From positions 1-34,326 of the forward strand of contig NZ_NQKY01000028.1 in assembly GCF_002252675.1 (NCBI RefSeq): 34,326 bases of DNA. The letters are read 5' to 3'. The DNA is from Synechococcus sp. BO 8801 (GTDB taxonomy: Bacteria; Cyanobacteriota; Cyanobacteriia; PCC-6307; Cyanobiaceae). This document shows, piece by piece, positions 1 to 34,326 of this stretch (position 1 is the first letter of the stretch; each line of letters opens with the position of its first letter). The position numbers and the translations under genes were made by a program. Under the pieces are notes generated by a model. It was not told the origin of the DNA and searched no databases. It worked only from the letters and a program-made list of their open reading frames with translations.

Positions 1-314
1 GCGTGGCGGCCGTCGGCCAGGGCCAGGGGCCGGCGGTCGTAGAGGCGGGGGGAGCCCTCCAGCCGGTCCAGCCGGGCCAGACCGGCGGCATCCACCCCGT
101 ACACCTCACCGCGCACCACCCCCTCGCCGGGCACGGCCATCGGAAAGGGGCCCAGGTCGTGGAGCACCACATCCGGCAGCACCGCCTCCCCGAGGAAGGG
201 CGCATCCAGCAGCCAGTGGTGGTTGCCGTGGCCGCGCTTGAGCGTGCCGTAGACGAAGACCAGCTCGGGACTGCTGTGCACGGCTCGGGCCAGGGCTGGG
301 GTGCCTGTGGCCAT
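1..314 (-). CDS. Gamma-glutamylcyclotransferase-like (AIG2/GGCT fold) protein, 3' end cut off by window
   Basis: The reading frame starts at an ATG at 314 and runs off the left edge, so about 104 N-terminal residues are visible. After a short leader comes the motif VFVYGTLKRGHGNHHWL, followed by LGPFPMAV and a GEVYGVD segment with LARLDRLEG. This order (YGTL nucleotide-like loop, a small beta-barrel, then GEVY and LDxLEG) is the signature of the gamma-glutamylcyclotransferase/AIG2 family, whose members release 5-oxoproline from gamma-glutamyl amines or peptides. The substrate here is unknown. The catalytic glutamate expected later in the family may lie at E in LDRLEG or beyond the edge. It is divergent from the micro-ORF at 341, with 26 bp between them. 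Confidence 0.8.
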   Translation of the reverse strand, partial: MATGTPALARAVHSSPELVFVYGTLKRGHGNHHWLLDAPFLGEAVLPDVVLHDLGPFPMAVPGEGVVRGEVYGVDAAGLARLDRLEGSPRLYDRRPLALADGRH

Positions 315-340
315 AATGCGACGGACATGCACCCGTTTCC

Positions 341-424
341 ATGACGATCGCCCTGCTGGTGGCGCTGCTGGGTTCCCTGGTGCTGATGGGCTGGATCGTG
401 AAGCGCCTGGAAAAGGCCTCCTGA
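341..424 (+). CDS. 27-residue single-span membrane micro-ORF
   Basis: The ORF reads MTIALLVALLGSLVLMGW then IVKRLEKAS and stops at 424, two bases before the end of the convergent PhzF-family gene. It is almost entirely one hydrophobic span (residues 2-20) with a basic tail (KRLEK), the usual layout of tiny cyanobacterial membrane subunits. I compared it from memory with PetL, PetN, PetM, PsaM, PsbM and PsbT and recognise none of them. There is no clear Shine-Dalgarno sequence upstream. It fills the only gap between two minus-strand genes, which argues mildly for it being real. The function is unknown. Confidence 0.4.
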   Translation: MTIALLVALLGSLVLMGWIVKRLEKAS

Positions 425-426
425 GC

Positions 427-1260
427 TCAGGCCTCCAGGCGGCGCACCTGGCCCGCCACCCGGATCGAGCCCCCCGGTTCCGCCGGGATCCCGGCGCCCA
501 GCAGGGAGCGGCAGCCCATGTCCTCCCCCTGCAGCACCTCGATGCTGCCGCCGTGGGGCCAGCGCAGGCTCTGCAGATAACCGGCCAGGGCCGCGGTGGC
601 CGAGCCCGTGGCCGGATCCTCATAGACGCCGCAGCCGGCGGCCGCATTGCGGCTGTGGAACACCCGGGGGCCTTGGGCCCACACCAGCAGCAGCGTCAGC
701 AGCCCCGCCTCCGCCATCAGCCGGGCCCCGTCCTCCATGGCGTAGCGCATGGCGGCCAGGTCCTCGCGGCGGCGCAGGGCCAGCAGCAGGTGGTCGGCAC
801 CGCCGTGGACGATGGCGGCGGGCAGGGCCGGATCCAGGTCGCCGGGTGCGTAGCCGAGCAGTTTGAGGGCGGCCCCGAGGAGATCGGGCGCCACGGGGCG
901 CTGGTGGGTGGGGGGTGACTGCAGGGCGGCGCTCCAGCGCTCCCCCTGCCGGTGCCCCTCCACCGTGATCGCGGCCTGGTTCAGCGTGAGCGGGAACACC
1001 CCATCACCGCAGCGCTCGGCCAGGGCGGCCCCGAGGGCGACGGTGGCGTGGCCGCAGAAAGGCACCTCAACGGTCGGGGAGAAGTAGCGCACCCGCCAGC
1101 CGTCCCCCTGCGGAGCGGCGAAGACCGTTTCCGAGTAGCCCACCTCGGCGGCGATCCGCTGCATCTCGTTGTCCGCGGGCAGCCACTCAGCGATCACCAC
1201 GCCAGCCGGGTTGCCGCCCCGGTCCCCGTCACTGAAGGCCGCCAGGCGCTGCAGGGTCAT
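427..1260 (-). CDS. PhzF-family isomerase-like protein
   Basis: 277 residues, the normal length for the PhzF/YddE family of diaminopimelate-epimerase-fold enzymes. Visible family marks are the N-terminal GNPAGVV segment (about 17-23), GYSETVF with the catalytic-type glutamate E44, FCGHATV near residue 70, and YEDPATGSA in the C-terminal half. PhzF itself isomerises trans-2,3-dihydro-3-hydroxyanthranilate in phenazine synthesis, but no phenazine genes are nearby. As with most family members, the real substrate is unknown and the enzyme is expected to be cytosolic. Its start codon is 24 bases downstream of the MgtE-like gene's stop on the same strand, so the two may be co-transcribed. Confidence 0.85.
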   Translation of the reverse strand: MTLQRLAAFSDGDRGGNPAGVVIAEWLPADNEMQRIAAEVGYSETVFAAPQGDGWRVRYFSPTVEVPFCGHATVALGAALAERCGDGVFPLTLNQAAITVEGHRQGERWSAALQSPPTHQRPVAPDLLGAALKLLGYAPGDLDPALPAAIVHGGADHLLLALRRREDLAAMRYAMEDGARLMAEAGLLTLLLVWAQGPRVFHSRNAAAGCGVYEDPATGSATAALAGYLQSLRWPHGGSIEVLQGEDMGCRSLLGAGIPAEPGGSIRVAGQVRRLEA

Positions 1261-1284
1261 GGCTGGGGCAGGGCCGCATCGGTC

Positions 1285-2262
1285 TCAGAGCAGTCTGCTG
1301 GCCAGGCCGAAGTAGAGGGCGATGGAGGTGATGTCGGCCACCGCCAGGGTGAGCGGGCCGGAGGCGATCTTGGGATCGATCCGCAGGGCATGGAAAAGGG
1401 CCGGGATGGTCAGGCCGTAGAAGCAGGCGGCCGCCACGCTGAGCACGATCGCGATCGCCACGATCAGGGCCGCCGGCCCCGCACCGAGCCACAGCACAAG
1501 CACCAGGGCCACCAGGGCCGCGCAGCAGACCCCCAGCAGCAGGGCGGTGGCCAGCTCCCGCCGCAGGCTGGCCCGGTACCAGCGCCAGGTGGGTGGCGAG
1601 AGCTGCAGCGCCTGGATCGACACCGTCATGCTCTGGATGCTGACGCTCTCCCCGAGGGCCAGCACCAGGGTGAGGAAGAAGGCCAGGGCGATGCTGCTGG
1701 CCAGGGTCTGCCGGAAGACGCTCACCAGCACGGCGCAGGCCAGACCGCTGGCGATGGTGGCCAGCAGCCAGGGGAAGCGGAACCGGAAGGCCCGCAACGG
1801 CGAAGCGCCCCGCACCTGGGAGACGCGGAAGCCGAGGGCCTCGAACAGGGCCGCCGCCTGGGCCGGCTGGTCGGGCAGGAAGTCCTCCTCGCTGAACATC
1901 GTCACGTCCACCACCCCCACCACCCGCTGGCGGTCGTCCACCACCGGCAGGGCCAGGAAGCGGTGATCGGCGAAGGCCTCGTGGGCCTCCAGGATCGTGG
2001 CGTGCTCCGGGATGGTCACCGGATGGCGCACCATCAGGGCCGTCACGGGGGTGTCCTCGGCGGCGGACAGCAGGCGCCGCAGGGGCAGCACGCCGATCAG
2101 GCGATGCTCGGCGTCGAGCACGTAGAAGTAGACGATCCGCTCGGCGATCTCTCGCCCCCGCAGGCTGGCGAGCGCCTCCGCCACGGTCTGGCGGCCATCC
2201 AGGCAGGCCACCGCCCGCCGGGCGATGGTCGTGATCGGCTGGTGCAGGATGTCGAGCACCAT
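1285..2262 (-). CDS. CBS-pair MgtE-type divalent cation transporter lacking the N-terminal regulatory domain
   Basis: 325 residues. The first 140 hold two CBS repeats (for example YVLDAEHRLIGVLPL and LPVVDDRQRVVGVVDV). Residues from about 163 form the MgtE membrane domain, beginning with RFPWLLATI and ending with DPKIASGPLTLAVADITS, where the aspartate of the last helices matches the MgtE pore region. Full MgtE proteins have about 450 residues and start with a superhelical Mg-sensing N domain. That domain is missing here, and the preceding NYN gene ends only 6 bases before this start, so it has not been lost to a frameshift nearby. Magnesium or another divalent cation is the likely cargo. Confidence 0.85.
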   Translation of the reverse strand: MVLDILHQPITTIARRAVACLDGRQTVAEALASLRGREIAERIVYFYVLDAEHRLIGVLPLRRLLSAAEDTPVTALMVRHPVTIPEHATILEAHEAFADHRFLALPVVDDRQRVVGVVDVTMFSEEDFLPDQPAQAAALFEALGFRVSQVRGASPLRAFRFRFPWLLATIASGLACAVLVSVFRQTLASSIALAFFLTLVLALGESVSIQSMTVSIQALQLSPPTWRWYRASLRRELATALLLGVCCAALVALVLVLWLGAGPAALIVAIAIVLSVAAACFYGLTIPALFHALRIDPKIASGPLTLAVADITSIALYFGLASRLL

Positions 2263-2268
2263 CCGACC

Positions 2269-3081
2269 TCAGTCGTCCTCCCTGGCCCGCACGTAGACGA
2301 TCGTGCGGTTGCCGCTCGGGGCCTCCCGCTCCTCCATCACGAACAGGGAAGGGCAGCCGCGCACCAGGTCGGAGAGCTTGCGGAAGCCATAGAGGCGGGT
2401 ATCGAAATCGGGCTGGATCTTCTGCAGGTAGCTGCCGAAGGTGCCCAGCTGGGTCCAGCCCGATTCGTCCACCGAGCGATCCAGGGCCTCCATCAGGAAG
2501 TCGGCCGGGATGACCGGATGGGCACTGACGGGGGGGTCGGCGTCCCGGGGCCGCCGGACCTCCCCGACCTCGGCGCCGGCGTCCCCCTGGCGGGAGGCGG
2601 TGCGCAGCACCTCGGTGAACAGGAACTTATGGCAGGCGTTGCGGAACGCCGCCGGAGTCTTCTCCTCGCCGAAGCCGTACACCAGCAGCCCCTCCTCCCG
2701 CAGACGCACCGCCAGGCCGGTGAAGTCGCTGTCGCTGGTCACCAGGCAGAAGCCGTCGAAGCGCCGGGTGTAGAGCAGATCCATCGCATCGATGATCATC
2801 GTGCTGTCGGTGGCGTTCTTGCCCACGGTGTAGGCGAACTGCTGCATCGGCTTGATCGAGAACTTGTTCAGCAGCGCCTTCCAGGAGGCGCTCTGGCTGG
2901 AGGTGAAATCGCCGTAGATGCGCCGCACGATCGCCTCACCGAAGCGGGCCACCTCCTCCAGCACCGCCTCGATCACCGCCGCCCGGGCGTTGTCGGCGTC
3001 AATCAGCACCGCCAGGCGCCGGCCCGTGTCTTCCGTCAGGCCGCCGGGCGGCGGCTGGGCTCCCGCTGGGGATCGCATCAC
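2269..3081 (-). CDS. NYN-domain (LabA/DUF88) protein with C-terminal OST-HTH-like region
   Basis: 270 residues. The NYN (PIN-like) nuclease fold spans about 22-165. It has LIDADN with D28 and D30, the KNATDSTMIIDAMDLLY segment, and VTSDSDF, which together supply the clustered aspartates of the metal-dependent RNase site. Residues 190-260 (DFLMEALDRS, WTQLGTFGSYL, LYGFRKLSDLV) resemble an OST-HTH/LOTUS RNA-binding domain, a common partner of NYN. Some cyanobacterial members (LabA) influence circadian output, but I cannot assign that role here. It lies upstream of the MgtE-like gene with a 6-base gap and probably shares its transcript. The start at 3081 is preceded by a 93-bp divergent gap to the phytase-like gene. 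Confidence 0.85.
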   Translation of the reverse strand: MMRSPAGAQPPPGGLTEDTGRRLAVLIDADNARAAVIEAVLEEVARFGEAIVRRIYGDFTSSQSASWKALLNKFSIKPMQQFAYTVGKNATDSTMIIDAMDLLYTRRFDGFCLVTSDSDFTGLAVRLREEGLLVYGFGEEKTPAAFRNACHKFLFTEVLRTASRQGDAGAEVGEVRRPRDADPPVSAHPVIPADFLMEALDRSVDESGWTQLGTFGSYLQKIQPDFDTRLYGFRKLSDLVRGCPSLFVMEEREAPSGNRTIVYVRAREDD

Positions 3082-3174
3082 CCATCCCCCTTCGATCCTT
3101 TGACCCTACCCGTCCCGCCACCGGGTGTCCCGGGATGCCGCCGCCGCCGCTCCGGCGACGGGAGAATTCCAGCC

Positions 3175-4212
3175 ATGGTCGTGCCCCTGATCGCCAGCTC
3201 CCCGCCAGCTCCCCCGCCGCCCCCCCTGCTGCCCTGCCCGGCCGAGGCGGGCTGGGAGCTGGTGGCGGGGGCCCGCCTGCCGCGGCGCGGGGCGGACGGA
3301 GCGCCCCTGGGCGGCTACTCCGCCGCCAGCTACCGGAGGGAGAGCGATGTCCTGCTGCTGCTCAGCGATGCCCCCCGGGGCCGCGTGGACGCCTGGAGCG
3401 GCGTGAAGCAGCTGGGCCGGGTGCCGCTGCGGCCCCTGTTCCAGCTGGAGCTGAAGGGATCGCCCCAGGCCCCGCTGCCGGCGGAGATCGACGCCGAAGG
3501 GCTGGTGGTGCTCGGCGAACAGCTCTGGATGGCCAGCGAGGGGCGCCGCAGCGCCGCCCGGCCGGCCCAGCTGCTGGCGTTCGAGCGGAGCAGCGGCCAG
3601 CTGCGGCGCGCCTACCCCCTGCCCGCCGACTGGCAGCCGGCCCCGGGGCGCGGCCTCGAAGCCAACCAGGGTCCCGAGTCCCTGGCCCTGTGGCGCCGCC
3701 CCGGGCGGACCCACGTGCTGCTGATGGCCGCGGAATCCCCTCTGCAGCAGGACCCCCCCGCCCAGGTGCGGCTGCTGGGCTGGTCGCTGGAACCCACCGG
3801 GCCGCAGGCCCGCCCCCTGGCCCGGCTGGCCATCCCCGCCGGCAAGGGCTGGGGAGTCACCGATCTGCTGGTGGTCGACGCCTCCGGCCCCTCACCGGGC
3901 CTGCTGGCCCTGCTGCGGCGCTTCCAGGCCCCCGCACGCTGGGAGGTGCTCCTGGCCCACTACCCGCTGCCGGGCGAAGGGGCCGATGCCAAGGCCGATC
4001 CCGAGGCGGTGCTGGAGCCGATCCAGCAGTGGGATCTGATCGCGGCCGGCCTGCCGCCCGACAACTGGGAAGCCCTGACCCCGGGGCCTGTCCGGGCCGA
4101 TGGCCGCCCCACCCTGCTGCTGGCCTCGGACGACAACTTCAGCGCCCTGCAGGACAACCACCTGGCCCTGCTGGCCCCGCGCCGCAGCCAACCCTGCCCC
4201 CCGCAGCGATGA
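3175..4212 (+). CDS. Phytase-like esterase family protein (PF13449 type)
   Basis: 345 residues. I chose the ATG at 3175 because a GGAG sits about 10 bases upstream; the same frame stays open for kilobases upstream only as a GC-rich shadow. The sequence has the beta-propeller look of the 'esterase-like activity of phytase' family: DAEGLVVLGEQLWMASEG, QGPESLALW, WGVTDLLVVD, and near the end WEALTPGP with LLLASDDNFSALQ and NHLALLAP. The N-terminus is proline-rich, without a clear signal peptide. Its stop overlaps the ATG of the PhoX gene (ATGA), indicating translational coupling. The pairing suggests release of phosphate from organic esters, though catalytic proof for this family is limited. Confidence 0.8.
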   Translation: MVVPLIASSPPAPPPPPLLPCPAEAGWELVAGARLPRRGADGAPLGGYSAASYRRESDVLLLLSDAPRGRVDAWSGVKQLGRVPLRPLFQLELKGSPQAPLPAEIDAEGLVVLGEQLWMASEGRRSAARPAQLLAFERSSGQLRRAYPLPADWQPAPGRGLEANQGPESLALWRRPGRTHVLLMAAESPLQQDPPAQVRLLGWSLEPTGPQARPLARLAIPAGKGWGVTDLLVVDASGPSPGLLALLRRFQAPARWEVLLAHYPLPGEGADAKADPEAVLEPIQQWDLIAAGLPPDNWEALTPGPVRADGRPTLLLASDDNFSALQDNHLALLAPRRSQPCPPQR

Positions 4213-6431
4213 ACCGACGCGACCTGCTCTCCCTGCTCGGGATCGGCGCCTGCTCCTTCGCCGGCGTCGTCCTGCCCCCGGCAGCCCCCGGGAGGGCGGC
4301 CGGCCCGAAGGCCGGGGCCGCCCCTACGCCGGCTTCCCCCTTCCCGACGGTGCCCACCCCCCTGCCGGTGCCCAGCGACGGGCTCGACGCAGAGGGGCAG
4401 CGCCGCCGTTACGCCCGCATCGAAGTGGAGGACCGGCTGGTGCTGCCGGACGGCTTCCGGGCCGATCTGCTGGCGGTGTGGGGGGATCCGCTGGCCGACG
4501 GCCGCTTCGGCTACAACAACGACCACCTCTCCTTCCTGTCGCTGGCCCCGGACCGGGCCCTGCTGACGGTGAACTTCGAGTACATCAGCGCCCGGGCCTG
4601 GCGGCAGGGCTACGCCGAGGCGGTGGGCGGCGAGGTGCCGTTCGACGCCGTGATCGAAGCCCTGGCGCCCCGGGGCGGCCGGGTGGATGCCGCCAGCCTG
4701 GCGGCGGACGACCCGCTGCTGGCGACCATCCGCCAGCTGGCGGAAGCCGCCATGGCCGACCTGGGGGTGGGCGTGATCGAACTGGAGCGGCAGCCGGACG
4801 GCCCCTGGCGGCGCCGGCCCGGCCGCTTCGATCGCCGCATCACCGGCCTCAGCGGCTGGCGCGACCCCGCCCGGCGCCTGCGCACCTCCGGGCCGGCGGC
4901 GGCCGTGTTCCGGCGCCGCCAGCGGCTCGGCTATGACGACGGGCTGGGGGACGCGATCATCGGCAGCTTCGCCAACTGCGCCGGCGGCGAGACCCCCTGG
5001 GGCACGGTGCTCAGCGCCGAGGAGAACATGCAGAGCCAGGTGGCCGAGGCCGTCCACGCCGACGGCTCCTCCGTCTCCCCCGCCGCCCGCCCCTTCGCCT
5101 ATGACGGCCAGCGCCTCGACGGCCTCGGCAACCCCTTCGGCCTGGCGGGCAACAAGTACGGCTGGATGGTGGAACTCGACCCACGCCGGCCCGAACGCCC
5201 CGCCGTGAAGCACAGCTGGCTGGGCCGCTTCCGCCACGAGGCGGTGGCCGTGAAGGCCGTCGCCGGCCAGCCCCTGATCGTGTATTCCGGCTGCGACCGC
5301 CACGGCGGCCACCTCTACCGCTTCGTCAGCGACGCCCTGATCCGCGATCCGGCCGACCCGGCCAACTCGGAGCTGTTCAGCGCCGGTCGGCTCGAGGTGG
5401 CCCGCTTCGATCCGCCCAGCTCCAAGGGCGGCGAGGGCCGGGGGCGCTGGCTGCCCCTGGAGCCCAGCACCCCGGTGGCGCCGCTGGGCCCAGGCCATTT
5501 CGCCCGCTTCGGGGTGGAGCAGGCGGTGCTGCTGCCCCACAGCGACCGCCGCAGGCCCGGGGCCGAAGCCTTCGCCAGCGACGCGGCCGTGGCGGCCTAC
5601 CGGCGCCGGTTCGCCACCCTGGCCGACCTCTACCCCGGTGAGGGGGAGGAGCGGATGGGGGCGATCCTGATCGATGCCCACCTGGCCGCCTGTGCCATCG
5701 GCGCCACCCCCGCGGCCCGGCCCGAGGACACGGTGATCGATCCGCTCAACGGCGACCTGCTGATCGCCTTCACCGCCGGCGGCGGCAGCGACGACGGCCG
5801 GGCCGACCCGGCCATCTTCCGCGGGCCCAAAGGTCAGGCCACCTGGCCCTACGGCTGGATCATGGGCCTGGCCGACGACGGTGCGGTCCGGGGCGGATCC
5901 TTCCGCTGGCGGATGGTGGCCACCGGCGGGGCCCCGTGGCAGGGGGGGATGGGCTTCGCCAATCCCGACAACCTCGCCATCGACCGGCAGGGGACCATCT
6001 GGATGGTGACCGACCGCTCAACCAGATCAGCCGATCTCGATCTGTTCGGCAACAACAGCTGCTGGGTGCTGCCCAGCCGTGGCCCCCATGCCGGGGAGGC
6101 CTTCTGCTTCGCCGCCGGGCCGATGGAGTGCGAGCTCACCGGGCCCTGCTTCGACGACGGCGAATCCACCCTGTTCCTGGCGGTGCAGCACCCGGGCGAG
6201 GACAACGGCACCCGCCCTTCTCCGGAGGCCCGTGAGGCCCAGGCCCACCGGCTGGTGGACCGCTCCGGGCGCCCCTTCGAGCAGCTGCGCTGGGTGCCCC
6301 TGGGCTCCAACTGGCCCTCCGGCGTCCCCGGCCGGGCCCCCCGCCCCGGGGTGGTGGCGATCCGCCGGCTCGCCGGCGGGCCGCTGCTGGCGGATCAGGC
6401 GGTGCCGGCGTCGAGGGAGCGCTCGATCTGA
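4209..6431 (+). CDS. phoX: PhoX-type alkaline phosphatase (DUF839), Tat-exported
   Basis: 740 residues from the ATG at 4209. The N-terminus MNRRDLLSLLGIGACSFAG carries a twin-arginine motif and hydrophobic segment, followed by an Ala/Pro-rich cleavage region, as expected for Tat export of a pre-folded metalloenzyme. The mature part has the PhoX/DUF839 hallmarks: GYNNDHLSFL, VNFEYISARAW, NCAGGETPWGTVLSAEEN (Cys257 and the EEN pair are in the region that binds iron and calcium in studied PhoX), KYGWMVELDP and RFRHEAVAVK. Characterised PhoX enzymes release phosphate from phosphomonoesters in the periplasm when phosphate is scarce. The 3' end overlaps the convergent minus-strand gene by 37 bp. 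No convincing Pho box was seen upstream of the two-gene unit. Confidence 0.9.
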   Translation: MNRRDLLSLLGIGACSFAGVVLPPAAPGRAAGPKAGAAPTPASPFPTVPTPLPVPSDGLDAEGQRRRYARIEVEDRLVLPDGFRADLLAVWGDPLADGRFGYNNDHLSFLSLAPDRALLTVNFEYISARAWRQGYAEAVGGEVPFDAVIEALAPRGGRVDAASLAADDPLLATIRQLAEAAMADLGVGVIELERQPDGPWRRRPGRFDRRITGLSGWRDPARRLRTSGPAAAVFRRRQRLGYDDGLGDAIIGSFANCAGGETPWGTVLSAEENMQSQVAEAVHADGSSVSPAARPFAYDGQRLDGLGNPFGLAGNKYGWMVELDPRRPERPAVKHSWLGRFRHEAVAVKAVAGQPLIVYSGCDRHGGHLYRFVSDALIRDPADPANSELFSAGRLEVARFDPPSSKGGEGRGRWLPLEPSTPVAPLGPGHFARFGVEQAVLLPHSDRRRPGAEAFASDAAVAAYRRRFATLADLYPGEGEERMGAILIDAHLAACAIGATPAARPEDTVIDPLNGDLLIAFTAGGGSDDGRADPAIFRGPKGQATWPYGWIMGLADDGAVRGGSFRWRMVATGGAPWQGGMGFANPDNLAIDRQGTIWMVTDRSTRSADLDLFGNNSCWVLPSRGPHAGEAFCFAAGPMECELTGPCFDDGESTLFLAVQHPGEDNGTRPSPEAREAQAHRLVDRSGRPFEQLRWVPLGSNWPSGVPGRAPRPGVVAIRRLAGGPLLADQAVPASRERSI

Positions 6432-7159
6432 TCGATCGCCTCATCGAGCGGCTCGATCGCCGTCGCCATGGCGGCGTCGCTGGCCTCGGTGCTGGGCCAC
6501 TGGTGATCGATCTGGCGGCGCAGCTGCTGCAGGCCGCCGTCGATGGCCTCCAGCCGGGTGCCCAGGGCCAGCAGCCGGGCCTCCCGTTCATCCATCCCCT
6601 GGCGCGCCGCATGCAGGTTGCGGCGCAGCTGGTCGATCAGCCGCCGGCGCTCGTGGCGCAGGGGCCCCTCCGCCTCCCGCTGCAGGGCCTTCTCCTCCCG
6701 CGCCAGGCGGCGCGCCAGGTCCTCCGGATCGAGGCGCTGCCCGCCGCCGGATTCCAGCAGCGGCCGCCGTTCCCGCAGCCGCTCCGGCAGCTGCTGCAGC
6801 CGCTCACAGCAGAGCTGGACGCTGCCGAGGGCCTCCAGATGCCCTGGATCCGTGAAGCGGGCCACGGCCTCCTCCCGCAACGCCAGCGCCGTCACCGCCA
6901 GGCCACCGGCCCGCTCCAGGGCCTCCTCCAGTCCCGCATCGAGGCGCTGGTCATGGAGCCGCTGGCTGCGGCTGCGCCGTCCGGCCGCCCCGATGCGGGA
7001 GAGCAGGGCCGCGCAGGCAACGCTCAGCCCGACCGCCGCCGCAAGGGCCACAGGAAGGCCCACCCCGCCGGCGCGCACCAGCAGCACCAGGCCCAGGCCG
7101 CCGGCCGCGACCGCCAGGGGATGGTCGAGGGGGTTGGACCAGCGGGACGCCGCCGCCAT
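6395..7159 (-). CDS. Unknown membrane-anchored coiled-coil protein
   Basis: 254 residues. Residues 13-52 form two closely spaced hydrophobic spans (PLAVAAGGLGLVLLV and PVALAAAVGLSVACAALL). The rest is a highly charged Arg/Glu/Leu-rich helical region with heptad-like spacing (about 70-245), predicted to be coiled coil. No catalytic motif is visible and I do not recognise the family. Its ATG overlaps the stop of the VWA lipoprotein gene by one base (TGATG), so the two are almost certainly co-translated and may act together at the membrane. The 3' end overlaps the convergent PhoX gene. Confidence 0.75.
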   Translation of the reverse strand: MAAASRWSNPLDHPLAVAAGGLGLVLLVRAGGVGLPVALAAAVGLSVACAALLSRIGAAGRRSRSQRLHDQRLDAGLEEALERAGGLAVTALALREEAVARFTDPGHLEALGSVQLCCERLQQLPERLRERRPLLESGGGQRLDPEDLARRLAREEKALQREAEGPLRHERRRLIDQLRRNLHAARQGMDEREARLLALGTRLEAIDGGLQQLRRQIDHQWPSTEASDAAMATAIEPLDEAIDQIERSLDAGTA

Positions 7160-8859
7160 CAGAACGCCATCTGCAGATCTTCCATGCGGCGCCGGATGCT
7201 GTCCGCCGTGCCGGTGGTGAAATCGCCGCCGTTGCTCTCGGCGATGCGGCGCAGCACGTCGGCGTCGAAATCCCCCTGGTTGCCGTAGCCCATGGTGAAC
7301 ACACCGATGCGCTCGTCGCTGGCGAAGCCGCTGCGCTTCAGCTCACCGCCCAGCCCCTCGAGGGAAAGCCGCGAGCCGTTGTCCTGGCCATCGGTGAGCA
7401 CCACCACCGCCAGGATCTCGCCGGGGCGCCGGGTGGAGCGCAGCCAGTCGCGACCCTGGCGAATGGCGTCGTAGAGCACGGTGCCGCCCTCCGCGTCCAG
7501 CGAGGCGATGAAGCGGCCTGCCGGCTCACCACCCGTGCTGCCACCGGTCACCACCACCGGCGGCCGCAGCCGGTTGTCGAAGTCGAACAGGCCCACGGTG
7601 TCCCGCGGACCGATCTGGGCCAGGTAGGCCTGCAGGGAGCGCTGGGCCGCCGGCAGCTTCTCCCCCTTCATCGAACCGGAGCTGTCCACCACCAGGGCCA
7701 CCCGGGAGGGCTTCTTGGCCTGGTTGCGCCAGAGGGTGATGATCGCCTCCACCACCTCCGGTTTCGGGGCCCGCAGCGAGTCGTACACGGCCCGGGGATC
7801 GGCGCCGTAGGCCGCCGTGACGCGGCTCGGGGGCACCGCCGGGTTGGCCGGCCGCAGCCCCTGGTCGGCCGCCAGGCGCTGCACGTCCTCGCGCTGGAGG
7901 CGCTCGATGAGCAGCTGGGCCGCCTGCTTTTCCTGCGGTGACACCCAGGGGGCCTCCGGCAGGATCGCCCGCATCGTGCTGGCGTAGGTGGCCCTGGGGT
8001 ACACCGCCTGGAGGGGCTCCTGGTCGCCCTGGCGGGAGGCGTTCACCGCCACCACCGACGACTCGTAGACCGACCCCACCGAGGCCCAGAAGGGACCGTT
8101 GCGCTGCATGGCCCGGGCGAGTTCGTCGGTGGAGCTGCCATAGCGGGTCACGTGGCGCTGGATCGCCGCCACCTGGTCGCCGTGGGCCTGCACATCGGCG
8201 AGGGTGAGGGCTTCGGGCCGCTTGCCGGCCACCTCGGCCACCATCGCCACCAGGGTCTGGAGGCCCGAGTTGGAGCGGGTCGGGGCAGTGTGGACGAAGC
8301 GGATCGGCTGGGAGGGACCGGCCGGATCCAGCTGGCGGTGGTCGCTGCTGCGGGCTAGGCCGATGAAAGGATCGGGACGGTCGAGACCCTTCGCCAGGGC
8401 CGGGGTGGTCATGAACACCATCGGGCTGGAGGCCAGGGCCGGCGCATCGGCCGGCGCCGGGATCAGCTCCCGGGTGGGGGCCAGGCGCTGCAGGCGGTGC
8501 CGCAGCAGGTCGAGATAGATCTCGCCATCCACCGACAGCAAGGTAGGGATGCGCGGGTCATCGGCCGCCTGGCCGCCCTGGAGCACGCCCCGGGCGTGGC
8601 TTTCCATCTCGCTGACCACATCGCCGCTGCCGGCGGCACGGCAGCGCAGCAGCACCGGGGTGCGGTCGGCCAGCCGGGGCGGGGCCTGGGCGATGGCCTT
8701 GGCCGCCTCCTGGCAGAAGCCCTTGAGGGCGCTGCCCACCAGCATCTCCAGCTCCAGCGGCGGCGGGGCCAGGAGCTGGCAGCCGCTGATCGGCAGGGCG
8801 AGGAGCGGCAGGGCAAGGAGCGCTGTGCTGAGGCCGGCCGACCGCTGGGCCCGTGCCAT
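7159..8859 (-). CDS. VWA-domain lipoprotein with N-terminal solute-binding-like region
   Basis: 566 residues. A hydrophobic leader ends in the lipobox ISGC (Cys27), so the protein is probably lipid-anchored. Residues 35-330 resemble an extracellular solute-binding fold: VGSALKGFCQEAAKA near the start, the phrase APTRSNSGLQTL, and VGSVYESSVVAVN. Residues about 380-560 are a von Willebrand factor A domain with a complete MIDAS: VDSSGSM (near 390), the threonine of GGTVLYDAI, and TDGQDNGS. VWA domains bind partners through a metal ion; here it may couple ligand or partner recognition at the membrane. The gene is divergent from a second solute-binding-like gene that shares the RSNSG motif, and overlaps the coiled-coil gene downstream by one base. 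Confidence 0.85.
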   Translation of the reverse strand: MARAQRSAGLSTALLALPLLALPISGCQLLAPPPLELEMLVGSALKGFCQEAAKAIAQAPPRLADRTPVLLRCRAAGSGDVVSEMESHARGVLQGGQAADDPRIPTLLSVDGEIYLDLLRHRLQRLAPTRELIPAPADAPALASSPMVFMTTPALAKGLDRPDPFIGLARSSDHRQLDPAGPSQPIRFVHTAPTRSNSGLQTLVAMVAEVAGKRPEALTLADVQAHGDQVAAIQRHVTRYGSSTDELARAMQRNGPFWASVGSVYESSVVAVNASRQGDQEPLQAVYPRATYASTMRAILPEAPWVSPQEKQAAQLLIERLQREDVQRLAADQGLRPANPAVPPSRVTAAYGADPRAVYDSLRAPKPEVVEAIITLWRNQAKKPSRVALVVDSSGSMKGEKLPAAQRSLQAYLAQIGPRDTVGLFDFDNRLRPPVVVTGGSTGGEPAGRFIASLDAEGGTVLYDAIRQGRDWLRSTRRPGEILAVVVLTDGQDNGSRLSLEGLGGELKRSGFASDERIGVFTMGYGNQGDFDADVLRRIAESNGGDFTTGTADSIRRRMEDLQMAF

Positions 8860-8951
8860 GGAGCGGCGCTGAACGACGGTCCTATTCTGCTGGCAACCGT
8901 CGTGGATCCGGGCGGCGGCGAGCAGACTGCAGCGAACCCGGACCGCTCCCC

Positions 8952-9968
8952 TTGGCAGCGACCCTGACCCGCCGGCGCCTGCTTTCTCTGCTGATCGCCG
9001 GGGCGTCCCTGGCCCTGGCGACGGCCCCCCTTCCTGGCCTGCGGCGCCCCCTGATGGTGGCGGTGGGTTCGGAGCTGGCCGCCGCCATGGCCGAACTCGA
9101 ACCTCTGTTCGAACGTCGCCAGGGGGGCATCGACCTGGCCTGGAGGGTGCAGGGCTCCCAGGACATGGTCAACCGCGCCCGGGAGGAGGGCCCGGAGCGG
9201 CCGCGGGTGCTGATTCCCGCCAACCGGGATCTGCTCAGCCAGCTGGCCGCAGAGCTGCGGGCCGAAGGCGGAGCGCCGGCGTTCCTGCAGGCCCCCGCGC
9301 CCGTGGCCCGCACCCTGCTGGTGGCCGTGGCCTGGCCGGAGCGGGTCCAGAAGCTGTTCCCGGATGGGCGCTTCTCCTGGCCACTGCTGCGGCGGGCCGC
9401 GGCGGCGGGGCAGTGGGGGGGCCTGGGCGCCCCCCAGAGCTGGGGCAGTTTCGATCTGCGCAGCGCCGATCCGATGCGCTCCAACTCCGGCCAGCTGACC
9501 CTGGCGCTCTGGTGCCAGGACCAGAACGGCCCCGACTGTGCCGCCGCCCTGCGCCGGGCCGTCTACCGACCGGCCCGTTCCACCGACATCCTGCTGCAGG
9601 AGTTCATCAGCGGCGGCCCCAACGAAGGTGACCTGGCGCTGGTCTACGAGGCCTCCGCCCTGGCACGCCAGGGGGAGGCCGGCCGCCTGCGGCCGGGGGG
9701 CTACCTGCTGCTGTTCCCCGACCCGACCATCGAGACGGTGCTGGCAGCCGCCGTGCTCCGGGGGGAGGCGGCCGGGCGGGCCGAGGACGGGGAGCGCTTC
9801 GTGGCTTTTCTGCTTTCGCCGGAGGGCCAGGGGGTGCTCACCCGCCTGGGGTTCCGCGGTGCCGATGGCGGCGGCGGCAGCCCGGCGGCCCGGGGCGTGA
9901 AGCGCCTGCCGCCGCCCTCACCGGAGCAGCGGGAGGAGCTGCTGCGCCTCTGGCAACAGGCCGGCTGA
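8952..9968 (+). CDS. Extracellular solute-binding-like protein
   Basis: 338 residues if translation starts at the TTG at 8952, which puts TLTRRRLLSLLIAGASLALA at the N-terminus as a twin-arginine-like signal peptide. The only earlier in-frame start, a GTG at 8853, would overlap the divergent neighbour and add a charged leader before the signal. The mature sequence has VGSELAAAMAELEPLFE (typical first strand and helix of binding proteins), DPMRSNSGQLTLALW, and LALVYEASALA. These match the layout of the N-terminal part of the neighbouring VWA lipoprotein. The ligand is unknown. No transporter permease or ATPase gene is adjacent. Confidence 0.75.
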   Translation: MAATLTRRRLLSLLIAGASLALATAPLPGLRRPLMVAVGSELAAAMAELEPLFERRQGGIDLAWRVQGSQDMVNRAREEGPERPRVLIPANRDLLSQLAAELRAEGGAPAFLQAPAPVARTLLVAVAWPERVQKLFPDGRFSWPLLRRAAAAGQWGGLGAPQSWGSFDLRSADPMRSNSGQLTLALWCQDQNGPDCAAALRRAVYRPARSTDILLQEFISGGPNEGDLALVYEASALARQGEAGRLRPGGYLLLFPDPTIETVLAAAVLRGEAAGRAEDGERFVAFLLSPEGQGVLTRLGFRGADGGGGSPAARGVKRLPPPSPEQREELLRLWQQAG

Positions 9969-10126
9969 ACGATTCGGAGGGCACGCGACCAGCCCATCGA
10001 TCACCTGAAGAGGTGCGCCACGCGACGGACGAAAAGCAACGCTATTCCTCTTGGACAGTGAGGCGGAGACGGGGCGATTCGATCCTGTTTCTTCATCCCT
10101 GTCCAGCCGGAATCGGCACGGTGTGC

Positions 10127-11314
10127 ATGTCACCATGGCGCTGTGGGCTGGCATCCAGCACCCAAACCACCGGGCACCAGAACTCTCGCCAGAAGTCCGT
10201 GCTCAGTTGTGACGCCCTGTTCATCTCGGATCTGCATCTGGGCTCCAATCAATGCGAGGCCGGCCACCTGGCGGCCTTCCTGGAGTGCATCCGCCCGAGA
10301 ACCCTGTTTCTGGTCGGCGACATCATCGATCTGCAGGCGATCCGCTTCAACGCCAATGTCGATGCGTCCTTTCTCACCGATCGGATCGACGCCCTCCTTG
10401 CCGGGGGCAGCGGAGATCCACCGGCCAGTGAGGCCCTGAAGAAGACAGGGCTGCTGCGGGCTTCCCATCGACGGGTGATCGAGCAGTTCGAGGCCCTGCA
10501 GCGTGCGGGGGTGGCGATCGTCTACATCCCCGGCAACCACGACGCCTACCTGCGCCGTCATGCCGGCCTGGAGCGGCCCGGTTTCGCCATCCGGCGCCAG
10601 GCCGTCTACCGCACCCCGGCGGGACAGCGGCTGCTGGTCCGCCACGGCGACGAGTACGACCGGCTGATCCGCTTCCACGCCGACGCCGCCGAAGGGCTGG
10701 CCCGCCTGCAGGAGCACTACAGCGCCGGCATCAACGGCCTGCTCTCCCCCTTCACCCGGCCGGCCGGCGGAGCGCTGTCGGCCGGATGGAACGCCGAGGC
10801 GATCCTGCAGAGCGCCGTGGATCTGCTGGCCAGCCACCGGGAATGGCCCATCCCGGTGAGTCGGGGCCTCAACTCCTCCGGTGGTTTCTCCCTGGCCTTC
10901 GTGCTCGAGAGTGCCCTCAAGAGCCGCACCGGCCACGACCGGCTGATCAAGCGCGGGATCGTCCGGCACCTGCAGCGGGAGCGGCACGGTCCGGAGCCCC
11001 TCGACGGGCTGATCAACGGCCACACCCACATCCCCGAAGCCACGCCGCTGGCCCTGCCGGAACCCTCCGGTGACGACCGGGGCCCCTGCCACATCACCTA
11101 CTACAACACCGGCAGCTGGGCCCGCAGCCAGCGCCGGCTGGGGCGCACGGCGCTGGTGGTGGCGCACAGCGGCCGTGTCGGCATGGTGCGCTTCGACCGG
11201 CGCCGGGGCATCGAGCCCTTCCAGCCCCCCCGCTTCCCCTTCAACACCTACCCGATGCGCCCCTGCCCCGGATGCGGCCTGGGGGTGGCGCACCTGGAGG
11301 CGGCTGGTTCGTGA
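10127..11314 (+). CDS. Metallophosphoesterase (LpxH/UDP-2,3-diacylglucosamine hydrolase-like superfamily)
   Basis: About 396 residues from the ATG at 10127; in-frame GTG codons at 10121 and 10199 are alternatives. All metal-binding blocks of the calcineurin-like fold are present: ISDLHLGSN (D35, H37), LVGDIIDLQ (about 63-67), IPGNHDAY (about 136), VRHGDEYD, and NGHTHIPE (about 298). The HGDEYD and DLHLG forms resemble the LpxH-like group, but at nearly 400 residues it is much longer than LpxH (about 240), and it carries a C-terminal CPGCG pair. A role in lipid or nucleotide-sugar pyrophosphate hydrolysis is plausible; the substrate is unknown. The 158-bp gap upstream (9969-10126) holds only a weak 5-bp hairpin at 10002-10015 without a T-run. 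Confidence 0.8.
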   Translation: MSPWRCGLASSTQTTGHQNSRQKSVLSCDALFISDLHLGSNQCEAGHLAAFLECIRPRTLFLVGDIIDLQAIRFNANVDASFLTDRIDALLAGGSGDPPASEALKKTGLLRASHRRVIEQFEALQRAGVAIVYIPGNHDAYLRRHAGLERPGFAIRRQAVYRTPAGQRLLVRHGDEYDRLIRFHADAAEGLARLQEHYSAGINGLLSPFTRPAGGALSAGWNAEAILQSAVDLLASHREWPIPVSRGLNSSGGFSLAFVLESALKSRTGHDRLIKRGIVRHLQRERHGPEPLDGLINGHTHIPEATPLALPEPSGDDRGPCHITYYNTGSWARSQRRLGRTALVVAHSGRVGMVRFDRRRGIEPFQPPRFPFNTYPMRPCPGCGLGVAHLEAAGS

Positions 11315-11414
11315 GATCAACGGGATCACGGTCGATGCGCAGAATCGAGAACGTCGCTTGAATGGAAACCGAGGGTCTCGGAATCCTCCCTTCGGCAGCG
11401 AGCGAGAAACTCAC

Positions 11415-12569
11415 GTGAGAGTCGCCATCCTGGCCAATCGCGCCAACAGTTTCTACCGGCCCCTGGCGGAAGGCCTTGAGCGCATGTTCAAGCAGATCGG
11501 TGTGGAGGCCATCCTCCTGTATGACGGCCTGGAGTCGCTGCCCCGCAAGCCGCTCGGAGGTGGGGGACAAGGGGCGAACTGGAAGGGAAGGTTGTTTCCC
11601 ATTGCACAAGGAAGCGTCGCCTGGCTGAAGTATCAGAGGCTTCTTCGCTGCCTCAGGACGGTTGACATCGCCGTGATCGTGGGTCACATGCCCGGTGCTT
11701 ACTATGATCTCTTCTTTGATGACCGTCAGCTACGCCATGATCTTCCCCGCTTGCCCATCATTCTCTATGATCTGATTTATCTGGGCAGCCGAGCCGACTG
11801 GGTGACGTGGATCCATGATTGCGTGGCGAGCAGGCGTGTCCCCAAAGGAAAGCACTGGGGGGCCAATCGCTATGACCACCATCTCTGCATCACCGAAGTT
11901 TCCGAGTTTTCCGTTCTGCCAGGTGCCGAGGGCTATTCACGCATCGGCCTCAACCTGATCGATCCCTCCCTTGCCATTGAACCCAGGGAGCTCTGTGCTC
12001 TCATTGATTTCGAACGTCCCGATCACCTGCCCGAGCGGGCCATACAGATTCAGGCCTGCCTGGAAGCTGGCATCCCGTTCAAGGTGCTCCATGGCAGCTA
12101 CTCAATGGCAGAGATCCGGAAGATCTACAGGAGCTGCAGCCTCTATTTCATTGCACACACTGAATCATTTGGACTACCGATCTGTGAGGTGCAGGCCTGT
12201 GGTGGCGTCATCCTGACGCCCTATGCCAACTGGTGTCACGCCCACTTCTTTGAGACACCGGAGCCTGGACAAGGCGGCCGACTACCGGAGAACTTCATCG
12301 TTTACAACAACGACCAGCAGCAGCTGGTCAGCGAGCTGGAAAGACTCAAGCGGGACTACAACGCCGAAGTGGCCCTCGCGAATTACAAGCGAGACCAGCC
12401 CCACTTCTCCCGGGGAAATCCGGAGGAACTGGCCCGCGTCGTCGCCATGATCGAGGCCGGGACGATCAATTCGGCCTCCCATCATCGGCACCCGACGCTG
12501 CAGCAGCTCGCCGAAGCCGTTGCTGCCCAACCCTGGTCATGCGCGTTGCAGAGCCATGGCCAAGGCTGA
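11415..12569 (+). CDS. Glycosyltransferase-like (GT-B, GT4-type) protein
   Basis: 384 residues from the GTG at 11415, giving MRVAILANRANSFYRPLAEGL, a normal first Rossmann strand and helix for a GT-B enzyme. The C-terminal half has YFIAHTESFGLPICEVQACG, which fits the E-x7-E nucleotide-sugar-binding motif of GT4 glycosyltransferases, then VILTPYANW. The middle part (DLPRLPIILYDLIYLG) is compatible with the domain linker. Donor and acceptor are unknown. The DNA from about 11,580 to 12,300 is visibly richer in A and T than both neighbours and uses codons such as gat, ctt and att more often, which suggests horizontal acquisition. It follows the phosphoesterase gene by 100 bp and precedes feoA by 54 bp. 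Confidence 0.7.
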   Translation: MRVAILANRANSFYRPLAEGLERMFKQIGVEAILLYDGLESLPRKPLGGGGQGANWKGRLFPIAQGSVAWLKYQRLLRCLRTVDIAVIVGHMPGAYYDLFFDDRQLRHDLPRLPIILYDLIYLGSRADWVTWIHDCVASRRVPKGKHWGANRYDHHLCITEVSEFSVLPGAEGYSRIGLNLIDPSLAIEPRELCALIDFERPDHLPERAIQIQACLEAGIPFKVLHGSYSMAEIRKIYRSCSLYFIAHTESFGLPICEVQACGGVILTPYANWCHAHFFETPEPGQGGRLPENFIVYNNDQQQLVSELERLKRDYNAEVALANYKRDQPHFSRGNPEELARVVAMIEAGTINSASHHRHPTLQQLAEAVAAQPWSCALQSHGQG

Positions 12570-12623
12570 TGAGGGCCAGCCATGGGGCGGGCCGCCCTAG
12601 GGTTGACGCTTGACAGGGAACAG

Positions 12624-12872
12624 ATGCACGCCCATCCGATGACCCTGAAGCAGGTGCCGGTGGGATCCCGGGTGACCATCACCTGCCTGCCCGCCCATCC
12701 GGAACTCCAACGTCGGCTGCGGGCCATGGGGGTGCGTCCCGGTGTGGAGGTGGAAGTCCTGCGCAGGGGCAGGCCAGGCGGAATTCTTCACCTGTCCAGT
12801 GGTCTGCTCGAGTTCATGCTGCGCGATGAACAGGCCGCCGACATGGAAGTGTCCCCCCTCCCGCCGCGCTGA
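12624..12872 (+). CDS. feoA: FeoA-type ferrous iron transport accessory protein
   Basis: 82 residues from the ATG at 12624, preceded by an AGGGA ribosome-binding-like stretch; a second in-frame ATG lies at 12639. The whole protein is one SH3-like beta-barrel of the FeoA family: LKQVPVGSRVTITCL, then LQRRLRAMGVRPGVEVEVL, and GGILHLSSG. FeoA is a small cytosolic protein that supports FeoB-mediated Fe(II) uptake. Unusually, feoB is not downstream but faces this gene on the other strand, with only 5 bp between the two stops. The upstream 54 bp contain TTGACG and TTGACA hexamers but no clear -10, so a dedicated promoter is uncertain. Confidence 0.88.
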   Translation: MHAHPMTLKQVPVGSRVTITCLPAHPELQRRLRAMGVRPGVEVEVLRRGRPGGILHLSSGLLEFMLRDEQAADMEVSPLPPR

Positions 12873-12877
12873 GCGGT

Positions 12878-14785
12878 TCAGCGGAGGGCCTGGATGAAGG
12901 TGCCCCCCTGATAGACGATCAGGGCCATCAGCCAGGCCAGGAGCAGCGACCAGGAGAGGGACAGCAGGGCGAAGGTCCGGCTCCTGGATTCCTGGATCTG
13001 GGCCGCCACCGTTCCGAGGCAGGGGGTGTAGAGCAGCACGAACGTCATGAAGCTGAGCGACTGCAGTGGCGTGATGGCGCCGTGAATCGCTCCACCCAGA
13101 CCCGCTTCGGTGGTGCCATAGATCACCGCCATTGCCCCCAGCAGGATCTCCTTGGCGATGAAGCCGAAGAACAGCGAGACGGTGAGCTCCGGGTTCATGC
13201 CGATCGGCCCCAGCAGCGGCTGGAACAGATGGCCGATCCCAGAGGCCAGGGACGGTCCCGATCCCCCGCCGGCCCCCGGAGGAAGGTGGGTGAGCAGCCA
13301 GATCGCCGCGGCTCCCACGAGGATGAACACCCGCGTGGTGACCATGAAATTCAGCATCGACGTCCAGCCACGGCGCAGGATCGTGCCGAGGCTGGGTGCC
13401 CGGTAGGGGGGCAGCTCCAGCACGAAGGCGCCATCACCCGGGAAGGCGCGCTTGAACACCAGGCCCGTGATCACGGCCGCCGCAAAACTCATCCCGTAGA
13501 AACCGAACAGCACCAGCCCAGGCGCCCACCAGGGCCTCGGGAAGAAGACGCCGGCCAGAAAGATGAACACCGTCAGCCTGGCCTGGCAGAGGGCAAAGGG
13601 AATGCACAGCATCGCCAGCAGGCGCAGGCTGCGGTCCCGGATCACCCGCGTCCCCATGATCGAGGGCACGTTGCAGCCGAACCCCATGACCTGCAGCACG
13701 AACGCCCGCCCGTCCAGCCCCAGCCAGCGCATGAAGCCGTCCATCAGAAAGGCGGCCCGCGGCAGATAGCCCGAGTCCTCGATGATGCCGATCAGCACGT
13801 AGAAGAGGAAGATCAGCGGCAGGAAGGTGGCCACCGTGCTCACCCCCAGCCAGAGGCCATCGAGCAGGAAGCTCTGCAGCCAGTCCGGTGAGCCCAACCC
13901 CTGCAGGCCCGGCTCCAGCCAGGCCTGGCGAATCCAATCGAGCCCGAAGCCGAGCAGGTCCTGGAGCGGCGTGCTGACGGCGTAGAGCAGCTGGAACACC
14001 GCCAGCACGATCGCCAGGAACAGCACCACCCCCAGCACTGGATGGAGCAGCCACCGATCCGCCAGGCGGGTGCGCTGCAGCGGCAACCCCTCCGGCAGGG
14101 TCACGTGGCGGTCAACCAGCTCCTGCTGCCAGGCGTCCATGGCGGCGGGCTGCAGCGGCGGGGGCCCGTCGAGGGGGCCCTCCGGCCGGGGCGCCTCCCC
14201 CCAGCGGTGCAACTGGTCGATCAGGGCGGCGATTCCCTGGTTCCGCTTGGCGCTCACCGGCAGCACCGGCAGGCCGAGGGCACCGGACAGACCCAGGTGA
14301 TCGATCGCCATGCCGTAGCGCTGGGCCTCGTCGCTCATGTTGAGCGCGGCCACCACCGGCAGTCCCAGCTGCCGCATCTGGAGGAGCAGGCGCAACTGGC
14401 CGCTGATCTGGCTGGCGTTGAGCACCACGATCACCAGATCGGGCGGGGTGTTCTGCATGTAGCGCTGCACCACGGCCTCGTCTTCGCTGCTGCCGCTCAG
14501 GTCGTGGATGCCCGGCAGGTCGACAAGCTCGTAGGTCGTGCCGTTGTGGTCAGCGGCCATGGGGCCCCGCAGCAGTTCCACCGTCAGACCCGGCCAGTTG
14601 GCGATCTGCGCATGGCCGCCGGTGAGCCGGTTGAAGAGGGTCGACTTGCCCGTGTTCGGCATGCCCAGCAGGGCGAGCTGCAACCCCTGCCCATCGCCGC
14701 GGCGCCCTGCCTGCCCGGGGCCATGGCAGGAGCCAGCGCCGACCGGGCAACAGCTGATGGCGCCCGTGCGATCAGGGACGGGCAT
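12878..14785 (-). CDS. feoB: FeoB ferrous iron transporter
   Basis: 635 residues. An N-terminal G domain carries G1 GMPNTGKS (41-48), the NWPGLTVE switch region, G3 DLPG (89-92) and G4 as NMSD, the degenerate form common in FeoB. From about residue 240 the protein is a polytopic membrane region with two Gate-type repeats (LPLIFLFYVLIGIIEDSGYLP and the AKEILLGAMAVIYG region). It drives Fe(II) import across the plasma membrane. It is shorter than E. coli FeoB (773 residues) and has an odd leader of about 34 residues with three cysteines (C12, C13, C20) before the G domain; a later start is possible. The ferritin gene lies 67 bp upstream on the same strand. Confidence 0.93.
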   Translation of the reverse strand: MPVPDRTGAISCCPVGAGSCHGPGQAGRRGDGQGLQLALLGMPNTGKSTLFNRLTGGHAQIANWPGLTVELLRGPMAADHNGTTYELVDLPGIHDLSGSSEDEAVVQRYMQNTPPDLVIVVLNASQISGQLRLLLQMRQLGLPVVAALNMSDEAQRYGMAIDHLGLSGALGLPVLPVSAKRNQGIAALIDQLHRWGEAPRPEGPLDGPPPLQPAAMDAWQQELVDRHVTLPEGLPLQRTRLADRWLLHPVLGVVLFLAIVLAVFQLLYAVSTPLQDLLGFGLDWIRQAWLEPGLQGLGSPDWLQSFLLDGLWLGVSTVATFLPLIFLFYVLIGIIEDSGYLPRAAFLMDGFMRWLGLDGRAFVLQVMGFGCNVPSIMGTRVIRDRSLRLLAMLCIPFALCQARLTVFIFLAGVFFPRPWWAPGLVLFGFYGMSFAAAVITGLVFKRAFPGDGAFVLELPPYRAPSLGTILRRGWTSMLNFMVTTRVFILVGAAAIWLLTHLPPGAGGGSGPSLASGIGHLFQPLLGPIGMNPELTVSLFFGFIAKEILLGAMAVIYGTTEAGLGGAIHGAITPLQSLSFMTFVLLYTPCLGTVAAQIQESRSRTFALLSLSWSLLLAWLMALIVYQGGTFIQALR

Positions 14786-14852
14786 GGCCTGGGGGCGCCC
14801 GTCGATTCAGTCGGAGCGCATCAATACGGTAACGGGATGGCGCCATAGGCCG

Positions 14853-15386
14853 TCAGGCACCCCTGGTGCCGCTGAGGCCCCCTTTGACGTGGGTCAGGGC
14901 CGTGCCCTCGAGGAACTGCTGGTCGAGCAGCAGCAGGGCGGCGCTGTTGTCGCCGGCCAGCCGCAGGCGCTTGCGCACGAAGCGGGCTTCGGCCTCCTCC
15001 TGGAGCTGCTCGGCCACGAACCAGTCCAGCATGGCCGTGGCGCTGCGTTCCCCCATGCTCTCGGCCATGGCATAGAGCCGGTTGATCGAGGCGGTGACGC
15101 CCTTCTCCATGTCGTAGACCTGATCGAACAGCATCTGCACCGAGGGCCAGCTGCGTTCCGGAGCCTCGATCGTGGGCAGTTCCACCTGTTCGTCGCTGTC
15201 CACCAGATAGGCGATCATGCGGGCCGCATGGTCGCGCTCCTCCTGGCTCTTCTCGTGCATGTAGGCGGAGAAGCCAGCCAGGTCCTTTTCCCGCAGCCAG
15301 ATCGACATGGCCAGATAGGTGTGCCCGGCCTGGAACTCAGCGGCCAGGTGTTGGTTGATGGCACTGGTGAGCTCTTTCACAGGCAC
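14853..15386 (-). CDS. ftnA: Bacterial ferritin
   Basis: 177 residues starting from GTG at 15386. The ferroxidase residues fall on the E. coli FtnA numbering: E17, Y24, E50, H53 and E94, with Q127 and E130 of the third iron site. The protein should therefore oxidise Fe(II) and store it as a mineral inside a 24-subunit cytosolic shell. Being in front of feoB on the same strand, it links iron import to storage; the 67-bp gap allows co-transcription. The 153 bp upstream (15387-15539) separate it from the hydrolase gene and contain no obvious iron box; a weak TATGGAT hexamer-like element lies near 15,410 on the minus strand. Confidence 0.93.
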   Translation of the reverse strand: MPVKELTSAINQHLAAEFQAGHTYLAMSIWLREKDLAGFSAYMHEKSQEERDHAARMIAYLVDSDEQVELPTIEAPERSWPSVQMLFDQVYDMEKGVTASINRLYAMAESMGERSATAMLDWFVAEQLQEEAEARFVRKRLRLAGDNSAALLLLDQQFLEGTALTHVKGGLSGTRGA

Positions 15387-15539
15387 GGCGGGAATCAGTC
15401 CCTATCCATAGCCCGAGGCGGAGGCCGGGGCAGGAGCATTCACACACTCACACGTGACATTGGCTACGGGCACCATCGACAAACGGAACATCTGGCCGCT
15501 GTTGTTGATGCTGTCCAGCCGGAATCTGCGGCGCTGCGA

Positions 15540-16439
15540 TCAGCCCATCGGTCCCTGCACCTCCAGCAACCGCCGCCCCAGCAGGGCGCCGAACTCCTGG
15601 TGCAGGCCGAGCCGGCCGGGAAGGCGGGTCACCCCATCGGCGGTCTGGGCCAGAAGTTCCATCTCCCGGGTGGACCGGGGCGGGGCCGCCGTCGCCAGCA
15701 CCACCTGAAACGGACACTGCAGAGAACGGGCCTGCTCCAGCCACCAGCCGCTCTCGCCTGCGGCATCGAGCCCGCCGCTGACGAAGGCGGCACTGGCGAA
15801 GCGGGAGCCGCGGCGCCGGGCCAGCCGCTGCTGCTGCCGCAGGCGATCCGGCGTCAGCAGGCCCGGATCCAGCCACACGTGCCGCCGCAGCATCAGCCGG
15901 AGCATGGCCCGGCTGGTGTTCAGCCGGTAGAGCGCCGGGCCGATCAGCGGCAGGGCCACCAGCCGCCGCAGCCAGCCGAAACGCCCCGGCGACCAGCCCG
16001 TCATCGTGGGCAGGGGCCCCCGCCAGGTGGGCGCCACCGCGACGAAGCGGCTCCAGCGGCCGGACCACGCGCTCGCCAGGGCCAGGGCCAGGGGGGCGCT
16101 GTGCCCGGCGGCCACCACGGTGAGGGGGCCAAGCTGGCGGGCCTCCAGGTCGGTGAGGACCGCTTCAAGGCTGGAGCGCAGCAGGGCGGCGTCGTAGGCG
16201 AGCGCCGGACGGTCACTGTCACCGAAGCCCGGCCAGTCGAAACTCACCAGCTGGACCCGGTCGTGCACGGCCGTGACCAGCGGCTGCCACTCGCTGCGGC
16301 TCGACACGGTGCTCAGGGCCGGCAGCAGCAGCCAGATGGGAGCACCCTGCGGCCCGCTGCGCTCGGTCACGATCTGCAGCCGCCGGCCGTTCAGATCGAG
16401 GCTCAGTGTTTCCACCACGCCGCCGAACGCCGGTGTCAT
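15540..16439 (-). CDS. Alpha/beta-hydrolase fold protein
   Basis: 299 residues with the standard hydrolase order: LLLPALSTVSSRSEW (oxyanion-hole loop), VQLVSFDWPGFGDSDRP, and the nucleophile elbow AAGHSAPLA with Ser114. The elbow reads G-H-S-A-P rather than the usual G-x-S-x-G, a change tolerated in some branches. A C-terminal histidine candidate is in LGLHQEFG. The DWPGFGDSD phrase is typical of esterases and chloroperoxidase-like hydrolases. The substrate is unknown. Its start overlaps the stop of the preceding phosphoesterase-like gene by 4 bases (ATGA), placing it at the end of the cobW-headed unit. Confidence 0.8.
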   Translation of the reverse strand: MTPAFGGVVETLSLDLNGRRLQIVTERSGPQGAPIWLLLPALSTVSSRSEWQPLVTAVHDRVQLVSFDWPGFGDSDRPALAYDAALLRSSLEAVLTDLEARQLGPLTVVAAGHSAPLALALASAWSGRWSRFVAVAPTWRGPLPTMTGWSPGRFGWLRRLVALPLIGPALYRLNTSRAMLRLMLRRHVWLDPGLLTPDRLRQQQRLARRRGSRFASAAFVSGGLDAAGESGWWLEQARSLQCPFQVVLATAAPPRSTREMELLAQTADGVTRLPGRLGLHQEFGALLGRRLLEVQGPMG

Positions 16440-17143
16440 GCGAACCCCCTGCGGCGCACCCGGGCCGGGTCAGGGGCCGTGCGGAAGTCGAGGTGGTCGG
16501 TGCCCGGGTCGTAGAGGGTGTACTGAAGCCCGCGGCCCACGCCGATCACCTGGCGACTGGGCACACTCTGGCGCAGCTGCCGTTCCCCCTCGAGATCCCG
16601 CACCCGTGCGGTGATCCCCCCGCCGCAGAGCGCGACGCTGAACTGTTCGCCGCTGCGGGCCGTGAACAGGCGGTTCACGTCCATGCGGGTGAGGCGATCG
16701 AGCAGGCACAGGGGATCCGTGGCGCTGCCGAGGCTGTCCCCCACGTCGGCGGAGCTGCCATGCAGCAGGGCGCAGTCGAGTTCGACGAAGCCGAAGCGCA
16801 GGGCGGCCAGCCAGTCCATGAGGCCGGGATCCACGGCCCGAAGCAGGGCCTGCACGGCGTCCTCTCCAGATTCCCGTCGCAGGGCCTCGGCCCGACGCTC
16901 GCCGCGGTAGCCCCGTTCCGCCAGCAGCTGCTCTTCCCACCAGCCGTAGATGCAGTGCGCTCGCAGCTCCCCCCGGCGCGGATGCTGCAGGCGCTCCAGC
17001 AGCGGCCGGCAATCCCGCTCCGGGCCGATCAGATCCCCCAGCAGGAAGAGGGTGTCCACCCGGCGGCGACGCAGGTCGGCCAGAACCGCCTCATAAACGT
17101 CCAGGTCGCCGCCCAGGCCACTCAGCAATGCCCACCGTGCCAT
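16436..17143 (-). CDS. Degenerate calcineurin-like phosphoesterase homologue (probable pseudo-enzyme)
   Basis: 235 residues, clearly a relative of the next gene upstream. The pairings are LSGLGGDLDVYEAVLADL against LSCLHANLAALEAVLDDI, FLLGDLIG against TCLGDLVG, GWWEEQLL against GCWDEDII, LLHGSSADVGD against FVHGSPNSQHE, and CGGGITAR against CGHTHRP. The metal-binding residues are changed at the first and last sites (H to G and N to D near residues 11-13; both histidines of GHTH lost). It therefore probably cannot hold a two-metal centre. The frame is intact, and it is translationally coupled on both sides (1-base and 4-base overlaps), so it is likely kept for a binding or regulatory role. Partner unknown. 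Confidence 0.75.
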   Translation of the reverse strand: MARWALLSGLGGDLDVYEAVLADLRRRRVDTLFLLGDLIGPERDCRPLLERLQHPRRGELRAHCIYGWWEEQLLAERGYRGERRAEALRRESGEDAVQALLRAVDPGLMDWLAALRFGFVELDCALLHGSSADVGDSLGSATDPLCLLDRLTRMDVNRLFTARSGEQFSVALCGGGITARVRDLEGERQLRQSVPSRQVIGVGRGLQYTLYDPGTDHLDFRTAPDPARVRRRGFA

Positions 17144-17964
17144 CAGCGCTCACACACGTGGCTGGCGTCGTCGGCCCGCTCGGCGTACTCGAACCCGTGG
17201 CGCAGGCGCCAGGCGAACGGAGGCGGCAGGCCCGCAGCCAGGATCGCCCGGCAGGTGCGTTCGACGTCGTAGGGAACCTGGCGGATCTCCACGGTGTCAC
17301 GGTCCCCGTCGTGGATCACGTAGGTGGCCTCGGTGCCCCCGTGCCGCGGCTCGCCCACCGAGCCGGCGTTGACAATGCGGCGAACGGGAAGATCCATCCG
17401 GCGCTCGGACTCCTGCCCGGGACCGCTATCGGGACGGCGCAGCCGCAGCTCGATCGAGCCCTCACGGAACTCGCGCACATAGGGGCGGTGGGTGTGGCCG
17501 CAGAAGAGCATGTCGGCCCCGGCCGAGACGACCCGCTCCAGGGCGGCAAAGGCCTCCATGTCCGGCAGCAGGTACTCGTGCTGGCTGTTGGGGCTGCCAT
17601 GCACGAACACCAGGCCATCGCGGCGCAGGGACAGCGGCAGGCTGGCCAGGAAGTCCTTGTTGTCCGGGCTCAGCTGGGCGGCGGTCCAGTGGTGGGCCAG
17701 CTGCCCCCGCCGCTCCGCCAGCTGGGAGGGATAGCTGCACTCACAGGCATTGAGCCCCTCGATGATGTCCTCGTCCCAGCAGCCCTGGCAGGTGGGGATG
17801 CCGCGGGAGCGGACCAGCTCGACCACCTCATTGGGCTGGGGGCCATAGCCCACCAGATCCCCCAGGCAGGTGATCGTGTCGACGCCGAGCCGATCGATGT
17901 CGTCCAGCACGGCTTCGAGGGCGGCCAGGTTGGCGTGCAGGCAGGAGAGAACGGCGTGGGCCAT
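17143..17964 (-). CDS. Metallophosphoesterase (YfcE/ApaH-like group)
   Basis: 273 residues from the ATG at 17964; a longer frame would run into the upstream P-loop gene, so I reject it. Blocks seen are LSCLHANLAALEAVL (H10, N12), LGDLVGYGP, CQGCWDEDI, VHGSPNSQHEYL, FCGHTHRPYV and NAGSVGEPR. This set is the one found in MJ0936/YfcE-type phosphodiesterases and relatives of diadenosine tetraphosphatase. It should bind two divalent metals (Mn or similar). The physiological substrate is unknown. It follows the P-loop CobW-like gene by 34 bp and overlaps the degenerate homologue by one base. Confidence 0.85.
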   Translation of the reverse strand: MAHAVLSCLHANLAALEAVLDDIDRLGVDTITCLGDLVGYGPQPNEVVELVRSRGIPTCQGCWDEDIIEGLNACECSYPSQLAERRGQLAHHWTAAQLSPDNKDFLASLPLSLRRDGLVFVHGSPNSQHEYLLPDMEAFAALERVVSAGADMLFCGHTHRPYVREFREGSIELRLRRPDSGPGQESERRMDLPVRRIVNAGSVGEPRHGGTEATYVIHDGDRDTVEIRQVPYDVERTCRAILAAGLPPPFAWRLRHGFEYAERADDASHVCER

Positions 17965-17998
17965 GGGGAACGGGGAGGGCAGGATCGGATGGAAGGCG

Positions 17999-18748
17999 TC
18001 AGCCGGTGGCGGGAAGCGGCTCGCCCTGGGAGCGGCGGGGGGCCTGCTGCAGCTCCAGAACGGCATCACTGATCAGGCAGTCGGCGATCGTGGTCTGGAG
18101 GCCGGCCGTGTCCAGGCCCTTGCCCTGCACCACCAGCCTTGAGAGGCGCATGGGCCGTCCATGGGGCGGCGCGACGCTCCGCAGCGGCAGAAACTGGGTG
18201 CCGCTGCAGCTCACCATCCAGTTGAAGAGGAAGCCCCGGCCATCGGGCAGGTTCACCAGGGCCTTGGCGCGGTAGACATCGCCGTAGGCCCCATTGACCA
18301 GCTCGAACCAGAAGCTGTTCACGCTGGCGGGATCCCAGACCTCCGTCACCAGATCCAGGCTCCAGGAGTCCAGGGCCCCGAACACCAGGGTGTCCTGACG
18401 CGGCAGCTCGCTGTCACGACCGAAATGGAGGTGGCGATCCGGCCGCAGGCCCAGGGCGAGCGTCTCGGGAATCTCGGGCCCGAAGAGGGGCAGCTCGATC
18501 AGGGCCAGCAGGCCCTCCGCCTCCGGTGCGGGGTCCTGGGATCCGTCAGCCAGCTCACGCAGGTCAGGGATCTGGTCGTGGAGAAAGGCCTGATCGAGGC
18601 CCCCATCCAGGGCCAGGGGGCGCCCCTCGGGATCGACGCCTTCCAGACGCCGATAGACGCGGGGGCCCCGGTGCTCCTGCAGGCGGCTCAGGATCCAGCT
18701 GGTCTTGCCGCAGCCCGGCGGTCCGGAGACCAGAACCACCCCTCTCAT
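17999..18748 (-). CDS. P-loop CobW-like protein with incomplete GTPase motifs
   Basis: 249 residues. A Walker A motif, GPPGCGKTS (9-17), opens the protein, followed by a shortened nucleotide-binding region without a visible NKxD guanine motif and without the CxCC motif of COG0523 proteins. The C-terminal part ([37 protein letters not shown]) resembles the CobW C-terminal domain. I read it as a CobW relative that may still bind nucleotide but has probably lost metal transfer by the CxCC route. The ATG overlaps the stop of the full CobW gene by 4 bases. I cannot name a client. Confidence 0.7.
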
Positions 18749-19743
18749 GGCGCCACCACGCAGGCTTCCAGCTGGGCCCGCAGGCTGCTGGTATCCAGGT
18801 CCCTGCCGATCGCCACCACCCTCGTGTGGCGCGGGGCGCCGTCGGGCCAGTCGGAATCATCGATGGTGAAGCGCTTGCCGCAGAGGTGGAACAGGTGGCG
18901 GCGCTCGCTCTCCCGGAACCAGAGCACCCCCTTGGCCCGGAAGACGGAGGCGGGAAGCTGGTTGTCGAGGAAGTGCTGGAACCGGCGCAGATCGAACGGG
19001 GCCTCCACCGCCAGGGACACCGATCGGAAGCCCTCCAGCTCGGGGGTATGGGCGTGGTGGTGGGCGTGCACGTGATGGTGATTGTCGTGCCCAGGGGCCT
19101 CCTCGCGAGCCTCCTCCTCAGCCTGCAGGCTCACCAGCCGATCGGTTTCGAACAGGCCCACGCTCAGCAGCATGGCCAGCGGCACGCCGGAGTGGTCGGC
19201 GCGCAGCAGGCGGGCATCGGCCTTGATCTCCCGCAGGCTGGCCTCCACGGCGGCCAGTCGCTCCTCATCCACCAGATCGCATTTGTTGAGCACCAGGATG
19301 TCGCCGTAGACCACCTGGGCCCGGGCGATCGGGCTGGCGCAGGCGGTGGCCTCGAAGTGTTCGGCATCGATCAGGGTGATGATCGAATCAAGGCGCAGGC
19401 GGTCGCGGAAGTCCCCGGCCAGGAAGGTCATGGCCACGGGCAGGGGATCGGCCAGACCGGTGGTCTCCACGACGATGTAGTCGACCGGGTCAGGGCGGTC
19501 CAGCACCCGGTGCACCGCCGCCTTGAGCTCGCCGTTGATCGAGCAGCAGATGCAGCCGTTGCTGAGCTCGACCATGGCTTCACTGGTGGCCACCACCAGC
19601 TCGTTGTCGATACCGATCTCACCGAACTCATTCACCAGCACGGCGGTGCGCGTCCCCTGCTGGCCGGAAAGGATGCGGTTGAGCAGCGTGGTCTTGCCGG
19701 CGCCGAGGAAACCGGTGAGCACGGTGACGGGGATCTGGACCAT
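18745..19743 (-). CDS. CobW/COG0523 GTPase metallochaperone, likely zinc-related
   Basis: 332 residues. G1 is GFLGAGKTT (11-19), followed by [13 protein letters not shown], the metal site GCICCS with C64, C66 and C67, ETTGLADP (switch II region) and the guanine motif NKCDL. A stretch near 219-236 holds about ten histidines ([11 protein letters not shown]), a typical metal-loading loop. The C-terminal CobW domain begins around 240. COG0523 proteins hydrolyse GTP to hand Zn or Co to client enzymes, often under zinc limitation. A Fur-family-like palindrome 40 bp upstream supports Zur control. It heads five minus-strand genes joined by 4-, 34-, 1- and 4-base junctions. Confidence 0.88.
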
Positions 19744-19782
19744 GGGGGTCGGGACGGACAGCCGCTCAGCCGTAGACAGGGC

Positions 19783-19797
19783 TGATAACGGTTCTCA
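19783..19797 (-). promoter_or_regulatory. Candidate Zur/Fur-type operator upstream of the cobW-type gene
   Basis: The plus strand reads TGATAACGGTTCTCA, a 7-1-7 inverted repeat (TGATAAC and the complement of GTTCTCA, TGAGAAC) with one mismatched pair. This matches the form of cyanobacterial Zur boxes (TGATAATnATTATCA) known in other species. It lies 40 bp before the start codon of the COG0523 gene, where a repressor would block transcription. The same gap also serves pstS, but the site is about 145 bp from that start. Inference from pattern only. Confidence 0.5.
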
Positions 19798-19857
19798 TTC
19801 TGAACCTTGGCCGTCCCCGGCGCCGCTCCAGGCCAGCCGCCATGGGGAGATTCAATC

Positions 19858-19887
19858 CTTGAACACCCGTTAACCTCTTCATAACAC
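19858..19887 (+). promoter_or_regulatory. Candidate Pho box upstream of pstS
   Basis: Three 8-bp elements separated by exactly 3 bp: CTTGAACA, GTTAACCT and CATAACAC (19858, 19869, 19880), an 11-bp period. The middle copy matches the cyanobacterial PhoB/SphR half-site (PyTTAAPyPyT/A) at 7 of 8 positions and the outer two at about 5 of 8. An extended -10 (TGCTATTCA) follows at 19905-19913, 28 bp before the ATG. An 8-bp direct repeat TTCATAAC at 19878 and 19910 overlaps both elements. Position and gene identity support phosphate control. Confidence 0.55.
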
Positions 19888-19940
19888 AAACGGTCGGAGC
19901 GGGTTGCTATTCATAACGTGCCCCAAAATTGGCCAATCTG

Positions 19941-20948
19941 ATGACCTTCGCGAAGAAGGCCCTGATTCTCTCCGCAGCCGGCGCTGTCACGGCTGGCCTG
20001 GCTGTTCCGGTGATCGCCCAGAGCAATTCGATCAACGGCGCCGGGGCCACCTTCCCTGCCCCGGCCTATCAGCGCTGGGCCGTTGAATTCGCCAGGGAAA
20101 CCAAGCGGCAGGTGAACTACCAGTCGGTGGGTTCCGGCGCCGGCGTGCGCCAGTTCCATGCCGGCAGCGTCGATTTCGGCGCCACCGATGACATGCTGGA
20201 TGCCTCCAAAGGTGAATTCACCAAGGGCGTGACCGCCCAGCGCGGTGCCCTGCAGATCCCGATGATGGGCGGCACCGTCACCCCGGCCTACAACAACCCC
20301 AGCTGCAAGAATCTCAAGCTCACCCAGCGTCAGCTGGCTGACATTTTCCTCGGCAAGATCCGCACCTGGGAGCAGCTGAAATGCGGCAAGGGCCCGATCA
20401 CGGTGGCCCACCGCTCCGACGGATCCGGCACCACCGCCGTGTTCACCAATTCCCTCTCCTGTTTCTCGCCCGAGTGGAAGTCGAAGGTGGGCGCCGGCAA
20501 GGCCGTCAAGTGGCCCGTGGGCGTCGGCGGCAAGGGCAATGAGGGTGTGGCCGGCGTCATCCAGAACACCCCCGGTTCGATCGGTTACCTCAACCAGGCC
20601 TTCGTGAAGGGGCGCATCACCCCGGCGGCCCTTCAGAACAAGTCTGGCAAGTTCGTTCTGGCCAACGACGCCACCGGTGCGGCGGCTCTCAACGGCATCC
20701 GCCTGGATGCGCGTATGGGCGGTGAGGACTGCAACCCGGCCGGCGCCAACGCCTTCCCGATCGCCTCCTTCACCTGGGTGCTCGCCTACCAGCGCGGTAA
20801 CGGCGACAAGGCCGCCACCCTGCGCCAGTTCCTCAACTGGGGTCTCTCGCCCAAGGGCCAGAACATCGCCCGGCAGCTCGAATACGTGCCCCTCACCGGC
20901 GCCGTCCTGGCACGGGCCCGCGCCGAGGTGGCCAAGATCGGCCGTTGA
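19941..20948 (+). CDS. pstS: PstS phosphate-binding protein
   Basis: 335 residues from the ATG at 19941; a TTG 12 bases upstream is less likely. A Sec signal peptide (KKALILSAAGAVTAGLAV) ends near VIAQS; no lipobox cysteine is seen, so the protein is expected to be free in the periplasm. Phosphate-ligand regions are GAGATFPAPAYQRW, SVGSGAGVRQF and RSDGSGTT. It hands phosphate to the PstCAB transporter, whose genes are not in this window. Codon use is less GC-extreme than most neighbours, as expected for an abundant protein. A candidate Pho box precedes it and a strong terminator follows 46 bp after the stop. Confidence 0.95.
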   Translation: MTFAKKALILSAAGAVTAGLAVPVIAQSNSINGAGATFPAPAYQRWAVEFARETKRQVNYQSVGSGAGVRQFHAGSVDFGATDDMLDASKGEFTKGVTAQRGALQIPMMGGTVTPAYNNPSCKNLKLTQRQLADIFLGKIRTWEQLKCGKGPITVAHRSDGSGTTAVFTNSLSCFSPEWKSKVGAGKAVKWPVGVGGKGNEGVAGVIQNTPGSIGYLNQAFVKGRITPAALQNKSGKFVLANDATGAAALNGIRLDARMGGEDCNPAGANAFPIASFTWVLAYQRGNGDKAATLRQFLNWGLSPKGQNIARQLEYVPLTGAVLARARAEVAKIGR

Positions 20949-20994
20949 GGCTGGTTGCGTGCAGTTGGCCCTGCAGGGCTGACAACAGATGATC

Positions 20995-21021
20995 AGGGGG
21001 GCTTCGGCCCCCCTTTTCTTT
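20995..21021 (+). terminator. Rho-independent terminator of pstS
   Basis: An 8-bp perfect stem AGGGGGGC/GCCCCCCT closed by a UUCG tetraloop and followed by TTTCTTT. It ends 12 bases before the convergent chlH stop. The minus-strand side lacks a T-run, so it should act mainly on pstS transcripts. Confidence 0.92.
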
Positions 21022-21033
21022 GCGGAGCGGGGA

Positions 21034-24000
21034 TTACTCGCTGACGCCTTCGATCCGGTCCTCGATCTCCTGGTAGATCTCCTGCAGCTGGGCGATGTTC
21101 TCGTCGGAGGTTTCCCAGTAGCCGCGGCCGTTCACCTCCAGCAGGGTGCCGACGATGCGGCGGAAGCTGTGGGGGTTGAGCTCCATCAGCCGCTTGCGCA
21201 TCTCCGGGTCGTTGATGAAGGTCTCGTTGGCCTCCTCATACACAAAGTTGTCGACCGCACCGCTGGTGGCGCTCCAGCCCAGGGTGAAGTTGAGCCGCTT
21301 GGCCACCTCCCGCACCCCCTCGTAGCCGGAATCGAGCATGCCCTCGTACCACTTGGGGTTGAGCAGCTTGGTGCGCGAATCGAGGCGGATGGTTTCGCTC
21401 AACGAGCGCACCTGGGCGTTGGCCGTGGTGGTGTCGGCGATGTAGCTGGTGGGGGCCTTGCCGTCGTCGCGCAGGCCGGCGATCAGCTTGGTGGGGTCGG
21501 AGTCGAAGTAGTGGCTGACATCGGTGAGCGAAATCTCCGCCGAATCCAGATTCTGGAAGGTAACGTCGGCGGTCTTCATCGCCGATTCGAACACCTCGCG
21601 GTTCTGGTTCATCTCGCCGGGGTTGTCGGCGTTGAAGGCGAACGTCTTGCGGGAGAGGTACATCTCCTGCAGCTCGCCCTCCTCCTCCCAGGTGCTGTTC
21701 TCGACCGCCAGGTTGACGTTCGAGGAGTAGCTGCCGCTGGCATTGGAGAACACCCGGGTGGCGGCGTCCCGCAGGGAGATGCCCTGGGCAGCGGCCTGCT
21801 CCTGGCTGTGCTTGCGCACGAAGTTCATCTCCAGGGGCTCGTCGGCCTCGGCGGCCATCTTGACGCCCTGGTCGATCAGGGCCATCTGGTTGATGAACAG
21901 GTCACGGAAGACCCCCGAGCAGTTGACCACCACGTCGATGCGGGGCCGGCCCAGCTCCTCGAGGGAGATGAGCTCCAGCTTGTTCACCCGGCCGAGGGAA
22001 TCGGCCATGGGACGCACGCCGATGAACCAGAGGATCTGGGCCAGGGATTCGCCGTAGGTCTTGATGTTGTCGGTGCCCCAGAGCACGCAGGCGATCGTTT
22101 CCGGCCAGGTGCCCTGCTCGGCCTTCTGGCGCTCGATCAGCCGGTCGACCACCACCTTGGCGGCGGCGATGGCCGCCCGGGTGGGGATGGCCTGGGGATC
22201 GAGGGCGTGGATGTTCTTGCCGCTGGGCAGCACGCCGGGGTTGCGGATCGGATCCCCGCCGGGCCCGGGCAGGACGTACTCACCATCGAGGGCCCGCAGC
22301 AGGCTCTCCATCTCCATGTCGGCGCAGATCTGCTCCAGGCAGAAGCGCAGGTAGGCGAACTGGCGATCCAGCTCGGTGACATCCACATCGGGGAAGCCCG
22401 CCTGGCGGCAGGCGCTCAGCCAGGGGGAGGGGAGGCGGTAACCGAAGCGCTCCAGCAGGTCGAAGAACCAACCGAAATTGCGCCGCAGGGTGACGCGGCC
22501 ATCGGCGCCGGTGACCTCCCGGACCATGGCGCCCACCGCCGAACGGCAGGCCTCGGTGATCACCCGGTTGAGCTCCACATCCGCCAGCACGCCTTCATCG
22601 TTACCCCGGTACACCTCGGCGATGGTGCGGCCCCGGCTCTCGGCCAGCAGCCCCGGCAGGGAACGCAGGCCCTCCTCCTCCCGCTCCAGCGCAGCGATGC
22701 TCACCAGGGTGGCGACCGCCTCCTCGGCGGTGGGCGGCTTGCCGATGGTGTGCAGGCCACAGGGCAGCAGCCGGCTCTCGATCTCCATCAGCTGGCGGTA
22801 CACGGCTCCCACCACGCCATCGCGGCCGTCGAGGTCGAGGGCCGCCGCGTCGGCATCCCCCTCAGGCAGCTCCACGTCCTTGTCGAGGTTGCACTGGCGG
22901 GCGGTTTCGATGATCGCGTTGACGATCTGCACACCCCGGGAGCTCTCGCGCAGCTGCTGGTAGGAGCCCACCAGCTCGCCCAGCTCCTTGAGGCCCTTGT
23001 AGAGGCCGGCGTTCTCAGCCGGCGGGGTGAGGTAGCTGATCGTCGAGGCGTAACCGCGCCGCTTGGCGATGGTGGCCTCCGACGGGTTGTTGGCCGCGTA
23101 GTAGTAGAGGTTGGGCAGGGCGCCGATGAGAGAATCGGGGTAGCAGGTTTCGCTCATGCCCATCTGCTTGCCCGGCATGAACTCCAGGGAGCCGTGGGTG
23201 CCGAAGTGCAGCACCGCATCGGCGCCCCAGACCTTCTCCAGATAGGTGTAGTAGGCGGCGAAGCCGTGGTGGGGGCTGGCGCTGCGGGAATAGAGCAGGC
23301 GCATCGGATCGCCTTCGTAGCCGAAGGTGGGCTGCACCCCCACGAACACGTTGCCGAAGTGGCGGCCGTAGATCAGCAGGTTGGTGCCGTCGGAGTTGAG
23401 GGAGCCGGGAGGCTTGCCCCAGTTCTCCTCCAAACGCTCGGAATAGGGGGTGAGCCGCTCGTATTCCTCGACGCTCATGCGGTGGGCGATCGCCAGCTCG
23501 GGGGCCCCCTGCAGGGCCTCCGGATCGCTGAGCACCGCCTCCATCAGTTCCTTGGGGGTGCGGGGCATGGCGTCCACCGTGTAGCCCTTGGCCTTCATCT
23601 CCTCCAGCACGCGGAAGATCGAGCCGAAGACATCGAGGTAGGCGGCGGTGCCGACGTTGCCCTTGTCGGGGGGGAAGCTGAACACGGTGATCGCCAGCTT
23701 CTTCTCGGCGCGGGGCTTGATCCGCAGCGACGCCCAGCGGATGGCCCGCTCGGCGATCGCATCCACCCGGTCCTGCAGGGTGTGGGCCTTGCCGGTGGCG
23801 TCATCGCGCCCCGAGAGCACGATCGGTTCGATGGCGCCGTCGAGCTCGGGGATGGCGATCTGCAGCGCCACCTGCACCGGATGCAGCCCCAGATCGCTCT
23901 CCTCCCACTCCTGGGTGGTCTGGAAGACCAGGGGCAGGGCCACCATGTAGGGCCGGTTGAGCCGCTTGAGGGTCTCGATCGCCTTGGGATGGTCCTGGCG

Positions 24001-25050
24001 GGCCGGGCCGCCCACCAGGGCGAAGCCGGTGAGGCTCACCACCCCGTCCACCAGCGGCTGGTCCGGGTTGAGGGGGTCGTAGAAGAAGGAGGAGACGGGC
24101 CGGGAGAAGTCGAGACCGCCGCAGAACACCGGGATCACAGTGGCGCCCCGGTACTCCAGTTCCTGGATCACGGCCACGTAGTGGGCCTCATCGCCGGTGA
24201 CGATGTGGCTGCGCTGCAGCACCAGGCCGATCACCGGACCCCGGCGGGCCTTCTCGCTCAGATCACTGCGGCTGGCGCTCCAGTTGAGGTACTCCTTGAG
24301 GTCCTCGAACATTCCCGGGGCCATCGGGTGCCAGATGCCCAGGTCCGGGAACACCACCGGGTCCGCCACCGTCAGCTGGGGCCGGCCCAGCTCCGCCTTC
24401 CCGAAGACGTAGCGGTCGGCCAGCATCAGCAGGAAGTTGCGCAGGTTGTCCGGCGTTCCCCCCAGCCAGTACTGGAAGCTGAGCATGAAGGAGCGGGCGT
24501 CCTGGGCCTTCTCCACCGGCAGGTACTTGAGCACCGTCGGCAGGGTGTTCAGCAGCTTGAGCATGGCGTCCTGGAAGCCGGCCCCATTGGCTTCCTTGCG
24601 CTTGCGCATGAACTGGGCGATGGCGCTCTTGCTCTGGCCCAGCTGGGCCATCGAGAAGGTGCCCAGCTTGTTGAGGCGCATCACCTCCGGCATCGACGGG
24701 AACACCACCACCGCCTTGAGGCGGTCGCGGTGGGGGGCCACGGCGTCCACCACCTTCTGGGCCAGGTCCTCGATGAAGATCAGCGAGGCGATGAAGACGT
24801 CGGCCGCTGCCACGTCGGCGCAGAAGTCGGCGTAGTTGGCCGGGTCGCGCAGCTCCTCGATCAGGTAGCCGCTGAGTTCCACCGCCAGGGGACCGTTCTG
24901 GTCGTTGAGGCCGGTGGCGGCGGTGGTGAGGGCGTTCTGGTACTGGGGTTCGAGCACCACGTAGACGGCCTTCATCACCACCCGGTCGTTGGCGCCATCG
25001 GTGGGGGCAGGGCTGACCCGGCGGCTGGCGGAACGGACCTGCGTGAACAT
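21034..25050 (-). CDS. chlH: Magnesium chelatase subunit H
   Basis: 1338 residues from the ATG at 25050, the usual cyanobacterial ChlH length; a longer frame to 25161 would enter the dapB promoter gap. The first 170 residues ([16 protein letters not shown] onwards) are the ChlH-specific N-terminal domain (DUF3479), which separates it from the related cobaltochelatase CobN. The remainder is the CobN/Mg-chelatase domain, with [17 protein letters not shown] in the porphyrin-binding core and [14 protein letters not shown] earlier. ChlH binds protoporphyrin IX and, with ChlI and ChlD, inserts Mg2+ at the first committed step of chlorophyll synthesis. ChlI and ChlD are not in the window. The stop lies just after the convergent pstS terminator. 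Confidence 0.97.
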
Positions 25051-25187
25051 GCGGCGGATGCGTTGAGCAATGTGAAGCAGCCTACGGAGGTCCCGCCGGG
25101 GACGCGATCGGTTGCAGCGCAGCGTTACAGGCTGCAGCCCTGCCGGTGGGCCGGGCCACATAGGCTCGCCTGGAACGCCAGCACGCC

Positions 25188-26054
25188 ATGACCGCGACCA
25201 CTCCGTCCCCGCCGGCCCCGGCGCCGATCCCGGTGGTGGTGGCCGGGGCCCTGGGCCGGATGGGCGCCGAGGTGATCAAGGCCGTGGTGGCGGCCCCCGA
25301 CTGCACCCTGGTGGGGGCGATCGACACCACCCCGGGCCGCGAAGGGGAGGACGTCGGCCTGGCCCTGGGGATGGGGGAACTGGAGGTGGCGATCAGCGCC
25401 GACTTCGAGGGCAGCCTCTGCCAGGCGGGCCAGGCGGTGCGGCAGTCCGGCCCGGGCGGCGGCGCGGTGCTGGTGGATTTCACCCACCCCAGCGTCGTCT
25501 ACGAGCACTGCCGCGGCGCCTTTGCCTACGGCGTCCATCCGGTGATCGGCACCACCGGCCTGCTCCCCGACCAGCTGGCCGATCTGGCCGCCTTCGCCGA
25601 GAAGGCCTCCATGGGCGGGGCGGTGATTCCCAACTTCTGCGTGGGCATGGTGCTGCTGCAGCAGGCGGCGGCGGCGGCGGCACGCTTCTACGACTACGCC
25701 GAACTCACCGAGCTGCACCACAACCGCAAGGCCGATGCCCCCAGCGGCACCTGCCTCAAGACCGCCGAGCTCATGGAGGAGCTGGGCAAGAGCTTCAACC
25801 CCCTGCAGGTGGAGGAGCACGAGAGCCTGGCCGGCTGCCGCGGCGGCCTGCGGGAGAGCGGCCTGCGGCTCCACTCGGTGCGGCTGCCCGGGCTGGTGGC
25901 CCACCAGGAGGTGATGTTCGGATCGCCCGGCGAGACCTACACCCTGCGCCACGACACGATCGACCGCAGCGCCTACATGCCCGGCGTGCTGCTAACGGTG
26001 CGCAAGGTGCGCCGGCTGGGCGGCCTGGTCTACGGCCTCGAGAGGCTGCTGTGA
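25188..26054 (+). CDS. dapB: 4-hydroxy-tetrahydrodipicolinate reductase
   Basis: 288 residues. The N-terminal NAD(P)H loop is [11 protein letters not shown] (about 17-27). VDFTHPSVV and GTTGL follow, then the signature [14 protein letters not shown] near 177-190, where the second histidine and the lysine act in catalysis. The enzyme reduces hydroxy-tetrahydrodipicolinate in the lysine and diaminopimelate pathway, which feeds cell wall synthesis. It is divergent from chlH with a 137-bp shared gap containing -10-like CATAGGCT on the plus side. The next gene starts 16 bp after the stop, so they are probably co-transcribed. Confidence 0.96.
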
Positions 26055-26070
26055 GCCGAGCCATCCACCG

Positions 26071-26718
26071 ATGCTGATCCCCCTCAAACCCGGCGAACTG
26101 CTCCGTCTGATTCCGGCGGTGGCCACCGGTCCCCAGTTCACCGCCTGCAGCGGCGACCCGCGCAAGCTGCTGCAGCGGGTGCTGATCTCGGTGATCGGCG
26201 GGGTGATCGCGCTGCTGGTCAGTCAGACCCTGCTGTTCCGCAGCCAGGCGGGCCCGGTGTTCCTGGTGGTGGGCTTCGTGTTCCTTCTCTATGTGCTGTG
26301 GGGGCCGATCCTGGAGGCGGGACGCCGCAACGCCGTGCTGCGGCGCTACCCGGCGGCCGCCATCTTCGAGGGGGTGGTGGCCGACCAGTTCCGGCGGGAG
26401 GTGGTGGAGAACCGCCGGGAGCAGGCCAACAAGCAGGGGCGCCTGGAGCTGGTGGAGAACCGCCGCACCTGGCTCTGCCTGGAGCTGGAAGATGAGGACG
26501 GCTACCTGGGCCAGATCCGCTTCCCGCTGGAGAAGAAGCACGATCAGATCCGGCGGGGCATGGTGATCCGCTGCCTGGTGCTCAGTGAGCGCAAGGACTT
26601 CTCCCGCATCGGCGCCCTCTCGGATGGCTGGCTCCCCCAGCTGAAGCAGTGGGTGGGTGAGTACCCCTATCTACTGCGGCCAGCCTTCGAGGAGCTCTGC
26701 CTGCGGCGCCTGGGGTGA
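26071..26718 (+). CDS. Conserved-type membrane protein of unknown function
   Basis: 215 residues. Two adjacent hydrophobic spans lie at about 37-58 ([20 protein letters not shown]) and 62-80 ([16 protein letters not shown]). The cytosolic-looking C-terminal 130 residues are rich in Glu, Arg and Lys, with [20 protein letters not shown] and a beta-rich part ending in [17 protein letters not shown]. Similar proteins in cyanobacteria are sometimes labelled as phosphate transporter permeases, but two spans and no permease loop make that label unconvincing. It lies 16 bp after dapB and upstream of hli. Confidence 0.7.
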
Positions 26719-26735
26719 GGACGCTGGACGCATTC

Positions 26736-26753
26736 GAAACAATGCGTTACAAT
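26736..26753 (+). promoter_or_regulatory. Candidate HLR1 (RpaB) site and core promoter of hli
   Basis: GAAACAATGCGTTACAAT fits the HLR1 pattern (two (G/T)TTACA(T/A)(T/A) halves separated by 2 bp): the second half is perfect (8/8) and the first is 6/8. The second half contains TACAAT, a good -10, with TGGACG 17 bp upstream (26725) as a -35. An RpaB-type regulator bound here would cover the promoter, the arrangement known for low-light repression of hli genes. Predicted leader is about 23 bases. Confidence 0.6.
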
Positions 26754-26782
26754 TCTCGCAACACTTCTCAAGGAGTTCTCCC

Positions 26783-27052
26783 ATGACCGCCGCCACCCCC
26801 ACCGCTCCCACCGCCCTCGATCGCTCCGCCATCCGCGGCGCCACCGTCACCACCGAAGACGGCGGCCGCCTCAACGCCTTCGCCACCGAGCCCCGCATGG
26901 AAGTGGTGAGCGCCGAGAGCGGCTGGGGCTTCCACGAGCGCGCCGAGAAGCTGAACGGCCGCATGGCCATGCTCGGCTTCATTGCCCTGCTGGCCACCGA
27001 GTTCGCCCTGGGCGGCGAGGCCTTCACTCGCGGCCTGCTCGGCATCGGCTGA
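26783..27052 (+). CDS. hli: High-light-inducible protein (Hli/Scp, one-helix CAB-like)
   Basis: 89 residues from the ATG at 26783, which has AAGGAG 7 bases upstream. The C-terminal third has the chlorophyll-binding signature [15 protein letters not shown] (52-66) and a single membrane helix to about residue 77. The N-terminal 50 residues are a soluble extension, longer than in minimal Hli proteins. These thylakoid proteins bind chlorophyll and carotenoid and protect photosystem assembly under strong light. An HLR1-like promoter sits just upstream. Its location close to chlH is notable, since Hli proteins are associated with chlorophyll synthesis in other cyanobacteria. Confidence 0.92.
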
Positions 27053-27084
27053 TCGCAGCTCCCCTTCGGGGACATCCCTTCTCC

Positions 27085-27106
27085 GGTCCGCCGTTCACGG
27101 CGGACC
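27085..27106. other. Perfect 9-bp hairpin between hli and the monooxygenase gene
   Basis: GGTCCGCCG and CGGCGGACC enclose TTCA. No T-run follows, so it is not a classical terminator; it may stabilise the hli 3' end. A smaller hairpin (TCCCC, loop TTC, GGGGA) lies at 27060-27072. Confidence 0.7.
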
Positions 27107-27111
27107 CCATC

Positions 27112-27141
27112 GCCGCAGCAGACTTTCTGTTGCGGCTTTTT
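27112..27141 (+). terminator. Rho-independent terminator ending at the monooxygenase start codon
   Basis: GCCGCAGCAGA pairs with TCTGTTGCGGC across a CTT loop (11 bp, one G-U wobble) and is followed by TTTTT. The T-run ends one base before the ATG at 27143. It should end hli transcripts; whether it also controls the next gene is open. Confidence 0.85.
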
Positions 27142-27142
27142 C

Positions 27143-28414
27143 ATGGCCATGCCCGCTTCGCTCCACGCCCGGATCCGGGGCGCCGGCCCCACCGGCGCCC
27201 TGGCGGCCCTGGCCCTGGCCCAGGTCGGCTGGCGGGTCAGCCTGCACGATCCCCTGACCGCCGAGGCGCTGCAGGCCCGGGAGCGGGCCTACGCCTTCAC
27301 CCACTCCAGCCGGGAACTGCTGCAGCGTCTCGGGCTCTGGGGCGACCTCCGGCCCACCCTGGTGCCCTTCCGCCGGCTGCACCTGCGCGACGTGGCGGCG
27401 GAGCGTGATGTGCGCTTTGAGCCGGCCGACCTGGGCCAGGCCGACCTGGGTCAGGCCGACGCCGTGGGCTGGATCGGATCCCACCGGCCCCTGATGGCCC
27501 TGCTGCTGCGACGCCTCGGCCAGCACCCCGCCGTCCGCCTGGAGCTCGGCGGCGAAGCGCCGGCCGCCAGCGTCAGCCACGCGGCCGACGCGGACAGCGC
27601 GGATCTGCTGGTGGCCGCCGACGGCCCCGACTCCCCCACCCGCCGGGCCCTGGGCATCGGTCAGTGGAGCCATCCCTACCGCCAGGCCTGCCTCACCGTG
27701 CAGGTGGAGATGCGTGGCTGCGCCGACGACGAGGCCTGGGAACTGCTGCGGCCGGAAGGCCCCTTCGCGGTCCTGCCCCTGGGCGAGCGCCGCTTCCAGC
27801 TGGTCTGGAGCGCACCGGCGGCCCGCTGCCGCCAGCTGGAGGCCCTGGAGGCCCCGGCCTTCCTCGACCGACTGGCGGGGGCCCTGCCGGACCGTCTCCA
27901 GCCCGATGCCCTGCTGGCGCCTCCCCGCGCCTTTCCGGTGGCCCTGCAGCTGGCCCGGCGCCTGCATCGCGGCCGCACGGTGCTGGTGGGGGAGAGCGCC
28001 CACCGCTGCCATCCGGTGGGCGGCCAGGGATTGAATCTCTGCTGGCGCGATGTGGCGGTGCTGCAGCGGCTGGCGGAACGGGCCGCCCGGGGCACCCTGT
28101 CGCCGCGCCGCATCGGAGCCGCCTACGGGCGCCGCCGCTGGCCCGATCTGCTGCTCACCCTGCTGGCCACCGACCTGCTGGTGAGGATCTTCTCCAACCG
28201 CCACCGCTGGCTCCTGCCCCTGCGGGGCCTCGCCCTGGCCTGCCTGGCCCGCATCGACGGCAGCCGGGCCCTCGCCCTGCGGGCCATGACCCAGGGACCT
28301 TGTCGCCTGCTCCAGCCGCTTGCAGCATGGGGGGATGGTGATCAGCAGCTCTCCCCAGCCCCTGCCCTCTCCGGCCATGGTGCGCTTCCTGCGCCATCAG
28401 CTGGGCCTGAGTGA
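27143..28414 (+). CDS. UbiH/VisC-like FAD-dependent monooxygenase
   Basis: 423 residues. The FAD-binding Rossmann motif is GAGPTGALAALALAQVGW (13-30). A middle DLLVAADGPDSPTRRALG is the second flavin/NADPH motif (DG), and VGESAHRCHPVGGQGLNL near 286-303 is the GD-type flavin ribityl motif. The family hydroxylates aromatic rings of quinone precursors; in cyanobacteria a UbiH-like enzyme is a candidate for plastoquinone-related steps, so that role is inferred. Residues around 96-104 hold a small LGQAD duplication from a 15-bp repeat. The start is one base after a terminator T-run, so the leader must be very short or the true start is the next ATG at 27149. Confidence 0.85.
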   Translation: MAMPASLHARIRGAGPTGALAALALAQVGWRVSLHDPLTAEALQARERAYAFTHSSRELLQRLGLWGDLRPTLVPFRRLHLRDVAAERDVRFEPADLGQADLGQADAVGWIGSHRPLMALLLRRLGQHPAVRLELGGEAPAASVSHAADADSADLLVAADGPDSPTRRALGIGQWSHPYRQACLTVQVEMRGCADDEAWELLRPEGPFAVLPLGERRFQLVWSAPAARCRQLEALEAPAFLDRLAGALPDRLQPDALLAPPRAFPVALQLARRLHRGRTVLVGESAHRCHPVGGQGLNLCWRDVAVLQRLAERAARGTLSPRRIGAAYGRRRWPDLLLTLLATDLLVRIFSNRHRWLLPLRGLALACLARIDGSRALALRAMTQGPCRLLQPLAAWGDGDQQLSPAPALSGHGALPAPSAGPE

Positions 28415-28547
28415 GAACGCCCTCCAGCTGGGCATCCGCCAGTCCCAGCTGGAGCAGGCGCCGCTCCCGGCCGTGCTCTGGCGGTTCGGCCTGATCAGCC
28501 TCGAGCAGTTCGACAGCGTCCTGGCCTGGCAGGACCAGCAGAGCTGA
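28335..28547 (+). CDS. DUF2949-family small cyanobacterial protein
   Basis: 70 residues from the ATG at 28335. The pattern PLPSPAMVRFLRHQLGL, then LPAVLWRFGLISLEQFDSVL, matches the DUF2949 family as I recall it (L-P-x-x-L-W-x-x-G-L-x-x-L-E-Q-x-D). Function is unknown; it is predicted to be soluble and helical. The start overlaps the monooxygenase 3' end by 80 bases; an ATG at 28377 would reduce this to 38. It converges on apt with 3 bp between the stops. Confidence 0.7.
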   Translation: MVISSSPQPLPSPAMVRFLRHQLGLSENALQLGIRQSQLEQAPLPAVLWRFGLISLEQFDSVLAWQDQQS

Positions 28548-28550
28548 GGC

Positions 28551-29090
28551 TCAGCTGTAGATGATCAGGGACTCGATCGGATGCTCCTGGGGCAGCCGGC
28601 TGCGGCCCTCGAGGGCCGCCAGCTCCGCCAGGAAGCCGAAGCCGCAGAGTTGCCCCCCCGCGGCCTGGACCAGCTCGCTGCAGGCTGCGGCGGTGCCACC
28701 GGTGGCCAGCAGGTCGTCGACGATCAGCACCCGCTGGCCGCCGGCGAGGGCATCGCTGTGGATCTCCAGCCGGTCGGTGCCGTACTCGAGGCTGTAGTCC
28801 ACGCCGATCACCTCGCCGGGGAGCTTGCCCGGCTTGCGCACCGGCACGAAGCCCACGCCCGCGATCGTGGCCAGGGCCGTGCCGACGATGAAGCCGCGGG
28901 ATTCGATGCCCACGATCAGGTCCGGCTGCACCTGATCACAGAGCAGTCCCAGCAGGCGGATGGCCTCGCCCCAGCCCTCGGGATCCCGCATCAGGGGGGT
29001 GAGGTCACGGAAGAGGATGCCCGGCTTCGGAAAGTCGGGAATGTCCCGGACCCAGGTGCGCAGATCGATCGAGGAAGGGCTGCTGGCCAT
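28551..29090 (-). CDS. apt: Adenine phosphoribosyltransferase
   Basis: 179 residues from the ATG at 29090; the longer open frame upstream would overlap the DUF3038 gene. The N-terminal [19 protein letters not shown] segment is the Apt family mark, [12 protein letters not shown] follows, and [15 protein letters not shown] is the PRPP-binding motif. The enzyme salvages adenine to AMP using phosphoribosyl pyrophosphate in the cytosol. It is divergent from DUF3038 with a 79-bp gap. Confidence 0.95.
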
Positions 29091-29169
29091 CGTGCTGCAG
29101 GTCGTGCTGGTGAAGGGACCGGTACCGGCGACGTGACGGATGGACGGCGCCGCTGGCATCATCGCAGTC

Positions 29170-29724
29170 ATGGCCAAGGACACTTCGGAAGCGGCGACCC
29201 AGGACCGCTCCTCCCGCCCCCTGCCCCGCAGGGGACTGGAGCGACTCGATCTGATGCTGCTCTGCATGGAGGCGCTCGACCTCAATGGCGGCGAGGCGAT
29301 GGTGTGGATGAGCGAGCAGCTGGGCTACGCCGCCCTCTTCCCAAACCGGGTGGAGCTGTGGAAGCGGCGCTGCCACAACCCCCTGCGGCGCTCCTGCCGG
29401 CGCGGTGAGGTGCCCGTCGCCGAGACCGATGCCCTGATCCGCATCCTCTGCGTCATGGCCGACCGGCTCTACCCGATGCTGCGCTCCCTGCTCTCCAGCA
29501 GCGAGCCGGAGTCGGTGGCCAAGGAGCGCTGGGCCCTGTTCCAGGGGCGGTTGGGGGAACTGATCCAGGAGCGCATGAACCCCCGCCGCAGCGGCGTCCA
29601 GAAACTGCTTGATCCCAACGACGGAGCCGCCCAGCGGCTGCAGCTGGTGCAGGGTCTCAGCCTCTGCGCCGGCCAGGGGGGCTTCGAGCGCATCAAGGCC
29701 AGCCTCATGGACGCGGTGGCGTGA
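29170..29724 (+). CDS. DUF3038-family cyanobacterial protein
   Basis: 184 residues from the ATG at 29170 (MAKDTSEAA); an ATG at 29140 is possible. The body ([62 protein letters not shown]) is all-helical and matches DUF3038, a conserved cyanobacterial family of unknown function. Its pairing with a DUF4335 gene directly downstream is a recurring arrangement in cyanobacteria, which strengthens both calls. No motif suggests an enzyme. Confidence 0.8.
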
Positions 29725-29764
29725 CAACGGCCGCCGCACCCCCCCCATGGTTCAGAGTTCCGTG

Positions 29765-30379
29765 ATGAAGCAGAGCCTCGTCTTCGATCAGCTCAGCTGC
29801 CGGCTTCAGGTGGAGGGTCTCCCCGACGTCTCCATCGGCCAGAGCGGTGCGGCCTTGGGCATCATCACCGGCTGGAGCCTGCAGTGGGTCGGCCGGCCGC
29901 TGCTGGAGGGGCGCCGTGAGCACCTCCAGGCCCTGATGCAGGTGGTGCTGCCCTACGCCCGCCACCTGATCAGCGGCGTGCGCCGCGAGTTCAGCGTGGC
30001 CGGCGAACCGGTCGACATCGGCCCACACCCCGACGGCGGCCACCGGCTCCTGCTGCGCAGCAGCCAGCCCGACACCCCTCCGCTGGAGATGCATCTCGAC
30101 GATGCGGAACTGGCGGATCTGGTGCGGGTGCTGGATCTGCTGCGCCTTGATCCCCGCGTCCAGCTGCCCCTGGCGATCCCCGATCCGGAGCCCCTCGGGC
30201 CCAGGGAGCTGATGGAGCGGATCCCCCTGCACCGGCGCCTCTCGGCCCCGGTGGGTGGCGCGGCGGCCCTGGCGGTCTCGGCGGCCCTGGTGCTGCTGCT
30301 GCCCCCGCCCGCCGTGCCCCCCGCACCGACACCGGCGGCGCCGGCGGCCGTGGAGGCCCCGTCCACCCCGCGGCCCTGA
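29765..30379 (+). CDS. DUF4335-family cyanobacterial protein
   Basis: 204 residues from the ATG at 29765; an in-frame ATG at 29747 would add six residues. The N-terminal VFDQLSCRLQVEG and the HLQALMQVVLPYARHLISGV region fit DUF4335. A hydrophobic span near 165-182 (GGAAALAVSAALVLLLPPPA) followed by a Pro/Ala tail suggests a C-terminal membrane anchor. The function is unknown. It follows DUF3038 by 40 bp and probably forms a complex or pathway with it. Confidence 0.78.
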   Translation: MKQSLVFDQLSCRLQVEGLPDVSIGQSGAALGIITGWSLQWVGRPLLEGRREHLQALMQVVLPYARHLISGVRREFSVAGEPVDIGPHPDGGHRLLLRSSQPDTPPLEMHLDDAELADLVRVLDLLRLDPRVQLPLAIPDPEPLGPRELMERIPLHRRLSAPVGGAAALAVSAALVLLLPPPAVPPAPTPAAPAAVEAPSTPRP

Positions 30380-30473
30380 GCCTCCGCCGGGCGGCGAGCG
30401 GTTGACGTCGGCCCGGCACTGGTCACACTGGGTCAATCATCCAGCGCCTCCACTGCCATGCAACGGGCTCACC

Positions 30474-30529
30474 GATGGGCATGATGCGATGGGTATGAAG
30501 CCATGGTCATGAAGCAATGGGCATGACCT
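30474..30529. repeat. Four-copy imperfect 14-bp tandem repeat across a start codon
   Basis: Units are GATGGGCATGATGC, GATGGGTATGAAGC, CATGGTCATGAAGC and AATGGGCATGACCT, with no gaps. Each unit carries two or more ATG triplets; because 14 is not a multiple of 3, copies fall in different frames. The last unit supplies the ATGs (30517 and 30523) of the downstream 81-codon gene. The rest of the 30380-30516 gap shows no clear promoter. Confidence 0.85.
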
Positions 30530-30762
30530 GGTCGGAACTGCGCCGCCGGGTGGCCCGGCTCGGTGCCGCCCTGGATGTGGTGGTCCGCAGCGATCCGGAG
30601 GTCTGCGGCCTGAGCGGTTCCCATTTCCACCTCACGCTCCACCACGGCGGCCAGGGCGACTGCACGGTCAATGACCTGTCCCTGATCGATTGTCCCAACG
30701 AGCTGGTGCTGATGGAATTCGAGCGGTGGATGCGGGGTGCCGGCTATCCGCTGGAGCCCTGA
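30517..30762 (+). CDS. Small soluble protein of unknown function
   Basis: 81 residues from the ATG at 30517, or 79 from 30523. The sequence starts with a helix (WSELRRRVARLGAALDVVV), then a histidine-rich strand (GSHFHLTLHHGGQGDCTVND) and a C-terminal helix (NELVLMEFERWMRGAGY). No membrane span or known domain is visible. The following membrane protein gene starts 10 bp after the stop, so they are probably co-transcribed. Its start lies within the last copy of a 14-bp tandem repeat. Confidence 0.6.
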   Translation: MGMTWSELRRRVARLGAALDVVVRSDPEVCGLSGSHFHLTLHHGGQGDCTVNDLSLIDCPNELVLMEFERWMRGAGYPLEP

Positions 30763-30772
30763 CATCCCGGCC

Positions 30773-31150
30773 ATGCCCCACACCCCCTACCCGCTCCATC
30801 TGCCGACGCCGAGGGGACCGACACCGGGGAAGGGTCTGGAGCTGCGCCGTCGCCGGCGCCGTCCCTCCTCTCGCTGGCGCCAGGTGCTGGCGGGCCTGCT
30901 GCTGATCCTGGCGGGAAGCCTGATCCTGGCCGGGCTGATGCAGCTGCCGGAACGGCTGGATGCCCTGCTGCTGGTGAGCAATGCCATCGCCAACCTGATC
31001 AGCGGGCTGAGCCGGCTGAGCATGGGCATCCTGCAGCTGGGCAGCGTCATCGTGGTGGCCCTGCTGGCCCTGATGGCCCTGCTGCTGCTCGTCGGCGGCG
31101 GCGTCCGTCTGGTGCGGGGGCTTACCGCCCGGCCGCGCCGTCCCTCCTGA
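30773..31150 (+). CDS. Small membrane protein, two predicted spans
   Basis: 125 residues from the ATG at 30773; an in-frame ATG at 30737 would overlap the previous gene. After a proline-rich, then arginine-rich start (RRRRRR at about 27-32), two hydrophobic spans follow at about 38-57 (VLAGLLLILAGSLILAGLM) and 88-110 (LGSVIVVALLALMALLLLVGG). The tail is basic. I do not recognise the family; no catalytic or transport motif is seen. Confidence 0.6.
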   Translation: MPHTPYPLHLPTPRGPTPGKGLELRRRRRRPSSRWRQVLAGLLLILAGSLILAGLMQLPERLDALLLVSNAIANLISGLSRLSMGILQLGSVIVVALLALMALLLLVGGGVRLVRGLTARPRRPS

Positions 31151-31189
31151 GGCGGAGGCACCGCGGCCTGCAGGTCCCGCGCCGGGGAC

Positions 31190-31300
31190 TCAGTGGTGCA
31201 GCTGCTGGAACCAGAACCCGGCCAGCTGCCAGGACGACAACAGGAAGATCGCCAGGATCAGCCAGTTGACCCAGGCGGGCCGTTCGCGGTTCTCGAACAT
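31190..31300 (-). CDS. 36-residue single-span membrane protein
   Basis: The peptide begins MFENRERPAWVNW, then has the span LILAIFLLSSWQLAGFWF and ends QQLHH. The tryptophan-rich edges and single span look like a genuine small thylakoid or plasma membrane subunit rather than random sequence. It does not match the photosystem or cytochrome b6f small subunits I know. It converges on the two-span protein gene (39 bp between stops) and is divergent from the 31408 gene. Confidence 0.5.
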   Translation of the reverse strand: MFENRERPAWVNWLILAIFLLSSWQLAGFWFQQLHH

Positions 31301-31407
31301 GGCGGCAGGGGAGTCGCGTCCTTCGCCCTGATCCTGCCAGTGCGCCCGGCTGATCCGATGCCGCGTGACGGTCGGTGGCACCGAACGGATGTCAGCGTTC
31401 CGCCCCC

Positions 31408-31911
31408 ATGCCGAGCGACCCCTACTCCGGCCCCGCCCCAGGCGCCCTGCTCTCCTGCCTGGGCTTTCCCGGCTGGGGGGGACTGCACCTGGTCGTCCCG
31501 AGCCGGGGACAGCCGCCCGCCCTGGCCAGGCGTCTGGAACTCTGCCGGCGGGACGACGGGGCCGCAGGGGGCCAGCTGCTGCCCGCCCTGCTGCGCCGCC
31601 ACCGCGATCTGGAGCCCCTCGATCCGGCCCGCTGGCCCTGGGCCGGCGACACCGCCTTGGCCTGGCCCCGGACCTGGGGGCATCGCTACCTGCTGATCTG
31701 CCGCTGGGGATCGGCCACGCCGCTGCGCATCGCCGCCTGGCAGCGGCAGGGGGAGGGTCAGGGCCAGCAGGGGGGCTGGGCGAGGCTTTGTGCACCCATC
31801 CCCCTGTCCTGCTTCAGCGAGCGCTTTCTCACCCCACGCAGTGGTCAGGAGATGACCAGGGCCACACCCAGTCCGACCACCATCAGGGCGATGGCCCCCA
31901 CGGCCCAGTAG
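31408..31911 (+). CDS. Hypothetical protein
   Basis: 167 residues from the ATG at 31408. The composition is protein-like rather than a shadow: several tryptophans and leucines (LSCLGFPGWGGLHLVV, LEPLDPARWPWAGDTALAW, RYLLICRWGSATPLRIAAW). The last 25 residues are low-complexity and overlap the convergent 53-residue gene by 67 bp. No domain is recognised. The opposite strand also has a long open frame, as is common at this GC content, so the call is moderate. Confidence 0.5.
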   Translation: MPSDPYSGPAPGALLSCLGFPGWGGLHLVVPSRGQPPALARRLELCRRDDGAAGGQLLPALLRRHRDLEPLDPARWPWAGDTALAWPRTWGHRYLLICRWGSATPLRIAAWQRQGEGQGQQGGWARLCAPIPLSCFSERFLTPRSGQEMTRATPSPTTIRAMAPTAQ

Positions 31912-32006
31912 GCATGGCTCTGGGCATCGGCCCTGGTCTCGCCGATCACCATCGTGCCTTCGTCGGCGTAGAGGTTGTCGTGGTTCTCGAGGTCGTGGGT
32001 GTGCAT
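31845..32006 (-). CDS. 53-residue single-span membrane protein
   Basis: From the ATG at 32006 the first 30 residues are acidic and histidine-containing (MHTHDLENHDNLYADEGTMV), followed by a clear C-terminal span (AYWAVGAIALMVVGLGVALVIS). This tail-anchored layout is typical of small cyanobacterial membrane proteins; I cannot name it. An upstream 12-bp palindrome at 32055 lies where an operator could be. Confidence 0.6.
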   Translation of the reverse strand: MHTHDLENHDNLYADEGTMVIGETRADAQSHAYWAVGAIALMVVGLGVALVIS

Positions 32007-32054
32007 GGGGCCTCCAGCAAGCTCGTCGGACCTCTCCAACGTAGGAACGCCGGA

Positions 32055-32066
32055 CGGACCGGTCCG
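32055..32066. other. 12-bp perfect palindrome upstream of the 53-residue protein gene
   Basis: CGGACCGGTCCG lies 49 bp before the start at 32006 and about 100 bp before the TspO-like start at 32168. It could be a dimer binding site, but high GC makes chance palindromes common. Confidence 0.3.
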
Positions 32067-32167
32067 CCACCGCGACGAACCGACACCCCCCGCCACGGTC
32101 TGCCCCGGTGGCCCGCCATGGCAGGTTGGCCGGCGGCGCCCAATAATGCGCCTGTCTGCAGAGTCCC

Positions 32168-32674
32168 GTGCCGCCCTGGCTGCTGATCCTGATCACCGTT
32201 CTGGTGATCACCCTGGTCGTCAATCCCACGGAGCGGGATTTCGTCTGGTATCGCAGCCTCCGGCGACCGGACTGGATCGCCGCCCAACCGTGGGTGGCTC
32301 TCGTCTGGCCGCTGATCAGCGTCTGCTTCTACGGCTCGGCGCTCGCCTTCTGGCAGACGGCCGGCTCCTGGGGCTGGGTGGCCGTCTACGCCGTGCTGCT
32401 GGTGCTGCTGCGCAGCCCCCACTGGCTGATCTGCCGTCTGCACCGCCTCACCGCCGGCCTTCCCCTCTGGCTGCTGAGCTGGACCCTGACGCTGGTTCTG
32501 GCCCTGATCGTGGGGCCCGCCTCGCCCCTGGCCTCGGGGTTGCTGCTGCCCGCCCTGGTGTGGACGCCGGTGGAGGCCGCCATTGCCCTGCGGATGGTTG
32601 GATTGAACCGCAAGGAGCACCGGAGCGGCCGTGGACCCGATGATCGCCGCCCTGCTCGATCCCGGCGCCTATGA
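32168..32674 (+). CDS. TspO/MBR-like membrane protein
   Basis: 168 residues from a GTG at 32168. Four to five hydrophobic spans are visible, at about 3-18, 42-62, 68-84, 96-115 and 119-137. The phrases NPTERDFVWYRSLRRPDW and WPLISVCFYGSALAFWQ resemble the tryptophan-rich loop and second helix of the TspO/MBR family, which binds porphyrins or other lipophilic ligands. A -10-like TAATGC precedes it. The last 14 residues are basic and overlap the next gene by 44 bases, which suggests coupling or an earlier natural end. Confidence 0.55.
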   Translation: MPPWLLILITVLVITLVVNPTERDFVWYRSLRRPDWIAAQPWVALVWPLISVCFYGSALAFWQTAGSWGWVAVYAVLLVLLRSPHWLICRLHRLTAGLPLWLLSWTLTLVLALIVGPASPLASGLLLPALVWTPVEAAIALRMVGLNRKEHRSGRGPDDRRPARSRRL

Positions 32675-34181
32675 CCATCCGGTCGAACGGGTCGACTGCC
32701 TGGAGACCCACATCTCCTGGATCCTGCTGACCGGAGCTGTCGCCTACAAGATCAAGAAGCCGGTGAACCTGGGCTTCGTCGATTTCTCGACCCCGGAGCG
32801 GCGCCGCTGGTTCTGCCAGGAGGAGCTTCGGCTCAACCGCCGGCTGGCTCCGGACCTCTACCTCGGCCTCAGCCCGATCCACGGCCCACCCGATCGGGCC
32901 AGCCTGCACGGCAGCGGGCCGATCCTCGAGCAAGCCGTCCGCATGCGCCAGTTCCCCCAGAGCGCCCTGCTGGGCGCCGTTCTGGATCGCCAGGGCCTCA
33001 CCGCCGACCAGCTCGAACGGCTGGCGGATGACCTGGCGGCCTTCCACAGCGCCGCTGCAGTGGCCCGCCCCGACGAGGCCTACGGCTCACCGGAGCTGGT
33101 GAAGGCGCCGGCCATGGCCAATCTGGAGGTGCTGGAGGCCAGCGGCGCTGCTGTCGCGCCGGAGGTGGCCGCCCTGCGGCAGTGGACGGAGGACAGCTTC
33201 GCGGAGCTCCAGCCCACCTTCGCCCTGCGCCGCAGCCAGGGGCGCATCCGTGAGTGCCATGGGGATCTGCACCTCGGCAACCTGCTGCTGGAGGAGGGGC
33301 GCATCCGGGTCTTCGACTGCCTGGAATTCAGCCCCGAGCTGCGCTGGATCGACGTGATCAGCGACCTGGCCTTTCTGGTGATGGATCTGGAGCACCGCGA
33401 CCGGCCCGACCTGGGGGCGGTGCTGCTCAACCGCTGGCTGGGGCGCTGCGGCGACTACGGCGGCCTGCTCACCTGGCGCTGGTACCGGGTCTACCGCTCC
33501 CTGGTGCGGGCCAAGGTCTGCGCCCTGCGCCTGCGCCAGCCCGACCTCGACGCCGGCACGGAGCAGCTGCTGCAGCAGGACCTGGAGCGCTACCTCCTGG
33601 GCGCCCGTCGCGCCAGCGCAGTCCCGACCCCGGCCCTGGTGATCACCCATGGGGTCTCCGGCAGCGGCAAGAGCCACCGGGCCCGCCAGCTCTGCCGGCG
33701 CCAGGGCTGGATCCAGCTCAGCTCCGACGTGGAGCGCAAGCGCCGCTTCGGCGCCTGGGGCCAGGGGGACGCGCCCCCCCTGCAGGGGGATCCCTACCGG
33801 AGCGCGGTGAGCGCCGACCTCTACGAACGGCAGCTGCCGGAGCAGGCCGCCCGGATCCTGGCCGCCGGGTACGCGGTGGTGGTGGATGCCACCTTCCTCG
33901 GCCGTGATCAGCGCCAGCGGATGGAGGATCTGGCCCGACGCTGCGGCGTGCCGTTCCTGATCCTGGCCTGCTGCAGCACGCCTGGGCAGGCCCGCCGGCG
34001 CATCAAGGAGCGCCGGCTGCGGGGCGGTGATCCCTCCGACGCCGATGGGGCCGTGCTGGAGACCCAGCTCAGGGCCCAGCAGCCCCTCGACGAAGGGGAG
34101 CTTCGGCACGTGCTCGAGGTGGGGGCGGAGCTGACGGCCGGCGATCTGATCGCCCGTATGGAGGAGCGGCTGGGGGCCTAG
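32631..34181 (+). CDS. Aminoglycoside-phosphotransferase-like domain fused to a P-loop kinase
   Basis: 516 residues from the GTG at 32631; an ATG at 32640 is an alternative. Residues 1-330 form an APH-like kinase fold: AYKIKKPVNLGFVDFST (lysine region), CHGDLHLGNLLL near 210 with the catalytic aspartate, and VFDCLEFS as the metal-binding aspartate. Residues 335-516 are a P-loop kinase of the AAA_33 type: GVSGSGKS (341-348), QLSSDVERKRRFG, and VVVDATFLGRDQRQRM. This two-domain architecture recurs in bacteria with unknown small-molecule substrates. There is no evidence that it acts on antibiotics. It converges on the last gene with a 4-base overlap. Confidence 0.88.
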   Translation: MDPMIAALLDPGAYDHPVERVDCLETHISWILLTGAVAYKIKKPVNLGFVDFSTPERRRWFCQEELRLNRRLAPDLYLGLSPIHGPPDRASLHGSGPILEQAVRMRQFPQSALLGAVLDRQGLTADQLERLADDLAAFHSAAAVARPDEAYGSPELVKAPAMANLEVLEASGAAVAPEVAALRQWTEDSFAELQPTFALRRSQGRIRECHGDLHLGNLLLEEGRIRVFDCLEFSPELRWIDVISDLAFLVMDLEHRDRPDLGAVLLNRWLGRCGDYGGLLTWRWYRVYRSLVRAKVCALRLRQPDLDAGTEQLLQQDLERYLLGARRASAVPTPALVITHGVSGSGKSHRARQLCRRQGWIQLSSDVERKRRFGAWGQGDAPPLQGDPYRSAVSADLYERQLPEQAARILAAGYAVVVDATFLGRDQRQRMEDLARRCGVPFLILACCSTPGQARRRIKERRLRGGDPSDADGAVLETQLRAQQPLDEGELRHVLEVGAELTAGDLIARMEERLGA

Positions 34182-34326
34182 AACCACTCGGCCAGGGCGG
34201 CCTCGCGGGTGTTGACGTTGGCTTCGGGGGTGGAGCGCCGGAACTCCATGGTGATGCTGCGCTTCTGCTCGCCATCGGCCGCCAGGGCCTCGATCGGGTA
34301 GAGCTGCTGGCCGTCGCGGAAGGGCA
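34178..34326 (-). CDS. 3' end of an unidentified gene (cut off by window)
   Basis: The last 49 codons read PFRDGQQLYPIEALA, then KRSITMEFRRST, and finish with REAALAEWF and a TAG stop at 34178. The rest lies beyond the right edge. The fragment looks like a real C-terminus (mixed hydrophobic and charged, ending in an amphipathic helix), but I do not recognise the family. It overlaps the convergent kinase-fusion gene by 4 bases. Confidence 0.6.
   Translation of the reverse strand, partial: PFRDGQQLYPIEALAADGEQKRSITMEFRRSTPEANVNTREAALAEWF

What the first reader, a model, noticed from the sequence alone, without database searches (positions are those of the whole stretch)
15540..19797. Five-gene overlapping unit headed by a COG0523 metallochaperone with a Zur-like box
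Seen: a full CobW/COG0523 protein (CxCC, His-rich loop), a CobW-like P-loop protein without CxCC, an intact metallophosphoesterase, its degenerate homologue and an alpha/beta hydrolase are joined by junctions of 4, 34, 1 and 4 bases, and a 7-1-7 palindrome precedes the unit. Known: COG0523 genes are often Zur-regulated and serve clients that need zinc. Inferred: the phosphoesterase pair or hydrolase could be a metal-dependent client or backup enzyme set used when zinc is short. I know of no described system with this composition.
Basis: partly seen in the sequence, partly recalled or inferred. Interest (0 to 1): 0.6.

Follow-up and report, generated by a model that had tools for sequence, protein, structure and literature searches.

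The report
Cyanobacterial low-zinc gene trio
The window holds what looks like a zinc-starvation operon whose conserved heart, found in many cyanobacteria, is a trio: a stripped-down metal-delivery-type protein, a phosphoesterase whose metal-binding residues have become cysteines, and a degenerate copy of that phosphoesterase; what the trio does is unknown and testable.

Summary
In detail: five overlapping minus-strand genes (19743-15540) and a 7-1-7 palindrome 40-54 bp before the first. The reading changes.

(1) The palindrome is very probably a Zur box. It precedes cobW in 13 of 13 cobW-headed loci (window included), and exact boxes stand directly before cobX in 14 of 47 loci of other cyanobacteria. 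In Picosynechococcus PCC 7002 the gene I match to cobX is Zur-repressed and TPEN-induced (PMC4628125).

(2) The conserved core is a trio, cobX-mpe1-mpe2, not COG0523 plus hydrolase. 100 of 299 genomes of the order have mpe1, all 100 with cobX. The trio stands in order in 40 of 47 mpe1 loci of other cyanobacteria, often with COG0523, hemB or folE.

(3) The phosphoesterase is not 'intact': its motif-I Asp and motif-III Asn metal ligands are Cys in 122 and 123 of 123 homologues (Asp and Asn in 9 of 9 outgroup enzymes). mpe2 has lost most ligands yet is kept.

Likely function: a zinc-starvation phosphoesterase with Cys-containing metal sites, a pseudoenzyme partner and a CobW-derived maturation NTPase. 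Regulation is well supported; chemistry, partners and substrate are inferred. I found no description of the trio in the open-access library searched.

The parts
19783..19797 (-). Zur-type box (minus strand TGAGAACCGTTATCA), 40-54 bp upstream of the cobW start
   Evidence: conserved in 13 of 13 cobW-headed loci, window included
18745..19743 (-). cobW: full COG0523/G3E GTPase ([22 protein letters not shown], His-rich loop, CobW_C)
   Evidence: accessory head gene, 12 of 40 relatives
17999..18748 (-). cobX: divergent P-loop protein with CobW_C-like C-terminal domain, no CxCC
17143..17964 (-). mpe1: calcineurin-like phosphoesterase fold with Cys at the motif I Asp and motif III Asn positions; nine conserved Cys
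16436..17143 (-). mpe2: degenerate paralogue of mpe1 (most metal ligands lost), conserved; pseudoenzyme candidate
15540..16439 (-). abh: alpha/beta hydrolase, accessory; found in 10 of 40 relatives

Best explanation
The unit is a Zur-repressed low-zinc operon. When zinc falls, Zur leaves the box at 19783-19797 and the operon is made. (Box, neighbourhood and published Zur/TPEN response of a relative's cobX: shown; action in this organism: inferred.) The core is cobX-mpe1-mpe2. MPE1 keeps the calcineurin-like fold and the ligands H10, D36, H122, H157 and H159, but carries Cys8 and Cys62 where the family has Asp and Asn (shown by sequence). By the family's known geometry this puts one thiolate on each metal of the two-metal site (inferred), which would favour zinc and tighten its hold. 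MPE2, which has lost most ligands, probably pairs with MPE1 as a pseudoenzyme subunit (inferred from constant adjacency). CobX, a P-loop protein without the CxCC metal motif but with a CobW_C-like domain, probably acts as an NTPase that helps assemble or load MPE1, with zinc supplied by full COG0523 proteins where they are encoded beside it (inferred). The product is probably a phosphoesterase that must keep working in zinc-starved cells; its substrate is unknown.
For: Box within 200 bp at no more than 1 mismatch: 13 of 13 cobW-headed loci (expected 0.02) and 18 of 28 cobX-headed loci (expected 0.49). In 47 loci of other cyanobacteria, 38 exact boxes against 1.4 expected; in 14 of these loci one lies directly before cobX. 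This genome's znu operon (COG0523-WD40-znuA-znuC) has the related site TGAAAATGATTCCCA at its head. znu genes beside the trio in part of the loci; thrS, hemB, folE or hisI in 23 of 47 and COG0523 in 26 of 47 loci of other cyanobacteria (examples). PCC 7002: the truncated cobX (RS15855, matched by order to G0131) and the divergent FAD gene share the box TGATAATAATTATCA, and G0131/G0132 are up in the zur mutant and with TPEN (PMC4628125). mpe1 occurs in 100 of 299 genomes of the order, all with cobX. Cys8 122 of 123, Cys62 123 of 123, the other five ligands 123 of 123; outgroup Asp and Asn 9 of 9. CobX C-terminal part matches YjiA, Z 9.5, rmsd 3.6, 97 residues.
Against: No zinc binding, enzyme activity, substrate or complex has been tested. 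An enzyme that needs zinc is an odd thing to induce when zinc is short. CobX has diverged so far that its profile matches cobW only weakly and only in the C-terminal domain (hhalign probability 18.9%); its NTPase activity is assumed. The AlphaFold model of MPE1 is poor at residues 62-80, where several Cys lie. In PCC 7002 two genes inside the cluster (G0129, G0130) were not derepressed (PMC4628125); there the module is broken. The WH8102 Zur regulon (eight genes named in the passages of PMC9337993) does not name the trio; whether WH8102 has it was not tested. Ten of 28 cobX-headed loci have no box at 1 mismatch, and one (L061) none at 2. The site at the head of this genome's znu operon is one of 59 listed matches at up to 3 mismatches (16 for the control pattern). 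One mpe1 (L183) has Asp at position 8. The trio is patchy: 199 of the 299 genomes showed no mpe1.
Confidence: 0.5

Rival explanations
1. MPE1 is no longer an enzyme: the fold has been turned into a Cys/His-rich zinc carrier or buffer that passes zinc between importer, COG0523 proteins and clients in starved cells; MPE2 is its partner.
For: Nine conserved Cys; linkage to znu and COG0523 genes; two catalytic-metal ligands changed in nearly all members.
Against: The remaining five metal ligands are kept in 123 of 123, which suggests catalysis is still selected.
Confidence: 0.2
2. The trio clears a nucleotide that builds up or signals under zinc starvation (for example Ap4A, or ZTP made when folate synthesis stalls), so MPE1 is a signal hydrolase rather than a housekeeping enzyme.
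For: Among the nearest structures is the Ap4A hydrolase SapH. The trio is beside folE in 14, thrS in 6 and hisI in 6 of 47 loci; that the usual forms of these enzymes need zinc is recalled.
Against: The closest structure, 3rqz, carries no substrate in its title; fold similarity does not show substrate; no nucleotide has been tested.
Confidence: 0.15
3. The pair is a zinc-sparing backup like other Zur-regulated paralogues (hemB-II, folE-II): it replaces a zinc-dependent phosphatase and uses another metal or none.
For: Sits in islands with paralogues of zinc enzymes (PMC4628125).
Against: Cys for Asp/Asn makes a site better suited to zinc or other thiophilic metals, not one that avoids zinc (inference); mpe1 is always beside cobX in the genomes examined of the order.
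Confidence: 0.15
4. The box is a Fur (iron) or PerR box and the unit serves iron stress.
For: Fur boxes look alike (recalled); ferritin and feoB lie next to the unit in the window.
Against: No other site with up to 3 mismatches to TGAGAACCGTTCTCA in the window, so none near ferritin or feoAB; linkage to znu; Zur-mutant and TPEN response in PCC 7002 (PMC4628125), although TPEN also induced iron genes there.
Confidence: 0.05

Closest known systems
Zur-regulated COG0523 islands with paralogues of zinc enzymes (Haas 2009, PMC2770081; PCC 7002, PMC4628125)
   Same: Same kind of box, same neighbours (COG0523, znu, hemB, folE, thrS); the PCC 7002 gene that I match to cobX is already a recorded Zur target, as an unnamed conserved protein.
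   Different: The cobX-mpe1-mpe2 trio is not described in the passages I read; the main text of Haas 2009 has no word beginning phosphoesterase or phosphatase.
Calcineurin-like metallophosphoesterases, Metallophos_2 branch (3rqz, SapH 3qfm)
   Same: Fold, GD, HGS and GHTH motifs; 32% identity to 3rqz over the structural alignment.
   Different: Motif I Asp and motif III Asn are Cys; nine conserved Cys; constant neighbourhood with a degenerate paralogue and a CobW-like protein.
COG0523/G3E GTPases (YjiA, CobW, ZigA)
   Same: cobW is a full member of COG0523; CobX shares the P loop and a CobW_C-like domain.
   Different: CobX lacks CxCC and, by inspection, NKxD; it is about 250 residues long.
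Phosphoesterases in arsenic plasmid islands of Bacteroidota
   Same: The Hymenobacter protein is 37% identical to mpe1 and keeps C33 and the CxC pair.
   Different: Canonical Asp and Asn ligands; arsenic rather than zinc neighbourhood.

Membership tests
COG0523 (cobW) | Walker A, CxCC, ETxG, NKxD, CobW_C | tested here: met
   PF02492 188.6 bits and PF07683 85.8 bits; GFLGxGKT, C64xC66C67, E93TTG and N153KxD invariant in 13 sequences
COG0523 (cobX) | P loop | tested here: met
   GxPGCGKT (residues 9-16) invariant in 41 and in 24 sequences
COG0523 (cobX) | CxCC metal motif | tested here: not met
   absent from the window protein and from the aligned rows printed; no such invariant columns
COG0523 (cobX) | CobW_C domain | tested here: inconclusive
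   window protein 21.0 bits against cut-off 22; 21 of 24 homologues match at E 0.01 or better; YjiA C-terminal domain Z 9.5, rmsd 3.6, 97 residues; hhalign to cobW only 18.9%
Calcineurin-like metallophosphoesterase (mpe1) | fold | tested here: met
   PF12850 75.2 bits; Foldseek 3rqz E 4.8e-18, on a model of mean pLDDT 70.5
Calcineurin-like metallophosphoesterase (mpe1) | motif I Asp and motif III Asn metal ligands | tested here: not met
   Cys in 122 of 123 and 123 of 123
Calcineurin-like metallophosphoesterase (mpe1) | motif II Asp, motif IV His, motif V HxH | tested here: met
   123 of 123 each
Active metallophosphoesterase (mpe2) | metal ligands | tested here: not met
   motif I Asp is Gly in 116 of 117, motif III Asn is Trp in 115 of 117, first motif V His is Arg in 113 of 117; motif II Asp kept in 114, motif IV His in 117; no Pfam match in 23 of 23 at E 0.1
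Cyanobacterial Zur regulon | Zur-type box before the operon, conserved | tested here: met
Cyanobacterial Zur regulon | Zur-dependent, zinc-dependent expression | not testable with these tools
   published only for the broken PCC 7002 relative, as far as I found (PMC4628125)
Asymmetric Ap4A hydrolase (SapH type) | activity on Ap4A | not testable with these tools
   structural neighbour only

The most novel reading that the evidence does not exclude
The trio is an undescribed metalloenzyme system: a calcineurin-type phosphoesterase rebuilt with a cysteine on each metal so that it can hold zinc at starvation levels, made as a heteromer with a dead paralogue and assembled by a CobW-derived NTPase that has given up its own metal motif; it is a widespread arm of the cyanobacterial zinc-starvation response and supplies a dedicated client pair for a COG0523-type factor.
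Probability: 0.3. Interest if true: 0.8.

Novelty: new variant of a known kind. Interest (0 to 1): 0.62.

Why it matters
[quoted passage not shown] Here a CobW-like protein and two phosphoesterase-fold proteins stay together in many cyanobacteria behind Zur-type boxes, and the phosphoesterase has cysteines at two metal positions. That gives a concrete, testable client and a testable shift of metal preference in a very large enzyme superfamily, in organisms (Prochlorococcus, marine Synechococcus, bloom formers) for which zinc supply matters.

Tried and rejected
Five-gene unit as the conserved entity: rejected, because cobW and abh vary while the trio is constant. Fur/iron control: considered because of ferritin and feoB; not favoured (PMC4628125). 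A box at the C35 zur-COG0523 locus: in the 17 kb taken (L042) only one site within 3 mismatches, about 4 kb from the COG0523 gene. mpe1 and mpe2 as sisters: the tree gives three one-branch groups (mpe1 94/94, mpe2 100/100, outgroup 95/89) and cannot say which two are closest. Geometry of the Cys site: the MPE1 model is weak there and no coordinates were read. VIA alignment was run on the CobX model only. Whether WH8102, PCC 7120 or PCC 6803 carry the trio was not tested.

Limits of counts. The 40 Cyanobiaceae loci were chosen by me from the cobX hits to span genera, so they have cobX by construction; the freer figure is 100 of 299 (E at most 1e-40). L187, whose mpe1 match is in two pieces, was left out of the mpe1 rows; L070 and short or split pieces were left out of the mpe2 rows. 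The nine outgroup proteins were picked by me from the plasmid records (67 records; 47 records). Expected box numbers come from first-order Markov resampling of the same stretches. For the neighbour genes no background rate was computed. The homologue rows of alignments A3 and A4 are one residue short at the C end by my slip. Names such as Zur for the C35 regulator, the motif names of the phosphoesterase family and the zinc need of FolE, ThrS and HisI are recalled.

Literature. Seen as passages: PMC4628125, PMC9337993, PMC2770081, PMC6103462, PMC10957091, PMC12058595, PMC9846622, PMC9009326. Others only as search listings. Barnett 2012 and Napolitano 2012 are not held, so their tables could not be checked; RegPrecise and supplementary files were not searched. 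That the trio is not described rests on (13 papers, all listed; 64 papers, 15 listed; 18 papers, 15 listed; none; 9 papers, all listed), in an open-access library only.
Full report
WHAT IS THERE. Pfam sees a full COG0523 protein, a sub-threshold CobW_C in cobX, a Metallophos_2 phosphoesterase, nothing in mpe2 and an alpha/beta hydrolase. The palindrome is at 19783-19797, 40-54 bp before the cobW start, with 6 of 7 arm pairs. The window is contig C34 of a 3.27 Mb genome with three FUR-family matches and eight PF02492 matches.

WHAT IS CONSERVED. A search of 299 genomes of the order finds cobX in 105; at least four of these are fragments or decayed copies (G076, G226, G227, G252), and two more have one stop inside. 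mpe1 is found at E 1e-40 or better in 100 of the same 299, and comparing the two printed lists shows that all 100 are among the 105. In 40 loci that I picked from the cobX hits to span genera, mpe1 follows cobX in 40, mpe2 follows in 39 (L070 lacks it), cobW heads the unit in 12, two more (L074, L080) have a cobW downstream, and abh is found in 10. cobW and cobX overlap by 4 bases in 12 of 12 cobW-headed relatives, as in the window (whose gap figures leave out the stop codon). The trio is therefore the unit, and COG0523 and abh are add-ons. It is patchy: in the window's own genus 4 sampled genomes have mpe1 and at least 20 lack it (the list of misses is cut).

BEYOND PICOCYANOBACTERIA. In the 47 loci outside the picocyanobacteria, cobX lies just upstream in 46 (the exception, L174, begins 172 bp before mpe1), mpe2 just downstream in 41 (L174 among them, so the full trio in order in 40), and a COG0523 gene on the fetched stretch in 26. 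A class-wide search found mpe1 in 145 of 388 genomes, members of the order included. Neighbours recognised by similarity on the 47 stretches: COG0523 26, the FAD gene 16, folE 14, hemB 13, thrS 6, hisI 6, znuA 5, znuC 5; 23 have at least one of hemB, thrS, folE or hisI (no background rate computed). Annotated examples: Trichormus variabilis plasmid A (znuC, znuA, hemB, thrS, DUF1636, GTP-binding protein, methyltransferase, hisI, then the trio), Dolichospermum DET69 and Picosynechococcus PCC 73109 (hemB, folE, the trio and a divergent FAD gene).

THE BOX. In 13 of 13 cobW-headed loci (window included) a site matching TGANAANNNTTNTCA with at most one mismatch begins 34-70 bp before the start reference used; 0.02 were expected. 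Of 28 cobX-headed loci 18 have one within 200 bp (0.49 expected) and 27 have one at two mismatches (4.73 expected); L061 has none. In the 47 other loci there are 38 exact sites against 1.4 expected, and in 14 loci one stands directly before cobX. L051 has two exact sites in the roughly 180 bp between divergent znuC and cobX, the farther one at the edge of znuC. Eight of the 12 cobW-headed relatives have znu genes just downstream on the other strand, in L057 after one further reading frame and in L052 cut by the contig end, and a ninth, L056, has them close by; all eight match annotated T. variabilis znuC. The window itself has no znu genes beside the unit. In the window's own genome the znu operon (COG0523-WD40-znuA-znuC) carries TGAAAATGATTCCCA at its head, overlapping the first possible start codon of the COG0523 gene; this is one of 59 listed matches at up to three mismatches, against 16 for the control pattern, so alone it is weak. 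T. variabilis and Dolichospermum carry TGATAACGATTCTCA, one base from the window's site, just before thrS, the first plus-strand gene of the row that ends in the trio.

EXPERIMENTAL SUPPORT IN PRINT. Ludwig 2015 (PMC4628125; passages) reports that hemB-II, folE-II, G0131 (GTPase-like) and G0132 (FAD protein) of plasmid pAQ7 rise in the zur mutant and with TPEN, while G0129 (phosphoesterase) and G0130 do not rise in the zur mutant. On pAQ7 the gene at the G0131 position (RS15855) is a cobX whose first 147 residues are 99% identical to that of PCC 73109 and then break off; no mpe1 was found there; the next gene shows no similarity to the trio; and RS15845 is the last 111 residues of mpe2. Old and new locus tags were matched by order, not by a table. 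The box TGATAATAATTATCA lies between cobX and the FAD gene. So the cobX promoter is a Zur target there, and the two silent genes are plausibly explained by a broken module. Against this, the passages of PMC9337993 name eight Zur-dependent genes in WH8102 and not the trio; I did not test whether WH8102 has it. Haas 2009 (PMC2770081, passages) already notes two COG0523 genes with putative Zur sites in cyanobacteria, so Zur control of a COG0523 gene is not new.

THE PHOSPHOESTERASE. Against 3rqz, the window protein has Cys at the motif I Asp and Cys at the motif III Asn. Over 123 homologues (at least five repeats among them) position 8 is Cys in 122 and Asp in one (L183, a Crocosphaera MAG), and position 62 is Cys in 123; H10, D36, H122, H157 and H159 are invariant; C74, C76 and C155 are in 123, C33 and C271 in 122, C238 in 119, C59 in 111. 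Nine outgroup enzymes have Asp and Asn in 9 of 9; five of them share the CxC pair. All nine cysteines are invariant in the 41 picocyanobacterial sequences. The structure model (mean pLDDT 70.5) has the fold (3rqz E 4.8e-18, SapH next) but is poor at residues 62-80. mpe2 is a paralogue (hhalign probability 98.4% against mpe1), forms one branch (100/100), and has lost the motif I Asp, the motif III Asn and the motif V histidines in most of 117 sequences while keeping the motif II Asp in 114 and the motif IV His in 117.

COBX. Walker A and a [10 protein letters not shown]...RAK core are invariant, CxCC is absent. The model's C-terminal part matches YjiA (Z 9.5, rmsd 3.6, 97 residues) and its N-terminal part matches Ffh/FtsY-type GTPases (Z up to 8.0, a level the tool calls common). 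21 of 24 homologues match CobW_C, but a direct profile comparison with cobW is weak (18.9%). I call it CobW-derived as an inference.

HOW IT MAY WORK. Shown: the box, the linkage, the ligand changes, the degenerate character of mpe2 and the constant order. Inferred: Zur action here; a Cys on each metal of the site; preference for zinc; an MPE1-MPE2 heteromer; CobX as assembly factor; a phosphoesterase substrate. Rivals are a zinc carrier built on the fold, a nucleotide-signal hydrolase, and a zinc-sparing backup.

NOVELTY. Searches in the held open-access library (not all hits listed) showed no description of the trio; the one near mention that I read is the G0129/G0131 remark in PMC4628125. 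In Nodularia a pair of adjacent phosphoesterase genes, nsp29340/29350, is not induced by phosphate shortage (PMC9846622, passage), and a diel-expression study lists a porphobilinogen synthase operon next to one with a metallophosphoesterase (PMC9009326, passage); I did not confirm that these are the trio. The kind (Zur-regulated island with COG0523) is known; the trio and the Cys ligands are the new part.

Noticed in passing
L224:18717-20488 (PCC 7002 pAQ7): The trio is broken in PCC 7002: cobX truncated, mpe1 missing with an unrelated gene in its place, mpe2 reduced to its C-terminal part. This may explain why G0129 and G0130 did not respond in the published zur mutant.
   Followed up: yes
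L043:3286-7232 (own genome, contig C1): Operon COG0523-WD40-znuA-znuC with a Zur-like site overlapping the first possible start codon; the WD40 gene recurs beside COG0523 and znu genes in several relatives.
   Followed up: partly
L042:2354-7656 (own genome, contig C35): A short FUR-family protein (probably Zur) lies next to a His-rich COG0523 gene and probable membrane-protein genes; no box of the window's type was found beside them.
   Followed up: partly
L223, L228: Phosphoesterases related to mpe1 (Hymenobacter 37% identical) sit in arsenic islands of Bacteroidota plasmids, keep the CxC pair but have canonical metal ligands; Mucilaginibacter has two in tandem.
   Followed up: partly
L183:6001-6813: The only one of 123 mpe1 rows with Asp instead of Cys at motif I (Crocosphaera MAG); it still has Cys at motif III. 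Possible ancestral state or reversion.
   Followed up: no
L123: A MAG labelled Blastopirellula carries a cobX-mpe1 contig with mpe1 73% identical to the window's, probably a mis-binned picocyanobacterial contig.
   Followed up: no
own genome C1:199611-199664 and C35:89499-89552: Two pairs of box-like sites (3 mismatches each) with the same letters and spacing occur on two contigs, perhaps Fur-type sites or a repeated stretch.
   Followed up: no
window 12582-15386: An ORF that looks like feoA (+, not searched against families), feoB (-) and a ferritin gene (-) lie directly downstream of the unit; L051 shows a similar iron block beside znuB.
   Followed up: no
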